64,000 nt of DNA from Microbacterium terrisoli (GTDB taxonomy: Bacteria > Actinomycetota > Actinomycetes > Actinomycetales > Microbacteriaceae): contig NZ_CP133019.1 of the NCBI RefSeq assembly GCF_030866805.1, positions 1 through 64,000 of the forward strand. Reading direction: 5' to 3'. Below, piece after piece: positions 1 to 64,000 of this stretch. The notes beneath the pieces were generated by a model. That model did not search any database. It saw only the letters and a list, made by a program, of their open reading frames with translations, and had not been told where the DNA came from. Both the position numbers and the translations under genes were made by a program. Position 1 is the first letter of the stretch, and the number at the start of each line of letters is the position of its first letter.

Positions 1-1413
1 ATGACGTCGCAGGACGATCCCGACGTGCCGGTGTGGGGCACCGTCCTCCACCTGCTCGAAGCCGACGACAGAGTCACCCCTCAGATGTGGGGATTTCTGA
101 ACCTCGCCGTCGCACAGGGCGTGATGGGCGGGATCCTCTACATCGACGTCCCCAACGATCTGACCGCAGCCCAGATCAACAAGCGCATGCGCGCCCCGAT
201 CATGGAAGCGCTCGAGCACGCCGGCGACGAAGCATCCTCGTTCCGCGTCGTGGTCAACCCTGAAGTCACCGATGCGCACCTGGCATCCCCGATGCAGAGC
301 CAGGCGCAGGGCGCGTCGGCCCCGGTGATCGACCCGCCCACCGTCGAACGGCCCGAGTCGATCCCTCAGCCCGAGCGGCGCGACACGCGTCTGAACCCCA
401 AGTACAGCTTCGATAATTTCGTCATCGGCCAGTCCAACCGCTTCGCCCACGCGGCAGCGGTGGCTGTGGCGGAGGCGCCGGCCAAGGCCTACAACCCGCT
501 GTTCATCTACGGCGACTCGGGTCTGGGCAAGACGCACCTTCTGCACGCGATCGGCGACTACGCACAGAGCATGTATGCCGGCATCCGCGTGCGCTATGTC
601 TCCAGCGAAGAGTTCACGAACGACTTCATCAACTCGATCGCCAACAACCGCGGCTCAGCATTCCAGGCCCGATACCGTGACGTCGACATCCTGCTCATCG
701 ACGACATCCAGTTCTTGCAGGGACGCGCCGAGACGCAGGAAGCCTTCTTCCACACCTTCAATACGCTGCACGACCACGACAAGCAGGTCGTGATCACCAG
801 CGACGTGCCGCCCAAGCACCTCACCGGATTCGAAGACCGCATGCGCAGTCGGTTCGAGTGGGGTCTGATCACGGACGTGCAGGCCCCCGACCTCGAGACC
901 CGCATCGCGATCCTGCGCAAGAAGGCGCAGAGCGAGCGACTGCAGATTCCCGACGAGGTGCTCGAGTACATCGCCACGGTCGTCTCATCGAACATCCGCG
1001 AGCTCGAGGGGGCGCTGATCCGGGTGTCGGCCTTTGCGAGCCTGAACCGTTCCACGCTGGACATGTCGTTGGCACAGACGGTGCTGCGCGACATCGTCGA
1101 CCAGGACGACGCGAACGTGATCTCGCCGACCGACATCATCACCGCCACCGCGTCATACTTCAAGCTCTCGGTCGACGATCTCTACGGCTCGAGCCGCTCG
1201 CAGGCCGTCGCACAGGCCCGGCAGATCGCCATGTACCTGTGCCGCGAGCGCACGAGCCTGTCACTGCCCAAGATCGGTCAGCTGTTCGGCGGCCGCGATC
1301 ACACGACGGTGATGTACGCGTACAAGAAGATCAGCGACCTCATGAAAGAGCGCCGCTCGATCTACAACCACGTCACCGACATCACCGCGCAGCTCGGCCG
1401 CAACGGCCGCTGA
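1..1413 (+). CDS. dnaA: Chromosomal replication initiator DnaA
   Basis: DnaA binds DnaA boxes at oriC, melts the origin and recruits the helicase. The 470-residue product has an N-terminal domain I (about 1-90), a short variable linker (about 95-130), an AAA+ domain with Walker A GDSGLGKT at 171-178 and Walker B LLIDDIQF at 231-238, and a C-terminal DnaA-box-binding helix-turn-helix with the signature RDHTTV at 432-437. The length is normal for actinobacteria with a short domain II. The window begins at its ATG, so the promoter and any upstream autoregulatory boxes cannot be seen. The following 390 bases carry DnaA boxes and lead into dnaN, the standard origin arrangement. Confidence 0.98.
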
Positions 1414-1803
1414 CGCACTGGCGCGCGGCATCCCTGACTCGATTCCACAATGTGGATAACTTGTGGAAAACCCTCCGGAAGCTGTCATTCGATGTGAGCG
1501 AATCCGCAGCGTCTGTGGATAACTCGAGACGCCCGCCGGCGGCCTGGATCTGCTGCACACGCGTGATTCCGCAGGAAATCCACATCTCACACGGTTGTAG
1601 TTCCTTACTCCCGTAAGTCATCCACCGAGTTATCCACAGTTCCCACAGCTGTTAACACCATGACAAGAAGTTAACGATGAAGAAGGCGATCCGATCACCT
1701 CGCCGAGTTCGGCCCGGGCGTCGCCCTTTCCAGAGAGCCCATCGGAATCCGTCGCCGAGGGCACTAGCATGAGAAAACCCACGCCCGTGAAAAGGGAGCG
1801 CAA
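1414..1803. other. oriC: Chromosomal origin of replication (oriC)
   Basis: This non-coding stretch between dnaA and dnaN holds three perfect or near-perfect DnaA boxes: TGTGGATAA at 1451-1459 and 1514-1522 (reverse orientation) and TTATCCACA at 1630-1638. Weaker look-alikes occur at 1461-1469 and 1576-1584. Two GTTAAC hexamers (1651-1656, 1670-1675) lie in a locally A/T-richer patch after the last box, a candidate unwinding element. It also contains the 5' untranslated region of dnaN. The position between dnaA and dnaN is the usual origin site in actinobacteria. The exact unwinding site is inferred. Confidence 0.9.
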
Positions 1804-2946
1804 GTGAAGTTCCACGTTGGCCGCGATGTGTTCGCCGAGGCCGTCTCGTTCGTAGTGAAGCTCTTGCCACAGCGCAATCCGCAGCCGATCCTGGCCGGGG
1901 TGCTGATCGAAGCCGGTGATCACGGACTGTCGCTGTCGGCGTTCGACTACGAAGCCTCGGCGCGCACCACGATCGAGGCGAGCGTGGACGAGCCAGGGAC
2001 GATCCTCGTACACGGCAGACTTCTCTCCGACATCGCCAGTCGCCTGCCGAACGCACCGATCCAGGTCGAAGTCGAAGACGACGGCATCCTGCTGACCTGT
2101 GGATCGGCGCGGTTCACCCTCGCCTCCATGCCCGTGCAGGAATATCCCGCGATCCCCGAGGTCAGCGGTGAGTCGGGTCTCGTGCCGGCCGAAGACTTCG
2201 CGACCGCCATCGCACAGGTGGCCTTCGCCGCCTCTCGTGACGACGTGACTCCCGTGCTCACCGGCGTGCAGCTTGAAGTGTCCGGCACGCAGCTGAGCCT
2301 GGTCGCCACCGACCGTTACCGGGTGGCGCTGCGCGACATCCCGTGGGACGGCGGCGCATCCGCCGAAGAGACGGCGGCCCTGGTTCCGGCGCGCACGCTG
2401 ACCGAGGTCGGCAAGACGTTCTCCCACGGCGGCAACATCTCGATCGCGTTCTCGGGATCCGGCGACCGCGAGATCATCGCGTTCACCTCGGGCAACAAGA
2501 CCGTCACTTCGCTGCTGATCAAGGGCAACTTCCCGCCCGTGCGCCGGCTGTTCCCTGAGCAGACCGAGCACCACGCGGTCGTGAACACCGCCGATCTCGC
2601 CGAAGCCGTGCGCCGCGTCGCGCTCGTGCTCGATCGGTCGGCGCCGCTGCGATTCACATTCACGCCCGAAGGCGTGACGATGGATGCCTCGGGCACCGAG
2701 CAGGCGCGAGCCAACGAAGCCGTCGATGCGACTCTCGTCGGCGAGGATGTGACGCTGGGCCTGAATCCGCAGTACCTTCTGGAGGCCCTGGCCGCCGTGC
2801 GCAGTGAGTTCACGCGCATCACTTTCACCTCGAGCGAGAACCAGAACAAGCTCAGCCCGGTGCTGATCACCCCGCAGACCTCGGTCGACAAGGGCGGAGA
2901 AGAGAGCTTCCGCTACCTGCTGCAGCCGAACCTGCTGCTGCGCTGA
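1804..2946 (+). CDS. dnaN: DNA polymerase III beta sliding clamp
   Basis: The beta clamp encircles DNA and tethers polymerase III and other clamp-binding proteins. The product is 380 residues and collinear with the three-domain clamp fold; the C-terminus VLITPQ...YLLQPNLLLR resembles the usual clamp tail. Translation starts at GTG 1804, preceded by AAAAGGGAGCG as ribosome binding site. It is separated from dnaA by oriC and from recF by 136 bases that contain an inverted repeat and a possible recF promoter. Confidence 0.97.
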   Translation: MKFHVGRDVFAEAVSFVVKLLPQRNPQPILAGVLIEAGDHGLSLSAFDYEASARTTIEASVDEPGTILVHGRLLSDIASRLPNAPIQVEVEDDGILLTCGSARFTLASMPVQEYPAIPEVSGESGLVPAEDFATAIAQVAFAASRDDVTPVLTGVQLEVSGTQLSLVATDRYRVALRDIPWDGGASAEETAALVPARTLTEVGKTFSHGGNISIAFSGSGDREIIAFTSGNKTVTSLLIKGNFPPVRRLFPEQTEHHAVVNTADLAEAVRRVALVLDRSAPLRFTFTPEGVTMDASGTEQARANEAVDATLVGEDVTLGLNPQYLLEALAAVRSEFTRITFTSSENQNKLSPVLITPQTSVDKGGEESFRYLLQPNLLLR

Positions 2947-2964
2947 CGCCGCCGCCCGTCCCTG

Positions 2965-3052
2965 CTCGTCGAAATCATGTGATCTTGACGGGCACACATG
3001 AATTTTGCGTCGGTTCGATGTGTCGTCGTCGAGTGCATATGATTTCGACGAG
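2965..3052. repeat. 14-bp inverted repeat in the dnaN-recF gap
   Basis: CTCGTCGAAATCAT at 2965-2978 is exactly complementary to ATGATTTCGACGAG at 3039-3052, with 60 bases between the arms. The similarity extends to 16 of 17 positions inward. The right arm overlaps a candidate -10 element (TATGAT, 3038-3043) in front of recF. The arms could be two half-sites of a dimeric regulator or a long hairpin. No regulator is identifiable from the window. Confidence 0.6.
3015..3043 (+). promoter_or_regulatory. Candidate recF promoter
   Basis: TATGAT at 3038-3043 matches a sigma-70-type -10 hexamer and sits about 40 bases upstream of the recF start. The -35 region near 3014-3020 (TTCGATG) is a poor match, so the call rests on the -10 alone. 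The hexamer lies at the edge of the right arm of the inverted repeat. Confidence 0.3.
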
Positions 3053-3082
3053 CCACGCGGGCCGGTGGGTAGGGTGGGTGCG

Positions 3083-4246
3083 GTGATCGTCGAGCAGCTC
3101 AGCCTGGTGGATTTCCGCAATTACGCGGCCGCCGATGTCGCGCTCGATGCCGGCGCCAACGTGTTCATCGGGCGCAACGGCCAGGGCAAGACCAACCTCG
3201 CCGAAGCCATCGCATATCTCGCGACCCTGGGTTCGCACCGTGTGTCAAGCGATGCCCCGATGGTCCGCGAGGGTGCAGATGCCGCGATAGTGCGCGCGCG
3301 GCTCGCCCATGGCGAGCGCCGAGTGCAGCTCGAGGTGCGGATCAACAAGCAGGGCTCGAACAAGGCGCGGGTCAATGGTGCCGCGATCAAGCCCACCGAG
3401 CTGCCGCGCTACGCCCAGGTCGTGCTGTTCGCTCCCGAAGACCTGCAGATCGTGCGCGGCGATCCGTCAGCGCGGCGGCGGTTCGCCGACCAGCTGCTCA
3501 TCCAGCGCACACCGCGTATGGCCGCCGTCCTCAGCGACTACGACCGCGTGCTGCGCCAGCGCAATGCTCTGCTGAAATCCGCCAGGGCGCGCGGCATCCG
3601 CGGCGACCAGCTGTCGACCCTGGACGTCTGGGACGAGAAGCTGGTCTCACTGGGCGCGCAGGTGATTGATGCGCGCGCGGCGCTCACCGCCGAGCTTGCC
3701 CCTCCGATGGCCGACGCCTATCAGCAGATCGCCGGTGAGAACCATGACCCGCAGCTGGACTGGGCGCTGTCGGTGCGCGGGGCCGACCCCGAAGACGGTG
3801 CCGACGACGCGGATGCCGCGGCATCCGGTGACACCGTGGACCTGTTCCGCGCGGCGCTGGCCGCCAAGCGTGGGGCAGAGCTCGACCGCGGTCTGACCCT
3901 GGTCGGGCCGCATCGAGACGATCTGGTGCTGCGGGTTCGAGGGCTGCCGGTCAAGGGATATGCATCGCACGGCGAATCGTGGTCGGTCGCGCTCTCGCTG
4001 AGACTGGCGTCGGCTGCGCTGCTGCGCGCCGAGTCGCAGCTGGGCGATCCCGTGCTGATCCTCGACGACGTCTTCGCCGAGCTCGACGCCGACCGGCGCG
4101 AGCGTCTGGCTGCACTGACGGCGGGCTTCGAGCAGGTCATCGTGACCTCGGCCGTCGAAGCGGACGTCCCCGACGCGCTGCGCGCGCACGTCGTCCGGGT
4201 CGAGGCGGGAACGATCATCGACGCGGAGCACGCCGATGACCGATGA
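3083..4246 (+). CDS. recF: DNA replication and repair protein RecF
   Basis: RecF is an SMC-like ATPase that loads RecA at gaps through RecO and RecR. Starting at GTG 3083 gives 387 residues beginning VIVEQLSLVDFRNY, the family's standard N-terminus; an upstream ATG at 3005 would add 26 residues unlike the family and lacks a ribosome site, whereas AGGGTGGG precedes 3083. Walker A GRNGQGKT is at about 30-37. The ABC-like signature (SVALSLRLAS) and Walker B VLILDDVFAELD follow in the C-terminal third. The gene overlaps the DUF721 gene by 11 bases, suggesting translational coupling. Confidence 0.95.
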   Translation: MIVEQLSLVDFRNYAAADVALDAGANVFIGRNGQGKTNLAEAIAYLATLGSHRVSSDAPMVREGADAAIVRARLAHGERRVQLEVRINKQGSNKARVNGAAIKPTELPRYAQVVLFAPEDLQIVRGDPSARRRFADQLLIQRTPRMAAVLSDYDRVLRQRNALLKSARARGIRGDQLSTLDVWDEKLVSLGAQVIDARAALTAELAPPMADAYQQIAGENHDPQLDWALSVRGADPEDGADDADAAASGDTVDLFRAALAAKRGAELDRGLTLVGPHRDDLVLRVRGLPVKGYASHGESWSVALSLRLASAALLRAESQLGDPVLILDDVFAELDADRRERLAALTAGFEQVIVTSAVEADVPDALRAHVVRVEAGTIIDAEHADDR

Positions 4247-4727
4247 GCAGGATGCCGTACCCGAGACGCTGGCGACGTATCTGCGCCTGCGGGGGCTCGA
4301 GCCGTCGCCCCGGGCCAAGCGCCGCCGGCGCCGGCGCGATCCCGACGACGAGCACCAGCCGTTCACCGGCGGTCGCGATCCAAAGGGTGTGGGTGATGTG
4401 CTCAACGCACTCACCCGCGAGGCGGGGTGGTCCTCGAATCTGGACCGCGCCGATCTCGTGCGGCAGTGGGATGAGGTGGCCGGAGTCGAGACCGCTCGGC
4501 ACACGCGACCGGTGGGCTTGGCCGAGGGGATGCTGACCGTCCAGTGCGACTCGACCGCGTGGGCCAAACAGCTGAAATTCATGCGCGCGCAGATTCTCAC
4601 CGAGATCCTTCGGCGCTACCCCGACGCGGGCGTCGAGACGATCCGTTTCCTCGGTCCGGACGTCCCCTCGTGGAAATGGGGCCCCAGAGCCGTTCCAGGG
4701 CGCGGTCCGCGCGATACCTACGGATAA
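4236..4727 (+). CDS. DUF721 (DciA-family) protein
   Basis: The 163-residue protein has a basic N-terminus (RAKRRRRRRDP, about 28-38) and a C-terminal DUF721 domain (about 55-145) with the characteristic pattern W-x3-G...HT-P...G-LTV-x-S-x-AW...L. DUF721 includes DciA, which in many bacteria assists loading of the replicative helicase; in actinobacteria the gene between recF and gyrB belongs to this family. It starts inside recF, indicating coupled translation. The molecular role in this organism is inferred from family membership. Confidence 0.85.
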   Translation: MTDEQDAVPETLATYLRLRGLEPSPRAKRRRRRRDPDDEHQPFTGGRDPKGVGDVLNALTREAGWSSNLDRADLVRQWDEVAGVETARHTRPVGLAEGMLTVQCDSTAWAKQLKFMRAQILTEILRRYPDAGVETIRFLGPDVPSWKWGPRAVPGRGPRDTYG

Positions 4728-4828
4728 CCGGACTCCGGGATCATCCGGATCGGTTTTCCACCGGCAGAGGGGCGTATATCCGCTGTGGAGGGACTCTTCT
4801 TGATAGGATGATCAGGTCACCTCGATGA

Positions 4829-6895
<2,067 letters not shown>

Positions 6896-6897
6896 TG

Positions 6898-6958
6898 CGT
6901 TTCGTCTGACGACCCCGTCCTGAACCCGGTCGTGCGGCGAGCGGAGCGACACGAAACG
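6898..6958. repeat. Nested inverted repeats between gyrB and gyrA
   Basis: CGTTTCGT (6898-6905) pairs with ACGAAACG (6951-6958), and inside it ACGACC (6909-6914) pairs with GGTCGT (6928-6933). In the gyrBA transcript this could fold into a hairpin before the gyrA ribosome site. There is no T-run, so it is not a typical terminator; a processing or attenuation role is speculative. Confidence 0.4.
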
Positions 6959-6978
6959 ACGCGAAGAAAGATTCACAC

Positions 6979-9558
6979 ATGGCTGACGACGAACGCCCCA
7001 CCGAAGCACCCGCGCACAACCACGGCAAGATCGACCAGGTCGACCTGCAGGTCGAGATGCAGCGCAGCTATCTCGACTATGCGATGAGTGTCATCGTCGG
7101 GCGCGCCCTGCCGGACGTGCGCGACGGCCTCAAGCCCGTGCACCGCCGCGTGATCTACGCGATGTACGACGGCGGCTACCGTCCCGACAAGTCGTTCTCG
7201 AAGTGTGCGCGCGTGGTCGGCGAGGTCATGGGGCAGTACCACCCGCACGGCGACTCGGCGATCTACGACACCCTCGTCCGGCTCGTGCAGCCGTGGTCGC
7301 TGCGGTACCCGCTCGCCCTCGGCCAGGGCAACTTCGGCTCACCGGGCAACCAGGGCGCCGCCGCCCCGCGGTACACCGAGACGAAGATGGCTCCGCTCGC
7401 GCTGGAGATGGTGCGCGACATCGAAGAAGAGACCGTCGACTTCCAGGACAACTACGACGGTCAGACGCAAGAGCCGGTCGTCCTTCCCTCCCGGTTCCCG
7501 AACCTGCTGGTGAACGGATCGGTGGGCATCGCGGTCGGGATGGCCACCAACATCCCGCCCCACAACCTGCGCGAGGTGGCCGACGGTGCGCTGTGGGCAC
7601 TGGAGCATCCCGAGGCCACTCGTGAAGAGCTGCTGGCCGCGCTGATGCAGCGCATCCCCGGCCCGGACTTCCCGACCTCGGCGCAGATCCTCGGGGTCCG
7701 CGGCATCCACGATGCCTATCGCACCGGGCGCGGATCGATCACGATGCGCGCAGTCGTCGAGGTCGAAGAGATCCAGGGCCGCACGTGCCTCGTGGTCACC
7801 GAGCTGCCCTATCAGGTGAACCCGGACAACGTCGCCGTGAAGATCCGCGACCTCGCGCGCGATGGGCGCATCTCGGGCATCGCCGACATCCGTGACGAGT
7901 CCAGTGACCGCACCGGCCAGCGTCTGGTGATCGTGCTGCGGCGGGATGCCGTGGCCAAGGTCGTGCTGAACAACCTGTACAAGCACACTCAGCTGCAGGA
8001 GAACTTCGGCGCGAACATGCTCGCGATCGTCGACGGGGTGCCGCGCACCCTGCCGCTGGACGGGTTCATCTCGCACTGGGTCACCCACCAGGTCGACGTC
8101 ATCGTGCGCCGCACGCGCTTCCGTCTGCGCAAGGCCGAAGAGCGCATGCACATTCTGCGCGGCTACCTGAAGGCGCTCGATGCCCTCGACGAGGTCATCG
8201 CGCTGATCCGCCGCTCGCCCACGGTCGATGAGGCCCGTGAGGGACTGAAGTCCCTGCTGGAGGTCGATGACGATCAGGCCGACGCGATTCTGGCAATGCA
8301 GCTGCGGCGCCTGGCGGCACTGGAGCGACAGAAGATCATCGACGAGGCCGCCGATCTCGAGGTGCAGATCGCCGACTTCAACGACATCCTCGGCTCGCCC
8401 GAGCGGCAGCGGATCATCATCCGCGACGAGCTCACGCAGATCGTGGACAAGTTCGGCGACGAACGGCGCACGCACATCCTTCCCGGGTACGACGGCGACA
8501 TGTCGGTCGAAGACCTCATCCCCGAAGAGGAGATGGTGGTCACCGTCACCCGCGACGGCTACATCAAGCGCACCCGCAGCGACAACTACCGCTCGCAGCA
8601 CCGCGGCGGCAAGGGTGTGAAGGGCGCGCAGCTGCGCGCCGACGATGTCGTGGAGCACTTCTTCGTGACCACCACGCACCACTGGCTGCTCTTCTTCACC
8701 GACAAGGGGCGCGTGTACCGGGCCAAGGCCTATGAAGTGCCCGAGGCCGGTCGCGACGCGAAGGGACAGCACGTCGCGAACCTGCTGGCGCTGCAGCCCG
8801 AAGAGGAGATCACGCAGATCCTCGACGTGCGGCATTACAACGACGCTTCCTACCTCGTGCTGGCCACGCGCGGCGGCCTGGTCAAGAAGAGCCGGCTGAG
8901 CGACTACGACACCAACCGCCAGGGCGGCATCATCGCGATCCGCCTGCGCGAGGGCGACGAGCTGGTCAGTGCTCTGCTGGTCGATCAGGATGACGAGATC
9001 TTGCTGATCAGCCACCACGGCATGTCGCTGCGGTTCGCGGCGACCGATGAGGCACTGCGTCCGATGGGTCGCTCGACCGAGGGTGTGAAGGGCATGTCGT
9101 TCCGCGAGGGCGACAGTCTGCTTTCGGCGTCGGTGGCAAGCTCCGACGGCTACGTGTTCGTGGTCACCGAAGGCGGTTACGCCAAACGCACCGCAGTGGG
9201 GGAGTACCGCGTGCAGGGGCGTGGCGGACTGGGCATCAAGGTCGCCAAGCTCAACGACGATCGAGGGGGCCTGGCCGGCGGTCTGATCGCCGCCGAGGAC
9301 GACGAGATCTTGGTGGTTCTTGCCAGCGGCAAGGTGGTACGCTCTGCCGTGGCCGAGGTACCTGCCAAGGGTCGAGACACCATGGGTGTCGTGTTCGCCC
9401 GTCCCGACGACGACGACCGGATCATCGCCATCGCGCGCAACTCCGAGCGGGCCGTGGTCGATGAAGACGAAGCGGATGCCTCCGCCACCGATACCGCAGA
9501 ACCAGCGGTGGTAGAGTCCGAGACTTCATCGAACCACGAAGAGAGCACTGACGCATGA
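6979..9558 (+). CDS. gyrA: DNA gyrase subunit A
   Basis: GyrA cuts and rejoins DNA as part of the A2B2 gyrase. The 859-residue product has the breakage-reunion domain with catalytic Tyr132 in [11 protein letters not shown] and a quinolone-determining stretch [11 protein letters not shown] with Ser93 and Asp97, i.e. the residues found in quinolone-sensitive gyrases. The C-terminal beta-pinwheel carries the GyrA-box-like [10 protein letters not shown] (about 540). An acidic Ala/Thr/Glu-rich tail ends the protein. The stop overlaps the start of the DUF3566 gene (ATGA at 9555-9558). Confidence 0.98.
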
Positions 9559-9959
9559 GCACGGTAGCCGACAAGCTCGCCAAGAAATCGACGCACAAGA
9601 CCAGCGCCAAGCAGGTGCGGCTGCGCTTGGTCTACGTGGACTTCTGGTCGGCCGTCAAGCTCTCTTTCCTGGCGGCCATCGCATTGGCCGTCGTGACGCT
9701 GGTGTCGTTCTTCCTCGTCTACATGGTGATCTCGGCCACCGGGCTGATCGGCAAGGCCGACGACCTGTTCAAGAGCATCTCCGGTGGAGGTCAGGCCTTG
9801 TCGTCGATCATCGGCCTGCCACAGGTGATGGGCGTGGCCGCGATCATCGCGATCTTGAACCTGGTGGTCGGCACCGTGCTCGGCGCCGTTGTCGCCGGCC
9901 TCTACAACCTGGCCGTGAAGGTCACCGGCGGCCTGCTGATCGGCTTCACCTCGAACTGA
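9555..9959 (+). CDS. DUF3566 membrane protein
   Basis: The 134-residue protein matches the DUF3566 membrane family whose gene follows gyrA in most actinobacteria. It has a basic cytoplasmic N-terminus ([16 protein letters not shown]), a first membrane segment at about 33-60 and a second at about 95-125. The start codon overlaps the gyrA stop, so it is co-translated with gyrase. Its function is unknown; roles near the divisome have been proposed for relatives, but nothing in this sequence shows that directly. Confidence 0.85.
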
Positions 9960-9975
9960 CGTGCCGTCCGGCCGG

Positions 9976-10698
9976 TCAGGCGATGCCGGTGGTGCCCAAC
10001 AGCATGCCGATCAGGAATGTGGCGGCCAGCGCCAGTGCGCCGCCGATCACCAGACGGGCGATCGAGCGTCCTCTCGGTGCGCCGCCCAGCCGCGCCGCGA
10101 TCGTGCCGGTGATCGCCAGGGCGACCAGCACCGCCGCGAATGTCACGACGATGCGGGCAGGCGCCGGCACGAGCAGGATCGCCAGCATCGGCAGGATCGC
10201 ACCGATCGTGAACGCGATCGCCGACGACAGCGCCGCGTGCCAGGGGTTGACCAGGTCATCCTGATCGATGTGCAACTCGACTTCGAGGTGCGCCTTCAGC
10301 GCATCATGGGCGGTGAGTTCTTCGGCGACCCTGCTCGCCGTCTCGCGTGAGAGCCCGCGCTCCTCGTACATCTGCGTCAGCTCTTCGAGCTCTTCGTCAG
10401 GCATGTCGATGAGCTCTTGCGTCTCTTTGGCGATCAGCGCGCGCTCGGTATCGCGTTGGCTGCTGACCGACACATACTCGCCGAGTGCCATCGAGACCGC
10501 ACCACCGACGAGGGCGGCGGCGCCCGCCGTGAAGATCGGCCCGATGTCGGCGGTCGCCGCCGCGACGCCGACGACCACGGCCGCCACTGACACGATGCCG
10601 TCGTTGGCTCCGAGCACCCCGGCGCGCAGCCAGTTGAGGCGTTGGCCGATCCTGTCGGAGTGCTCTTCGCCCGGGTGGGCGGTGACATCCTCGCTCAT
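9976..10698 (-). CDS. VIT1/CCC1-family transporter
   Basis: Members of the VIT family move Fe2+ or Mn2+ across membranes. The 240-residue protein starting at MSEDVTAHPGEEHS has the family's first membrane helix motif GANDGIVS, the GEYVSVSSQRD segment, a long cytoplasmic loop rich in Glu and His (about 75-140) that can bind metal, and three C-terminal membrane helices. A longer reading frame up to 10749 exists, but MSED at 10698 (or the adjacent Met at 10701) fits the family better. It is convergent with the DUF3566 gene. No metal-responsive operator was recognised. Confidence 0.88.
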   Translation of the reverse strand: MSEDVTAHPGEEHSDRIGQRLNWLRAGVLGANDGIVSVAAVVVGVAAATADIGPIFTAGAAALVGGAVSMALGEYVSVSSQRDTERALIAKETQELIDMPDEELEELTQMYEERGLSRETASRVAEELTAHDALKAHLEVELHIDQDDLVNPWHAALSSAIAFTIGAILPMLAILLVPAPARIVVTFAAVLVALAITGTIAARLGGAPRGRSIARLVIGGALALAATFLIGMLLGTTGIA

Positions 10699-10776
10699 CA
10701 TCACAGTGAAGCAAGAGGACGCCATCACGGCAAGGAAGCGAACCCTCACCGATTCGGAAAATCGCGGCGATTCGGG

Positions 10777-10782
10777 TAATCT
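10777..10782 (+). promoter_or_regulatory. Candidate -10 of the tRNA-Ile/tRNA-Ala operon
   Basis: TAATCT lies 30 bases before the mature 5' end of tRNA-Ile. A weak -35 (TCGGAA) is about 17 bases further upstream. The two tRNA genes are 9 bases apart and must be co-transcribed, so a promoter here is expected, but the match is only moderate. Confidence 0.3.
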
Positions 10783-10811
10783 CTTGGAGGTTGACAGTGC
10801 GTGTCACCAGC

Positions 10812-10888
10812 GGGGGTATAGCTCAGGCGGTTAGAGCGCTTCACTGATAATGAAGAGGTCCCAGGTTCAAGTCCTGGTACCCCCACCA
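10812..10888 (+). tRNA. tRNA-Ile (anticodon GAT)
   Basis: The acceptor GGGGGTA (10812-10818) pairs with TACCCCC (10878-10884), followed by A73 and an encoded CCA (10886-10888). The anticodon arm reads CTTCA-CTGATAA-TGAAG, giving GAT. The T arm contains GGTTCAAGTCC. Ile and Ala tRNA genes downstream of gyrA are the standard actinobacterial arrangement. Confidence 0.97.
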
Positions 10889-10897
10889 TCACCTCGC

Positions 10898-10970
10898 GGG
10901 GCCTTAGCTCAGTTGGTAGAGCACCTGCTTTGCAAGCAGGGGGTCAGGGGTTCGAATCCCCTAGGCTCCA
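10898..10970 (+). tRNA. tRNA-Ala (anticodon TGC)
   Basis: The acceptor GGGGCCT (10898-10904) pairs with AGGCTCC (10963-10969) with one G-U pair; A73 is 10970 and CCA is not encoded. The anticodon arm CCTGC-TTTGCAA-GCAGG gives TGC. Its 3' half from the anticodon arm onward (10927-10971) is repeated exactly at 14446-14490, marking it as the integration target of the element to the right. The tRNA itself remains intact. Confidence 0.97.
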
Positions 10971-10971
10971 C
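10927..10971 (+). repeat. attL: tRNA-Ala 3' segment of the 45-bp direct repeat
   Basis: These 45 bases, from the anticodon stem to one base past the discriminator, are identical to 14446-14490. Bases on both sides differ (T versus C before, A versus T after). A repeat starting in the anticodon arm and ending at the tRNA 3' end is the usual att core of tyrosine recombinases that integrate into tRNA genes. Confidence 0.9.
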
Positions 10972-10984
10972 AAGACACCAAGTC

Positions 10985-11018
10985 AGAGGCTGTTTTACGA
11001 GAGAAAGACGGCCTCTTT
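10985..11018 (+). terminator. Probable terminator after the tRNA genes
   Basis: AGAGGC (10985-10990) pairs with GCCTCT (11011-11016), followed by TTCGTTTC. It lies 14 bases after tRNA-Ala, inside the left end of the inserted element, and could end the tRNA transcript. The stem is short and the T-run broken. Confidence 0.4.
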
Positions 11019-11044
11019 CGTTTCTCCACCACTCTGTGGGACGT

Positions 11045-11429
11045 CACCCGCGACGGTCGCCAGCCCGGGTCGTTGCGGCTCCGAGCAGATCGAGGATCGC
11101 CGCCCCGTTCCTCGGCGCCTGAGACCCTCTCGTAACCGTAGAGGTCCAGCCCCATTGTCGCGAAAACTGCAGGCTGCCCGTTGAATCCCTGGACGTCATA
11201 GAGCTTGGAGGGTTCGGTTCCTGGATAAGCCAGCACTGCGACTGGCGAATGGAGCACTGCGGTCTCGTAGGGGACATTCTGGTTGTACGGGTCGCCAATC
11301 GTCTGGGCCGTGAGGGTGACGTCGGTGAGTCGTGCCTGCACGGTGCCAGCGCCGAACTGCCGCTGGGTGGCCCACGTGATTGGTCGTGCCCTGCGCCTGA
11401 CCGGCGCTAAGCCCGTTGATCTGAGTCAT
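11045..11429 (-). pseudogene. Frameshifted gene of unknown function
   Basis: A start ATG at 11429 follows a strong ribosome site (GGAGAGTTAGAC, itself preceded by GAAGAAGAAGAA) and opens with MTQINGLSAGQAQ. That frame soon becomes low-quality, while a sensible protein continues one frame over near 11375-11341: QFGAGTVQARLTDVTL...VPYETAVLHSPVAVLAYPG...FATMGLDLYGYERVSG. This indicates one frameshift. Downstream of about 11045 the frame runs into the tRNA terminator and tRNA-Ala itself, so the natural 3' end is lost. I do not recognise the family. Confidence 0.45.
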
Positions 11430-11513
11430 GTCTAACTCTCCTTCTTCTTCTTCTTTTCTTGTCGAGTCAGCAGCTGCTTACGGGTCGAGGTGGTTGAGCT
11501 GCCGCGCCCACGC

Positions 11514-11543
11514 AAAAGGCCCACCCCGAAGGGTGGGCCTTTC
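11514..11543 (-). terminator. Rho-independent terminator of the LysM gene
   Basis: AGGCCCACCC (11517-11526) and GGGTGGGCCT (11531-11540) form a perfect 10-bp stem with a 4-base loop. Read on the minus strand the hairpin is followed by TTTT and sits 24 bases after the stop of the LysM lipoprotein gene. On the plus strand it ends in TTTC, so it may work in both directions. Confidence 0.85.
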
Positions 11544-11566
11544 ATGCCGGCGGTTTGCGTGTCGCG

Positions 11567-12067
11567 CTAGTTATCCCACGCCCACGGCTTCGCCGGATCC
11601 GGGCGCAGCTCCAAAATCTCTCCGGGCTGCAGCGTGCGCCCGGTTGCGTGGTTGAACGCGCTGAAAGAATTCAGGTCCATGCAGAAACGGGCGGCAATGG
11701 CATCGAGAGCGTCGCCGGGCTGCACGATGTATGAGACGATCTGCCCGCCGTCGCGCGTCGGCTTGCCAGAGGCGTGGGTGAGTGCGCCTGTATCGGTCAC
11801 CACACCCACGAGCTCGGGTGCTGACACCGGCCGGGTGTTGTACGCGTACGTCGGCATGTTGATGCGGGCCGTAGGCGAGTCCGCGCATGTGGCGGCGCTG
11901 GGCGCTGACTCGACGGCGGTAGGCGCTGGCGCTGATGCGACGGGGGCGTCCTTGGTGGCCGCTGGTGTTCCGTCACTCGCGGGCTCGGCAGTCGCGGTGC
12001 ACCCCGCGAGCGCGCTGGCGAGTGCGACGCCCGCGAGCAGGGTGGTGATCTTCGTGAAGGTGCGCAT
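11567..12067 (-). CDS. LysM-domain lipoprotein
   Basis: The 166-residue protein starts with a lipoprotein signal (MRTFTKITTLLAGVALASALAGC) whose lipobox LAGC places the acylated Cys at 23. A Ser/Ala/Pro-rich linker (about 25-60) and an unassigned middle region lead to a C-terminal LysM-like domain (about 115-160) with YIVQPGDALDAIAARFC and LQPGEILEL. LysM binds peptidoglycan, so the protein should be membrane-anchored outside and attached to the wall. It is one of two intact genes in the att-bounded element and has its own terminator. Substrate and partners are unknown. Confidence 0.8.
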   Translation of the reverse strand: MRTFTKITTLLAGVALASALAGCTATAEPASDGTPAATKDAPVASAPAPTAVESAPSAATCADSPTARINMPTYAYNTRPVSAPELVGVVTDTGALTHASGKPTRDGGQIVSYIVQPGDALDAIAARFCMDLNSFSAFNHATGRTLQPGEILELRPDPAKPWAWDN

Positions 12068-12201
12068 GTCAGCTCCCTGCGTCTGCGGTGATCCGGGCGG
12101 CCAGCTTGTGCGCTTTCGCGCTGTTCTTCACACCGTATGCCTCAACAAGCAGAACCTCGCCATTCCGACCGCGTGGAGTTTGGCCGACTGCACACACACT
12201 G

Positions 12202-12542
12202 CTACTGGGACGCCAGCCCCACCATCGACAGGAGGAACGAACCACCCATGACGCCGAGTACGGCGAGGGATCGTGCCCAGAGGGGGCGTTCCATCAGCAG
12301 GAGTGTGAGGACCGCACCGAGAAGCGGGCTGAAAATCGGCGATGTCAGCGCGAAAGCGAACCCGAGGGGGCGGAAGCTGCCGAGGAACGTGTAGACGCCA
12401 CCGGTCCTCCCGCCTGATCGACGTTGGGCAGAAGCGCCAAGATGGCGACCAGAACCCCCGCGAGCACGATGTTCACGCAGAGTGCCCCTGCAGCATGCCC
12501 GAGATACACAGCCTGCCGAGGGTGCACTGCGGTGGTCATCAC
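12202..12542 (-). pseudogene. Frameshifted membrane-protein remnant, DMT/EamA-like 3' part
   Basis: A start at about 12542 (MMTTAVHPRQ) opens a frame with one hydrophobic segment to about 12405. The continuing membrane sequence is in another frame from about 12402 to 12202: GGVYTFLGSFRPLGF, then two further hydrophobic segments ending MVGLASQ. The second part resembles the last helices of drug/metabolite (EamA) transporters. A one-base frameshift near 12400 would join them. A full EamA protein has 10 helices and about 300 residues, so this is at best a truncated relic. Confidence 0.4.
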
Positions 12543-12715
12543 CCCATCTTGGCGCAGGAGGCCCCGGCGTCGATGGACGTCCGGGGCCTCGCACTTTTTC
12601 CCAGGATCGAGCTACAGGCCCGCCCCAGTTCCAGCGCGTCCGCAAAGCCCGACCCGATCTCCACGGCCTCAGCCGCGGTCGGACGATCGGACGATACGAA
12701 AACCTTCGCTAGGGT

Positions 12716-13154
12716 TCAATACGCGTCGTCAGTGAAGATCGATTCGCCGGCAGTTGCCGCTGCTGACAGGCTGCCTCCGAACCTCTTGTCGAGTCTGCGA
12801 AGCGCACCGTCTCGCGCCGTGACCTCCACGCACCCGTGGCAGTGGCCATCTTCTCGTCCATAGTCGGGGCATGCTGCCCAGTGCTCCCCCTTCTTCGTGC
12901 ACCCCCGGATACAGACTCGGTCGTCGGTGATCCTCGTCTGCGTCGTCTGATTCGTATAACTGTTCGATGTTTACAGGCTGCTCCCCATCGGGTGAACCGT
13001 ATAGACCGCCACCGACATAGGAGACGCACATCTCGGCGTACCGATGTCGGCGAGTGGCGTCTTCGCGTGTGATTGGCGGCAACACGGCCGCACCATCTAT
13101 GCGTGGAGGGGTCAGTCGCTCCGGTCCGGCCGCAGCCAGGTGGTCGACGGTCAT
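12716..13154 (-). pseudogene. Frameshifted Cys/His-rich (phage-type zinc-ribbon) gene
   Basis: ATG 13154 follows the ribosome site GAAGAAGAG and encodes MTVDHLAAAGPERLTPPRI through EQLYESDDADED in one frame. The frame open from 12970 to 12716 then gives the more protein-like segment RVCIRGCTKKGEHWAACPDY, GREDGHCHGCVEVTA and an end at FTDDAY. The Cys/His spacing (CxxxC, CPDY, HCHGC) resembles small zinc-binding proteins of actinobacterial phages and integrated elements. A frameshift around 12920-12960 is the simplest reading; two overlapping genes are the alternative. It diverges from the ATPase gene. Confidence 0.5.
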
Positions 13155-13181
13155 CTCTTCTTCCCGCTGCACCCGAACACA

Positions 13182-13208
13182 CAAGTACACCAAGTACACT
13201 AAGTACAC
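13182..13208. promoter_or_regulatory. Three 9-bp direct iterons upstream of the ATPase gene
   Basis: CAAGTACAC (13182-13190), CAAGTACAC (13191-13199) and TAAGTACAC (13200-13208) are contiguous. They lie between the divergent starts of the Cys-rich gene (13154) and the ATPase gene (13230). The spacing of under one helical turn, the position and the contrast with the GC-rich surroundings suggest an operator or a protein-loading site of the element. Confidence 0.6.
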
Positions 13209-13229
13209 AAGAGTTCACAGGAGGATCAG

Positions 13230-14333
13230 ATGGCAGCTGAGCAGGGGCAAAATCCCTTTCGCCCCACGGCCGGCGCCGAGCCGCCGCAGCTGATCGGCCG
13301 CGCGGGGCTCCTGGACGAGTTCATCTATGGACTGCGGATCCGCTCCGGCGCTCCTGGGCTGCTCACCATCTTCACTGGCGCCAGGGGTATCGGCAAGACG
13401 GTCATGCTGGGCGAGGCGGAGGACGCCGCACGTACTCGAGGCTGGGCCGTGGTGTCAGAGACCGCTACGCGAGGATTCCTGGGCAGGATCGGCGAGTCCA
13501 TGCGCACCATCGCCGAGGAACTCGGAGACGGCCCTGCCGGTCGAAGGGTTACCGGGCTCAGCGCCGCCGGGTTCTCCAGCACCACTGCGTTGCCTCCGCA
13601 GCAGCAGGCTGGCTGGCGCCAGGTGGGCGAACAGCTCCTGCGCCTGCTGGATGCACAGGCGACGGGCCTGGTGATCACGCTGGATGAGATCCACGGTGCC
13701 GATCGGGACGAGCTGGCCCAACTCGCAGCCTCAGTGCAGCACTTCATCCGTGGCGGATTGCCGATCGCCCTCGTCTTCGCAGGACTTCCCGCCGCCGTGT
13801 CCGACCTGCTCAATGAAGGCGTGGCGACCTTCTTGCGACGTGCTGACCGTATCGACCTGCACTCCGCAGCCGTCGACGAGGTCGAGGCCTCGTACGCGGA
13901 GACATTCGCAGCCCTCAGACATCGGCTGGACCCCGCGCTCGTGCGGACCGCCGCGGTGTCAACTGGCGGCTACCCGTTCCTGATCCAGCTGGTCGGCTAC
14001 CACCTCTGGCAGCTGGCTGAAGCCACCGAAGGCCCGCTCACGGCCGAGGACGTCGATCTCGCCCTGACCACCGCTCACCGCCGCAATACCCGTGTCGTCA
14101 TCGACGCTGCGTTGTCTACGGTGTCGCCCAAGGATCTCGACTTCCTACGCGCCATGTCAGTGGACGACACAGCCTCGACGACAGCAGACATCGGCCGGCG
14201 GCTCGGCGACCAGAAGAACACCGTAGGTAATTACCGTGCCCGGCTCATCGATGCCGGCCTCATCCAGCCGGCCGGACGAGGCCGCATCGACTTCGCGCTG
14301 CCCGGCCTGCGCGAGCACCTCCGTCAAACGTGA
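13230..14333 (+). CDS. AAA ATPase with C-terminal winged helix
   Basis: The 367-residue protein begins with a QLIGR motif (about 20-24) typical of Orc/Cdc6- or MalT-like ATPases, followed by Walker A GARGIGKT at 50-57 and Walker B LVITLDEIH at 147-155. The C-terminal 70 residues form a winged-helix module (IGRRLGDQKNTVGNYRARLI). It is intact, preceded by an AGGAG ribosome site at 13218-13222 and by 9-bp iterons, and ends 112 bases before the right att core. Proteins of this type are common in actinobacterial islands, but their function is not established. A regulatory or DNA-loading role is inferred from the architecture. Confidence 0.75.
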   Translation: MAAEQGQNPFRPTAGAEPPQLIGRAGLLDEFIYGLRIRSGAPGLLTIFTGARGIGKTVMLGEAEDAARTRGWAVVSETATRGFLGRIGESMRTIAEELGDGPAGRRVTGLSAAGFSSTTALPPQQQAGWRQVGEQLLRLLDAQATGLVITLDEIHGADRDELAQLAASVQHFIRGGLPIALVFAGLPAAVSDLLNEGVATFLRRADRIDLHSAAVDEVEASYAETFAALRHRLDPALVRTAAVSTGGYPFLIQLVGYHLWQLAEATEGPLTAEDVDLALTTAHRRNTRVVIDAALSTVSPKDLDFLRAMSVDDTASTTADIGRRLGDQKNTVGNYRARLIDAGLIQPAGRGRIDFALPGLREHLRQT

Positions 14334-14359
14334 TATTGCCTTCGGGCGACAGCGCCTGC

Positions 14360-14445
14360 TCAGCGCTCCCGTTCCTGTGCGAACATCGCTGAGCTGACCC
14401 CCTCGAGCAGCTCTCCCGCCTCGACGTCCAGCGCCTCTGCGATGC
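14360..14445 (-). pseudogene. 3' remnant of an XRE-family regulator
   Basis: Read on the minus strand the bases from the att core to 14360 encode RIAEALDVEAGELLEGVS, then SAMFAQERER and a stop. RIAEALDVxxGELL is the closing helix of Cro/C1-type helix-turn-helix domains. Everything upstream of this point is replaced by the att core and host DNA, so the DNA-binding part is missing. The remnant implies that the element once carried, or recombined with, a longer regulator gene reaching across the current right end. Confidence 0.6.
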
Positions 14446-14490
14446 GCTTTGCAAGCAGGGGGTCAGGGGTTCGAATCCCCTAGGCTCCAC
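14446..14490 (+). repeat. attR: second copy of the 45-bp tRNA-Ala segment
   Basis: Identical to 10927-10971 over all 45 bases. It contains the anticodon arm, T arm and 3' acceptor strand but no 5' half, so it cannot make a functional tRNA. It marks the right end of the inserted element; the chromosomal sequence before insertion presumably continued from base 14491. Confidence 0.9.
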
Positions 14491-14520
14491 TCCACGCAGG
14501 TCATTCGAAACCTCGATTTG

Positions 14521-15141
14521 TCAAGCGAGTCCGTGAATCTCGGCGAACGGATCCCACGCCGGGTCTTCGTGTATCTCGACCTCGGCACGCGTAGTGACCT
14601 CATGCGTAACGGCGCTGCCGAACAGGTGTGTGAGCAGTGCGGCGGCCATGTCCATGCCAGCCGCGATACCCGATGAGGTCCATCGGTCGCGGTCCTGCAC
14701 CCATCGTGCGTGGGCGACCCACTCGACCTTGTCGTTTCGGCGGCGTACCCAGTCGAAGGCGGCCTTGTTCGAGGTCGCTCTGTAGCCGTCGAGCAACCCG
14801 GCGGCGGCGAGGACCGCGGATCCCGTGCATACCGAGGTCACAAGCGAAGCCGGCTCCGCCCAGGCTCTCAGCCAGGACAAGAACGCCTGGTCGCTCACGA
14901 GTCGACGGGTGCCTTGGCCTCCGGGCACGAGTAGGATGTCGGGGGCCGTGGCAACCTCGTAGCTGTCGGTCGCAACCACCTGAACTCCCTGGCTGCTGAC
15001 GACCGGTCCCGGCTCTGGCCCGATGAACTCGACCGCCATGCGGTCGCCGACAAGGCTGAACAGCTCCACCGGACCGAACACGTCCAGCAACTCGAACCCG
15101 TCGAACAGCACAACGGAGATACGACGTGGCTCCTCGCTCAT
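14521..15141 (-). CDS. DJ-1/PfpI family protein
   Basis: The 206-residue protein MSEEPRRISVVLFDG... has the class-I glutamine-amidotransferase-like fold of the DJ-1/PfpI family, as found at the N-terminus of AraC-type regulators and in isocyanide hydratases. The nucleophile Cys is in SLVTSVCTGSAVLAAAG, with LLDGYRATSNK following. The start at 15141 is preceded by GGGAGAA; an upstream start at 15258 would add 39 atypical residues. It lies just outside the right att core. Substrate unknown. Confidence 0.8.
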   Translation of the reverse strand: MSEEPRRISVVLFDGFELLDVFGPVELFSLVGDRMAVEFIGPEPGPVVSSQGVQVVATDSYEVATAPDILLVPGGQGTRRLVSDQAFLSWLRAWAEPASLVTSVCTGSAVLAAAGLLDGYRATSNKAAFDWVRRRNDKVEWVAHARWVQDRDRWTSSGIAAGMDMAAALLTHLFGSAVTHEVTTRAEVEIHEDPAWDPFAEIHGLA

Positions 15142-15254
15142 GGTTCTGATTCTCCCGCAGAGCGATCTAAAAGCAGGGCCGCCACGGTCACCGCGAGGCA
15201 GACAACCCCATCCAACCTCCAACCGCCTGCCTGACCCCCACCACACCAAACCCC

Positions 15255-15350
15255 TCAAGCCGGCGCGAGCGGGTGCGCGCGCTCGTCACGGTTCCGGCGC
15301 AGCGCACGGGCGACCGCTTCGAGCACCTGCTCGGTCGCCGTCTGTGCCGG
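15255..15350 (-). pseudogene. Possible 3' remnant of an unknown gene
   Basis: On the minus strand the frame reads LPAQTATEQVLEAVARALRR, NRDERAHPLAPA and stop, which looks like a normal helical protein end. There is no start codon, and a stop lies just upstream. It may be a decayed gene fragment in the 245-base gap between the DJ-1 gene and the LOG gene. Otherwise this gap shows nothing recognisable. Confidence 0.25.
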
Positions 15351-15386
15351 CAGCGTTCACACCGGGCTTGCAGCCGTCGGGATCGG

Positions 15387-16007
15387 TCAGTCACTCGGCG
15401 TCGGATCGCTGTTCCGGCTCGTGCCGTCCGAGATGCTCGCGGCGGCGCTGTTCGAGACGGCGCTGCTCGCGGCGGCGCTGAGCTCGATGGTCGCCAGCAC
15501 CTGCGCGGGCTGGTCGACGAAGCTGCACAGCTGCGCCAGGGGGACCGGCAAGAAGCCCTCGGCATCCATGCGGGTGAACTGTGCCTGCAGCCCGTCGTAG
15601 AAGCCGTCGGTGTTCAACACCACGACCGGACCTGTGTACAGAGAGTGCTTGCGCAGCTCGAGCACTTCGGTCGCCTCGTCGAGGGTGCCGGTGCCGCCGA
15701 CCATGATGACGACCGCATCGCTGCGGCCGAGCATCGCCGCCTTGCGCTCGGCGAGGTTCGCGGCGATCTCCATCTCGTCGGGCGCGTGCAGCGTGCGGGC
15801 CTGGGAGGCCAGAAAGTCGACCGAGATGCCGATCATCCGCCCGCCGGCCGCGTCGACCGCGTCGGCCAGGACCTTCATCAGCCCGACCTCGCTCGCGCCC
15901 CACACCAGGGTGTGCCCTCCCGCGGCGATCAGCCGCCCGAGCTCTCGGGCGGCATCCGTGTAGCGGGCATCGAGTTCGGCGGCCGAGAGAAACACACAGA
16001 TGTTCAC
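15387..16007 (-). CDS. LOG family protein
   Basis: LOG proteins are Rossmann-fold phosphoribohydrolases that release bases such as cytokinins from nucleoside monophosphates; many bacterial members are annotated as TIGR00730. The 206-residue product shows the GGTGTLDE motif at 104-111 (family PGGxGTxxE) and the conserved E-R...K region earlier. The last 35 residues (SAAASSAVSNSAAAS...) are low complexity and are encoded partly by a 16-bp direct repeat at 15435-15450 and 15465-15480, probably a late extension. Substrate in this organism unknown. Confidence 0.85.
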   Translation of the reverse strand: MNICVFLSAAELDARYTDAARELGRLIAAGGHTLVWGASEVGLMKVLADAVDAAGGRMIGISVDFLASQARTLHAPDEMEIAANLAERKAAMLGRSDAVVIMVGGTGTLDEATEVLELRKHSLYTGPVVVLNTDGFYDGLQAQFTRMDAEGFLPVPLAQLCSFVDQPAQVLATIELSAAASSAVSNSAAASISDGTSRNSDPTPSD

Positions 16008-16023
16008 TCGTGCAGTCTACGAA

Positions 16024-17133
16024 TCACACCCGGGTCAGACCGTGCGGCGAGATGTTCAGCCGCTCGCAGCCGTCGGCGGTGACGATGACGATGTCTTCGA
16101 TGCGCGCGCCCCACTGGCCGGGGAAGTAGATGCCGGGTTCGATGCTGAACGCCATGCCTTCGCGCAGTACGAGAGCATTGCCGGGCGCGATGTAGGGCTC
16201 TTCGTGCACGGACAGGCCGATGCCGTGCCCGGTGCGGTGGATGAACGCGTCGGCCAGGCCTTCGGCCGCAAGCGCAGTGCGGGCCGCGGCATCCACCTGT
16301 TCCGCCGTCACGCCCGGACGCACAGCGTCGACGGCCGCCTGCTGGGCGCGCACCAGCACGTCGATGCGCCGCGCGGCCTCAGCATCGGGCGTGCCGACCG
16401 CGTACGTGCGGGTGCTGTCGGAGTTGTAGCCCGCGGGCACCGCGCCGCCGATGTCGACCACGACGATGTCGCCGTCCACGATGATGCGGTCCGATACCTC
16501 GTGGTGCGGGTCGGCGCCATTCGGGCCCGACCCGACGATGACGAACTCCACGGTGCGGTGACCCTCTTCGACGATGGCCGCGGCGATGTCGGCGGCCACT
16601 TCGCGCTCGGTGCGTCCCGCTCGCAGCCACCCCGGCACGCGGCGGTGCACGGCGTCGATCGCTGCGCCCGCGCGTCGCAGTTCGGCGATCTCGGCGGCAT
16701 CCTTGACCATGCGGCCCTCGCGCAGCACCGGTGTGGCCAGCTCGAGCCGCACGTCCAGGCGGTTCTGGATCGGGACCATGTGCAGTGCGGGCAGCGCGTC
16801 CGACACGGCGACGCGGGTGACGGCCGCTGAGACCGCGCGGGCGATCAGGTCATACGGGTCTTCGCCGTCGACCCAGTCGTCGATCTCGAGATCGAGCGCC
16901 CCGACGGCGGTGTCGCGCACCTTGGCGAGCTCCATCCGCGGGACGATCACACGCGGGCGAGCGTCATGACCGATCACGAGCGCGGTCAGTCGCTCGATCG
17001 TGTCGCCTTCGACCCCGGTGAGGTAGGCGAGGTCGGGACCGGGGCCCACGATGAGGGCGTCGATGCCCGCTTCGACGGTCAGGTGGTGTGCGCGGTCAAG
17101 GCGAGCCGCATAGACATCGGAAGAGAAGGTCAC
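16024..17133 (-). CDS. M24 family Xaa-Pro aminopeptidase
   Basis: This cytosolic dimetal peptidase should remove N-terminal residues before proline. The 369-residue protein has an N-terminal creatinase-like domain (about 1-135) and the pita-bread catalytic domain. Metal-ligand motifs are visible: VVDIGG and NSDSTRTY (two Asp), TGHGIGLSVHEEP (His), SIEPGIY (Glu) and ARIEDIV (Glu). It starts with ATG at 17133. There is no signal peptide. Confidence 0.9.
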   Translation of the reverse strand: MTFSSDVYAARLDRAHHLTVEAGIDALIVGPGPDLAYLTGVEGDTIERLTALVIGHDARPRVIVPRMELAKVRDTAVGALDLEIDDWVDGEDPYDLIARAVSAAVTRVAVSDALPALHMVPIQNRLDVRLELATPVLREGRMVKDAAEIAELRRAGAAIDAVHRRVPGWLRAGRTEREVAADIAAAIVEEGHRTVEFVIVGSGPNGADPHHEVSDRIIVDGDIVVVDIGGAVPAGYNSDSTRTYAVGTPDAEAARRIDVLVRAQQAAVDAVRPGVTAEQVDAAARTALAAEGLADAFIHRTGHGIGLSVHEEPYIAPGNALVLREGMAFSIEPGIYFPGQWGARIEDIVIVTADGCERLNISPHGLTRV

Positions 17134-17176
17134 GCCCTCACGCTATTGCGCCGTCCGCGCCGGCGCCAGCCGACGC

Positions 17177-17377
17177 TCAGAGGGTCTTGCCGGCCAAGAA
17201 GTGCCAGCCCAGCCACCACCACACCACGATCACCGCGAGCCGGATCGCGCGCTCTGACATCAATCGGTCGAACATCGCGGTGACGGATGCCTCGGCATAG
17301 CGCCGCCCGACCAGCCAGCCGGCGACCGCGAGGGCCGCGGCGCACGCCAGGAACGCCCCGGCACTGATGACGATCAT
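17177..17377 (-). CDS. Small membrane protein (DUF6186-like)
   Basis: The 66-residue protein has two membrane segments, about 2-23 and 44-62, and ends WWWLGWHFLAGKTL. The Trp-rich end resembles a small family (DUF6186) found in Microbacteriaceae. Its ATG overlaps the stop of the upstream membrane-protein gene (ATGA), so the two are co-translated. Function unknown. Confidence 0.6.
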   Translation of the reverse strand: MIVISAGAFLACAAALAVAGWLVGRRYAEASVTAMFDRLMSERAIRLAVIVVWWWLGWHFLAGKTL

Positions 17378-18042
17378 CGCGCGCCTCCGCGGCGCATCAG
17401 CCAGGTGCCGCCGCTGAGCCAGAGCGCGACGAACACGATCTTGCCGGGGGCCGTCGCGATGGCCGGGTTCATCAGGTCGCTCAGCGAGAACCACGTCGCG
17501 CTGGGCTGCACGAGCCCCAGGATGAACTGGATCAGCTCCCACACGCACCCGGCGACGAGAATCGCCGCCCACCACCACGCCAGGTGCCGGATGCCGACAC
17601 CTGCGCTCGTCTGCCCGTCCGGCTGAGCGATCCCGACGCCGGTCCACGCGAGCCCCGCGGCGGCGATGCCCGCGGCAACCATCACCACCTGGGTGGCGGC
17701 GGCGTGGCGGGGCGCGAAGCAGAGCACCGCCCCGAAGATCGCGACGGCGCCGGCCAGGGTGGGAAGCGTGAGACGGTGCGCACGGTCACGTCGCCCGGGG
17801 TTGCGCGCCGCCAGCACGACCCCCAGCGCCGCCACGACGAACACGGCCGCATCGAACCACTGCAGACGCACCACCTGGACGACACCGATCGCGGCGAGGA
17901 TGAAGATCCAGCAGGCGGTCGGCCACCGCAGCCTGACGGTGCGTGCGGCACCTGCCTCGCTCGGGCTCTCGTTCACAGCTGCCGTAGGCACGGCAGGGAT
18001 GACCCGCGCTCTGGTGCGTCGACGTCTGCTCTGCGGGTCCAT
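17374..18042 (-). CDS. Integral membrane protein of unknown function
   Basis: Starting at ATG 18042 (AGGA eight bases upstream) the product has 222 residues: a basic N-terminus (DPQSRRRRTRARV) and about six hydrophobic segments between residues 45 and 215. It is coupled to the 66-residue protein downstream. I do not recognise the family. An alternative start at 18057 would add five residues. Confidence 0.6.
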   Translation of the reverse strand: MDPQSRRRRTRARVIPAVPTAAVNESPSEAGAARTVRLRWPTACWIFILAAIGVVQVVRLQWFDAAVFVVAALGVVLAARNPGRRDRAHRLTLPTLAGAVAIFGAVLCFAPRHAAATQVVMVAAGIAAAGLAWTGVGIAQPDGQTSAGVGIRHLAWWWAAILVAGCVWELIQFILGLVQPSATWFSLSDLMNPAIATAPGKIVFVALWLSGGTWLMRRGGAR

Positions 18043-18152
18043 GGCACAGTTCCTCACCCAGAACTTTAGTCATCCGGTCACCCTCGGGATCCGCGCACGA
18101 CACCTGCCCGCCATACCCGGGTGTCAGATCGTCCCGACGTTAAAGTTGAGCT

Positions 18153-18578
18153 GTGGACCTGCGCGTCGCCGCCTATGCGGTCATCGTCGATGAGGACCGC
18201 ATTCTGCTCTCGCACTGGATCCAGGGACGGCGCCCCGCCTGGACGATGCCGGGCGGCGGCCTCGAAGACGGCGAGGACCCGGTGGATGCGGTCCGTCGGG
18301 AGATCCGCGAAGAAACGGGCTACAGGGCCAAGATCGGCGAGCTGCTCGGCATCCATTCGCGTGTGATTCCGGCCGGACGGCGGGTCACCGACGGGGCGAC
18401 CGAGCCGCTGCACACGCTGCGCATCGTCTATCGTGCGAACGTCGTGGGCGGCAAGCTGCGCAACGAGGTGAACGGGTCGACCGATCGCGCGAGCTGGTTC
18501 GACCTGTCGGGCGTCAGGTCGCTGCAGCGGGTGAAGCTCGTCGACATCGCCCTGAAGATGGGCGGCATCTCGTACTGA
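18153..18578 (+). CDS. NUDIX hydrolase
   Basis: NUDIX enzymes cleave nucleoside diphosphates linked to another moiety. The 141-residue protein has a full Nudix box GGGLEDGEDP...REIREETGY (about 34-56), matching G-x5-E-x7-RE-U-x-EE-x-G-U. Translation starts at GTG 18153 (V/MDLRVAAYAVIVDE). It diverges from the membrane-protein gene at 18042. Substrate cannot be inferred. Confidence 0.9.
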   Translation: MDLRVAAYAVIVDEDRILLSHWIQGRRPAWTMPGGGLEDGEDPVDAVRREIREETGYRAKIGELLGIHSRVIPAGRRVTDGATEPLHTLRIVYRANVVGGKLRNEVNGSTDRASWFDLSGVRSLQRVKLVDIALKMGGISY

Positions 18579-18603
18579 GGCCGAAGCAGTAGGGGAAGCG
18601 CGG

Positions 18604-19134
18604 TCAGGGCAGGGGCTGCGAGATGTCGGCGACGGTTGCGTCGTAGGCGGCGATGAGGTCGTCGGCTTCGACGAACAGGCTGTAGCCGTGTGCGCCGGCA
18701 CCCATCGAGACGCGCTTGCCGACGATCTGCGCGTCGGCGAAGACGGGCCAGTCGTGGGTGGACCCGAGCGGGGTGATCGTGCCGCGTTCGTATCCGGTCG
18801 CTGCCAGCGCCAGCTCGGGCTCGGGAAGCCGTAGCCTGTTGACGCCGACCACCGCTCGCAGCTTGGGCCACGAGATCGCCCGGTCACCCGGAATGAGCGC
18901 GAACAGGTACGAATCGTCGTGACGCTTGACCACCAGGGTCTTCACGATGTCAGCCGGCGTCAGCCCCTGCACCGCCGCCGCCTCGGCGAGGCTGTTCGCG
19001 ACCGGACGCTCACGCAGCTCGATGGCGAGGTTGCGGGCGGATGCCGCGGCCCGCACGCGCGCGGTCGGGCCGGCGGTCTCACCGCCCGGCCCTTCGCCTG
19101 GCTGCGCCCGCTCAGGGACCTGTGGGTCGGTCAC
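18604..19134 (-). CDS. YbaK/EbsC-type aminoacyl-tRNA deacylase
   Basis: YbaK proteins hydrolyse mischarged Cys-tRNA(Pro) or related aminoacyl-tRNAs. The 176-residue protein contains the domain from about 40 onward: LTPADIVKTLVVK, conserved Lys in the catalytic pocket, LGSTHDWPVFADAQI and VSMGAGAHGYSL. GTG at 19134 overlaps the stop of the upstream gene (GTGA), which fixes the start; a longer frame upstream reads through another gene. An N-terminal tail of about 30 residues is low complexity. Confidence 0.8.
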   Translation of the reverse strand: MTDPQVPERAQPGEGPGGETAGPTARVRAAASARNLAIELRERPVANSLAEAAAVQGLTPADIVKTLVVKRHDDSYLFALIPGDRAISWPKLRAVVGVNRLRLPEPELALAATGYERGTITPLGSTHDWPVFADAQIVGKRVSMGAGAHGYSLFVEADDLIAAYDATVADISQPLP

Positions 19135-19718
19135 GCCTCGGGGGCGCGCAGTGGGTCGTCGGCAACCCACAGCTCGTCGTCGGCGCGCAGCGTCTGCCAT
19201 GCGGCGTACAGCACACCGACGGCGGCGGCGACACCGAACAGGATCGCGATGACCCCGCCAGCGCTCATGCCGGACTTCTGCGGCGCGGGCTTGGCCGCCG
19301 CCAGCTGAGCGGCGAACGCGCGGGTGGCCTTCTTGCTGTTCTTCTTCGAGCTCTTGGCCAGTGCGTTCAGGTCGACGGGCACCCCGCGACCGGCGGCCAG
19401 CTTCGCACGCGTGTCGGCTGCGGCATCCCACACCGACAGCGCCGAGCCCACGACGGTGCCGGCGGCCGGCACCAGCGTGTCGTTGAACACGCGCTGAGCC
19501 TGCTTCATGCCCTTGTCGACGTATGGCGCGGCGTACTTCTGGTAATGCGCCTGCACCGTGGGCGCGACGTGCTCGCGGTTGTAGTTGCCGAGCTGCCGGC
19601 CGGCCTCGCGGGCGACGGCGGCAGCCTCACCGACCAGCACTTGCTGCGATTCCCAGACCTTGGTGGCCTGATCCTGCAACGTGCGGAGTTCTTTCTTGCG
19701 CTTGCGGCTGAGACCCAC
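19131..19718 (-). CDS. Membrane protein with basic N-terminus and one C-terminal helix
   Basis: The 195-residue protein starts at GTG 19718 after GGGAGGG. It has a basic N-terminus (GLSRKRKKELR), a long soluble segment predicted mostly helical (about 15-140), a Lys-rich stretch (KSSKKNSKK) and one membrane segment near 155-175 (GGVIAILFGVAAAVGVLYAAW), ending in an acidic tail. Similar proteins are annotated only as hypothetical or 'DNA helicase' by mistake in this family. It is coupled to the YbaK gene. Confidence 0.6.
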   Translation of the reverse strand: MGLSRKRKKELRTLQDQATKVWESQQVLVGEAAAVAREAGRQLGNYNREHVAPTVQAHYQKYAAPYVDKGMKQAQRVFNDTLVPAAGTVVGSALSVWDAAADTRAKLAAGRGVPVDLNALAKSSKKNSKKATRAFAAQLAAAKPAPQKSGMSAGGVIAILFGVAAAVGVLYAAWQTLRADDELWVADDPLRAPEA

Positions 19719-19829
19719 GGCGTGCCCTCCCTGTCGATGGGTAGTGTGCCTTTTCATCTTGCCAGACCTACCGGCAAGCGGAAGGGGCCTGTGCAGAACT
19801 TCAAAGGATAACTCTGAAAGAATGTACCC

Positions 19830-20387
19830 ATGCCAGAAGCAACCGCTGTCGCCACACTTCACACCAACCACGGCGACATCGTCGTCAACCTCTTCGGAGA
19901 CCACGCGCCCCGCACCGTGCAGAACTTCGTCGGCCTGGCCGACGGCACGGGCAGCTGGACCGACCCGGGCACCGGCAAGCCGGGTGAGGGACCGCTGTAC
20001 AAGGACATCATCTTCCACCGCATCATCCCCGGCTTCATGATCCAGGGCGGCGACCCGCTCGGTCAGGGCATCGGAGGCCCCGGCTACACGTTCAACGACG
20101 AGATCCACCCCGAGCTGACCTTCGGCGCGCCCTACCTGCTGGCCATGGCCAACGCGGGCCTGCGCCGCAATGCGATCACGGGCGCCGCCGAGGGCACGAA
20201 CGGGTCGCAGTTCTTCATCACGACCGACCCCACGCCGTGGCTCAACGGCAAGCACACGATCTTCGGCGAGGTCGCGGATGACGCGTCCCGGGCGGTCGTC
20301 GACGCGATCAGCGCCGTGCCCACCGGTGCTCAGGACCGTCCGGTCGAACCGGTCGTCATCTCGTCGATCGACGTCGTCGCGTCCTGA
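19830..20387 (+). CDS. Cyclophilin-type peptidyl-prolyl isomerase
   Basis: The 185-residue protein is a cytosolic cyclophilin that isomerises X-Pro bonds. Diagnostic segments are FHRIIPGFMIQGGDP (about 69-83), GTNGSQFFIT (about 122-131) and WLNGKHTIFGEV (about 137-149). It lacks a signal peptide. The start ATG 19830 is followed by PEATAVATLHTNHGDI. It precedes the rhomboid gene by 71 bases, a common pairing near the origin in actinobacteria. Confidence 0.95.
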   Translation: MPEATAVATLHTNHGDIVVNLFGDHAPRTVQNFVGLADGTGSWTDPGTGKPGEGPLYKDIIFHRIIPGFMIQGGDPLGQGIGGPGYTFNDEIHPELTFGAPYLLAMANAGLRRNAITGAAEGTNGSQFFITTDPTPWLNGKHTIFGEVADDASRAVVDAISAVPTGAQDRPVEPVVISSIDVVAS

Positions 20388-20458
20388 GACCGGCGCAAAG
20401 CCCTGAACCCTACAGAAAGCCCTGAGACCTACAGAATGCTGAGCGCGGCGCCCGCCTC

Positions 20459-21361
20459 ATGACCAACGCCGACATCGGTCGCAATCGCGACAACTTCTGC
20501 TACCGGCATCCCGACCGCCAGAGCTTCGTGCTCTGCCAGCGGTGCCTGCGCACCATCTGTCCGGAATGCCAGATCCAGGCGCCGGTGGGGGTCATCTGCC
20601 CCGAGTGCCTGCGCGACCAGCAACGGGCCGCCTCGCCGACCCAGCGCAAGGCAGAACGGCGCTGGGGCCGGCGCTCCGGCGGTGCCGCGGTCGCGCCCAT
20701 CGGCGGCCGTGCGGTGGCGACGTACTGGATCATCGGGATCACCGCCGGCGTGTATCTGTTGCAGCTGCTGCTGGGCACGCCGGTCACTGCACTGCTGCTG
20801 TTCAACAGCGCCTACCTCGAACCCGCGCTCGGCGTGGTCGAACCGTGGCGGGCGCTGACGACGCTGCTCGTGCATGCGAGCTGGCTGCACATCGGGTTGA
20901 ACATGCTCGCGCTGTGGATGATCGGGCGCGTGCTCGAGCCGCTGCTGGGACACACCCGCTTCGTCGTGCTGTACCTGCTGGCGGGGCTCGGCGGATCGGT
21001 GGCCGTCACCCTGCTGGCACCGTTCACGTCGGTGATCGGCGCATCGGGTGCGATCTTCGGCCTGTTCGGCGCACTGCTGGTGATCGGCCGGCACATCGGC
21101 GCGAACATCACGAGCATCGCGATCATCATCGGGATCAACTTCGCATTCCCGTTCGTGATGGGTCTGCTGTCGGGCTCGATGGCGGCGATCCAGATCTCAT
21201 GGCAGGCCCACCTCGGGGGCCTGATCGCCGGTGCGGCCGTAGGTTTCATCTACGCACGCACGCGCGCGGTGCGCCAGCGCAACCTTCAGATCGGCCTGCT
21301 GATCGGCCTCGGCGCGGTGCTGACCGTGCTGATGTTCGTCCCGGCGATGATCACCGGCTGA
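20459..21361 (+). CDS. Rhomboid-family intramembrane serine protease
   Basis: Rhomboids cleave membrane proteins within the bilayer. The 300-residue protein has an N-terminal B-box-like zinc-binding segment with Cys at 14, 26, 29, 34, 37, 47 and 50, then six membrane segments. Catalytic Ser196 is in GASGAIFG and the paired His251 in WQAHLGG; HxxxN (HIGLN) lies near 144-148. All catalytic features are present, so it should be active. Substrate unknown. Confidence 0.92.
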   Translation: MTNADIGRNRDNFCYRHPDRQSFVLCQRCLRTICPECQIQAPVGVICPECLRDQQRAASPTQRKAERRWGRRSGGAAVAPIGGRAVATYWIIGITAGVYLLQLLLGTPVTALLLFNSAYLEPALGVVEPWRALTTLLVHASWLHIGLNMLALWMIGRVLEPLLGHTRFVVLYLLAGLGGSVAVTLLAPFTSVIGASGAIFGLFGALLVIGRHIGANITSIAIIIGINFAFPFVMGLLSGSMAAIQISWQAHLGGLIAGAAVGFIYARTRAVRQRNLQIGLLIGLGAVLTVLMFVPAMITG

Positions 21362-21386
21362 CCCGCGTCGCGATCAGCCGACCCGC

Positions 21387-21561
21387 GAATCCATAGGGAC
21401 TCGGCGAATCAATGGCCCACCGCGTGTGGACTCGCCGAATCCCTGTGGATTGGGCGACGAGGGGGATGCGTGGACCGGACGGCGGCGGGGGATGCCGCGG
21501 GGTGCGGGAGAGTTATCCACAGGTTCATCCCCAGGTGGGGATGAATCACACCGGTGTGATT
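21387..21561. repeat. Structured spacer between rhomboid and crgA with a DnaA box
   Basis: Three elements are stacked here. An imperfect inverted repeat of about 24 bases (21387-21410 with 21429-21452) surrounds an 18-base loop. A consensus DnaA box TTATCCACA is at 21513-21521. A perfect 9-bp hairpin TTCATCCCC/GGGGATGAA (21524-21532, 21537-21545) runs directly into an 18-bp perfect palindrome centred on CACCGGTG (21544-21561). The rightmost hairpins may terminate the convergent rhomboid and crgA transcripts. The purpose of the rest is unknown. Confidence 0.65.
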
Positions 21562-21571
21562 CGACCCTGCG

Positions 21572-21808
21572 TCAGCGCCAGCGCGTGGTCATCAAGAAGC
21601 CGACGAACGCGATGCCGAAGCCGATCGCGAGGTTCCACGGGCCGATGCCGGGGATGGGCCACTGCATTCCGCTGAGGTAGAAGACCAGCACCCAGATCAG
21701 ACCGAGCAGCATGAGTCCGACCATGATCGGTTTGAACCATGCGGCGTTGGGCGCGGCACTGCCTTCGCCGTGCTCGACGAGCTCGTCGTCCTTGCCAGAT
21801 CGTGCCAT
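21572..21808 (-). CDS. crgA: Cell-division protein CrgA
   Basis: CrgA is a small actinobacterial divisome protein that contacts FtsZ, FtsQ and peptidoglycan enzymes. The 78-residue product has a charged N-terminus and two membrane segments (about 27-46 and 58-74) separated by the conserved MQWPIPGIGPWNLAIGFG. The end MTTRWR is typical. Its place between rhomboid and the kinase cluster is conserved in the phylum. Confidence 0.93.
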   Translation of the reverse strand: MARSGKDDELVEHGEGSAAPNAAWFKPIMVGLMLLGLIWVLVFYLSGMQWPIPGIGPWNLAIGFGIAFVGFLMTTRWR

Positions 21809-21921
21809 ATCCCTAGTCTACGGGGCACGACGCCAGGGACAGAAACCCCGGACCTGGACTGGGCCACTCGGATGCTCCGTCCACAAGGGGCGTGCACACG
21901 CTCGCTCGCTAGAATCACCGT

Positions 21922-22704
21922 GTGACGGATGGGTCCGGGGCCGGTCGGAAGGCACGCGTGAGGCGTCGCCCCGGCGTGGTCGGCGTCCTGGGCGAGATCC
22001 TGGTCACCGCCGGCGTGCTGATCCTGCTGTTCGTCGCCTGGCAGCTGTGGATCGGCGACTGGATCGGCGCCGCCCAGAAGAACGCCGCCGGCCACAGCCT
22101 GAGCGCACAGTGGGCGCACGAGCGCGAGCAGGCTCCGGCATCCACCCCCGGCGCTTCGCCCAGCCCCGGCACTGTCACATCGACGCCCGGCGGCACGGCC
22201 GCTGCCCCGTCGATGCCGCAGCCGCACGACGGGAAGGTGTTCGGTGTGATGTTCGTTCCCCGCTTCGGGGCGGACTACGCGGTGCCGATGGCCGGCGGGG
22301 TGTCGCGTGCGCGCACTCTCGACCCGATCGGCATCGGCCACTACCCGGGCAGCCCGATGCCGGGAGCGGTCGGCAACGTGGCCCTCGCCGCGCACCGCAC
22401 CACCTTCGGCAAGCCGTTCAACCAGATCGCGAAGCTGCGCATCGGCGATCCCATCGTGATCGAGACCGAGCAGGGCTGGTACACGTACCGGTTCCGCAAC
22501 CTCGAGTACGTCAAACCCGATGCGCTCGACGTGCTGCTGCCGGTGCCGCAGCAGGTCGGCGTGAAGGCCGACGGACGATACCTGACCATGACCAGCTGCA
22601 GCCCCATGTGGTACAAGTCCGAGCGGATCGTCGCCTACAGTGTGTTCGAGTCGTTCACTCCGGCCGCCGACGGCCGCCCGGCGGCACTGACAGGGGGCAC
22701 GTGA
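21922..22704 (+). CDS. Class E sortase
   Basis: Sortases link surface proteins to the cell wall. The 260-residue protein has one N-terminal membrane anchor (about 18-43), a Ser/Pro/Thr-rich linker (about 70-100) and the sortase domain with His158 (ALAAHRT), Cys226 (LTMTSCSP) and Arg235 (KSERIVAY). The class-E assignment rests on the LTxTSC signature and on its place near crgA and pabA. It starts at GTG 21922 and overlaps the next small gene by one base (TGATG). Confidence 0.88.
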   Translation: MTDGSGAGRKARVRRRPGVVGVLGEILVTAGVLILLFVAWQLWIGDWIGAAQKNAAGHSLSAQWAHEREQAPASTPGASPSPGTVTSTPGGTAAAPSMPQPHDGKVFGVMFVPRFGADYAVPMAGGVSRARTLDPIGIGHYPGSPMPGAVGNVALAAHRTTFGKPFNQIAKLRIGDPIVIETEQGWYTYRFRNLEYVKPDALDVLLPVPQQVGVKADGRYLTMTSCSPMWYKSERIVAYSVFESFTPAADGRPAALTGGT

Positions 22705-22859
22705 TGTATGCCGCACTGTGGCGCGTGCTTCCCGGACCGTGGTGGGTGCGCGTGGTCATCCTGCTGGCCGCCGTCGCCGTCGTGCTGTACGGGCTGTTCT
22801 TCTGGGTCTTCCCGTGGGTGAGCACGATCGTCGATCCGCAGGAAGTGACCATCCAGTGA
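22704..22859 (+). CDS. Small one-helix membrane protein
   Basis: The 51-residue product MYAALWRVLPGPWWVRV... has a single membrane segment (about 16-40) and a short tail ending VDPQEVTIQ. It is tightly packed: its start overlaps the sortase stop and its stop overlaps the GTG of the amidotransferase gene. Small proteins of this kind stand between sortase and pabA/trpG in many actinobacteria. Function unknown. Confidence 0.7.
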   Translation: MYAALWRVLPGPWWVRVVILLAAVAVVLYGLFFWVFPWVSTIVDPQEVTIQ

Positions 22860-23485
22860 CTCGCGTCCTGGTCGTGGACAACCACGACAGCTTCGTGCAC
22901 ATCCTCGTCGACTACCTCGGCGAGCTCGGCGCGCGCACCGCCTTCATCGAGGCCGATCAGATCGACCCGTCCGACGCCGGTGCAGCCTTCTCGGGCGTGG
23001 ACGCCGTGCTGATCTCACCCGGGCCGGGAACCCCCGCGCACGCCGGGGCATCCATTCCCGTCGTGCGTGCAGCGCACAGGCTCGGGATGCCGCTGCTCGG
23101 CGTCTGCCTGGGGCACCAGGCGATCGCCGAGGCGTTCGGCGGGGTCGTGTCGACCGCGCCCGAGCTCATGCACGGAATGGTCTCGATGGTCACCCACGAC
23201 GGCACCGGACTGTTCGACGGGATGCCGCAGCCCTTCGCCGCCGGCAGGTATCACTCGCTCGCGGTGACCGCTGTGCCCGAAGATCTCGTCGTGACCGCTC
23301 GGGCCGACACCGGAGTGGTGATGGGGCTGCGGCACCGCTCGGCGCCGATCGTCGGCGTGCAGTTCCATCCGGAGAGCGTGCTGACCGAGCATGGTCACCG
23401 GCTGCTGGCGAACTGGCTGCGCTCGGTGGGCAGCTCGGTCACTGCGTCAGATGAGATTCTGGGAGAGCCCAGCGGTCAGTCCTGA
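22856..23485 (+). CDS. Glutamine amidotransferase, anthranilate/aminodeoxychorismate synthase component II
   Basis: This class-I glutaminase supplies ammonia for making anthranilate or 4-amino-4-deoxychorismate. The 209-residue protein from GTG 22856 has ISPGPGTP (53-60), the nucleophile Cys84 in LLGVCLGHQAIAEAFGG and the His/Glu pair in VQFHPESVL. PabA and TrpG cannot be separated by sequence alone, and no synthase component I is in the window. Its last ten bases overlap the stop region of pknB on the other strand. Confidence 0.88.
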   Translation: MTRVLVVDNHDSFVHILVDYLGELGARTAFIEADQIDPSDAGAAFSGVDAVLISPGPGTPAHAGASIPVVRAAHRLGMPLLGVCLGHQAIAEAFGGVVSTAPELMHGMVSMVTHDGTGLFDGMPQPFAAGRYHSLAVTAVPEDLVVTARADTGVVMGLRHRSAPIVGVQFHPESVLTEHGHRLLANWLRSVGSSVTASDEILGEPSGQS

Positions 23486-25239
23486 CCGCTGCCGCCACCG
23501 CTGCCGCCACCGTCGGCGGGGGGAGGTGTGGCCCCATCGGCGGAGCCGGTGCACGTCACCAGCGTGACATCGGAGCGGATCGGCACTTCGCCGGGACCCG
23601 CTGATTGCGAGTGCACGGTCGCCGGGTCGGTGGCCGTGCAGGTGGCATCCTCGGCGACCTGGGGCGTCAGTCCGAGCGCCGTGAGCTCCTGCTGGGCCTG
23701 ATCGAGCGTGTAGCCGGGTTGGATGAAGTTCGGCACGGTGACGGTGCCAGTGGCCACGACGAGGTTCACCGCGGTGCCCTTGGCGATCTTCTGGCCCCCC
23801 GCGGGGTCTGTGGAGAGCACCTTGTCGGCGGGGGCATCCGGATCGTCCTTGCTGTCGACGCGCCCGAGGGTGAGCTCGGCGTCGGTCAGAGCGCTCTCGG
23901 CCTGCGCGCGGGTGAGGCCGACCAGCGTCGGCACAGCGGTGAGGTCGGGTCCGGTCGACACGTACACGGTGACCTGCGAATCGCGCTCGACCGAGACCCC
24001 GGCGGCCGGATCCGTCTTGATGACCTGGCCTTCGGCGATCGTCGGATCGGATTGGTCGATGCGCTTGGCATAGAGGTCGGTGTCGTTGAGGACTTTCTGC
24101 GCGGCCTCGAAGGTCTGCCCGGTGAGGGTGGGCACGATACGGGAGTTGTCGGGCACGATCGAGCCCGGGCGCATCGTGAGCACCCAGATCAGCACCGAGA
24201 TCAGCAGCACGGCCAGCACTGCCACCCCGGCCCAGATCCACGCTGCCGGCGGCCCGGCCTGGGTGCGCTTCATCGTCGTGTCTGTGCTCAGCTGCCGCAG
24301 TGACCGGGCCGTCTGCGCGGCCTGCCGCGGATCGGGCCCGTACAGCGCGTTCGACAGGGTGTCGACGTCGTGCCGCGTGGGCGCCTTGCCGTCGACCACC
24401 GCGTCCAGCGCCTCGCGGAAGGCTGCGGCATCCGAATACCGCTGATAGGGATCTTTCGCCAGTGCACGCAGCACGACCGCGTCCAGCGCGCGCGGCACGG
24501 TCTCGACCACCTCGGACGGCGGCATCGGTGCTTCGCTGACGTGCTGATATGCGACGGCGACCGGCGACTCGCCGCGGAACGGCTGCCGACCGGTCAGCAG
24601 CTCGTACAGCACGACCCCGGCCGAGTACAGATCGGCACGGGCATCCACCACCTCGCCCTTGGCCTGTTCGGGTGAGAAGTACGCCGCGGTGCCCAGGATC
24701 GTCGTGGTCTCGGCGACCGTCGAGGATGAATCGCTCACGGCGCGGGCGATGCCGAAGTCCATCACCTTGACCTGGCCGGCCTCGGTGACCATGACGTTGC
24801 CGGGCTTGATGTCGCGGTGCACGACACCGGCGCGGTGGGAGTACTCGAGTGCCTCGAGGATGCCGTCGACGTAGCGGACTGCGTCGGGGATCGGCACCGG
24901 GCCTGCGGCGATGATGTCTTTGAGCAGGTGGCCGGTGACCAGTTCCATCACGATGTAGGGAAGGGGCTGCACGCGGCCGGCGGCGTCGGTCTCACTGTCT
25001 TCGCCGGCGTCGTACACCCGGACGATCGCGGGGCTCGACATGCGCGAGGCCGATTGCGCCTCGAGCCGGAACCGGGTGCGGAATGCTCCGTCGGCGGCCA
25101 GCTCTCGGTTGAGGATCTTGATCGCGACCGGACGGCCCAGCGTCAGGTCGTACCCGCGGAACACCGAGGCCATGCCGCCGTGCCCGATGGGCTCATCGAC
25201 GCGATAGCGCCCGGACAGCACGCGGGACTCGGCAGACAC
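23476..25239 (-). CDS. pknB: PASTA-domain Ser/Thr protein kinase PknB
   Basis: PknB senses peptidoglycan fragments and phosphorylates cell-wall and division proteins. The 587-residue protein has a Hanks-type kinase domain (about 12-275) with Lys41, HRDIKPGN at 141-148 and DFG at 161-163, a juxtamembrane linker, one membrane helix (about 333-355), and three extracellular PASTA repeats (about 366-570). A Gly/Ser-rich tail ends the protein. It is the last gene of the fhaA-to-pknB cluster, 62 bases after pknA. Confidence 0.95.
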   Translation of the reverse strand: MSAESRVLSGRYRVDEPIGHGGMASVFRGYDLTLGRPVAIKILNRELAADGAFRTRFRLEAQSASRMSSPAIVRVYDAGEDSETDAAGRVQPLPYIVMELVTGHLLKDIIAAGPVPIPDAVRYVDGILEALEYSHRAGVVHRDIKPGNVMVTEAGQVKVMDFGIARAVSDSSSTVAETTTILGTAAYFSPEQAKGEVVDARADLYSAGVVLYELLTGRQPFRGESPVAVAYQHVSEAPMPPSEVVETVPRALDAVVLRALAKDPYQRYSDAAAFREALDAVVDGKAPTRHDVDTLSNALYGPDPRQAAQTARSLRQLSTDTTMKRTQAGPPAAWIWAGVAVLAVLLISVLIWVLTMRPGSIVPDNSRIVPTLTGQTFEAAQKVLNDTDLYAKRIDQSDPTIAEGQVIKTDPAAGVSVERDSQVTVYVSTGPDLTAVPTLVGLTRAQAESALTDAELTLGRVDSKDDPDAPADKVLSTDPAGGQKIAKGTAVNLVVATGTVTVPNFIQPGYTLDQAQQELTALGLTPQVAEDATCTATDPATVHSQSAGPGEVPIRSDVTLVTCTGSADGATPPPADGGGSGGGSGQD

Positions 25240-25301
25240 TTCTCTCCCCTGGGGTGGACAGATGACAGCCTAACGGACCGGCGCCACCGGCCCGGACGCG
25301 G

Positions 25302-27050
25302 CTAGTTCGACGGCGTGGGCGACGGCCCGGCCTGCGGGTCGGTCGAGGGCGTCGGCGAATCCGACGGTTCGGGCTGCGGCATGATCGGCTGCGAGATCCG
25401 ATCAGACGCCGGCGACTCGCGGTCGCCGCAGATCGCCTGCACCGACGCGGTGAGGTTGCTGCCGGCGGCGTTGGCGACGTTCACATCGGCGCTCGTCGTG
25501 GAGGCGTCTGCCTTCAGCGTCGACTGACCACCGCTGACGAATGTGCCGTTCTGCACCGTGACGATGTAGCTGGAGAGGTTGCCGGTGCCGGCCGGGCACT
25601 GGAACGAGTCCCACACGATCTGAGCAGTGTCGCCGGCGATGACCTGACCGCCATCGCCGGTGCCGTTGATGGCGGGTGTGGCCGGGGCGGGCAGATCGGT
25701 CTGGGCGATGTAGCAGGTCAACGTGACCGTCTCACCCTTGTCGACGTTGGCGGACGGGTCGACCGATGCCACGGTGTCGACCTTGTCGGCGGAGGTGGCC
25801 GGCGAGCCCTTCGCCGTCTTGGGCACCAGGCCATTGGAAGTCAGCAGCTGTGAGGCGTCGGCGCACTTCATGCCCAGGAGGTTCAGCGCGTCGACGTTCA
25901 CCGTAGTCGGCGTCGGGTCGGGCGTGTGGGTCTGTGAGCTCACGGCGGGACCCGCCGGGGTCTTCGTCGGAGCCTCGGCCCGGTTGCCGAACACGGCGTA
26001 CAGGACGCCGGCCAACACGAGGATCAGCAGGATGATCAGCGCGATCAGCGGCCACGTCCAGGGGCTGCGCTTCTTCTTCTCGCCGTCGTCGGCGGCGGGG
26101 ACCAGCGGTGTCGGGGTGGTCGCCGGCAGCAGCTTCGTCGCCGCCGAGGTGCCGGCGGCAGAAGTGAGCAGCTGGGTCGCGGCATCCACCCCCGCTCCGA
26201 TGGCAGGGACCGCGGCGATGGCGGCCGCCATGTCACCACGGCGCAGCGCGGTCGCCGCCCGTGCGACGGTTGCCGTCGATGACGGACGGTCGTCGGGCTT
26301 CTTGGCGATCATCGCCATCACGAAGTCGCGCACCGGCGGAGAGACGGTCTCGGGCAGCGGCGGAGGCTGCTCGTTGATCTGGGCCATCGCGATGGCGACC
26401 TGCGACTCGCCCGTGAACGGCCGCTTGCCGGCGAGGCACTCGTAGGCGACGATGCCCAGCGAATAGATGTCGGTGGAGGGGGATGCCGGATGCCCGGATG
26501 CCTGCTCGGGGGAAAGGTACTGCACGGTGCCCATGACCTGACCGGTGGCCGTCAACGGCACCTGGTCGGCGATGCGGGCGATGCCGAAGTCGGTGATCTT
26601 CACGCGCCCGTCGGGCGTGATCAACAGGTTGCCGGGCTTGATGTCGCGGTGCACGAGGCCGGCGGCGTGGGCGGCCTGCAGGGCGGCGGCCGTCTGGGCG
26701 ACGATGTCGAGCGTCTTGTCGGTCGACAGTGACACCTCGCGCTCGAGGACTGTGGACAGTGCCTCGCCGGGCACGAGCTCCATGACCAGGAACGCCGAGC
26801 CGTTCTCTTCGCCGTAGTCGAAGACGCTCGCGATGCCCTCATGGTTGACCAGGGCGGCATGACGCGCCTCGGCGCGGAAGCGCTCGAGGAAGCCCGGGTC
26901 GCCCATGTACTCGTCTTTGAGGATCTTGATGGCGACGGTGCGGCCGATGACGTGGTCGGTGGCCTCCCACACTTCGCCCATCCCACCGATTGCGATCCGC
27001 GAGTCGAGCTCGTAACGGCCGCCGAAGGTCACACCCTGCGTCGGTCTCAT
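25302..27050 (-). CDS. pknA: Ser/Thr protein kinase PknA-like
   Basis: The 582-residue protein has a kinase domain (about 13-272) with Lys42, HRDIKPGN at 134-141 and DFG at 154-156, then a linker and a membrane helix near 338-360. Unlike mycobacterial PknA, which lacks a large outer domain, it carries one PASTA-like repeat (about 390-455) and a further beta-rich domain of about 95 residues before a Pro/Ser/Asp-rich end. It starts at ATG 27050, overlapping the pbpA stop by four bases (ATGA). Role: signalling to elongation and division. Confidence 0.92.
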   Translation of the reverse strand: MRPTQGVTFGGRYELDSRIAIGGMGEVWEATDHVIGRTVAIKILKDEYMGDPGFLERFRAEARHAALVNHEGIASVFDYGEENGSAFLVMELVPGEALSTVLEREVSLSTDKTLDIVAQTAAALQAAHAAGLVHRDIKPGNLLITPDGRVKITDFGIARIADQVPLTATGQVMGTVQYLSPEQASGHPASPSTDIYSLGIVAYECLAGKRPFTGESQVAIAMAQINEQPPPLPETVSPPVRDFVMAMIAKKPDDRPSSTATVARAATALRRGDMAAAIAAVPAIGAGVDAATQLLTSAAGTSAATKLLPATTPTPLVPAADDGEKKKRSPWTWPLIALIILLILVLAGVLYAVFGNRAEAPTKTPAGPAVSSQTHTPDPTPTTVNVDALNLLGMKCADASQLLTSNGLVPKTAKGSPATSADKVDTVASVDPSANVDKGETVTLTCYIAQTDLPAPATPAINGTGDGGQVIAGDTAQIVWDSFQCPAGTGNLSSYIVTVQNGTFVSGGQSTLKADASTTSADVNVANAAGSNLTASVQAICGDRESPASDRISQPIMPQPEPSDSPTPSTDPQAGPSPTPSN

Positions 27051-28507
27051 TTACCCAACACCGCCTCCATGACCTTCTTCGCGATCGGTGCCGCGATCTG
27101 ATTTCCGACGCTTTCCTGGCCGTTGCCACCGCCATTCTCCACGACGACGGCCACCGCTACCTGAGGGTCTTCTGCGGGCGCGAACCCAGTGAACCACAGT
27201 GAATACGGCTGGTTCTCGCCGTTTTGAGCCGTACCGGTCTTGCCTGCCACCTCGACCCCGTCAATTCTTGCATTGGTGGCGATGCCCCTGCTGACATTCG
27301 CGACCATCATCGCGACCATCTGGGAGTTGAGGTTCGATTCCAGCGACCGGTCGAACTGCTCGCTCTGGTAGGTCTGCTGCACCGACAGGTCGGGGCCGAC
27401 GACCTGGTCGACCATGCGCGGCTTCATCACGACGCCGCCGTTGGCGATGCCGGCGGAGACCATGGCCATCTGCAGTGGTGTCGCGCGCACGTCGCCCTGC
27501 CCGAAGCCGCTGAGTGCGACCCGGTCGGGACTGGCCACACGAGGGTAGGTCGACGGTGTGGACTTCACCGGCATCTCGAAGGCCGAGTCGAATCCGTACT
27601 TCTGCGCTTCCTGCTGCATGCGGTCGTGTCCGACCTTGACGGCGAGCTCTGCCATCGGGATGTTGCAGCTGAGCCGAAGCGCATCGGCGATCGTGACCTC
27701 TTTGCCGGGGCCGCAGGTGCCGCCGGTGTCGTTGTGGATCGGCTGCGAGGTGCCGGGCAGGATGTAGGTCGCCAGGTTGGGCAGCTTCGAGGTCGGGGTG
27801 AATTCGCCGGAGGCCAGCGCCGCCGAGACCGTGACGAGCTTGAAGGTCGATCCGGGCGGGTTCATGTTGCCGCCGATCGCTCGATTCGCCATGGGCTGGG
27901 TCGGGTCGTCGTTGAGCGCCTTGTATTCCTTGTCGACGGCGGCCGCGTCGTGGCTGGCGAGCTTGTTGGTGTCGTAGCTGGGGCTGGTCACCATCGCGAG
28001 GATGCGGCCCGTCTTCGGTTCGATCGCCACCACGGCGCCCTGCAGCTTGCCCAGTGCGTCGTAGGCCACCTTCTGCACGGCGGCATCCAGTGAGAGCACC
28101 ACGTTCGACCCGCGCGGCGGCTGACCGCTGACGATGCGCTCGACACGTGCGAAGAACTGCGAGCTGCCGGTGCCCGACAGCTGCTGGTTCATCGACTGTT
28201 CGATTCCTGGCCAGCTCGACTGCAGCACCGGGTTGATGTAGCCGGTCACCGGAGCCCACATCTTCGGATCCACGTACTGCCGCTGCCACGTGTAGATGTC
28301 GTGCGAGGGCACCGAGGATGCGATCGCCGAACCGCTGGCGATGATCGATCCGCGCTGCACATCGAACGAGTCGTACAGCGCGCGCTTGTTCATCGGGTTC
28401 TGGGCCAGGGTCTCGGCCTGTACGACCTGGATGACGCTGGTCGAGGCGAACAGGGCCAGGAACATCACCAGCAGGATGATCGACAGGCGTCGCAGCTCTT
28501 TGGTCAT
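27047..28507 (-). CDS. pbpA: Penicillin-binding protein PbpA (class B transpeptidase)
   Basis: PbpA cross-links peptidoglycan and partners RodA. The 486-residue protein has an N-terminal membrane helix (about 8-28), a dimerisation region, and a transpeptidase domain with the three active-site motifs: S220-TFK, S280-CN and K423-TG. It ends near VMEAVLGK. It lies between rodA and pknA in the conserved cluster. Confidence 0.95.
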   Translation of the reverse strand: MTKELRRLSIILLVMFLALFASTSVIQVVQAETLAQNPMNKRALYDSFDVQRGSIIASGSAIASSVPSHDIYTWQRQYVDPKMWAPVTGYINPVLQSSWPGIEQSMNQQLSGTGSSQFFARVERIVSGQPPRGSNVVLSLDAAVQKVAYDALGKLQGAVVAIEPKTGRILAMVTSPSYDTNKLASHDAAAVDKEYKALNDDPTQPMANRAIGGNMNPPGSTFKLVTVSAALASGEFTPTSKLPNLATYILPGTSQPIHNDTGGTCGPGKEVTIADALRLSCNIPMAELAVKVGHDRMQQEAQKYGFDSAFEMPVKSTPSTYPRVASPDRVALSGFGQGDVRATPLQMAMVSAGIANGGVVMKPRMVDQVVGPDLSVQQTYQSEQFDRSLESNLNSQMVAMMVANVSRGIATNARIDGVEVAGKTGTAQNGENQPYSLWFTGFAPAEDPQVAVAVVVENGGGNGQESVGNQIAAPIAKKVMEAVLGK

Positions 28508-28508
28508 G

Positions 28509-29960
28509 TCAGCCGATCACCACCCGGGGTCGAGAGCGCACCGCGTCCGAGATGCGCAGCAGCAGGGCCACGATCAGCCAGTTGGCCACGAGCGATGATC
28601 CGCCGGCGGCCAGGAACGGCGTGGTCAGCCCGGTCAGCGGGATCAGGCGCGTCACGCCGCCGACCATGATGAACACCTGCAGCGCGATCGTGAAAGAGAC
28701 CCCGACGGCCAGCAGCTTGCCGAAGTCGTCCTGCCCGTTCAGACCGATCCGGATGCCGCGGCTCGTGAACACCATGTACAGGGCGAGGATCGCGAACAGG
28801 CCGATGAGACCGAGCTCTTCACCCAGACTCGGGAAGATGTAGTCGCTCTCGGCCACCGGCGTCAGCCACGGCCGACCCTGGCCGAGCCCGGTGCCGATCA
28901 GGCCCCCCTGTGCCATGCCGAAGATGCCGTTGACGAGTTGGAAGCTGCCGCCGTGCGCCTCGTACAGCTTCGGGTCGAAGGCGCTCAGCCAGTTCGCGAA
29001 ACGCCCGTTGACGTAGGGCAGCAGTCGCGAGGCGACCACGGCGCCGCCGGCGGCCAGCACCACGCCCATGAGCACCCAGCTCGTCTTGCTCGTGGCCACG
29101 TACAGCATCGCCACGAACATGCCGAAGATCAGCAGCCCTGTGCCCAGGTCGTGCTGCATCACGATGATGCCGAGCGAGACCAGCCACACCACCAGCAGCG
29201 GCCCGAGCTCGCGGGCGCGCGGCCACGTGAAGCCGAGGAACCGTGTCCCCGTCGAGGTCAGCGAGTCGCGGGTGCGCACGAGATACCCGGCGAAGAAGAT
29301 CGCGAGGCAGATCTTGGCGATCTCACCCGGCTGGAACGAGAAGATGCCCAACGAGATCCACACGTCGGCCCCGGCATCCGTGCCCAACCCCGGCACCAGT
29401 GGCAGCAGCAGCAGCAGAATGCCGGCCAGGCCGAAGATGTAGGTGTACCGGAAGAGCACGCGATAATTCCTAAGCAGGACCACCAGCAGGATCGCGCCGA
29501 CCAGTGCGATGCCCGCCCACGCCAGCTGGCGGGTCGAATACGCCTCCCAGCCGTGTCGGCCCCAGTGCACGTCCAGCCGGTAGATCTCGGCTAGACCGAT
29601 GCCGGTCAGCAGCGTCGCGATCGGCACGACGAACGGGTCGGCGTCGCGCGCGACGATGCGCAGGGTGATGTGCAGAGCCAGAGCCAGCGCGCTGAGCACG
29701 CCCAGGTAGAGAAGGAACTTCGGGTCGATCTCACCGGCGGCGCCCAGCTGCACGAGCACGACGGCGGCGCCGTTGATGATGAACGCGAACACGAGCAGCG
29801 CGAGTTCGCGGTTGCGCTGGGTCTGCGGCACGCGGATCTTGCGCAGCGCGCGCAGCACCGCGGTGTCGGCCTGCTCGGGGGCGGGCGGCGGCGTCGCAGG
29901 CTGGTCGGCGGCGGGCTCCGGCCGAACCGGGGTCACTCCTCCGGGCGGGGTGCGCATCAC
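28509..29960 (-). CDS. rodA: RodA/FtsW-type peptidoglycan polymerase
   Basis: SEDS-family glycosyltransferases polymerise lipid II with a class-B PBP. The 483-residue protein has about twelve membrane segments and the family signature regions GLGQGRPWLTPVAESDYIF and EELGLIG, then GSSLVANWLIVALLLRISD near the C-terminus. A Pro/Glu-rich cytoplasmic N-terminus of about 55 residues precedes the first helix. The stop is one base from the pbpA start; the start overlaps pstP by four bases. Confidence 0.94.
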   Translation of the reverse strand: MMRTPPGGVTPVRPEPAADQPATPPPAPEQADTAVLRALRKIRVPQTQRNRELALLVFAFIINGAAVVLVQLGAAGEIDPKFLLYLGVLSALALALHITLRIVARDADPFVVPIATLLTGIGLAEIYRLDVHWGRHGWEAYSTRQLAWAGIALVGAILLVVLLRNYRVLFRYTYIFGLAGILLLLLPLVPGLGTDAGADVWISLGIFSFQPGEIAKICLAIFFAGYLVRTRDSLTSTGTRFLGFTWPRARELGPLLVVWLVSLGIIVMQHDLGTGLLIFGMFVAMLYVATSKTSWVLMGVVLAAGGAVVASRLLPYVNGRFANWLSAFDPKLYEAHGGSFQLVNGIFGMAQGGLIGTGLGQGRPWLTPVAESDYIFPSLGEELGLIGLFAILALYMVFTSRGIRIGLNGQDDFGKLLAVGVSFTIALQVFIMVGGVTRLIPLTGLTTPFLAAGGSSLVANWLIVALLLRISDAVRSRPRVVIG

Positions 29961-31192
29961 TCGCTCCCAACGTTCTGGCGCAGCTGATCGACGATCCGCT
30001 CCGCGTCCTTCAGCGAGTCCGAGGCGATGGTGTCTTGGACGACTTCCTGCTCGAACTGGGGGAGGGCCACCAGCGGCAACCCGGTGTCTTCATACGGCGA
30101 CGACAGGGGGATCGGGCCGAGGTTCTGCGGGATGCCGCGGAAGATGACGACGTTCGTGCCGTTGGTCCCGATGAAGTACCGCGACTGGGTCCACTGGTAG
30201 GCGCCGAAGATCGCTGCGGCGATCAGGACCAGCACGACCACGAGACCCGTGATCCAGCCGATGCGGCGGTTGCGGGCGCGCCGGCGGTCCTCCTCGATGA
30301 CCTCTTCGAGGTACTCGGCGGCCGGCTCGAAGTGCGTGGGCTCGTTCGCGGCCTGCCGGGCCGGGTGCAGCCACGACACGCGTCCGGGCCGGGCGGCGGG
30401 CACCTCCACCCCTTCGGGGTTGGATGCCGCACCCACGATCGTCGGTGTGCCGGACATGACCGGGTGCTGGCCGCCGACATCGGCGATCACGATCGTGACG
30501 TTGTCGGGGGCACCGGCATCCAACGCAAGCTTGAGCAGGATGTCGGCGGTGCGCCCCGGAGCCAGTCCCAGCGCCAGCGTCTTGGCGGTGTGCACGTCGT
30601 CGACGACCCCCGACAGCCCGTCGGAGCACAGCAGCCACCGGTCGCCGGCGCGCGTGGGCATGACGAACGTGTCGATCTCGGGCGAATCGTCCATGTCGCC
30701 GAGCACCCGCATGAGCACGGAGCGGCGGGGGTGGTACCGCGCCTCTTCGGGCGTGATGCGCCCGGAATCCACCAGACGCTGGACGAACGTGTGGTCGGTG
30801 GTGATCTGGGTGAGCGCGTCGTCGCGGTACAGATAGATGCGCGAATCGCCGATGTGGCCGATCACCGCGTATTCGTCGACCATGATGATCGCGCACACCG
30901 TCGTGCCCATGCCGGCAAGCTCCGGCCGCTTCTTGACGGTGTCGATCAGGTCGCCGGCAGCGGCCGTGATCGTCTTCTGCAGTGCGCGCTGAGCGTCGGC
31001 GGTCGACTCGTAGGGCTGGTCGAGGCCCTCGATGCGGGCGATCGCCAGGCTCGAGGCCACATCGCCGCCGGCGTGCCCGCCCATGCCGTCGGCCACGACG
31101 AACAGGTTGGATCCGGCGTAGCCGGAATCCTGGTTGTTCGACCGCACCTTGCCGGTGTGGCTGAGCGCCGCGCTCGACCCCTGGAAGACCAT
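29957..31192 (-). CDS. pstP: PP2C-type Ser/Thr protein phosphatase PstP
   Basis: PstP removes phosphates placed by PknA and PknB. The 411-residue protein has the PPM/PP2C domain (about 7-237) with metal-binding motifs ADGMGGHAGGDVAS, CSDGLSGVV and DNVTIVIADV, a juxtamembrane linker, one membrane helix (about 312-335) and a short outer domain of about 75 residues. The order FHA-FHA-PstP-RodA-PbpA-PknA-PknB is diagnostic for the actinobacterial cluster. Confidence 0.95.
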   Translation of the reverse strand: MVFQGSSAALSHTGKVRSNNQDSGYAGSNLFVVADGMGGHAGGDVASSLAIARIEGLDQPYESTADAQRALQKTITAAAGDLIDTVKKRPELAGMGTTVCAIIMVDEYAVIGHIGDSRIYLYRDDALTQITTDHTFVQRLVDSGRITPEEARYHPRRSVLMRVLGDMDDSPEIDTFVMPTRAGDRWLLCSDGLSGVVDDVHTAKTLALGLAPGRTADILLKLALDAGAPDNVTIVIADVGGQHPVMSGTPTIVGAASNPEGVEVPAARPGRVSWLHPARQAANEPTHFEPAAEYLEEVIEEDRRRARNRRIGWITGLVVVLVLIAAAIFGAYQWTQSRYFIGTNGTNVVIFRGIPQNLGPIPLSSPYEDTGLPLVALPQFEQEVVQDTIASDSLKDAERIVDQLRQNVGSE

Positions 31193-31205
31193 GTCGGGCG
31201 GGGCC

Positions 31206-31745
31206 TTACTTTCGCAGCTCGAAGGTCGTCGCTCCCACGCGGATGGGGGCCCCGACCGTGATCGGCACGGGCGCGGTCACTCGCTGGCCGTCGTGCCAGG
31301 TGCCGTTCGTGGAATCGAGGTCCTGGATCATCCACTGCCGGCCCCACAGTACGAGTCGGGCGTGGTGGCTGGAGGTGTAGTCGTCGCGGATCACCAGGCC
31401 CGACTCGCTGGAGCGGCCGATCGTCAGCGGCTCGTCGCCCAAGGGGAGTTCGAGGCCCGCTTTGGGGCCGCTGGTGATGACGATGCGTGAGACGGCGTCG
31501 GTGGTGGCCATGCCGCCGGCCGTGGGAGCCGGCTTCGCGAGCGACTGCACCGGCATCGTCGCGTCGGCGGGGCTGGAGGTCGGGGCAGGAGCCGTGCCGG
31601 CGGCGGCGGCGACGGGCTCGGGCATCTTGCGCACCTTGACGCCGAACAGATCGGCGCGCAGCGAATAGACCACCGCGAACACGAAGAACCACATCAGCAC
31701 GAGAAAGCCGACGCGCAGGAGAAGAAGGGTGAGCTCACTGGTCAT
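31206..31745 (-). CDS. fhaB: FHA-domain protein FhaB
   Basis: The 179-residue protein has one N-terminal membrane helix (about 5-28), a Pro/Ala linker and an FHA domain (about 88-175) with IGRSSESGL, SSHHARL and DLDSTNGTW, which bind phosphothreonine. FhaB homologues read phosphorylation by the neighbouring kinases and attach to RodA/PbpA. The start at 31745 overlaps the fhaA stop (ATGA). Confidence 0.92.
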   Translation of the reverse strand: MTSELTLLLLRVGFLVLMWFFVFAVVYSLRADLFGVKVRKMPEPVAAAAGTAPAPTSSPADATMPVQSLAKPAPTAGGMATTDAVSRIVITSGPKAGLELPLGDEPLTIGRSSESGLVIRDDYTSSHHARLVLWGRQWMIQDLDSTNGTWHDGQRVTAPVPITVGAPIRVGATTFELRK

Positions 31746-32473
31746 CGGGCGCCCCCGTCGAACAGTCGGGTCGCCGCATCGGCGGCCGGGATGACGGGTT
31801 TGGCGGGAACCGCCTGCGGCACGACCCGGAACACGATGTCGGTCCGCCCGATCGTGACCGTCGACTCGGTCGGCAGAGGTGCCTGCGACACCGGCTGCCC
31901 GTCGAGCTTGGTGCCGTTGGTCGAGCCGAGGTCGCGCACCATGGCGCGCTCGCCGTCCCACAGGATCTCGACGTGCTTGCGGCTCGTGCCCGAATCGGCG
32001 ACGGTGATGTCGGCGTCGCTGCCGCGCCCGATGACGGTGCGACCCTTGCGCAGGGGATGCCGGGTGCCGGCGATGTCGACCACGCCGCGCCACGATACCG
32101 TGCCTGCCGCCGTGCTCGAGTTCACGCGCAGCGTTCCCGTGGACAGACGCTCGTCGTGCTGGAGCGTCACCGAGACGGGGCCGGCGAAGGAGTAGCGCTG
32201 GGATGCCGCGTGCGTGCGGACGATCTCGGTGAGCTCGCCGATCAGCGCAGGTCCCACGGCATCCATCTTCTCCGCGTCTGCCGGCGCGAGCTGCACGACG
32301 AGGGTGTTCGGCACGAGGATGCGGTCGCGGCTGACCACGGCGGCCTTCTTGTCGAGTTCACTGCGCAGGGCAGAGGCGATCTCGATAGGCTGGATGCCGC
32401 TGCGGAAGGTCTTGGCGAACGCGCCGTTCACGGCGCGCTCGAGACCTTTCTCGAAGCTGTCAAGTAGTCCCAC
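31742..32473 (-). CDS. fhaA: FHA-domain protein FhaA with DUF3662
   Basis: The 243-residue protein begins with the DUF3662 domain (MGLLDSFEKGLERAVNGAF..., about 1-120) and ends with an FHA domain (about 140-220) with IGRGSDADI, SRKHVEI and DLGSTNGTKL. In mycobacteria FhaA binds phosphorylated MviN to restrain wall synthesis. The linker is shorter than in Mycobacterium. It is the first gene of the minus-strand cluster, so the operon promoter should lie in 32474-32780. Confidence 0.92.
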   Translation of the reverse strand: MGLLDSFEKGLERAVNGAFAKTFRSGIQPIEIASALRSELDKKAAVVSRDRILVPNTLVVQLAPADAEKMDAVGPALIGELTEIVRTHAASQRYSFAGPVSVTLQHDERLSTGTLRVNSSTAAGTVSWRGVVDIAGTRHPLRKGRTVIGRGSDADITVADSGTSRKHVEILWDGERAMVRDLGSTNGTKLDGQPVSQAPLPTESTVTIGRTDIVFRVVPQAVPAKPVIPAADAATRLFDGGAR

Positions 32474-32540
32474 ACGACTCCTCAGGCAGGGCGGACTGGT
32501 GGCTACATGCTAGTTGCCACGCCTGAGCGGCGGTTGGATT

Positions 32541-32576
32541 CGGGGTTTTGCGCGGGGTTTTGCGCGGGGTTGTGCA
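32541..32576. repeat. Three 12-bp tandem repeats upstream of fhaA
   Basis: CGGGGTTTTGCG occurs at 32541-32552 and 32553-32564, with a degenerate third copy CGGGGTTGTGCA at 32565-32576. A second pair of short repeats (GCGCTGTGGT) follows at about 32598-32621. The 309-base gap between the fhaA start (32473) and tRNA-Leu (32783) otherwise shows no gene. The repeats lie where the fhaA operon promoter or leader is expected. Confidence 0.55.
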
Positions 32577-32782
32577 CGGCTTCGACGCCGATGCGCCGCG
32601 CTGTGGTGTGCTGCGCTGTGGTTCACAAGTCATCCATTCCCGTGCCTTTCGGGCCCGGTTCGGCCTGATTCGGGGCGTGCGATTCGGGATCGGATGAGCT
32701 GTGAACAGCGGCGCCGCCGATTACGGGCGCGTCGGCGGCCGTGCTATCCTCGACAAGTTGAGTTCGAGGTCCGCCTCGACTC

Positions 32783-32869
32783 GCGCGAGTGGCGGAATAG
32801 GCAGACGCGCTGGCTTCAGGTGCCAGTGCCCGAAAGGGCGTGGGGGTTCAACTCCCCCCTCGCGCACCA
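32783..32869 (+). tRNA. tRNA-Leu (anticodon CAG)
   Basis: The acceptor GCGCGAG (32783-32789) pairs with CTCGCGC (32859-32865), followed by A73 and encoded CCA (32867-32869). The anticodon arm CTGGC-TTCAGGT-GCCAG gives CAG, a major Leu codon reader in high-GC genomes. A long variable arm (GCCCGAAAGGGC) confirms a class II tRNA. No second copy of its 3' end was seen in this window. Confidence 0.96.
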
Positions 32870-32973
32870 TTGTGCGACGCGGATCGGTCGGAGAGGAATC
32901 TCCGGCCGATCCGTCGTTTGTCGCCGAGACATCCCGCTGACGCGACTGGCGATCGGCCCGCGAAGCCGCAGGA

Positions 32974-34365
32974 TCAGGTGCGCGTCCTCCGCAGGAGCGT
33001 CGATGTCGCCATGACGACGGCCGTCACCGCAGCGAGGATCGCCACGCTGAGGAAGGCGACCTGGTAGCCGCCGGCAAGGTCCCCGGTGCGGACGGTGGTC
33101 GCGGCGGCCACCGTCGCCAGGATCGCCAGGCCGATCGCGCTGCCGGCTTGCTGGCCTGCGGCGAACAGTGCACCGGCCATGCCGCGCTGAGGGGGCGGCA
33201 CGTCATGGGTCATCGCGAGCGATGCCGCGGGGAGGGCGAGACCGATGCCCGCCGATGTGATCAAGAGGGGGCCGAGGACGTCCGCGACATAGCTCCCGTC
33301 TGCAGCGGCCTGGGCAAGCCAGAGCTGCCCGCCTCCGATCAGCACGAACGCGACCACGAGTTGCCACCCGGTGCCCAGGCGCGGCAGGAGTCGCCGGGAT
33401 GCCTGGGTCGAGACGAGCATGACCATGGCGCTGGCGGGGGCGAGCGAGAGCCCGGTGACATCGGGGCTCAAGCCGAGGACGCGCTGAACATAGAGCGAGG
33501 CGAAGTAGACGTAGCCGGCGAGGGCCGCTCCCAGCACGAGCACGGCACCGATCATGACCGCGCGGTGTCCGCGGAGCAGGGCTGCCGGAAGCATCGGGCC
33601 GTCCGTGCGGCGCTCGATCAACACGAGAGCCGCGGTCAGCAGCGCGGCCAGGGCGAGCGGTGCCCAGACCACCGGGTCTGCGAGACGGTGCTGCTCGGCG
33701 TTGCTGACGCCGAGGATCAGGGCGCCCATCGCCCCCGTGGCGGCCAGAGCGCCCGGCAGATCGAGGCGGATGCCGGCATGACCGCGGGCAGCGGGGATCC
33801 GGAGTGACACCAGCATCACCAAGACGAGGACGATCGGGGGGTTCACGAGCAGCACCCAGCGCCATCCGGCGTGCTGGGTGATGAGTCCGCCGGCGAGGAT
33901 TCCGGTCAGCGCCCCGGCGGCGACGGAGCCCTGGAAGATGCCCATGGCGTGCGTTCGTGTCTGCGGCTCCGGGAACGCCTCCGTCAGCAGGGCGAGCGCG
34001 GCGGGTGCGACCAGCGCCGCACCGGCGCCCTGAACGAGACGGGAAGCGATGAGGATGCCGGGGCTCAGCGCCAGACCGCCGCTGAGGGAGGCGAGTCCGA
34101 AGACGGCAAGGCCCCCGATCACGGTGCGGCGGTGGCCGAGCAGGTCGCCGAGGCGCCCACCGAGCAGCAGCAGCGAGCCGAAGGTGAGCGCGTATCCGGT
34201 GACGATCCACTGCAGCCCCGCGGCGGTGAAGCCGAGTTCCCGCTGCACCGTCGGCAGGGCGACATTGACAATGGCGAGGTCGAGTTGAAGGACGAATTGG
34301 GCGGCCGCGGTGAGCCCGAGGGCCCACCGCCGTCCGTGCGCGTCCGCGGCGGTGACGACACTCAT
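32974..34365 (-). CDS. MFS transporter, DHA2-like drug exporter
   Basis: The 463-residue protein has about 14 hydrophobic segments, with motif A GGRLGDLLGHRR (about 69-80) and the motif-C-like GSVAAGALTGILAGG. This pattern fits proton-driven multidrug exporters of the DHA2 family. It starts at ATG 34365 after GGAGACCCTCC. A 27-bp palindromic operator (34398-34424) lies 33 bases upstream, but no TetR gene is adjacent. Substrate unknown. Confidence 0.88.
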   Translation of the reverse strand: MSVVTAADAHGRRWALGLTAAAQFVLQLDLAIVNVALPTVQRELGFTAAGLQWIVTGYALTFGSLLLLGGRLGDLLGHRRTVIGGLAVFGLASLSGGLALSPGILIASRLVQGAGAALVAPAALALLTEAFPEPQTRTHAMGIFQGSVAAGALTGILAGGLITQHAGWRWVLLVNPPIVLVLVMLVSLRIPAARGHAGIRLDLPGALAATGAMGALILGVSNAEQHRLADPVVWAPLALAALLTAALVLIERRTDGPMLPAALLRGHRAVMIGAVLVLGAALAGYVYFASLYVQRVLGLSPDVTGLSLAPASAMVMLVSTQASRRLLPRLGTGWQLVVAFVLIGGGQLWLAQAAADGSYVADVLGPLLITSAGIGLALPAASLAMTHDVPPPQRGMAGALFAAGQQAGSAIGLAILATVAAATTVRTGDLAGGYQVAFLSVAILAAVTAVVMATSTLLRRTRT

Positions 34366-34397
34366 GGAGGGTCTCCGATCAAAGCGATGAACAGCAG

Positions 34398-34424
34398 AAG
34401 TAAACGCTACTGTACCGTTTACTT
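34398..34424. promoter_or_regulatory. TetR-type palindromic operator
   Basis: AAGTAAACG (34398-34406) and CGTTTACTT (34416-34424) are perfect complements separated by nine bases. The A/T-rich palindrome in GC-rich DNA just upstream of an exporter gene resembles TetR/AcrR operators. The flanking genes are the exporter and a flavin reductase; no regulator gene is next to it. Confidence 0.7.
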
Positions 34425-34477
34425 AGAACGGAGACGACCGTTTTGCCGAAGAGCGGCGTGGGCCGCCCGCTGCGGGG

Positions 34478-35059
34478 TCAGCCGAGGCGGGACTGCTCGC
34501 CGAGGCGATGCCAGGTGCGGTTGTGGTAGACGAGCGCGTCGCCGTGAGCGCCGGGTTCGACGTCGCGCTCGAGCCGAGACTGCAGCGCGTGGGCGGCGAT
34601 CACCGTCGAACCGCCGGCATCCATCCGCCCGATCACCGCGCACCGCACCCAGGCGCGCACGTCGTGATACACCGGCTCGCCGGTGACCAGCCGCGACCAG
34701 CCCGACTCGTCGGCGAAGCGATCGACGCCGCTGGTGGCTCCCAGTCGTGCCAGCGGCAGGTCGTGCGCATCGAGCAGGTGCACGACCACGGTGTCGGCGC
34801 GGGCGAGAGTGGGCGAGGCCGACGACTGGGCCGAGATCGAGAAGATCAGCAGCGGGGGCTCTGCGCTCACCGAGGACACCGACGTCGCCGTCAGGGCGAC
34901 CGGGCCTTCGCCCGCATCGGCGGTGATGACCGCGACCCCGCCGGGGTGGCCGCGGAACAGCGCCTTGAAGTCGTCCGCCGACAGTGACGCTCCGAGCGTG
35001 TGCGGCGCGGGGGGAGCGGCGGAAGCGGCGATGCCCGCGGCGGGCGAGGTGGTCGACAT
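34478..35059 (-). CDS. Flavin reductase family protein
   Basis: The 193-residue protein belongs to the flavin reductase-like, FMN-binding split-barrel family that supplies reduced flavin to two-component monooxygenases. It shows FRGHPGGVAVITADAGEGPVALTATSVSSVSAEPP near 35-68 and a C-terminal region with LVYHNRTWH. It diverges from an NADPH-dependent FMN reductase gene 150 bases away, suggesting related redox roles. No monooxygenase is seen here. Confidence 0.85.
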   Translation of the reverse strand: MSTTSPAAGIAASAAPPAPHTLGASLSADDFKALFRGHPGGVAVITADAGEGPVALTATSVSSVSAEPPLLIFSISAQSSASPTLARADTVVVHLLDAHDLPLARLGATSGVDRFADESGWSRLVTGEPVYHDVRAWVRCAVIGRMDAGGSTVIAAHALQSRLERDVEPGAHGDALVYHNRTWHRLGEQSRLG

Positions 35060-35209
35060 GGTTCGACGCTAGACGCGGCGTGCGGCGCCGACTGTCGCGC
35101 ATGAGCCCTTGTGACGGCGTGTGAAGCGTGTGTCAGGGCGGCGGCATCCGGCGTCATCTGCGGCAATGCGACGACGCACACCGACACGCGCGCGCGGGGG
35201 CGGGAGGCG

Positions 35210-35782
35210 ATGGCCGACCATGGCGGCATGGGTCTTCATGTCGTCGCCGTTTCGGGCAGCCTGCGCTCGCCGTCCACCTCGACCGCACTGCTGAACGGCG
35301 TGCTCGATGAGCTCGAACGGTCTGCGCCGATCGAGCGCTCCGTCATCGAATTGCACGCGCTGGCAGGCGACCTCGCCGTGGCACTGACCGGAGGAGAGAG
35401 GTCGGATGCCGCGGCCGCGGCGATCGGGGCCGTCTCGGGTGCCGATCTGCTCGTGGTGGCCACCCCCGTGTACCGCGGGGCGTACACCGGACTGTTCAAG
35501 GAATTCTTCGACCTCGTGCATCAGGATGCGCTCGAAGGAACCCCCGTGCTGCTGGCGGCCGGGGGAGGCAACGACCAGCACTCGCTGGTGATCGACCACG
35601 GCCTGCGACCGCTGTTCGCGTTCTTCCGCGCGCGGACGCTGCCTGTCGGCGTCTATGCGCGCGGCGTCGACTTCGTCGACGGAAGGATCGACCCCGCGGG
35701 GGCGCTGCCCGCCGCGATCACGCGGGCGGTGGATGCGGCTCTGCCGCTGCTGGCCTATTCGACGGTCGGCACGAGGGCGTAG
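35210..35782 (+). CDS. NADPH-dependent FMN reductase (SsuE/MsuE-like)
   Basis: The 190-residue protein has the flavodoxin-like fold of the FMN_red family: VVAVSGSLRSPSTSTALL near 10-27 binds the FMN phosphate, and LLVVATPVYRGAYTGLFKEFFDL is the FMN-edge region. Relatives deliver reduced FMN to sulfonate monooxygenases. The start at 35210 follows a G-rich ribosome site; ATG 35228 is the alternative. Its end overlaps the GNAT gene on the opposite strand by 28 bases. Confidence 0.85.
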   Translation: MADHGGMGLHVVAVSGSLRSPSTSTALLNGVLDELERSAPIERSVIELHALAGDLAVALTGGERSDAAAAAIGAVSGADLLVVATPVYRGAYTGLFKEFFDLVHQDALEGTPVLLAAGGGNDQHSLVIDHGLRPLFAFFRARTLPVGVYARGVDFVDGRIDPAGALPAAITRAVDAALPLLAYSTVGTRA

Positions 35783-36243
35783 AGGGCCTCTTCGGTCTCG
35801 CGGCCCAGGCCCGGTGCGAAGGCCGTCGATCGTGAGACCTCGCTGAAGCCGTTCTTCTCGAGCACCGCGACCGAGCCCTGGTTGTGCGTGGCCACGCGCG
35901 CGTACAGCGGCCGGGTCGCCTGGTGCGAGACCAGCAGGCGCAGCGCTTCGGTCGCGACGCCCCTGCCCCACGCGTGCCGGGCGATCCAGTAGGTGACCTC
36001 GCGGTCGCCGTCATCGGTCGTCCACGCTCCGACCGTGCCGGCGAAGCCGCCGCGTTCGGTCACGACGTACTGGGTGACGGCGGGGTCGTTGCGCAGCCGC
36101 CGCATCCGGGCATCGAAGGCAAGGCGGTCGGACGGATCCTGCGCCGTGAACGCCGCCATGGCGATCGCTTCCCGGTCGCGCATCATCTCGAACACGGCGT
36201 CGGCGTCGTCGTCGTCGAGGTCACGAAGCTCGATATGCCCCAT
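35755..36243 (-). CDS. GNAT family N-acetyltransferase
   Basis: The 162-residue protein is a RimJ/RimL-like GNAT enzyme: MGHIELRDLDDDDADAVFEMM at the start, the acetyl-CoA-binding motif in RHAWGRGVATEALRLL (about 95-110) and the end segment VLEKNGFSEVSRS. It could acetylate an N-terminal amine or an antibiotic. Its start overlaps the preceding acyltransferase gene by 23 bases. Confidence 0.85.
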   Translation of the reverse strand: MGHIELRDLDDDDADAVFEMMRDREAIAMAAFTAQDPSDRLAFDARMRRLRNDPAVTQYVVTERGGFAGTVGAWTTDDGDREVTYWIARHAWGRGVATEALRLLVSHQATRPLYARVATHNQGSVAVLEKNGFSEVSRSTAFAPGLGRETEEALYALVPTVE

Positions 36244-37693
36244 GGGCCAACGGTACCCGGCTGCGCACGCCGCCGGAATCCCCGCGTGACGGGGCGCCGG
36301 GCCGCACCGCGGTGATCGCGGCCGTCGTCAGCGCCGCAGCGACGACCCACGCCGACGGGTTCGATCCGCCCAGCAGCGCGAGCACGACCCCGGCCACGCC
36401 GCACACGACGGCGCCCACGGCGCGGCCCGTGCCGACGGCGGGCCATCCGGCGTCACGCCGCAGCTCGACGACGCCGGCCACGCGGACCACGGCCCACACG
36501 GCAGCACCCACCACGGCGAACCACAGCGGACGCGCGAGCCACCAGTCCGGTGTCAGTGGCACGGGCAGGTCGACCGGCAGCAGCAGCAATGCGCCGGCGA
36601 GGGCGATGACCACGAGCATGTGCCACGAATAGATCGTCATCGCGCGCAGGTTCATCCAGGCGACGGCGGCGGCCACGCGAGGTCGCTCCGCCCAGTCGCG
36701 CAGCCGGCCGCGCACCGACAGGAAGATCATCGTCTGTGCGATGCCGACCAGCACCAGCGCCCCCTGCGGCGGGTTGAGGGCCTCCAGCAGGTTGACGGAG
36801 AAGAATCCGGCGAGCATGCCGGTCGCCAACAGCGCGATCGCGCCGGCGACGATCATGGCGCGCACGCGCCCCGAGAGCCCGTCGAACGACCCGTCGGCCA
36901 AGGCGAACCCCAGCTGCTGCAGCAGCAGCCACACGAACGCCATGTTGATGAGCCCGAAGGCGGCAGCGCCCGTCGAGACCCCCACGATGTCGACGCCGAT
37001 CACACCGGCCGCGAGCACTGCGATCGTCAGGTGCGGATGTGTCTCGTGCCACCGCATCATGAACGGCACGAGCGCGCTGCACCCGAGGTACACGGCCAGG
37101 AACCACAGGGGCTGGCCGATGTGGAACCCTGCCGTCGCGACCACCTCGGCCGGCACCCCGCAGACCACGAGCGTCGCCAGGAACACCGCCGCCGCGGCCA
37201 CTGCCGCCGCGGTCGGCAGCAGCAGCCGCCGCAGCCGGCCGGCGATGTACTCCGTGGCGGTGCGTCCGCGGTCGCGTTCGCGGCTGAACTGGGTGTAGGC
37301 GGCAAACCCGCCCAGCACGAAGAACAACGGCATGATCTGGGCGAGCCACGTGAGCGCCGCGAAGCCCGGCCAGCCCTCCATCGCGTTGGCCAGCACCGGG
37401 GCGCCCAGCGCGTCGCGACTGACGCCGGCCATCAGGGAGTGCAGCAGCACGACGAGCACCAGCAGCATCGCGCGCACGGCGTCCACCGACCCGTCGCGGT
37501 GGGCCCGGGATGCCGCGTGCCGCGACGCTGCCGCGGCACGCGACGCGGCAGCGGCAGACGGGGCAGCGCCAGACGTTGCAGTGCTGAACCGGGCGGTGCT
37601 GAACCGGACAGTTCTGGACCGAGCAGTGCTGGGCCGGACAGTGCTGGACCGGACAGTGGACGCGGGCTGTGACACGCGTTCGCGCAGGGACAT
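36221..37693 (-). CDS. Acyltransferase-3-family membrane protein
   Basis: The 490-residue protein carries the acyltransferase-3 domain with about ten membrane segments; RAMLLVLVVLLHSLMAGV resembles the family's first helix with its conserved His. Such enzymes O-acylate sugars or lipids outside the cell. The first 66 residues are Ser/Thr/Arg/Ala-rich and partly encoded by five 15-bp tandem repeats (37581-37655). It overlaps the GNAT gene, so the two are probably co-expressed. Confidence 0.82.
   Translation of the reverse strand: MSLRERVSQPASTVRSSTVRPSTARSRTVRFSTARFSTATSGAAPSAAAASRAAAASRHAASRAHRDGSVDAVRAMLLVLVVLLHSLMAGVSRDALGAPVLANAMEGWPGFAALTWLAQIMPLFFVLGGFAAYTQFSRERDRGRTATEYIAGRLRRLLLPTAAAVAAAAVFLATLVVCGVPAEVVATAGFHIGQPLWFLAVYLGCSALVPFMMRWHETHPHLTIAVLAAGVIGVDIVGVSTGAAAFGLINMAFVWLLLQQLGFALADGSFDGLSGRVRAMIVAGAIALLATGMLAGFFSVNLLEALNPPQGALVLVGIAQTMIFLSVRGRLRDWAERPRVAAAVAWMNLRAMTIYSWHMLVVIALAGALLLLPVDLPVPLTPDWWLARPLWFAVVGAAVWAVVRVAGVVELRRDAGWPAVGTGRAVGAVVCGVAGVVLALLGGSNPSAWVVAAALTTAAITAVRPGAPSRGDSGGVRSRVPLAHGAYRAS
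37581..37655. repeat. 15-bp tandem repeat within the acyltransferase gene
   Basis: Five consecutive 15-bp units share the consensus GTGCTGRACCGGACA (37581, 37596, 37611, 37626 and 37641). On the minus strand they encode pentapeptide copies such as VRSST and ARFST at about residues 13-38. The unit is a multiple of three, so copy-number change would keep the frame. Confidence 0.85.
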
Positions 37694-37853
37694 GCGGGCT
37701 CCTTCTGGCGACCACGGTCGGTCGCCGCAAGAACCATCGCGTCAGGATGCCCTCGCGCACATCACCCCGAGGAGCCATTCTCCGGGTTACGGGGGTAGGG
37801 GTCGCCCGGGCCGGTTCGACCCATGGCAGAGGTCGCCCCGCGCCAATCGCCGA

Positions 37854-38525
37854 TCAGCTCGCCGGGTCGACCAGCCCTGCGTCGAAGGCGAGGATCACCG
37901 CCTGCACGCGGTCGCGCAGCTGCAGCTTGGCGAAGATACGGCTCACGTGCGTCTTCACGGTCTGCTCTGCCAGGAACAGTTGCTGGGCGATCTCACGGTT
38001 CGACAGCCCCTGGCCGATCAGGACGAGGATCTCGCGCTCACGCTCGGTCAGGTCGGCGAGCCGCAGCGCATGGCGGCTGACCGCGGGGCGCTGGGCCGCG
38101 AACCGCTCGAGCAGTCGCTTGGTGATCTTGGGGGCCAGCAGCGCGTCGCCGGCTGCCACGATGCGCACGGCGTTCACGAGGTCATCGGGCGAGGCATCCT
38201 TCAACAGGAAGCCGCTGGCGCCCGCGCTGAGCGCATCGTGCACGTACTCGTCGGCGTCGAACGTCGTGAGGATCAGGATCGCCGGCGCAGGCGTGGCCGA
38301 GCGCTCAGCGACGGCCAGGATCTCGCGAGTGGCCTCGATGCCGTTCGCCTTCGGCATGCGCACGTCCATCAGGATCACGTCGGGGCGGCTGCTGCGCGCG
38401 ACGCTGACCGCCTCGAGCCCGTCGCCGGCCTGCCCGACGACGTCGATGCCGTCCTGCGCCTGCAGGATCGCGGCGAATCCCGCACGCACCATGACCTGGT
38501 CGTCGGCGATCATCACGCGGATCAT
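37854..38525 (-). CDS. LuxR/NarL-family response regulator
   Basis: The 223-residue protein has a receiver domain (about 1-120) with acidic pair DD (8-9) and phospho-acceptor Asp54 (LMDVRMP), and a LuxR-type helix-turn-helix (about 150-215, LTEREREILVLIGQGLSNREIA). Its ATG overlaps the stop of the histidine-kinase gene, so it is the cognate regulator. Target genes are unknown. Confidence 0.94.
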   Translation of the reverse strand: MIRVMIADDQVMVRAGFAAILQAQDGIDVVGQAGDGLEAVSVARSSRPDVILMDVRMPKANGIEATREILAVAERSATPAPAILILTTFDADEYVHDALSAGASGFLLKDASPDDLVNAVRIVAAGDALLAPKITKRLLERFAAQRPAVSRHALRLADLTEREREILVLIGQGLSNREIAQQLFLAEQTVKTHVSRIFAKLQLRDRVQAVILAFDAGLVDPAS

Positions 38526-39847
38526 TCCGGGCCCTCCTCGGGGTCGATGTCGTGGTCACGGGATGCCGCGGCTGCGGCATCCGCGCGCGGCAGGGTGGCC
38601 TGCACCTCGAAGCCGTCGCCGACGGGGCCGGCCTGCACGGTGCCGCCCAGGGCCTGTACCCGCTCGCGCATGCCGCGCAGGCCCTGGCCGCCGCGCTCGC
38701 TGCGCGCAGCGAGGGTGCGCAGCGCCGGTCCATTGCGCACGGTGAGGCGCAGCATCCGGTCGGTCTGCTCCCAGTGCACGGTGGCGGCAGCCCCCGGTGC
38801 GTGGCGCGACACGTTGGCCAGCGCCTCTTGCAGAACGCGATACGCCGTCAGCCCGAGCAGGGCATCGGCGCGCTCGGCATCGGTCAGCTGCCACGCGCCG
38901 TTGACCTCGACGGGGCCCAGCTCGCGCGAGCGCACGATGAGCGCGTCGACATCGCCGAGCCCCGGCTGCGGAGCCGCCTCGGCATGGTCCTCGTCCCGCA
39001 GCACTCCGAGGATCACGCGCATCTCGGCCATCGAGGCTCGCGCGGTGGCCGCCAGTTCGTCGAATTCCTGAGCCGCCTCGTCGGACAGCATCATGCGGTA
39101 CCGCGCGCTCGCGGCCCGCACATGGATCGCCGACATGCCGTGCGCCACGACGTCGTGCAGCTCGCGTGCGATGCGGGCGCGGTCTTCGATGGCCTCGCGA
39201 CGGGCGACCTCGGCCGCGGAGTGCGCGCGTTCGTCGGCGAGCTGCGCTCGCACCGCGTCACGGCTGCGCGCGAGGATGCCGAGGCCCGCCGCCGCTAGCG
39301 ACACAGTCGCGAAGGTCACGAGGTTGGCGACCACGGCTCCAGCGGCGACGTCTGCGCCGCCGGCCCGAGACAGGACGAGGACCGGCGCCAGCAGGCTGAC
39401 GATCCACCCTGTCGCCACGACGTACCAGCGGCCGCGCAGGCCGACGGCGATCCACGTCAGGCAGCACCCGATGAGTGTGGGTACCGCCACCGGCCACGGT
39501 GCGGCCGGCGTCGGATCGGCCCAGGCCGTCAGCGCGGCGATGGCGATCAGCGCGGCCGCCGTCCCCACCCGCGGCCACGCCAGGCCCAGAGGGATGGCCA
39601 CGCCCAGGCAGAGCCCGAACAGCAGCGCGGCCGCCACCGGCGTGCCGTACACGGTGGCCCCGAGTGCCGACGCCGTGGAGGCGATGACGAGCGCGGCCGC
39701 CAGAGACAGAGCCCAGACGACGATGTTCCAGCGGCCGGCGACCACGACCCATCGGGACCGGAGCGGCCGTTCGGGTCGCGGCCGCTCGGCTCGCAGTCGT
39801 TCTGGCGGCCGGGGTGGCGCGACGCCGCCGTCGGAAGCGGGCGACAC
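38522..39847 (-). CDS. NarL-type sensor histidine kinase
   Basis: Starting at GTG 39847 the product has 441 residues: a basic N-terminus, about six membrane segments (40-190), a HisKA_3 dimerisation domain with phospho-acceptor His231 (ARELHDVVAHGMSA) and a HATPase_c domain with ERGGQGLRGMRERV. No separate sensor domain is visible, so the signal is likely read by the membrane part. It follows the GntR gene by five bases and overlaps the response regulator gene. Confidence 0.9.
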   Translation of the reverse strand: MSPASDGGVAPPRPPERLRAERPRPERPLRSRWVVVAGRWNIVVWALSLAAALVIASTASALGATVYGTPVAAALLFGLCLGVAIPLGLAWPRVGTAAALIAIAALTAWADPTPAAPWPVAVPTLIGCCLTWIAVGLRGRWYVVATGWIVSLLAPVLVLSRAGGADVAAGAVVANLVTFATVSLAAAGLGILARSRDAVRAQLADERAHSAAEVARREAIEDRARIARELHDVVAHGMSAIHVRAASARYRMMLSDEAAQEFDELAATARASMAEMRVILGVLRDEDHAEAAPQPGLGDVDALIVRSRELGPVEVNGAWQLTDAERADALLGLTAYRVLQEALANVSRHAPGAAATVHWEQTDRMLRLTVRNGPALRTLAARSERGGQGLRGMRERVQALGGTVQAGPVGDGFEVQATLPRADAAAAASRDHDIDPEEGPE

Positions 39848-39852
39848 GGAGC

Positions 39853-40497
39853 TCAGCCCAGGCCGTGCTGCATGCGCAGGACGCGCTCGGCCCGGTCGCC
39901 GTCGCGGGCGGCCACGGCACCCCGGAACACGCGGTACATGTCGGTGCGTACTTCGCTGTCGTCCACGTGCGGCGACCACCCGAACAGGTTGCGCCGCAGC
40001 GCGAACTCGAACTCCTCGAGAACGTTCTGCAGCTGCCGGTTGCCGGTGGTGTAGGTGACGGCGACGAAGAACTCCATGCTCGCGCGCAGCAGTCCCCCGC
40101 GGTCATCGGCCAGCGAGGCGGCGATCATCTCGTCGATGAGGGTCAGCTGGTACGCCAGCTCTTGGTCGTCGGCGCGGCCGGCAGACATGCGCACGGCGTT
40201 GCCCATCGTGTAGACGATGAATTCGTGCGTCGCGGCCAGCATCGACTCGTCGGGCACCGACACACGCGTCCAGCGGTTGGCGGAGACCTCGACCAGACCC
40301 GATCTCTCCAGGCGCTGCAGGGCCTCGCGCACGGGCGTGCGGGATACGCCGAGCCATTCGGCCAGCTCGGTGTCGCGAACGCGTTCGCCCGGCGCGAGCC
40401 GTCCGTCCAGGATCGCCTCGCCCAGCACGCGGTACACCTCGTCGCCGAGTATCGCCCCGCGCGGATCGACGGGAGTGAAAGGAGCATCGCTGGTCAT
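39853..40497 (-). CDS. GntR-family regulator (FadR/VanR group)
   Basis: The 214-residue protein has an N-terminal winged helix (about 12-80) with GVSRTPVREALQRLERSGLVEVS and a C-terminal all-helical FCD domain with possible metal-binding His and Asp residues. It is the first gene of an operon with the sensor kinase and response regulator. A leaderless transcript from a TATATT -10 eight bases before the ATG is possible. Ligand unknown. Confidence 0.9.
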   Translation of the reverse strand: MTSDAPFTPVDPRGAILGDEVYRVLGEAILDGRLAPGERVRDTELAEWLGVSRTPVREALQRLERSGLVEVSANRWTRVSVPDESMLAATHEFIVYTMGNAVRMSAGRADDQELAYQLTLIDEMIAASLADDRGGLLRASMEFFVAVTYTTGNRQLQNVLEEFEFALRRNLFGWSPHVDDSEVRTDMYRVFRGAVAARDGDRAERVLRMQHGLG

Positions 40498-40505
40498 CGA
40501 ACCGC

Positions 40506-40511
40506 AATATA
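40506..40511 (-). promoter_or_regulatory. Candidate -10 of the GntR-HK-RR operon
   Basis: On the minus strand TATATT ends eight bases before the GntR start codon. The distance fits a leaderless mRNA starting at the ATG, a common arrangement in actinobacteria. It is a rare A/T-rich spot in this GC-rich interval. The -35 (about CGTGAC) is weak. Confidence 0.35.
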
Positions 40512-40561
40512 TCAGTACAGTGGGGTGGTCACGTTCGCGTGGCCTATCCGGGGGGATCCGT

Positions 40562-40602
40562 CGACGCCTGGGCCATTCGGTGCAAGCCGGGCCTGGGCGT
40601 CG
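40562..40602. repeat. Hairpin in the GntR-cspA intergenic region
   Basis: CGACGCC (40562-40568) pairs with GGCGTCG (40596-40602), with an inner GGCC/GGCC pair after a small internal loop. On the plus strand it is followed by AACGGTTTTCC. It sits 130 bases before cspA and could be a leader structure or a weak terminator. The rest of the 237-base gap shows no gene. Confidence 0.45.
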
Positions 40603-40734
40603 AACGGTTTTCCTGCGCTGTCCATGCAACATTTGTGTCACCATCTGCGGAGGACTGGCTGTTGCGGGCTTGACTTCGTTACGGTTGATGCAATCCGGCG
40701 CACCGTGCGCCGGTAGCAAAAAGAACGGCAGTAC

Positions 40735-40941
40735 ATGAGCACGCAGGGCACCGTCAAGTGGTTCAACGCGGAAAAGGGCTTCGGTTTCATCGCCCCCGAT
40801 GAAGGTGGCGCCGACGTCTTCGCGCACTACACCGCCATCGTGGCGAACGGGTACCGCTCCCTCGAGGAGAACCAGCGCGTCGAGTTCGACGTCGCACAGG
40901 GACCGAAGGGTCTTCAGGCCGAGAACATCAAGCCGATCTGA
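40735..40941 (+). CDS. Cold-shock protein, CspA family
   Basis: The 68-residue OB-fold protein binds single-stranded nucleic acids. It has both RNA-binding motifs, KGFGFI and DVFAHY, and ends AENIKPI. The length and sequence are standard for actinobacterial CspA. It has its own long upstream region with a possible structured leader. Confidence 0.95.
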
Positions 40942-40952
40942 TTTCGGCACCT

Positions 40953-40989
40953 CTCGACAGCAACGCCCCGGTGTCGGGTCGCTGTCGAG
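40953..40989 (+). terminator. Hairpin after cspA
   Basis: CTCGACAGC (40953-40961) and GCTGTCGAG (40981-40989) form a perfect 9-bp stem 12 bases after the cspA stop. No T-run follows, so it may be a Rho-independent terminator of the GC-rich type or a transcript-stabilising stem. Confidence 0.5.
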
Positions 40990-41075
40990 GCTGCATCTGC
41001 GGCTGAGACGATGACCGGACGTCGGGGCGTTGGTCGTGCCCGCGAACGGGTGCAGCGGCCGGTTCGGTGTTCGGC

Positions 41076-42344
41076 TCAGCGGCGGGTCAGGCGGTCGTAG
41101 TCCGCGAGCGCCTGCGCATCTTCGGCGTGCCGCATCGCGCGCCGGGCGGCGTCGAGGGCCTCGACCGGGTCGGTGACCTGGCGCGCGGTGGCCAGTTCGT
41201 CCTGCGCCGAGGCCAGGCGCACGCGGGCGTCGGCTCCGGCGTCTCCGATGGATGCCGCGGCTCGCGAGACCGCGTCGCGCGCGGCGGCGATCGTCGGCGG
41301 CAGCGCGGCGCGCGCACCCTGCAGACGCTGCTGTGCGCTGCGGGCGTCACCGAGCGCGAGATCCAGCCGGTCGCGCAGCCGGGCGATCTGGACGATGGCC
41401 TCGCGCGGTGTGCGCGCGGAGCCCGGCTCGAGACCGGTCAGCGACGCCTCGACCTGCCGGACCGCCTCGCCCAGGCGGGCTGCGGCATCCGGCTCCACTT
41501 CTTCTCTCGTGGTCAGGGCTTGCCGGATGGCGCTGCGCATCGAGGTGAGCTCATCCGGCAGCGCCTGCGCCGCCTGCACCACCAGACGGTGCACTTCTTC
41601 CAGACGCAGGGTCGCCTCCTGCGCGCGCCGGATGCGCCGCTCGGCCAGGGCGAGATCGTCCAGTGCGCTGCGCGACGGGTCATCGGCGGCGTCGGCGGCG
41701 CGATCGAGCAGCTGCTGGGCTTCGGCGATGTCGGCTTTCGCGGCAGCGGCAGCGGCAGCGGCATCCGCCCACTGCGACTCGTCGAACCGCGCCGACAGTT
41801 CGCGGATCAGCGCGTCGGGGTCACCGGTCTGCTCGCGCAAGCGGTCCAGCCGGGTGCGCGCGCTGTCGATCTGCGCTCCCGCCGAGGAATTCTCGGCCAT
41901 CCAGCGGTCATGGTCGGTGCGGGCGCGTGCGATCGCGGCCATCGCCTCGGCGACGTGCGTGCTGACCGCTTGCGCACGGCGCTGCGTTTCAGCGGGGATG
42001 AGCGCCGTGTCGTCGCTGAGCGCCCGGAAGTCCTCGAACGCATCGGCGCGCACATGCTGGGCGACCATGCGGGCCCGGCGCAGCGACGCCGGGGCATTGC
42101 CGCCGTACAGCGCACCCGACAGGCCGAGGTCGAGGTCGAGCTCACCGACGGCGTCGTCGAGCCGCACGAGCGCGGCACCGGCTTCAGTTCGCGCGCTTTC
42201 GGCCGCAGCCCGCGCGCGCGGCGAGCGACGCCGGGCACGCACGATCAGACTGAGCGCCAGCACCGCGAGGGCCGCGACACCGAAGACGACGAGGGCCGGG
42301 ATGAGCCAGCGCACGATCTCGCCGACGGTGGCGGCGGCATCCAT
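41076..42344 (-). CDS. Membrane-anchored coiled-coil protein
   Basis: The 422-residue protein from MDAAATVGEIVRWLIP has one N-terminal membrane helix (about 13-38) followed by almost 380 residues of charged, Ala-rich helical sequence with heptad-like spacing and no Pro-rich breaks. It is two bases from the HAD gene upstream, so probably co-transcribed. I do not recognise a domain beyond the coiled coil. A scaffold or envelope-linked role is a guess. Confidence 0.65.
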   Translation of the reverse strand: MDAAATVGEIVRWLIPALVVFGVAALAVLALSLIVRARRRSPRARAAAESARTEAGAALVRLDDAVGELDLDLGLSGALYGGNAPASLRRARMVAQHVRADAFEDFRALSDDTALIPAETQRRAQAVSTHVAEAMAAIARARTDHDRWMAENSSAGAQIDSARTRLDRLREQTGDPDALIRELSARFDESQWADAAAAAAAAKADIAEAQQLLDRAADAADDPSRSALDDLALAERRIRRAQEATLRLEEVHRLVVQAAQALPDELTSMRSAIRQALTTREEVEPDAAARLGEAVRQVEASLTGLEPGSARTPREAIVQIARLRDRLDLALGDARSAQQRLQGARAALPPTIAAARDAVSRAAASIGDAGADARVRLASAQDELATARQVTDPVEALDAARRAMRHAEDAQALADYDRLTRR

Positions 42345-42345
42345 C

Positions 42346-43056
42346 TCAGCCGTCTCCGTGGGCGGTGGCGTGTGCGGGGATCGCGGCATCCTGCAGCAGC
42401 AGAGCCCGCAGCTCCGCCACGGTCTGCACGACCGCTGCGGCGCCGTTCGCCTCGTCGGGTGCGCTGAAGCCCCAGCGCACGAAGATCACCGGGATGCCGT
42501 GCTCGGCGGCCCCCTCGATGTCGTGGTGGCGGTCGCCGATCAGCACCGGGCGGCTGATGTCGGCGCCGGCGACCCGCAGCCGGCGCAGCGCCTCGCCGAT
42601 CACGTCGGCCTTGGTCGCCAGGGTCTTCTCGTCGGGGGTGGAGCCGGCCAGAGCCTCGAACCGGCCGGCCAGGGCGAAGTGCTCCATGAGCGCGACCACC
42701 TGCACCTCGGGCTTCGAACTGGCCGTCGCCTGGGGGATGCCGGCGGCGGCGACCTCGCCGATAAGCGCGGCGATGCCGGGGAACAGGTGCGCACCCGTCG
42801 TGTAGCCGTCGGCCTTGCCGACAGTGCGGTAGTACGTGACCGCTTCGGCCGACTGCTTCGGTGTCATGCCCACGTTGTCTTGGAACGAGTCGAACATCGG
42901 CGGGCCGATCCAGTGAACGAGGTCGGCGCGCGTGGGCGCGGCATGACCGAAGTGCTCGAGCACGATGCCGAGGCGACGCAGAATGCCGTCCGACGCGTCC
43001 ACGATCGTGCCGTCGACGTCCCACAGAACACAGGTGTAAGGAGAACGCGCAGGCAT
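42346..43056 (-). CDS. HAD-superfamily phosphatase
   Basis: The 236-residue protein has HAD motif I DVDGTIVD (about 13-20), motif II ATASSKP, a conserved Lys (about 155) and motif IV LIGDRHHDIEGA. This layout matches phosphoglycolate phosphatase-like subfamily IA enzymes. Its stop is one base from the start of the coiled-coil gene. Substrate unknown. Confidence 0.88.
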   Translation of the reverse strand: MPARSPYTCVLWDVDGTIVDASDGILRRLGIVLEHFGHAAPTRADLVHWIGPPMFDSFQDNVGMTPKQSAEAVTYYRTVGKADGYTTGAHLFPGIAALIGEVAAAGIPQATASSKPEVQVVALMEHFALAGRFEALAGSTPDEKTLATKADVIGEALRRLRVAGADISRPVLIGDRHHDIEGAAEHGIPVIFVRWGFSAPDEANGAAAVVQTVAELRALLLQDAAIPAHATAHGDG

Positions 43057-43096
43057 GTCTCCAGCCTAGGGCGTCGGTCGGCGCCGACCCTGAGCG

Positions 43097-43792
43097 TCAG
43101 AACAGGCGCGGGGCGCCGGACTCGGTGCCCTTCATGCCCTCGTAGTCCAGCGTCACGCACCGGATGCCGCGGTCGGCGGCGAGCACCTTGGCCTGCGGCT
43201 TGATCTCCTGTGCGGCGAAAACACCGGTCACCGGTGCCAGGTGCGGGTCGCGGCCCAGCAGCTCGAGATAGCGGGTGAGCTGCTCGACCCCGTCGATGTC
43301 GCCGCGGCGCTTGACCTCGACGGCGACGGTGCCGCCGGCCGGGTCGCGCAGGAGCAGATCGACCGGACCGATCGCCGTGGGGTACTCGCGGCGCACGAGG
43401 GTCAGCTCGTCGCCGATCACGTCGACCTGCTCGGCCAGCAGGCGCTGCAGATCGGCCTCGACGCCGTCTTTGACCAGGCCCGGGTCGACTCCGAGCTCGT
43501 GCGTGGAATCGTGCATGAGCTCATAGATCTGCACGACCAGTTCGTCGCCGTTCTTGCGGTGCGTGACGCGCCATTGCTCCACGACGCCGGCGGCTGCGGC
43601 ATCCTCTTCGGGCTCTTCGACCACCAGAGTGCACGGAGGACTCATCCAGTTCAGCGGCTTGTAGCTGAGGGAGTCGGAGTGGATCAGCAGACTGCCGTCG
43701 CCCTTGTGCACGAGCAGGCGGATGGCCGGATCGAGATGGGCGTTGAGCCTGCCGTGGTAATCGACGGAGCAGCGGGCGATGACAAGACGCAC
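43097..43792 (-). CDS. nucS: Endonuclease NucS/EndoMS
   Basis: NucS cuts mismatched DNA and is the mismatch-repair nuclease of most actinobacteria, which lack MutS/MutL. The 231-residue protein has the N-terminal dimerisation domain (about 1-110) and a RecB-like nuclease domain with [18 protein letters not shown] and QLTRYLELL; the C-terminal [12 protein letters not shown] carries the clamp-binding-type tail. All catalytic residues appear present. Confidence 0.95.
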
Positions 43793-43820
43793 CCGCTGAG
43801 CCTACCCGCGAGGCGCGACG

Positions 43821-45884
43821 TCAATAGATCGTGTGGCCGGCGAGGTCGGGCACCCCGGACTTGCGGAAGAAGTAGCTGCGCACCTGGTCGCGCCACTCGA
43901 TCGCACTGCGTCGCTGTTCGCAGAGGAGTTCGCGCATGCGGGCATCCAGTGCCGCCGGCACCGCCGCTGTGCCGACCAGGTCGGCCAGCGACTCCCATGC
44001 GGCCTCGACGGCGTCGAGCTCTTCGACGGCATCGTGCCGAGAATCGTAGATGTGCTGGATCACCGTCTTGCCGGCGTGCAGCACGTGCCCGTACGGCACA
44101 TGGTGGAAGAACAGCAGCAGCTCGTCGGGGCAGGTGTCCACCGACTCGTACCGCTCGCGCCACGGCGAGGGGTATTGTCCGGCATAGCCGGTGCCGGTGG
44201 CCACCGAGCGGTCCACGCCCACGCCGTCCCGGTCGGCGAAGTGGTAGGTGCCCCACTTCGAGTACTCGTACGCGTCGACGCCGGGGCCGTAATGGCGCTG
44301 TTCGGCCGAGACCATGAAGCCGACCCCGAGCGGTGCCGTATACGACTCGTACCGCAGCCAGGAGCCGTCCATCATTGCGTGCAGCGCGACGCGGATGCGC
44401 CGGAAGGCATCGTCGGATGCTGCGGCGAAGGTCAGGCCGATCCACTCGTCCAGCACTGCCGTCGGCGTCAGCGTCGGATCCCACGCCAGCCGTCCGAACG
44501 CGTACAGATTCGCCTGCGCCAGCGGATGCCCGGTCCAGAACCGGTCGGTGCCGACGTTGGAGACCCCCACCACCGCGCCGGGGCTGTTCTGCTCGTCGCC
44601 GGTGACGATCTCGGCCACCGTGCGTTCGCCGTCGAGCCGGAAGCCGAGGTACTCGCTCCACGCCGACGCGAGGTAGCAGACGTGCCTCTGCTGGCCGGTG
44701 TATTCCTGGGTCACCTGCAGTTCGATCGCGAGCCGGGTGCGCGGCATCGCCGCGAGCACCGGCGAGAGAGGCTCGCGCACCTGAAAGTCGATCGGTCCAT
44801 GCTTGACCTGCACGATGACGTTGTCGGCGAACTGTCCGTCCAGGGGCACGAAATGGTCGTATGCCGCACGCGCGCGGTCGGTGGACCGGTCGCGCCAATC
44901 CTGCTCGTGGTCGTAGACGAACGCGCGCCAGAGCACGATGCCGCCGTGCGGACGGAGTGCCGCTGCGAGCACGTTCGCCCCGTCGGCGTGCGTGCGCCCG
45001 TAGGCGAACGGGCCCGGCTGCCCTTCGGAGTCGGCCTTGACGAGGAAGCCGCCGAAGTCCGGAACGGCCGCATACACGCCGGCTGCGGCATCCACCCACC
45101 AGTCGGCGACCGCAGGGTCGAGCGGGTCGCCGGTGGCCAGGCCGCCGAGGGTCATCGGCGAGCCGAACGACACCGACAGGAAGGTGCGGATGCCGTAGGC
45201 CCGGAACTGCGCGGCGATCCTGGCGACCTCGCCGAGATCGTCGGTGAGCAGGCGAGCCTCGCGGGCGTGCACGTTGACGTTGTTGACGCACACTGCATCG
45301 ACTCCGATGCTTGCCAGCAACCGCGCATAGGCACGCACCCGGCTGAGGTCTGATCGGACCCGCCCCTCGGCGTAGAAGATCGAGCCGCCGGCGTAGCCGC
45401 GCTCGACCTGCCCCATCCACGGATGGACCTCGACATTGTCCCAGTGATCGAGCATGCGCAGCGGCGCGGACGGCGCAGAGATCACGGTGCCTTCGGGTCG
45501 GACCCGGCCGGTCGCACGGTCGGCGGCATGCTCACGCACCAGCGCGTAGAAGCCCCGCAGCGCTGCGACGTCGGTCGCACCCAGCACCGCGACGCGGCCT
45601 GCGGCCCGGACGATCGCGTGACCGTCGTCGGGGATGTCGGGCAGCGCGGGCAGGCCGAGCGCAGAGGGGGCGGCCACCGCATCGGTGCGCGCGATGACGA
45701 GCCGTGCCTCGGCGGCGTCTGCCGAGGGCGCGTCGGTGAGCTCGTCGCGCACGGCGTCCAGAGCGGCGCCGGCACCCAACACGCAGACGGTGTCGAGACG
45801 GAAAGGAGCAACCGCCGCGTCGGGCAGCCACGCCGGGTGCGGGGGTGTTGCGGGCGTGGAAAAATCGCCGGGGTCAGGGCTCAT
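43821..45884 (-). CDS. GH67 alpha-glucuronidase
   Basis: This enzyme releases (4-O-methyl-)glucuronic acid from the ends of xylo-oligosaccharides. The 687-residue protein from ATG 45884 has an N-terminal domain (about 1-150), the TIM-barrel catalytic domain and a C-terminal domain. Family signatures include HWDNVEVHPWMGQVERGY, WRAFVYDHEQDWRD, VQVKHGPIDFQVREP and ELQVTQEYTGQQRH. There is no signal peptide, so it acts inside the cell on imported oligosaccharides. It lies 10 bases after a serine-hydrolase gene and opposite the uronate genes. Confidence 0.93.
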   Translation of the reverse strand: MSPDPGDFSTPATPPHPAWLPDAAVAPFRLDTVCVLGAGAALDAVRDELTDAPSADAAEARLVIARTDAVAAPSALGLPALPDIPDDGHAIVRAAGRVAVLGATDVAALRGFYALVREHAADRATGRVRPEGTVISAPSAPLRMLDHWDNVEVHPWMGQVERGYAGGSIFYAEGRVRSDLSRVRAYARLLASIGVDAVCVNNVNVHAREARLLTDDLGEVARIAAQFRAYGIRTFLSVSFGSPMTLGGLATGDPLDPAVADWWVDAAAGVYAAVPDFGGFLVKADSEGQPGPFAYGRTHADGANVLAAALRPHGGIVLWRAFVYDHEQDWRDRSTDRARAAYDHFVPLDGQFADNVIVQVKHGPIDFQVREPLSPVLAAMPRTRLAIELQVTQEYTGQQRHVCYLASAWSEYLGFRLDGERTVAEIVTGDEQNSPGAVVGVSNVGTDRFWTGHPLAQANLYAFGRLAWDPTLTPTAVLDEWIGLTFAAASDDAFRRIRVALHAMMDGSWLRYESYTAPLGVGFMVSAEQRHYGPGVDAYEYSKWGTYHFADRDGVGVDRSVATGTGYAGQYPSPWRERYESVDTCPDELLLFFHHVPYGHVLHAGKTVIQHIYDSRHDAVEELDAVEAAWESLADLVGTAAVPAALDARMRELLCEQRRSAIEWRDQVRSYFFRKSGVPDLAGHTIY

Positions 45885-45894
45885 GGTGCCGGTC

Positions 45895-47307
45895 TCAGTG
45901 CGCGTGCCTGTGCGCGAGCCGGTCGGGCACGGCGAGGGTCTCGATCGACGGGTGCCACAGGGGAGTGGTGTGCCACGTCGCGCGCAGCTCGTTGCCTTTT
46001 CGTGTGACGATCGCGCGGTGCGGCGAGGTCGGCACCACCAGCTGGACCACCGTGCTTCCCTCACCGCGGTTCTCGCCCCGGGCTGCGACGACGATCGACC
46101 GGGCGGCGTCTGCGTCGGTGGCGTCTGCGTTGTCACCGGATGCGTCGGCAGCCGTGAGCACGGTGCGCTGCCAGCCGTCCGCCGTGACGACGATCCGGCC
46201 CCGATCGGTGATGAGCTCCCAGCGGTCGGGTCGGTCTGCGTCGTCGACGAGGGTCCAGGATGCCGCATCCGGCACCGCGTCCGCGGACTGCTCCCACAGC
46301 GATCGTGCATCCCAGGAGTCCAGCGACGCGGCGCGGCCCGCGAGTTCGGCAGCGTCGGCAGGGCTGTCATCGACCGCGGCGTCGGAGAACGACTCGATCA
46401 GTCGCCAGATCGCCTCCAGTGTGTTCTCGGCCCGCGTGGTCGAGCCCTGGTAGGCAACGACGATGCCGGTCTCGGGGACGACCACGACGAACTGGCCGTA
46501 GGCGCCGTCGAGCCGGTACCCGTGCCTGCTGCGCCAGAGCTGGTAGCCGTATCCGCGCGACCAGTCCCCTCCGGTGCCGTCGTCGTCGGGCTCGCGGGTG
46601 TCGGACCAGGGTTTCGTCGCTTCCCGGATGAAGCTTTGCGGGATCACCTGGCGGCCGCCGAACCGCCCGCCGTCCGCGAGGGCGATCCCCATCCTCGTCA
46701 TGTCGTCGATGTCGAGGTGCAGGCCGGAGAACCCCTGGTCGATGCCGTCCAGTGGAATCCACCAGCGGCGTCCGATCCCGAGCGGGCCGAACAGCCGTTC
46801 CTGGAGGAGGTCGGTGAGTGATCGGCCGCCGACGGCCGTGGCGATGGCCGAGAGCGCGTAGCTGGCCGGGGAGTTGTAGGCGAAATGGCTGCCCGGCGCG
46901 TAGTCGCGCGGACTTTCGAGCACGGCCGGGATGGAGAACGGCAGTGCCGCCGTCTGGTCTCGGCTGTGCCCGGTGTTCATGGTCAGCAGATGCCGCACGG
47001 TCAGCCCGTAGGGATTGTCTCCCCCGAGGTAGCGGTCGACCGGCGCTTCGACATCGATCAGACCGTCGGCCTCGAGCAGGCCGATCGCCGTCGCCGTGAA
47101 GGTCTTGGAGACCGAGTAGACCAGCGACGGGGCCTCGAGCGACCACGGCTGCCACGCGCCGCGGAACAGCACCTGGCCGGCGCGGGCGATGGTCAGTGCG
47201 TGGGGGTCGAGCCCGCCGCGCTCGAGCTCGTCGATCAGACGCAGCACGGACGCTGCCCGCAGACCCTGGCTTTCGGGAGAGGCCACGGGCAGACTCTGCG
47301 ACGTCAC
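45895..47307 (-). CDS. Serine hydrolase of the beta-lactamase class C family
   Basis: The 470-residue protein has the SxxK motif S65-VSK and the YN pair Y144-N145 typical of esterase-type members of this fold, followed by a beta-rich C-terminal region of about 130 residues. It lacks a signal peptide. Being transcribed with the GH67 gene, it may act as an esterase on acetylated or esterified xylan side chains, but this is inferred from context; a peptidase is possible. Confidence 0.82.
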   Translation of the reverse strand: MTSQSLPVASPESQGLRAASVLRLIDELERGGLDPHALTIARAGQVLFRGAWQPWSLEAPSLVYSVSKTFTATAIGLLEADGLIDVEAPVDRYLGGDNPYGLTVRHLLTMNTGHSRDQTAALPFSIPAVLESPRDYAPGSHFAYNSPASYALSAIATAVGGRSLTDLLQERLFGPLGIGRRWWIPLDGIDQGFSGLHLDIDDMTRMGIALADGGRFGGRQVIPQSFIREATKPWSDTREPDDDGTGGDWSRGYGYQLWRSRHGYRLDGAYGQFVVVVPETGIVVAYQGSTTRAENTLEAIWRLIESFSDAAVDDSPADAAELAGRAASLDSWDARSLWEQSADAVPDAASWTLVDDADRPDRWELITDRGRIVVTADGWQRTVLTAADASGDNADATDADAARSIVVAARGENRGEGSTVVQLVVPTSPHRAIVTRKGNELRATWHTTPLWHPSIETLAVPDRLAHRHAH

Positions 47308-47534
47308 GACTGAGCCCCGGTCACTTCATGGGCGGATGGGGCGCTCGTCGCGCATGCAGTGACCATGGATCTCCTTCGAAACTCTCGGCGAGCGTAGCGG
47401 CCGCGATGCGGGGTTGTCACATCCGCTCGACACGTTTCGTGATGCGCGATGGTGTCTACCCTGAGAGAGACCGAGATGGTGACGCGCGTGGGCATTGCCC
47501 GGCAGCCGACCGCAGACGACGGAGAGACGTGACG

Positions 47535-48746
47535 ATGGAGCACACCTGGCGCTGGTTCGGACCGAATGATCCTGTGACCCTGGGCGATGTCCGACAGACC
47601 GACGCGACCGGCATCGTGACGGCGCTGCACCACATCCCGAACGGCGAGGTGTGGACGCCCGAGGAGATCCACAGGCGCCAGGCCGAGATCGAGGCGGCGG
47701 GGCTGACCTGGTCGGTGGTCGAGTCCGTTCCGGTGCATGAGCACATCAAGTGGGGCGGGCCAGGCCGCGACGAGGCTGTCGCGAACTATGCGCAGACTCT
47801 GCAGAACCTCGGGGAGGCCGGCCTGCGCACCGTCTGCTACAACTTCATGCCGGTGATCGACTGGGCACGCACCGACCAGCGGTGGCAGCTGCCCAACGGC
47901 GGCTACGCGATGCGGTTCGACTTCGCCGCGCACGCCGCGTTCGACATCCACATCCTGCAGCGGCCCGGCGCAGCCGACGATTACAGCGCCGAAGACCTCG
48001 AACGCGCGGAGCAATGGTTCGCCCGTGCGGACGATCAGGCGCGCGCGGCGCTCAGCGAGACCGTGCTGATCGGCCTGCCCGGATCCGAGGAGTCGTACGA
48101 CCTCGACACGCTGCGGGGTGGACTCGAGCCGTACGCGGACCTGGATGCGACCGCCGTCCGCGGCAATCTCGCCGCGTTCCTGCGTGAGGTCGTGCCGGCG
48201 GCCACCGCATCCGGTGTGCGCCTGGCGATCCACCCAGATGACCCGCCGCGTCCCCTGTTCGGGCTGCCGCGCGTGGTCTCCGACGCAGACGATGTGCAGG
48301 CGCTGCTGGATGCCGCACCCGCCGTCGCGAACGGACTGACGATGTGCGTCGGGTCCTTCGGGTCGGTGCCGACCAACGACGTGGTCGCGATGACCGAGCG
48401 CTTCGCGAACCGCATCCACTTCGCCCACCTTCGCAACGTGACCCTCGAGGCGGACGGCAAGAGCTTCTTCGAGGACGGACACATCGACGGCGGCGCCGAC
48501 ATGGTGGCCGTCATCCGCGCGCTGCTGCGCGAAGAACGGCGTCGGTCTCGGGAAGAGGAAGACGCCATCCCCATTCCGCTGCGCCCCGACCACGGGCACT
48601 TCCTGCTCGACGACCTCACCCGACGCACCTATCCCGGGTACGCGCTGATCGGACGGCTCAAGGGCCTCGCGCAGCTGCGCGGCATCGAGGCGGCCGTCTC
48701 GGCGATGCTGGATGCAGAGCTCGGCGAGCAGGAGGGCCGATCGTGA
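47535..48746 (+). CDS. uxuA: Mannonate dehydratase
   Basis: UxuA dehydrates D-mannonate to 2-keto-3-deoxygluconate. The 403-residue protein has a TIM-barrel fold with MEHTWRWFGPNDPV at the start, ESVPVHEHIKWG, YNFMPVIDWARTDQ, AIHPDDPP, CVGSFG and HFAHLRNV, which carry the metal and substrate residues. The start ATG 47535 follows GGAGAG; GTG 47529 is a near alternative. Stop overlaps uxaC (GTGA). Confidence 0.95.
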   Translation: MEHTWRWFGPNDPVTLGDVRQTDATGIVTALHHIPNGEVWTPEEIHRRQAEIEAAGLTWSVVESVPVHEHIKWGGPGRDEAVANYAQTLQNLGEAGLRTVCYNFMPVIDWARTDQRWQLPNGGYAMRFDFAAHAAFDIHILQRPGAADDYSAEDLERAEQWFARADDQARAALSETVLIGLPGSEESYDLDTLRGGLEPYADLDATAVRGNLAAFLREVVPAATASGVRLAIHPDDPPRPLFGLPRVVSDADDVQALLDAAPAVANGLTMCVGSFGSVPTNDVVAMTERFANRIHFAHLRNVTLEADGKSFFEDGHIDGGADMVAVIRALLREERRRSREEEDAIPIPLRPDHGHFLLDDLTRRTYPGYALIGRLKGLAQLRGIEAAVSAMLDAELGEQEGRS

Positions 48747-50128
48747 GCGACTCCGTCGCAGCGCACCGGCTCTTCCCCGCCGACCCGGCGACGCGCGCGC
48801 TCGCCGGCGAACTGTTCGCACCGGTCGAGCACGCGCCGATCATCTCACCGCACGGACACGTCGATCCGCTCACCCTCGCCGAGGACCGCCCGTTCGACGA
48901 CCCCGCAACGCTCCTGATCTCGAAGGACCACTACGTCACCCGGCTGCTGCACGCGTCGGGCGTGGACTTGGCCGACCTGGGCGTCGGCGGCGCCCCCGCC
49001 GATCCGCGGTCGGCCTGGCGCCTGCTGGCCGAGCACTGGCACCGGTTCGCCGGCACCGCCTCCGGGTACTGGATCGCAGAAGAGCTGCGGACGCTGTTCG
49101 GGCTGACCGAACCCCTCGCCCCCGCCTCGGCGGACCGGATCTACGACGCGATGTCCGCACGACTGGCCGACCCCGCGTTCCGGCCGAGGGCGCTGTTCGA
49201 GGCGTTCCGCATCGAGGTGCTGGCCACCACCGACGATCCGCTCGATGGGCTGCAGACGCACCGACGGCTGCAGCAGGAGGGCCTTCGGGTGCTGCCGACG
49301 TTCCGTCCGGACGCCTATCTCGACGCCGACTCGGCCCAGTTCGACCAGCGCGTGCATCGCCTGCTCGACCAGACCGGGCACAGCGCCGACTTCGCGGGGT
49401 ACCTGAGGGCGCTGCAGGACCGGCGGGGGCATTTCGTCGACAGCGGAGCGGTCTCGGCCGACATCGGCGTGCTCGAGCCGACCACCGTCGACCTCGACGG
49501 CGCCGAGGCCGAGGCACTGTTCGCGCGGATCCTGGCCGGCCGGTCGACGGCGACCGAGCGCCGACAGTTCCGCGCCCACATGCTCTGGCAGATGGCGCGG
49601 ATGAGCGTCGATGACGGACTCGTGATGACGCTGCACCCCGGCATCCTGCGCAATCACAGCACCGAGACCCTGCGGCGGCACGGGCCCGACACTGGTCACG
49701 ACATTCCGGTGACCACGTCGTTCGCGGCCGGACTGCGGCCGCTGCTGGAGCGGTTCGGGCTCGTCCCGGGGTTCCACCTCATCGTGTTCACGGTGGACGA
49801 GACGACCTACTCCCGCGAGATCGCGCCGCTGGCAGGTTTCTATCCGAGCGTGTTCATCGGTGCGCCGTGGTGGTTCCTCGATGCGCCCGATGCGATCGGC
49901 AGATTCCGCGCGGCGGTGACCGAGACCGCGGGCTTCTACCGCGGCTCGGGGTTCATCGATGACACACGCGCGTTCTTGTCCATCCCGGTGCGGCACGACA
50001 CGGCCCGGAGGGCGGATGCCGCGTTCCTGGCGCGTCTTGTCATCGAAGGGCGGGTGCGCCGCGCCGAAGCAGAGCGGATCATGACCGACCTCGTCGATGC
50101 GATCCCGCGACAGGCGTTCAAACTGTGA
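48743..50128 (+). CDS. uxaC: Glucuronate isomerase
   Basis: UxaC interconverts D-glucuronate and D-fructuronate. The 461-residue protein starts at GTG 48743 (VSDSVAAHRLFP). It shows the metal-binding ISPHGHVDP, and FAGYLRALQDRR, MTLHPGILRNHS and FIGAPWWFLD typical of the family. It is coupled by overlap to uxuA upstream and to uxuB downstream. Confidence 0.95.
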   Translation: MSDSVAAHRLFPADPATRALAGELFAPVEHAPIISPHGHVDPLTLAEDRPFDDPATLLISKDHYVTRLLHASGVDLADLGVGGAPADPRSAWRLLAEHWHRFAGTASGYWIAEELRTLFGLTEPLAPASADRIYDAMSARLADPAFRPRALFEAFRIEVLATTDDPLDGLQTHRRLQQEGLRVLPTFRPDAYLDADSAQFDQRVHRLLDQTGHSADFAGYLRALQDRRGHFVDSGAVSADIGVLEPTTVDLDGAEAEALFARILAGRSTATERRQFRAHMLWQMARMSVDDGLVMTLHPGILRNHSTETLRRHGPDTGHDIPVTTSFAAGLRPLLERFGLVPGFHLIVFTVDETTYSREIAPLAGFYPSVFIGAPWWFLDAPDAIGRFRAAVTETAGFYRGSGFIDDTRAFLSIPVRHDTARRADAAFLARLVIEGRVRRAEAERIMTDLVDAIPRQAFKL

Positions 50129-51516
50129 GCGAAGTGCCGAGGCTCTCACGCGGGCTGCTGGCCGCGCGCGGCGCACCGGCCGAGGTCGCGCCGGTACGCA
50201 TCGTCCACCTTGGGCTGGGCGCCTTCCATCGTGCGCACCAGGCCTGGTACACCGCGCTCGCCGACGACGGGGGACAGTGGGGCATCGCCGCATTCACCGG
50301 GCGGTCCGCTGACATCGCCGATCGGCTGCGCCCGCAGCAGGGCGTGTACACGCTCGTCGAGCGAGGTCGTGACGGGGACCGGATGCAAGCGCTCACCGGC
50401 ATCTCACACGTGCACACCGCAGACGATCATGCGGCCTGGGCGCGGCTGCTGGCCGCGCCCACCACGAGCGTCGTGACGCTGACGGTGACCGAAGCGGGGT
50501 ACGCGTCACGCCTCGGCGGCGGGCTCGATCGCGCGAACCCGCAGGTGGCGAGCGACCTGTCGCGGGTGCGCATCGACGGGATCGCCGCACGGCCGGTGAC
50601 GCCGGTCGGTCGGCTGGTGGTGGGGCTCGAGCATCGGCGACGGCGAGGAAGCGGGCCGCTGGCGATCGTCCCGTGCGACAACCTGCCCGGCAACGGCGAG
50701 GTGCTCCGCAGCGCTGTGACCGAGTTCGCCGCACAGGCCCTGCCGGACCTGGCGCGGGCGCTGCCCGAGACGGCGTCGTTCGTCTCGACGTCGGTGGATC
50801 GCATCACGCCCGCGGTCACCGACCGCCTCGGCGCCGAGGTGCGCGAGGCCATGGGCTGGTGGGATGCCGCACCGGTGGCGACCGAGCCCTTCTCGGACTG
50901 GACGCTGTGCGGCCGGTTTCCGGCCGGACGACCCTGCTGGGAGAGTGCCGGCGCGCTCTTCGTCGACGACATCGAGCCGTACGAGCTGCGCAAGCTCTGG
51001 CTGCTGAACGGCGCGCACAGCATGCTGGCGTGCCTAGGGCTGCTGCGCGGGCACGCCACGATCGCCGACGCCATGGACGACCGGGTCTGTGCCGAGGCGA
51101 TCCGGGCCTGGTGGGCGGACGCCGTGCGGCACCTCGACCCCGCACTGCACGCGGATCACTATTGCTCAGCGCTCGTCGAACGCTTTCACAACCCGCGGAT
51201 CGAGCACCGTCTCGGGCAGATCTCACGTGACGGCCTGGCCAAGCTGACAGTGCGCATCGCACCGGTCGCGGTGCGCGAACGCCGAGCCGGGCGCGCCGCG
51301 GGCGGGGGCGCGCAGGCGGTGGGCTGCTGGATCGCCGCCGCCGGTGAACGGCTGCTCGGTGAGGACGCGCGCGGCGGCGGCGTGCAGCGGGCGCTGTCGG
51401 CCGCCGATCCCGTGCGCGCCATGGTCGCCGCGCTCGACGCGTCGCTCGCTGCCGACGACGGGTTCGTCGGCGCGGTGCGGGGGTGGGTGCGGCGCCGGGG
51501 GGCGGCCGAGATCTGA
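50125..51516 (+). CDS. uxuB: Fructuronate reductase / mannitol dehydrogenase family
   Basis: This long-chain dehydrogenase reduces D-fructuronate to D-mannonate using NADH. The 463-residue protein has VRIVHLGLGAFHRAHQAWY near 21-39 (nucleotide binding) and the catalytic K-x4-N-x2-H motif KLWLLNGAH at about 290-298. Position between uxaC and a transporter supports fructuronate rather than mannitol as substrate. It starts at GTG 50125 inside the uxaC end. Confidence 0.9.
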   Translation: MSEVPRLSRGLLAARGAPAEVAPVRIVHLGLGAFHRAHQAWYTALADDGGQWGIAAFTGRSADIADRLRPQQGVYTLVERGRDGDRMQALTGISHVHTADDHAAWARLLAAPTTSVVTLTVTEAGYASRLGGGLDRANPQVASDLSRVRIDGIAARPVTPVGRLVVGLEHRRRRGSGPLAIVPCDNLPGNGEVLRSAVTEFAAQALPDLARALPETASFVSTSVDRITPAVTDRLGAEVREAMGWWDAAPVATEPFSDWTLCGRFPAGRPCWESAGALFVDDIEPYELRKLWLLNGAHSMLACLGLLRGHATIADAMDDRVCAEAIRAWWADAVRHLDPALHADHYCSALVERFHNPRIEHRLGQISRDGLAKLTVRIAPVAVRERRAGRAAGGGAQAVGCWIAAAGERLLGEDARGGGVQRALSAADPVRAMVAALDASLAADDGFVGAVRGWVRRRGAAEI

Positions 51517-52919
51517 TGACGCAGGATGCCGCAGCCCGCCGGGTCGGGTGGACCATCGCCGCGTTGTGCCTGGGCACCACGCTGAATCCGCTGAACTCGT
51601 CGATGGTCGCCGTCGCACTGCTGGCCCTGCAGCACGACTTCGGCATCTCGATCGGCGAGGTCACGTGGGTGATCACGGTGTTCTACATCGCCTCGACGGT
51701 CGGGCAGCCGCTGATGGGGCGGGTCATCGACGCGTTCGGCGCACGGCGCGTGTTCTGCGGGGGCATGGTGGTCGTGGTCATCGCCGGGGCGATCGCGCCG
51801 CTGGGCCTGATCGGCGACAGCTTCTGGATGGTGCTGCTCTCTCGCGGAGTGTTGGCCATCGGCACGTCGGTCGCCTTCCCCGCCGCCGTGGCGCTGGTCG
51901 GTCCGCTCGCGGCGATGGCGTCGACGAGCGCTCCGCGGCTGCTGGCGCGGGTGCAGGTGGCGAACACGACCGCTGCGGCGCTGGGCCCGGTGGTCGGTGG
52001 CGTGCTGATCACGATCGCGGGATGGCCGGCGATCTTCCTTGTGAACGTGCCGTTGGGGATCGCCGCGCTGATCAGCGTCTGGGTGCTCGCACCGCGCGAC
52101 ACCGCGCGTACGGCGGTCTCGGGGTCCGCGGTCCTGCGTGTGCTCGACCCTGCCGGGGTCGTCGCCTTCGCCGTGGGCGCGGTCACGCTGCTGCTGGTGG
52201 TGCTGGGAGCCGCCGGGCCCGCGTCGGCAGCGGCGATGTGGATCACGCTGGCCGTGGGGATCGCGGCAATCGCCGTGTTCATCTGGCGCGAACTGCGGGC
52301 GCGCGCCCCGTTCATCGATCTGCGGATGCTGGCGGCCAACCGGGCGCTGTCGCTGAGCTTCATCGGCTTCGCGGTGTTCAGCGCCGTGTATTACCTGGCC
52401 TTCTTCGGGTTGCCGCAGATGTTGGAGTCGTTCGCCGGATATTCGACAGCGATCGTCGGACTGCTGATGCTGCCGCTGTCGGGCATGACGATCGCGATCG
52501 CTCCGCTGGTCGCGCGGGCGATCGACCGCCGCGGCCTTGCGCCGGTGCTCGTGGCGACCGGCGTGCTGCTGTTGGGCGCGTCTGCGCTGCTCGGCATCGG
52601 GGTGCTCACCACCGCACCGGTGTGGATGCTGCTGATGGCCGCGATCATGGGCGTGCCGTACTGCATGGGTTCGCTTGCGATGACCGAGGCGGTACGGCGT
52701 TCGGCACCGCCCGAGGCGGTGGGGGTGGCGTCGGGCCTGTTGCAGTCGATGCGCTACATCGGCGCGATCATCGCGACGGTGCTTCTGGGGCGGCTGCTTG
52801 CCGGGGGCGTGGATGCCTCGACCTGGGGAGCGGTCGTCATCGCGGCGTCGGCGATCGGAGTGGGACACCTGGCGGTGATGCTGGTGGCGGCAGCGGCGGT
52901 GCGCCGTCGCGCCGCGTGA
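51516..52919 (+). CDS. MFS transporter coupled to the uronate genes
   Basis: The 467-residue protein has about 14 hydrophobic segments and resembles DHA2-type exporters (N-terminal LNSSMVAVALLALQHDFGIS; motif A MGRVIDAFGARRV). Its ATG overlaps the uxuB stop (TGATG), so it is translated with the uronate pathway. Whether it imports uronates or exports something else is open; the sequence style favours efflux. Confidence 0.82.
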   Translation: MTQDAAARRVGWTIAALCLGTTLNPLNSSMVAVALLALQHDFGISIGEVTWVITVFYIASTVGQPLMGRVIDAFGARRVFCGGMVVVVIAGAIAPLGLIGDSFWMVLLSRGVLAIGTSVAFPAAVALVGPLAAMASTSAPRLLARVQVANTTAAALGPVVGGVLITIAGWPAIFLVNVPLGIAALISVWVLAPRDTARTAVSGSAVLRVLDPAGVVAFAVGAVTLLLVVLGAAGPASAAAMWITLAVGIAAIAVFIWRELRARAPFIDLRMLAANRALSLSFIGFAVFSAVYYLAFFGLPQMLESFAGYSTAIVGLLMLPLSGMTIAIAPLVARAIDRRGLAPVLVATGVLLLGASALLGIGVLTTAPVWMLLMAAIMGVPYCMGSLAMTEAVRRSAPPEAVGVASGLLQSMRYIGAIIATVLLGRLLAGGVDASTWGAVVIAASAIGVGHLAVMLVAAAAVRRRAA

Positions 52920-52978
52920 TCGCGCGTGCCGCGTCGTACAGCGCGGCACCGCGGTGATCTCGTGCGCTGCCGAAAGAG

Positions 52979-53344
52979 GTATGTGTTGTTTTTCCGCATT
53001 CAACTTCCCGTTCACACGGGGCGCCCTGCGTCGCCGGGCGGCCGGGCTGCGGGGTTGCGGGGCGCCGTGGGCTGCCGGGCTGCCGGGCTGCGGGGCTGCC
53101 GGGCTGCGGGGCGCCCTGGGCTGCCGGGCTGCCGGGTTGCGGGGCCACGGGGCTACGGGGCGCCCTGGCTCGCCGGGCTGCCGGGCTGCCGGGCTGCGGG
53201 GCGCCGTGGCTGCAGGGCTGCCGGGCTGTCGGGTTGCGGGGCTGCGGGGCGCCGTGGCTGCAGGGCTGCCGGGCTGCCGGGCGGCCGGGCTGCCGGGTGT
53301 GTGTGAACAGGAAGGTAAATGCGTGTACGAGGGGTGTATGTGTT
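52979..53344. repeat. 8-bp GC-rich tandem array bounded by 23-bp inverted repeats
   Basis: Between convergent genes, 53018-53300 consists of about 32 copies of an 8-bp unit (GGGCTGCC or GGGCTGCG). It is punctuated every four to five units by GGGGCGCCST at 53018, 53059, 53108, 53157, 53198 and 53246. The array is framed by imperfect inverted repeats 52995-53017 and 53301-53323 (20 of 23 matches), and those by a 9-bp direct repeat GTATGTGTT (52979-52987, 53336-53344). The rest of the gap 52920-53382 shows no gene; open frames across the array are by-products of the repeat. Confidence 0.85.
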
Positions 53345-53382
53345 TTGCGCGGCGGCGAGCCCGGTCGTGACCGGCGGCGGGC

Positions 53383-54639
53383 TCAGTCGCGGGCGTCGGA
53401 TCCGGATGCCACGCGCCCGGCCCCGACCGTCGACCCGGCGATCGGGCGCGCGGCGCCCGAAGCCAGGCCCGACAGCACGATCAGCCCGACGATGATGTAG
53501 AGCGTGTTCAGCAGGCCGATGTGGTCGCTGATGTATCCGAGGGCGGGGGGACCGGCCAGGAAGGCGACGTAGCCGATCGTGGCGGCGGCGCTCACGCGCG
53601 CGGCGGCCTTGGCGGGATCGTCGGCCGCGGCCGACACGCCGATGGGGAAGCCCAGCGACGCGCCCATGCCCCACAGGGCCGCGCCGACGAACACGAGCGG
53701 CAGGGTCGGGGCGAGGATGAACAGCAGCAGCCCGCCACCGGCCAGCACTGCGAGAATCCGCAGCGTCAGCACACGGCCGAGCCGGTCCACGAGCGGGCCA
53801 CCGAGCACACGGACGGCGGTCATGCACACCGAGAAGGTCGCAAGCGCGGCAGCGCCCAGCGCCTCGGGGGCATCGTGCCCGTCGACGACGCCCAGGGCCA
53901 GCCAGTCGTTCGCGCCGCCCTCGGCGAACGACATCCCGAGCAGGATCAGACCCAGCGCGTACGTGCGCGGCTCCTTCCACGCCGACAGAGCGAAGGCCAG
54001 GCGCTCACGCCAGCCGTGCTTCTGCTCTGCCGGTTCTGCGGCATCCATCGCGGCTTCCCGGATGGGGACGTTCGCGACGCTGAACACTGCGATGACGGCG
54101 ATGACGGCCGCCACGATCGGCAGGTGCACCGCGGGAACCAAGCCCAGCCCGATCGCGGCGACTCCGAGCCCCGCGCCGATCACGGTGCCGAAGCTGAAGA
54201 ACGCATGGAACAGCGGCATGATCGTCTTGCCGATGTGCTTTTCGATCGCCGCCGCTTCGACGTTCATCATGACGTCGAGGCATCCATTGCCGAAGCCCCA
54301 CAGCACGAGGCCGAGCGTCACGACGGTCCAGGAGTGCAGCGCATCGGTGCCGATGCCGATCAGGACCACACCCACGGCGAACGTGAACATCGTCGCGAGC
54401 ATGCCGCGCCGCGCCCCCCAGCGGGCAAGGATCACCGAGCTGACCGAGAGCCCCGTGATCGAGGCGATGCCGCCGATCAGCAGCATCAGTCCCACGTCGG
54501 TGCGGGTGATGTCCAGGGTGTCGCGGATCGCCGGCACACGCGCCGACCACGTCGCGATGCTCAGGCCGCTGGCCATGAAGACCGCGAAGATCGCGGTGCG
54601 CCACCGCACCAGCTGCGATCGGGTCAGTGCGAAGTCCAT
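53383..54639 (-). CDS. MFS transporter
   Basis: The 418-residue protein has about twelve membrane segments and motif A ARWGARRGM (about 71-79). The GLVLWGFGNGCLDVMMN region resembles FucP/sugar-type and related MFS proteins. It diverges from a LacI-family gene with a shared 60-base promoter region that carries a CG-centred palindrome, so the LacI protein probably controls it, perhaps in response to a sugar. Confidence 0.85.
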   Translation of the reverse strand: MDFALTRSQLVRWRTAIFAVFMASGLSIATWSARVPAIRDTLDITRTDVGLMLLIGGIASITGLSVSSVILARWGARRGMLATMFTFAVGVVLIGIGTDALHSWTVVTLGLVLWGFGNGCLDVMMNVEAAAIEKHIGKTIMPLFHAFFSFGTVIGAGLGVAAIGLGLVPAVHLPIVAAVIAVIAVFSVANVPIREAAMDAAEPAEQKHGWRERLAFALSAWKEPRTYALGLILLGMSFAEGGANDWLALGVVDGHDAPEALGAAALATFSVCMTAVRVLGGPLVDRLGRVLTLRILAVLAGGGLLLFILAPTLPLVFVGAALWGMGASLGFPIGVSAAADDPAKAAARVSAAATIGYVAFLAGPPALGYISDHIGLLNTLYIIVGLIVLSGLASGAARPIAGSTVGAGRVASGSDARD

Positions 54640-54652
54640 CAGCAGAGTCTAT

Positions 54653-54664
54653 CGAATCGATTCG
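54653..54664. promoter_or_regulatory. LacI-type operator between divergent MFS and lacI genes
   Basis: CGAATCGATTCG is a perfect 12-bp palindrome with a central CG, the hallmark of LacI/GalR operators. It lies in the 60-base gap between the starts of the MFS gene (54639) and the LacI-family gene (54700), where it could control both. Confidence 0.6.
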
Positions 54665-54699
54665 GCGCTCCGCGCGCGGCGGGAGGTAGCATCGAGGCG

Positions 54700-55800
54700 A
54701 TGAGTCAGCGCAGAGCCACCCTGGCCGACGTCGCACGTGCGGCGGGCGTCGCACCGTCGACGGCGTCGGTCGTCTTCAGCGGCAGGACGGCGGTCGCCGA
54801 TGCCACGCGCCGACGCGTTCTGGATGCGGCGGCATCCCTCGGCTATACGGGCCCGGACCCACGCGCGGCCTCGCTGCGGCGGGGACGCAGCGGCATCGTC
54901 GGCGTGGTGTTCCAGGCCCCGCTGGGCACGGTGTTCCTCGACCCGGTGACGCGTCTGATGATGGACGGCATCGCCGACGGGGTCGCGCCGCTGGGCGCCG
55001 GCCTGCTGCTGCTGCGCGACGACGAACCCGCACCGGAGCCCGCGTCGGGGCGCGGGGTGCAGGGTGGACCACCGGCCGCGACGCTGACCACGGCGCCGCT
55101 GGATGCGGCCGTGCTGATCGGATGCAACTCCGGCATGCACGCTGAGTTGGACGTACTGGCAGCCCGCGGCGTGCCGGTCGTCGTCATCGAGGGCGACGCC
55201 GGTGACGAGGTCACCCGCATCACGCTCGACAACACCGAGGCGCAGGAGCAGATGGCCCGCCACGTGAGCCGCCTGGGCCACGTCCGTGTGGCGATGCTGA
55301 CTCTGCCGCGCAATGCCGCACGCGAGCGCGGATGGCTCGCCGACGATGCCGCTGTCACCGTGGATGTCACGCGGGATCGGCTGGCCGGATTCCGCGCCGT
55401 CTACCCCGATGCCTCCGTGTTCACGGCCGCCGCGAGTTCGATCGATGAGGGGCTCGTGGCCGGGCGCGTGCTGTTCGCCGACGCTGCAACCCGGCCCACC
55501 GCGGTCATCGCGCAGAGCGACCTGCTCGCCGCCGGCGTGATCCGCGCGGCCGAAGAGGCCGGGCTGAGCGTTCCGCACGACGTCAGCGTGACGGGATTCG
55601 ACGGCGTCATCGTCGACGGTCTCACCGAGCACGTGCTGACCACGATGGAGCAGCCGGCGTCCGACAAGGGACGTGCGGCCGGCCAGGCGGTCACGGCGAT
55701 GCTGCAGGGCCGGGATGCCGCATCCTTCCGCTTCACGTGCACATTCCGCGACGGCACGACCACGGCGCCGGCACCGTCACCGGCACCGGCGACTCGCTGA
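54700..55800 (+). CDS. LacI-family transcriptional regulator
   Basis: The 366-residue protein has the LacI helix-turn-helix TLADVARAAGVAPSTASVVFSGRTAV (about 7-32) and hinge, then a periplasmic-binding-protein-like ligand domain (GIVGVVFQAPLGTVFLD..., VTGFDGVIVDGLTEHVLTTMEQP). It starts at ATG 54700 with GAGG upstream. The likely target is the divergent MFS gene. Effector unknown. Confidence 0.92.
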   Translation: MSQRRATLADVARAAGVAPSTASVVFSGRTAVADATRRRVLDAAASLGYTGPDPRAASLRRGRSGIVGVVFQAPLGTVFLDPVTRLMMDGIADGVAPLGAGLLLLRDDEPAPEPASGRGVQGGPPAATLTTAPLDAAVLIGCNSGMHAELDVLAARGVPVVVIEGDAGDEVTRITLDNTEAQEQMARHVSRLGHVRVAMLTLPRNAARERGWLADDAAVTVDVTRDRLAGFRAVYPDASVFTAAASSIDEGLVAGRVLFADAATRPTAVIAQSDLLAAGVIRAAEEAGLSVPHDVSVTGFDGVIVDGLTEHVLTTMEQPASDKGRAAGQAVTAMLQGRDAASFRFTCTFRDGTTTAPAPSPAPATR

Positions 55801-55870
55801 GCTCGTGTTATCGGGGCGTGCGCAGAAAGTAGGATGGGCTGAGACCCCCGACGCCTGAGGAGGCCGGATC

Positions 55871-58843
55871 GTGCTCGTCCTCCTCGCTGCGTTCGCCCTC
55901 GTTCCGCTGACGCTGCCCCTGTTCGTGCGTGCGCTCGGGGTGCGGGCGTTCTACATCGCCGCCGCGGTGCCGGCGATCGCATTCGTGCACACGGTGCTGC
56001 AGGCGCCCGCAGTGCTGGGCGGTGGCATTCGGTTCGAGACGTACCGCTGGATCCCGAGCCTCGGCATCCAGCTCTCCATGCGGATGGACGTGCTCAGCTG
56101 GGTCCTCACGCTCATCGTCACGGGCGTCGGTGCCGTGGTCCTGCTGTACTGCCGGTGGTATTTCGACGGGTCGACCGAGGGGATGGGCCAGTTCTCGGCC
56201 GTGCTGCTCGGCTTCGCCGGAGCGATGTACGGGCTTGTGCTGACCGACGACGTCGTCGTGCTGGTGATGCTCTGGGAGGTCACGAGCGTTCTGAGCTACC
56301 TGCTCATCGGCTTCTACCACCGGCGCGGGGCCAGCAGGCGCTCGGCGCTGCAGGCGCTGCTGGTCACGACGATCGGCGGACTCGTGATGCTCGTCGGGGT
56401 CGTGCTGCTCGTGGTCGCCTCGGGCACGACGGTGATGTCGAGCATCCTGGCCCACCCCCCGACCGGCCCGCTCGTGGATGCGGCGATCGTGCTGGTCCTC
56501 GTCGGCGCGCTGAGCAAATCGGCGATCTTCCCGTTCCACTTCTGGCTGCCCGGAGCGATGGCGGCCCCCACCCCGGTCAGCGCGTATCTGCACGCGGCGG
56601 CGATGGTCAAGGCCGGCATCTATCTGATCGCGCGGTTCGCTCCGGCCTTCGCCGCGGTTGCGCCGTGGCGGCCCGTGCTGATCGCACTCGGTGTGCTCAC
56701 GATGCTGCTGGGCGGCCTCCAGGCGCTGCGTGAGACCGACCTCAAGCGCATTCTCGCCTACGGCACGGTCAGCCAGCTCGGACTGCTCACGGTCGTGCTC
56801 GGCTACGGCACCCGCGACGCAGCGCTGGCCGGGCTCGCCCTGCTGATCAGTCACGCGCTGTTCAAGTCGAGCCTGTTCCTGATCGTCGGCGTGATCGACC
56901 GTCAGCTGTCCACCCGTGACATCCGTGAGCTGTCCGGGCTCGGGCGGCAGGCGCCGGCGCTGGCTGCGGCAGCGATCGTGGCGGTGTGCTCGATGGCCGG
57001 TGTCATCCCGACGATCGGCTTCGCGGCGAAAGAGGGCGCGCTCGCCGCGCTGCTGCACGAGTCCGCCGGCGGCAGCGGATGGGGCACCGTCGCGCTGGTC
57101 GGAACGATCGCCGGTGCGGTCTTGACCGCGGCCTACGGCATCCGGTTCGTGTGGGGCGCGTTCTGGCGCAAGAGGGATGCCGCATCACGGGAGCACCTGC
57201 CCTCGACGGCGTGGCCGTCGCCCCCGGCGGGTTTCGTCGCCGCTCCGGTGCTGCTGGCGGGGCTGACCCTGGTCGTCGGGCTCGCGGCATCCTGGATCGA
57301 TCCCGCACTCGCGCTGTATGCCGGCACCGTCCCGGCATCGACGCCCGGCGTCGTCGCGGCCGCTCCCGCGCACCTCGCGCTCTGGCACGGGTTCGAGGCC
57401 GCCCTGTGGATCTCGTTGGGCACGCTCGTCGTCGGCGCGCTCGTGTTCGCCGGCGCGCATGCGCTCGGCCTCGACCGCAGGGCGCACGTGCTGCCGTTCA
57501 CCGCGGTCGGCGCCTACAACCTCGTGCTGCGCGGCATCGCGCGCTTGTCGCTCGCGGTCACTCGCGTCACGCAGCGCGGGTCGCTGCCCATCTATGTCGG
57601 CACGATCTTCGTCGTGCTGGTCGCCGCCGAAGGCACGGTGCTCGTCGCCGACCCGCACTGGCGCGGCCAGCTGGACGCGTGGCAGTCGCCGCTGCAGCTG
57701 TTCGTGGCGCCGGTGATGATCGTGGCCGGGCTGCTGGCCGTGGGTGCGCGCAAGCGCTACACCGGGGTCGTGCTCGTGTCGGTGACGGGCCTGGGCATGA
57801 TCACGCTGTTCGCCACGAGCGGCGCACCCGACCTCGCCCTGACCCAGGTGCTCGTCGAGACGGTCACGATGATCACGTTCGCGCTCGTGCTGCGCCGCAT
57901 CCCGTCGCGCATGGGCCAGCATCACGCCTCGGTCTGGCGGGTCTCGCGCGCCGTGCTGGGCGCCGCGGTGGGCCTGACCATGGCCGCCGTCGTGATCGTG
58001 GCCACCGGGGCGCGCGAAGCCGCGCCGATCTCGAAGAGCTTCCCCGAACTCGCCTACCGGCTGGGCCACGGCACGAACGTCGTCAACGTCGCCCTGGTCG
58101 ACCTGCGCGGGTGGGACACGATGGGCGAGCTGTCGGTGCTGATCCTGGCCGCCACAGGCGTGGCATCCCTCGTCTTCGTCACCCACCGTGCCGATCTGCT
58201 GTCGTCGCTGTCGGCACTGCCCGAAGCCGTCGGGCGCTCGCGCCGCATCCTGATCGAGACCGACGAGGGCCTCAAGCGCCAGACGCGCGGTGGGAACGTC
58301 GCCGGCCGGCGTGCGTGGCTCGTGGGCGGTCAGCGGGTTCGGGCGGGGGAGCGGTCGATGATGCTCGAGGTGATCGTGCGGATCCTGTTCCACACGATCA
58401 TCGTCGCCTCGCTGTATCTGCTGTTCGCCGGCCACAATCTGCCCGGCGGCGGCTTCGCCGGAGGGCTGGTCGCCGGCATGGCGCTGGTCATGCGCTACAT
58501 CGCCGGCGGGGGCTACGAGCTGGGCGCCGCCGCCCCCACCGACGCCGGCCGGCTGCTCGGGGCCGGCATGGTCCTGGCGGTGGTGTGCACCGTCGCGCCG
58601 GTGTTCTTCGGCGCGGCTCCGCTGACCAGCGCCGTGTTCGGGGCCGACATCCCCGTGCTCGGGCACCTGGAGTTCGTCACCTCGACGATCTTCGACGTCG
58701 GCGTGTATCTGGTGGTCATCGGCCTGGTGCTCGACGTGCTGCGCAGCCTCGGCGCCGAAGTCGACCGGCGGCGGCTGGACCACTCGGACCACCCGGAGCA
58801 CCCCGAGCACCCCGAGCACCCCGAGGCGGTGAGCACCCGGTGA
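55871..58843 (+). CDS. mrpA: Mrp antiporter subunit A fused to subunit B
   Basis: MrpA is the large ND5-like subunit of the multi-subunit Na+/H+ antiporter. The 990-residue protein starts at GTG 55871 (VLVLLAAFALVPL), has about 20 membrane segments with LLFVMLWEVTS-type and HFWLPGAMAAPTPVSAYLHAA motifs, then a DUF4040/MrpB-like C-terminus (about 830-965; LEVIVRILFHTIIVASLYLLF, GHNLPGGGFAGG). The last residues are HPE repeats from a 9-bp tandem repeat (58790-58825). The A-B fusion is normal in actinobacteria. Confidence 0.94.
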   Translation: MLVLLAAFALVPLTLPLFVRALGVRAFYIAAAVPAIAFVHTVLQAPAVLGGGIRFETYRWIPSLGIQLSMRMDVLSWVLTLIVTGVGAVVLLYCRWYFDGSTEGMGQFSAVLLGFAGAMYGLVLTDDVVVLVMLWEVTSVLSYLLIGFYHRRGASRRSALQALLVTTIGGLVMLVGVVLLVVASGTTVMSSILAHPPTGPLVDAAIVLVLVGALSKSAIFPFHFWLPGAMAAPTPVSAYLHAAAMVKAGIYLIARFAPAFAAVAPWRPVLIALGVLTMLLGGLQALRETDLKRILAYGTVSQLGLLTVVLGYGTRDAALAGLALLISHALFKSSLFLIVGVIDRQLSTRDIRELSGLGRQAPALAAAAIVAVCSMAGVIPTIGFAAKEGALAALLHESAGGSGWGTVALVGTIAGAVLTAAYGIRFVWGAFWRKRDAASREHLPSTAWPSPPAGFVAAPVLLAGLTLVVGLAASWIDPALALYAGTVPASTPGVVAAAPAHLALWHGFEAALWISLGTLVVGALVFAGAHALGLDRRAHVLPFTAVGAYNLVLRGIARLSLAVTRVTQRGSLPIYVGTIFVVLVAAEGTVLVADPHWRGQLDAWQSPLQLFVAPVMIVAGLLAVGARKRYTGVVLVSVTGLGMITLFATSGAPDLALTQVLVETVTMITFALVLRRIPSRMGQHHASVWRVSRAVLGAAVGLTMAAVVIVATGAREAAPISKSFPELAYRLGHGTNVVNVALVDLRGWDTMGELSVLILAATGVASLVFVTHRADLLSSLSALPEAVGRSRRILIETDEGLKRQTRGGNVAGRRAWLVGGQRVRAGERSMMLEVIVRILFHTIIVASLYLLFAGHNLPGGGFAGGLVAGMALVMRYIAGGGYELGAAAPTDAGRLLGAGMVLAVVCTVAPVFFGAAPLTSAVFGADIPVLGHLEFVTSTIFDVGVYLVVIGLVLDVLRSLGAEVDRRRLDHSDHPEHPEHPEHPEAVSTR
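58790..58825. repeat. 9-bp tandem repeat at the 3' end of mrpA
   Basis: One CACCCGGAG and three CACCCCGAG units are contiguous and encode four HPE tripeptides just before the mrpA stop. The repeat keeps the reading frame. It probably reflects slippage in a tolerated tail. Confidence 0.8.
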
Positions 58844-59427
58844 GCGTCAGCGGCATCCTGATCGTCATCATGGCGGTGCTGTTCGCGTGCGGCGTCTACG
58901 CGATGCTCGAGCGCAGCCTCACCCGTGTGCTGATCGGGTTTCTGCTGCTGGGCAATGCCACCAACCTGCTGCTGCTGATCGTGATGGGCGCCCCGGGCAT
59001 CGCGCCGTTCTTCGGGAGCGGCGACAAGGAACGGTTCAGTGATCCGCTGCCGCAGGCGCTGACCCTGACGGCGATCGTGATCACCTTCGCGGTCTCGGCG
59101 TTCCTGCTCGCGCTGATCTATCGGTCGTGGCAGCTCGGCCAGGCCGACACAGTCGAGGACGACGAAGACGACGTGGCCCTGCGCACTCCCGAGCACGGGA
59201 CCGACGAGGACGCGCTGGACGACGAGGTCGAGGTCGAGGGCGCCGACGAAGAGATCACGACCGACTTCGTCGACATCCGCACGGCGCCGATCACCGTGCT
59301 GCACCGCCACGATCTGTCGGCGATCGACGATGACGCGCCCACGGATCAGGCACGCGTCGAGCCGCCCAATGACGACGACGGCCCGGGCGCCGACGGCCCG
59401 CACGACCAGAAGGGGGATGACGCGTGA
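58840..59427 (+). CDS. mrpC: Mrp antiporter subunit C
   Basis: MrpC is the NuoK-like subunit. The 195-residue protein has three membrane segments in the first 110 residues (ILIVIMAVLFACGVYAML, FLLLGNATNLLLLIVMG, DPLPQALTLTAIVITFAVSAF) and an unusually acidic tail of about 85 residues (DEDDV, DDEVEVEGADEE). It starts at GTG 58840 and overlaps both neighbours by four bases. Confidence 0.92.
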   Translation: MSVSGILIVIMAVLFACGVYAMLERSLTRVLIGFLLLGNATNLLLLIVMGAPGIAPFFGSGDKERFSDPLPQALTLTAIVITFAVSAFLLALIYRSWQLGQADTVEDDEDDVALRTPEHGTDEDALDDEVEVEGADEEITTDFVDIRTAPITVLHRHDLSAIDDDAPTDQARVEPPNDDDGPGADGPHDQKGDDA

Positions 59428-61001
59428 ACACCGCGATGGACGCACTGGTTCCGCTGATCGTCACTCTGCCCCTTCTGGGTGCGGGCATCGCGCTGGCCCT
59501 GGCCCGGCACCGTCGCGCGCAGATCATGACATCGGTCATCACCCTGTCGGCGGTGCTGGTGATCGCCGCGATCCTGCTGGTGGCGGTGGATGCCTCGAAC
59601 ACGCCGATCGCGGTCTCCGTCGGCGGCTGGCCCGTGCCGTTCGGCATCGTGCTGTACGTCGACCGGTTCGCAGCGCTCCTGGTCGGAGTCTCCGCCATCG
59701 TCCTGCTGTCGGTGCTGCTGTTCTCAGTGGGCCAGGGCTCGGCGGACGGCGACGACGAGACGCCGGTGTCGATCTTCCACCCGACCTACCTGATTCTCGC
59801 CGCCGGCATCTTCGACGCCTTCATCGCCGGCGACCTGTTCAACCTCTACGTCGGGTTCGAGATGCTGCTGGTCGCCTCGTATGTGCTGATCACGCTGGGC
59901 GGCACCGAGTCGCGCATCCGCACCGGCGTCGTGTACATCGTCGTGTCGCTGGTGTCATCGATCCTGTTCCTCGCGGCGATCGCCATGATCTACGGCGCCG
60001 TCGGCACGGTCAACATGGCACAGGTCTCCGAACGCATCGCGCAGCTGCCGGCATCCACTCAACTGGTGCTGCACCTGATGCTGTTGATCGCGTTCGCGAT
60101 CAAGGCGGCGGTGTTCCCGCTGTCGTTCTGGCTGCCCGACTCGTACCCGACCGCGCCCGCGCCGGTGACCGCCGTGTTCGCGGGGCTTCTGACCAAGGTC
60201 GGCGTGTACGCGATGATCCGCACCGAGACGCAGCTGTTCGCCTCGAGCGACGTCAACACGCTGCTGCTGATCGTGGGCCTTGCCACGATGGTCGTCGGCA
60301 TTCTCGGGGCGCTCGCGCAGGCCGAGCTCAAGCGCATCCTGTCGTTCACGCTGGTCAGCCACGTCGGCTACATGGTGTTCGGCCTGGCGATCGCGACGCC
60401 GGCGGGGCTGGGCGCCGTCGCGTACTACATCGTGCACCACATCGTCGTGCAGACCACGCTGTTCCTGGCCGTCGGGCTCATCGAACGGCGGGCGGGCTCG
60501 ACATCCATCCTGCGCGTGCGCGGGCTCATGCGCGCAGCGCCCGTTCTGGCGGTGCTGTTCTTCATTCCGGCGATCAACCTCGGCGGCCTGCCGCCGTTCT
60601 CGGGGTTCATCGGAAAGTACGCGCTGTTCGCCGCAGCGGCGCAGGTGGGCACGCCGCTGATGATCGTGCTCATCGTCGGCGGGATCGTCACGTCGCTGCT
60701 GACGCTGTACGCGCTGATGCGCGCGTGGAACCTGTCGTTCTGGCGCGAGCATGGCGAGACCGAGCCCGACGTCGAGACCCTCGAGCGCGTCGAGTATCTG
60801 AAGACCGCGCCGGCGGCGGCCGTGCAGACCGAGCGGCGCGTGATCCCGCGGATCATGACCGTGGCAACCGCCGGAATGGTGGCCGTCACCATCGCGCTGA
60901 CCGTGTTCGCAGGACCCTTGTACGACCTGTGTGCGCGCATCGGCACGGGCCTGTCGCAGCCGGTGCACCTTCAGCAATTGCAGCAGGAGGCGGACGAATG
61001 A
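59424..61001 (+). CDS. mrpD: Mrp antiporter subunit D
   Basis: MrpD is the NuoL/M/N-like subunit with proton-conducting helices. The 525-residue protein has about 14 membrane segments, GDLFNLYVGFEMLLVASY with the conserved Glu, AVFPLSFWLPDSYPTAPAPVTAVFAGLLTKVG with the proton-path Lys, and VSHVGYMVFGLAI. It starts at GTG 59424 within the mrpC end and overlaps mrpE by four bases. Confidence 0.94.
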   Translation: MNTAMDALVPLIVTLPLLGAGIALALARHRRAQIMTSVITLSAVLVIAAILLVAVDASNTPIAVSVGGWPVPFGIVLYVDRFAALLVGVSAIVLLSVLLFSVGQGSADGDDETPVSIFHPTYLILAAGIFDAFIAGDLFNLYVGFEMLLVASYVLITLGGTESRIRTGVVYIVVSLVSSILFLAAIAMIYGAVGTVNMAQVSERIAQLPASTQLVLHLMLLIAFAIKAAVFPLSFWLPDSYPTAPAPVTAVFAGLLTKVGVYAMIRTETQLFASSDVNTLLLIVGLATMVVGILGALAQAELKRILSFTLVSHVGYMVFGLAIATPAGLGAVAYYIVHHIVVQTTLFLAVGLIERRAGSTSILRVRGLMRAAPVLAVLFFIPAINLGGLPPFSGFIGKYALFAAAAQVGTPLMIVLIVGGIVTSLLTLYALMRAWNLSFWREHGETEPDVETLERVEYLKTAPAAAVQTERRVIPRIMTVATAGMVAVTIALTVFAGPLYDLCARIGTGLSQPVHLQQLQQEADE

Positions 61002-61585
61002 AGCAGTTCGTGCACACCATGTGGCGCCAGCTGCCGTTCTTCGTGTGGCTCATCGCGCTGTGGATGCTGCTGTGGGGCCAGTTCACGGTGCTGGCGGCCG
61101 TGACCGGTCTGATCGTCGCGGCGTTCGTCACCCGGGTGTTCCGGCTGCCGCCGGTCGAGCTGTCGGGACGCATCAACCTCTGGTGGGCGCTGGCCTACAT
61201 CGTGCAGTTCCTGGGCGCCGTCGTCGTCGGGTCGCTGACGGTGGCGTGGCAGACGATCGACCTGCGCCGCCAGCCGGGGGCCGCCGTGATCGCCGTGCCG
61301 ATGCGGTGCGATGACGACCTGATCATGACGCACGTCGGGGTGACAGCATCCCTCATCCCGGGGTCGCTGGTCGTGCACACCGACCACGACCGGCGCATTC
61401 TGTACCTGCACTTCATCGGCGTGCGCTCGATGGCCGACGTCGAGAAGCAGCGCACACGGGTGCTGCTGTGGGAGGAGCGGATCGTCCGGGCGGTCGGTTC
61501 GCGGGCGCAGCTGGATGCCCTGCGGGCCGTGAAGGCGGCTGCCGTGCAGCCGGGTGGCGGGGGCGTCGCGGGAGAGGACCGATGA
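60998..61585 (+). CDS. mrpE: Mrp antiporter subunit E
   Basis: The 195-residue MrpE has two or three N-terminal membrane segments (about 12-70), then a soluble region with MTHVGVTASLIPGSLVVH and the IYLHF-like LYLHFIGV typical of the subunit. It supports assembly of the Mrp complex. Overlaps of four bases with mrpD and mrpF show tight coupling. Confidence 0.92.
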   Translation: MKQFVHTMWRQLPFFVWLIALWMLLWGQFTVLAAVTGLIVAAFVTRVFRLPPVELSGRINLWWALAYIVQFLGAVVVGSLTVAWQTIDLRRQPGAAVIAVPMRCDDDLIMTHVGVTASLIPGSLVVHTDHDRRILYLHFIGVRSMADVEKQRTRVLLWEERIVRAVGSRAQLDALRAVKAAAVQPGGGGVAGEDR

Positions 61586-61848
61586 TGACGTGGCTGATGG
61601 TGGTTATCGCCGCGGTGTTCGCGGCCGCCGCGCTGGTGACCCTGTGGCGCATCGTGCGGGGGCCGTCGATCCTCGACCGCGCGGTGGCCGCCGACGTGCT
61701 GCTGACCGAAGTGATGTGCGTGCTGGGGGCCGACATGGTGTTCAACCACCACACCCGGACGCTCCCGGTGCTGCTGATCATCGCGGCGGTGGGCGTGTTC
61801 GGCTCGATCGCGATCGCGCGGTTCGTCGCGCGGAAAGACCAGGGGTGA
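61582..61848 (+). CDS. mrpF: Mrp antiporter subunit F
   Basis: The 88-residue protein has three membrane segments and the family motif WRIVRGPSILDRAVAADVL (about 22-40). The first two codons are both Met; the start at 61582 overlaps the mrpE stop. It is a small structural subunit near the sodium path. Confidence 0.92.
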   Translation: MMTWLMVVIAAVFAAAALVTLWRIVRGPSILDRAVAADVLLTEVMCVLGADMVFNHHTRTLPVLLIIAAVGVFGSIAIARFVARKDQG

Positions 61849-62249
61849 GTGCCGTGGATGCCGTGCTGGATGTCGTGGCCGCGCTGCTTGTGCTGGTCGG
61901 GGCGCTCCTGTGCCTGACCGCGGCGATCGGTGTGGCGCGGTTCAAGGACGTGCCCACGCGCCTGCACGCGGCGACCAAGCCGCAGGTGCTCGGCGTGATG
62001 CTCATCTGCCTGGCGATCGTGCTGGCGCTGCGGTCGTGGCAGGTGACGGCGTTTCTGGTTCCCGTCGTGCTGATCCAGATGGCCACGGCGCCGTTGGCCG
62101 CGCACATGGTGGGCCGGCAGGCCTACCGCAACGGCCGGATCGACCGCCCGTCGATGGTCGCCGACGAGCTCGCCGATTCCGAGGCCGCGCCCCCCGCGCG
62201 TGCTGAACGTGAGCCCGGCTCCCGCGGTGGCCCCGAGCCCCGACGGTGA
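61845..62249 (+). CDS. mrpG: Mrp antiporter subunit G
   Basis: The 134-residue protein has three membrane segments and the family motif IGVARFKDVPTRLHAATKPQ (about 28-47). It begins at GTG 61845 overlapping mrpF (alternative GTG 61854) and ends in an Arg/Pro/Glu-rich tail. It closes the operon; a short 8-bp repeat array follows. Confidence 0.9.
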   Translation: MSAVDAVLDVVAALLVLVGALLCLTAAIGVARFKDVPTRLHAATKPQVLGVMLICLAIVLALRSWQVTAFLVPVVLIQMATAPLAAHMVGRQAYRNGRIDRPSMVADELADSEAAPPARAEREPGSRGGPEPRR

Positions 62250-62262
62250 GATGTACTCTCGC

Positions 62263-62318
62263 GGGTCGGCGGGTCGTCGGCCGGGCGGGTCGTCGGGTCG
62301 TCGGGTCGGCGGGCCGGG
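62263..62318. repeat. 8-bp tandem array between mrpG and the transglycosylase gene
   Basis: Seven contiguous 8-bp units (GGGTCGGC, GGGTCGTC, GGCCGGGC, GGGTCGTC, GGGTCGTC, GGGTCGGC, GGGCCGGG) fill the gap between the two convergent genes and end exactly at the stop codon of the minus-strand gene. The unit length and G-rich start match the larger array at 53018-53300, but the core differs (GTCG versus CTGC). Confidence 0.7.
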
Positions 62319-63194
62319 TCAGTACCAGCCGGTGGACTGGGAGTGGCCCCACGCGCCGCACGGCGTGCCGTAGCGAGCCTTGATGTAGCCGAGGCCCCAC
62401 GCGACCTGCACGCGGGCGCTGTTCTGCCAGCCGGCACCCATCTTCGACCCGGGGAGGGCCTGCGGGATGCCGTAGGCGCCGCTCGGATTGGCGGCGTGGA
62501 CGCGCCAGCCGGACTCGCGGTTCCACAGCGAGTTCAGGCACTGGAACTGGTCGCCGCCCCAACCGTAGCGGCTGGCCATGAGGCTGCGGGCGTATGCGCG
62601 CGCGGCCGACGGCGAGTTGTCGCCGGTGCCCCCGCTGACCGAAGCCGGCGCAGAGTTCGATGACCGACGCTGGTACGCCTGCTGGGCGGCGGCTGCCTTG
62701 CGGGCGGCAGCCGCTTTCGCGGCCTTCTCTTTCGCGGCCTTCTCCTTCGCGGCCTTGATCTTGGCGGCTTTGATCTTGGCGGCCTTGATGGCGGCTGCCT
62801 TGTCGTACGCGACGACCTGGGCGGCCACGGTCGCGGTCATCTCGCGCAGTTGATCGGTCAGCACCTGTGCGGTGGCCACCGACATCGTCGGAGACTTCTG
62901 CAGGAGCACGATCCGCATGTCGAGGCTCGCTGTGCTGACCTTGCCCTCGGCAAGCTCCGAGGTGCCCTGGGCGACGCTCGCGAAGTAGGCGGCGTTCTGG
63001 TCGACGGGGCGGAGTACGGGAATGGAGATGTGGGTCTGTGCGTCTGCGGCAGTCGGCGCGGGAGCCGCGGCGGCAGAGGCGGGGATGGCGATGACGCCGA
63101 GTGTGGCCGCGATGGACACGGCGGTGAAAACAGACTTCTGCGGAAGGGTCAGGCTGCGGATGCGCACAAGGTTCCGATGTTCGGGCTGTCCCAT
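62319..63194 (-). CDS. Secreted transglycosylase-like protein
   Basis: The 291-residue protein has a signal peptide (SVFTAVSIAATLGVIAIPASA, cut near 40-44), an exported helical region (about 60-130), a Lys/Ala coiled-coil repeat (IKAAK and EKAAK units, 136-165), a Ser-rich linker and a C-terminal lysozyme-like domain (about 195-291) with Glu227 in NRESGW, ANPSGAYGIPQALPG and YGTPCGAW. It should cut peptidoglycan outside the cell. GTG at 63167 is an alternative start. Confidence 0.85.
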   Translation of the reverse strand: MGQPEHRNLVRIRSLTLPQKSVFTAVSIAATLGVIAIPASAAAAPAPTAADAQTHISIPVLRPVDQNAAYFASVAQGTSELAEGKVSTASLDMRIVLLQKSPTMSVATAQVLTDQLREMTATVAAQVVAYDKAAAIKAAKIKAAKIKAAKEKAAKEKAAKAAAARKAAAAQQAYQRRSSNSAPASVSGGTGDNSPSAARAYARSLMASRYGWGGDQFQCLNSLWNRESGWRVHAANPSGAYGIPQALPGSKMGAGWQNSARVQVAWGLGYIKARYGTPCGAWGHSQSTGWY

Positions 63195-63501
63195 CGTGCG
63201 TGTCGTCGACCGGGGGGCGACGGGCTACGGGTTCGCACTCAGCGGGTGCGACTCGTGACGGGCTGGTCGTCTCGGCACGGCAGTGATCGCGCGGCGTGTT
63301 CGGGAACATGTCGCGTGTCGAACCGACGTCTGTCGGCTGCTGGGGCCGTCCGGCCGCGTGGCCGAACCGGGACATCCACCGCTCGACTCGGGTGCCGGGA
63401 GGCGGACCGGTCCACCGTAGGAGCGGTTTCTGGACGGTTCATCCAAGCTTGCTGACCGTCTCATGCACGCGGCACGTACCGGTGATCCGGACCGCCGGTG
63501 A

Positions 63502-64000
63502 TCAGCCCCGGGCGGCGCGGTTCTTCGTGTGCTTCGTCGGCGTCGCGGTCCAGGGATCCTCGGGCCACGGATGCTTGGGGTAGCGCCCGCGCATCTGCGC
63601 TCGCACCTGCGCGTACGGGCCGGACCAGAACGAGGCCAGATCGTCGGTCGTCGCCAGCGGATGCCCCGCAGGGGACAGCAGCTGGAACAGCACCGGCATC
63701 CTGCCGCCGGCCAGCCGCGGGGTCTCGGCCCAGCCGAAGCACTCCTGCAGTTTGACGGCGATGACGGGGCGTGCGGTCGGATCGTCCAGCGGCGGGTAGG
63801 CGATGCGGATGCGGGATCCGCTGGGCACTTCGAGTCGTTCCGGGGCGAGCTCGTCGAGCTGCGCCGCGGCGGGCCAGGGCAGCAGGCGCCGCAGCGCAGA
63901 GGTCAGGTCCAATCGCTCGACAGGAGTGCCGGTCGCGAGGGCGTCGAGCTCGGGCCCGAGCCATCCGTCCAGATCGCGCAGCAGACCCGCATCCGACACA
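63502..64000 (-). CDS. hrpB: HrpB-type ATP-dependent helicase, 3' part
   Basis: Only the last 165 or so codons lie in the window; the gene continues past its right end. The sequence matches the C-terminus of HrpB: KLQECFGWAETPRLAGGRMP, VLFQLLSPAGHPLATTDDL and FWSGPYAQVRAQMRGRYPKHPWPEDPW. The helicase motifs are outside. The 307 bases to the left (63195-63501) contain no recognisable gene, riboswitch or repeat. Confidence 0.9.
   Translation of the reverse strand, partial: VSDAGLLRDLDGWLGPELDALATGTPVERLDLTSALRRLLPWPAAAQLDELAPERLEVPSGSRIRIAYPPLDDPTARPVIAVKLQECFGWAETPRLAGGRMPVLFQLLSPAGHPLATTDDLASFWSGPYAQVRAQMRGRYPKHPWPEDPWTATPTKHTKNRAARG

Follow-up and report, generated by a model that had tools for sequence, protein, structure and literature searches.

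Two described kinds of element come closest to the locus considered here. By the published rules for tRNA islands, Islander looks for a tRNA gene whose displaced 3′ fragment is found 2–200 kb downstream with unchanged orientation, and it requires an integrase (PMC4383910). Cis-mobilizable elements (CIMEs) are described as elements that have lost their integration and transfer genes and kept their att sites (PMC5704250). The locus lies within the first 64,000 bp of the Microbacterium terrisoli genome, a single contig of 3,625,519 bp (3.63 Mb); this 64,000-bp stretch is referred to below as the window.

Reading the Islander rules against the 3.5-kb unit rather than taking software output, we find a displaced 3′ fragment that starts in the anticodon stem and lies outside the tRNA itself, the same orientation, and the configuration, ends and length (3,519 bp) that the rules describe, whereas the integrase that they demand is lacking. 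The unit likewise resembles a CIME in having att-like copies at both ends and no integration genes found, nor transfer genes among the frames scanned. CIMEs descend from an ICE or an IME, while the contents of the unit are part phage and part plasmid type and include no accreted helper. It is CIME-like in structure and ordinary in kind.

The duplicated tRNA end and the unit between its copies

An intact tRNA-Ala gene with the anticodon TGC is called by ARAGORN and Rfam at 10898–10971 on the forward strand. Positions 30–73 of the tRNA together with one flanking base make up the left, attL-like copy of a 45-bp repeat (10927–10971), and the right, attR-like copy is found on the same strand at 14446–14490, where neither program calls a tRNA. 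The copies match exactly at a spacing of 3,519 bp, as the preliminary description had it, and occur nowhere else in the genome. The repeated fragment spans the tRNA from its anticodon stem to its 3′ end and is situated downstream with its orientation unchanged. The longest further exact match of the tRNA gene to either strand of the window is 11 bp, and a chance origin of the repeat is therefore excluded. The exact 44-mer is absent from all other genomes of the genus (366 genus genomes), with 3 mismatches allowed, so that an attP from outside would have needed an exact match to it. There were 0 occurrences in viral_contigs and 0 in genome_contigs, which possibly does not include this genome. 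The 3′ half of the tRNA departs from the genus version at five positions; since these are common to G118, which has no second copy in the stretch examined, they probably predate the element.

Between the copies, a stop-to-stop frame (10964–11425, reverse strand) contains a fragment of a rare protein, best seen at 11105–11260. It matches P0001 (96% over 63% of the query) and P0002 (75% over 44% of the query) and received no assignment from Pfam, NCBIfam or PADLOC. By eye, N-terminal residues of P0002 are missing from this frame. A McrC-like nuclease was considered for this left fragment, but it was backed by no library and is not claimed. A LysM-domain lipoprotein of 166 residues (PF01476) follows as an open frame at 11567–12067 (reverse strand); besides itself a single protein was found, from Microbacterium sp. 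JZ70 (50% identical), and there were zero matches among plasmids or phages. The open frame at 12202–12645 (reverse strand) has no family match, and an EamA-type transporter, considered for it, found no library support and is not claimed either. An 84-residue stop-to-stop frame (12719–12970, reverse strand) starts like gp24 of Microbacterium phage Min1, with 78% DNA identity to this phage over 122 bp (12801–12922); the tail of the frame appears by eye to be unrelated to gp24.

A further open frame encodes an AAA_16 ATPase of 367 residues (13230–14333, forward strand), with relatives on Citricoccus and Arthrobacter plasmids as well as in other genomes and a weak C-terminal HTH_36 match that is under the cut-off. 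Directly 5′ of its start lie 9-bp phased direct repeats (13183–13219, forward strand). When repeats upstream of the ATPase were tested by shuffling, every shuffle was beaten in only 3 of 23 loci; repeats noticed by eye in G224, G223 and G159 did not stand out in this test. The LysM lipoprotein and the ATPase are thus both open frames, in agreement with the earlier statement that these two genes are intact. Finally, the tail of a Cro/cI-type HTH protein (14363–14443, reverse strand) ends at the core, and its frame continues into the tRNA copy as far as 14479, so that the first 11 of its 39 residues are encoded by the copy. Its HTH_3 match (residues 1–24 of 39, E = 0.018) scores 15.5 bits, below the cut-off of 23. 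Prophages with attP inside the repressor gene show integration-dependent immunity. Here a stop codon immediately ahead of the frame, within tRNA-coded sequence, rules out a repressor gene that spans attP.

The absence of an integrase between the copies was confirmed by a profile search of the genome, in which neither PF00589 nor PF00239 (serine recombinase) had a match there. No transfer-type families were seen among the frames scanned, which were a subset of those in the unit. Judged by similarity, the contents look mobile-element-like, a mix of an ATPase of plasmid type, a piece of a phage gene and the tail of a repressor. No phage or plasmid record covers 80% of the unit; among the matches listed (20 of 1083 records in one search, 20 of 471 in the other), those outside the tRNA comprise just the ATPase on plasmids and the 122 bp on Min1.

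Islands at the same tRNA in relatives

Five genomes of the genus (G272, G101, G347, G130 and G191) have islands of 6.4–10.4 kb at tRNA-Ala(TGC), and in all five a tyrosine integrase adjoins the tRNA. The second copy measures 51 nt in G272, G101 and G130, 48 nt with one mismatch in G347 and 47 nt in G191. Past its second copy the DNA of G101 continues like that directly behind tRNA-Ala in G001, G198 and G208, and these genomes therefore present the occupied and the empty state of an insertion at tRNA-Ala. The unit in the window is like the five islands in its tRNA, its side and its repetition of the 3′ part of that tRNA, but it has no integrase, and a relationship to them is rejected because blastn (E ≤ 1e-5) shows no DNA in common. 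The many scattered weak matches given by tblastx (best summed E 9e-12) are read by us as G+C-rich noise.

A further parallel is seen in G043, where a unit of 2,192 bp bounded by the tRNA lies on a contig without any PF00589 match. The two units are alike in the tRNA used, in the 45 nt of its 3′ part and in having no good hairpin behind the fragment. That of G043 differs in its size of 2.2 kb, its Abi-like gene and its arrangement, a tandem of the intact tRNA, a partial one and one more tRNA-Ala, divergent and of full length.

The site had been placed about 11 kb from the origin, which agrees with the frame starting at base 1, presumably DnaA, and with three DnaA-box-like words at 1451–1630. 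The neighbourhood had also been called normally conserved. This does not hold for the stretch behind tRNA-Ala, since the distance to the next conserved gene ranges from 21 bp to 14.9 kb across 38 loci of the genus.

Origin of the unit and its right boundary

The unit is likely to be the decayed remnant of a mobile element that integrated at tRNA-Ala(TGC) and has lost its own integrase. A tyrosine recombinase would have inserted the element into the 3′ half of the gene, exchanging strands in the anticodon loop or close to it. The left copy would be a replacement 3′ half that came with the element, and the right copy the original that it displaced. Later loss of the integrase and most other genes may then have left behind the phage-gene fragment, the repressor tail, the plasmid-type ATPase and the LysM lipoprotein. 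An integrase-type origin is supported by the downstream position and unchanged orientation of a 3′-end fragment and by the integrase islands at this tRNA in five relatives. Points against it are that 366 genus genomes gave no empty site with the right flank of the window, that the genes to the right may be accessory, that the five islands have no DNA in common with the unit by blastn and that an outside attP would have had to match exactly. This part of the original proposal, that the repeat is a tyrosine-recombinase signature, is supported; the continued mobility attached to it is not.

Beyond the right copy lie a DJ-1/PfpI gene (14521–15258) and a LOG/lysine-decarboxylase-family gene (15387–16007), both on the reverse strand, outside the repeats and possibly accessory at this place. 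They are followed by a conserved gene on the same strand (16024–17133), which we take to be Xaa-Pro-peptidase-like and which follows tRNA-Ala in many relatives. On another reading, which we consider unlikely, the insert is a larger, tandem one, the DNA from 10972 to about 16010 being foreign. The second copy would then be a junction inside it, the outer att copy would have been lost, and the 3.5-kb unit would be just one of the two pieces accreted. In favour of this, both DJ-1/PfpI relatives found (G254 and G082) lie in stretches without a tRNA and both LOG relatives (G042 and G068) on stretches with tRNA-Gln, and G043 has its tandem. Against it, the forward strand from 14491 to the window end contains no exact 14-mer of the core, and the G254 relative sits close to one end of its 10.6-kb contig, its wider setting out of view. 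Moreover, at 7 of the 8 compact sites listed the next conserved gene stands 0.6–2.0 kb from tRNA-Ala with no partial copy present, so additional genes at this place do not require an att site.

Hairpins bear on this boundary to a small degree. On a scoring of our own, in which 14 or more is good, the DNA following the right copy lacks a good hairpin (8.6), which weakly favours a tandem insert and counts weakly against the remnant reading. A terminator-like hairpin (10985–11016, forward strand) lies 3′ of the intact tRNA. The region has 3 terminator-like sites against 2.2 expected by shuffling, a number not significant alone. Hairpins scoring at least 14 follow the intact tRNA-Ala in 58 of 71 distinct flanks of relatives; of the three distal copies scored, those of G272 (20.5) and G101 (23.7) have a hairpin and that of G043 (8.7) has no good one. 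Because 13 of the 71 intact-tRNA flanks also score below 14, the missing hairpin is a weak point, and since the island DNA behind the tRNA of G101 contains one as well, hairpins cannot tell a native flank. A search of 366 genus genomes for an empty site joining 10971 to 14491, with the right flank of the window, returned none; with the right-hand genes possibly accessory, the right boundary is thus unproven.

That the unit is a functional CIME, which an integrase acting in trans cuts out and inserts again, is very unlikely. The copies are identical, lost integration and transfer genes with retained att sites define a CIME (PMC5704250) and integrases for tRNA-Ala(TGC) exist in the genus, but none of the six resident PF00589 proteins is close to those of G272 and G101. 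The longest alignments to these reach 26% over 369 residues, 27% over 341, 27% over 290 and 29% over 197 (XerD-type), and a resident helper is accordingly unsupported as far as PF00589 goes; PF00239 has four matches elsewhere in the genome. The resident PF00589 protein beside tRNA-Ala(GGC) would face an anticodon loop differing at 3 of 7 bases, a difference that also sets aside the element there as source of the copy. A search for a second copy of the tRNA-Ala(GGC) end gave only other alanine tRNAs, the copy in the window and short weak matches. Island DNA, ends included, is unrecognisable in the unit.

Duplication of the fragment by illegitimate or homologous recombination, with no integrase involved, has very little probability: the copy has the unusual tRNA sequence of this genome, as a local duplication would, and its right flank is not hairpin-like, but its boundaries fall at the anticodon stem and the tRNA 3′ end, it is placed downstream with orientation unchanged, and in relatives the slot harbours integrase islands. 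That both copies carry a 3′ half absent from the other genus genomes could mean a lineage-resident, trans-excisable att-only cassette that stays in step with the host tRNA by co-evolving with the tRNA it enters; this is very unlikely.

Consequences for the integration site

The remnant of an integrated element, as we read the unit, is of a sort that finders demanding an integrase, such as Islander (PMC4383910), would miss. That the two copies have one and the same unusual tRNA 3′ half gives a small handle on the keeping in step of element and tRNA. The tRNA-Ala(TGC) gene, about 11 kb from the origin end of the window, is a repeatedly used integration site, at which integrase-bearing, integrase-less and empty states coexist in this Microbacterium-like genus.

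The tRNA-Ala repeat and the DNA between its copies

The two copies of the 45-bp direct repeat (10927-10971 and 14446-14490) are, as originally described, identical and on the same strand, with a spacing of 3,519 bp. The repeat's first base corresponds to tRNA position 30, within the anticodon stem, and its last base is the one after position 73. It is absent elsewhere in the 3.63-Mb genome (single contig searched), and other exact matches of the tRNA gene within the window reach no more than 11 bp. ARAGORN and Rfam call a single intact tRNA-Ala(TGC) at the locus and no tRNA at the second copy, downstream of which no exact 14-mer of the repeat was found on the plus strand. ARAGORN also gives a doubtful tRNA, its amino acid not assignable, at 37163-37257 on the minus strand, and the window itself begins with a frame that we take to be DnaA-like.

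The enclosed unit is a mosaic of mobile-type genes, some broken and some open. At its left end a fragment (10964-11425, minus strand) is in part 75-96% identical to two rare proteins (194 and 99 aa), which like the fragment itself have no assigned family. The LysM lipoprotein, for which one further relative was found (50%), and the AAA ATPase (AAA_16) both have open frames, in keeping with the preliminary description of them as intact. A minus-strand frame at 12719-12970 resembles Microbacterium phage Min1 gp24 at its start and then diverges. The protein tail at 14363-14443 (minus strand), which ends at the repeat, matches HTH_3 below the Pfam cut-off (E=0.018), and this match takes in residues coded by the tRNA copy. 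The tail continues in frame into the reverse-read tRNA copy (14363-14479, minus strand), with a stop directly upstream.

Relatives of the ATPase, 82% identical, occur in three genus genomes (G224, G223 and G159) with no tRNA within the 20 kb examined; that in G224 sits between frames that are presumably helicase-like and acyl-CoA-dehydrogenase-like. At the DNA level the gene is 66-73% identical to Citricoccus and Arthrobacter plasmid genes over most of its length. Several AAA_16 ATPases of this family carry phased direct repeats of 9-10 bp directly before the start codon (window 13183-13219; in homologous loci, L074 near 9553-9596, L077 near 6380, L081 near 9850 and L158 near 1930), the sequence varying between homologues (GTACAC, ATTAACC and AGAGTCTAA types). 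In three of 23 loci (the window, G026 and G169) the repeat score was unreached by 200 simple base shuffles, the upstream repeats in the others being weaker or not significant against shuffles. As a guess, they may form a putative self-regulatory operator.

Integration behind tRNA-Ala(TGC) in the genus

The neighbourhood had been taken to be normally conserved, and here the comparison disagrees. Among 366 genus genomes (the window's own included), tRNA matches were obtained in all 59 searched, and tRNA-Ala(TGC) was found by blastn in 58 of 60 site loci compared, L122 and L146 excepted. The homologues that carry names suggest that the genus is Microbacterium. The distance from tRNA-Ala to the next conserved gene (16024-17133, minus strand, in the window) ranges from 21 bp to 14.9 kb, with a median of about 10 kb, in the 38 loci with both, all picked by their match to that gene; the slot is therefore variable. 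A second partial copy of the tRNA 3' part is present in three of the 60 loci (G272, G101 and G043). A fourth candidate, L129, was rejected, being G118's own divergent tRNA.

Relatives of the G272 integrase at E<=1e-60 occur in 18 of the 366 genomes, the window's genome not among them. tRNA-Ala(TGC) adjoins five of these 18 loci, tRNA-Gly is nearby in 11, and two have no tRNA in the examined stretch. All five tRNA-Ala islands have a second copy, 6.4-10.4 kb away: 51 nt in G272, G130 and G101, 48 nt with one mismatch in G347, and 47 nt in G191. By blastn, G272, G347 and G130 have two stretches in common, one of about 4.3 kb that starts at the tRNA and one of about 110 bp at the opposite end. G101 has about 3 kb of this DNA, split into two blocks, and G191 has two blocks at its tRNA-proximal end that add up to about 1.1 kb. 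Their cargo is not alike; the small G272 island carries a C5 methylase and an Eco29kI-type endonuclease (L119 3639-5449). DNA past the distal copy in G101 is that directly behind tRNA-Ala in G001, G198 and G208, and these represent occupied and empty sites, respectively.

The G043 unit spans 2,192 bp from an intact tRNA-Ala to a fragment of tRNA positions 29-73. Three PF00589 matches lie in that genome, none on the unit's contig. One frame is Abi-like (Abi_2 23.0 bits, cut-off 25.6; PADLOC PD-T4-5, E 5e-10), and another looks transposase-like, with no Pfam match. At this locus (L085 11912-15865) the intact gene and the partial copy 2.2 kb on are followed by a second full-length, divergent tRNA-Ala.

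The window unit has no DNA in common with the five islands or the G043 unit (blastn E<=1e-5), so that it comes from a different element or has lost its recognisable parts. Many short scattered tblastx matches to the islands (best summed E 9e-12, G130) were judged to be composition noise.

Relative age of the repeat and possible extent of foreign DNA

tRNA-Ala(TGC) was callable in 76 of 78 genomes examined, and positions 44-45 are AT in 75 of these, G118 being the sole departure. Compared with the version most frequent in the genus, the window gene is changed at positions 26, 44, 45, 52 and 62. At all five, the gene (10898-10971) agrees with the genome's own tRNA-Ala(GGC) (L164 11135-11210). 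The changes are common to G118, which has five more in the T arm, and the right copy bears all four that fall inside the repeat. A 44-mer search allowing up to 3 mismatches matched the window's own genome alone among the 366; the copy is therefore no older than the tRNA change. This change is probably older than the element, because G118 has it with no second copy in the examined stretch.

In G118 (C1 1529874-1532252) tRNA-Ala(GGC) is followed at 2.3 kb by an exact 37-nt partial copy, and in G178 (C1 1910161-1994325) there is an exact 36-nt stretch about 84 kb away. tRNA-Ala(GGC) may be a second integration site, and the matches could belong to other tRNA genes.

Against the reading of the unit as an integrated element, the predicted empty site joining 10971 to 14491 was not found with the window's right flank in any of the 366 genomes. 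Behind the right copy the best hairpin scores 8.6, none being good; distal copies score 20.5 (G272), 23.7 (G101) and 8.7 (G043), and among 71 distinct flanks of intact tRNA-Ala 13 score <14 and four <=8.6. Beyond the right copy, relatives of the DJ-1/PfpI gene (14521-15258, minus strand) in G254 and G082 lie on stretches with no tRNA, one near a short contig's end, and relatives of the LOG gene (15387-16007, minus strand) in G042 and G068 lie on stretches holding tRNA-Gln. From these settings, foreign DNA may extend past 14490.

Candidate integrases and the nature of the unit

PF00589 matches seven stretches, in six proteins, of the window's genome. Two are Xer-type, one above the XerD cut-off and one best to XerC, below its cut-off. 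Three of the remaining four lie 155 bp from tRNA-Ala(GGC), 91 bp from tRNA-Pro and about 0.6 kb from tRNA-His, and no tRNA occurs in the 20 kb examined for the fourth. Serine recombinases (PF00239) have four matches, all outside the unit. Aligned to the G272 and G101 integrases, resident PF00589 proteins reach at their longest 369 aa (26% identity), 341 aa (27%) and 290 aa (27%), and the XerD-type protein reaches 197 aa (29%). As for the earlier suggestion of a resident integrase with a matching core, the core at tRNA-Ala(GGC) departs from the repeat at 7 of 45 positions, of which three fall in the anticodon loop.

In the portions of the literature searched, including PMC4383910, PMC5704250, PMC9030533 and PMC9897764, the locus is unreported, which is no proof of absence. 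The earlier view of a CIME-like unit holds for its anatomy, as compared with the definition in PMC5704250; mobility is not supported, the resident PF00589 proteins having low relatedness to the G272 and G101 integrases. The window unit is most likely a tRNA-bounded remnant with no integrase, in an integration slot used across the genus.
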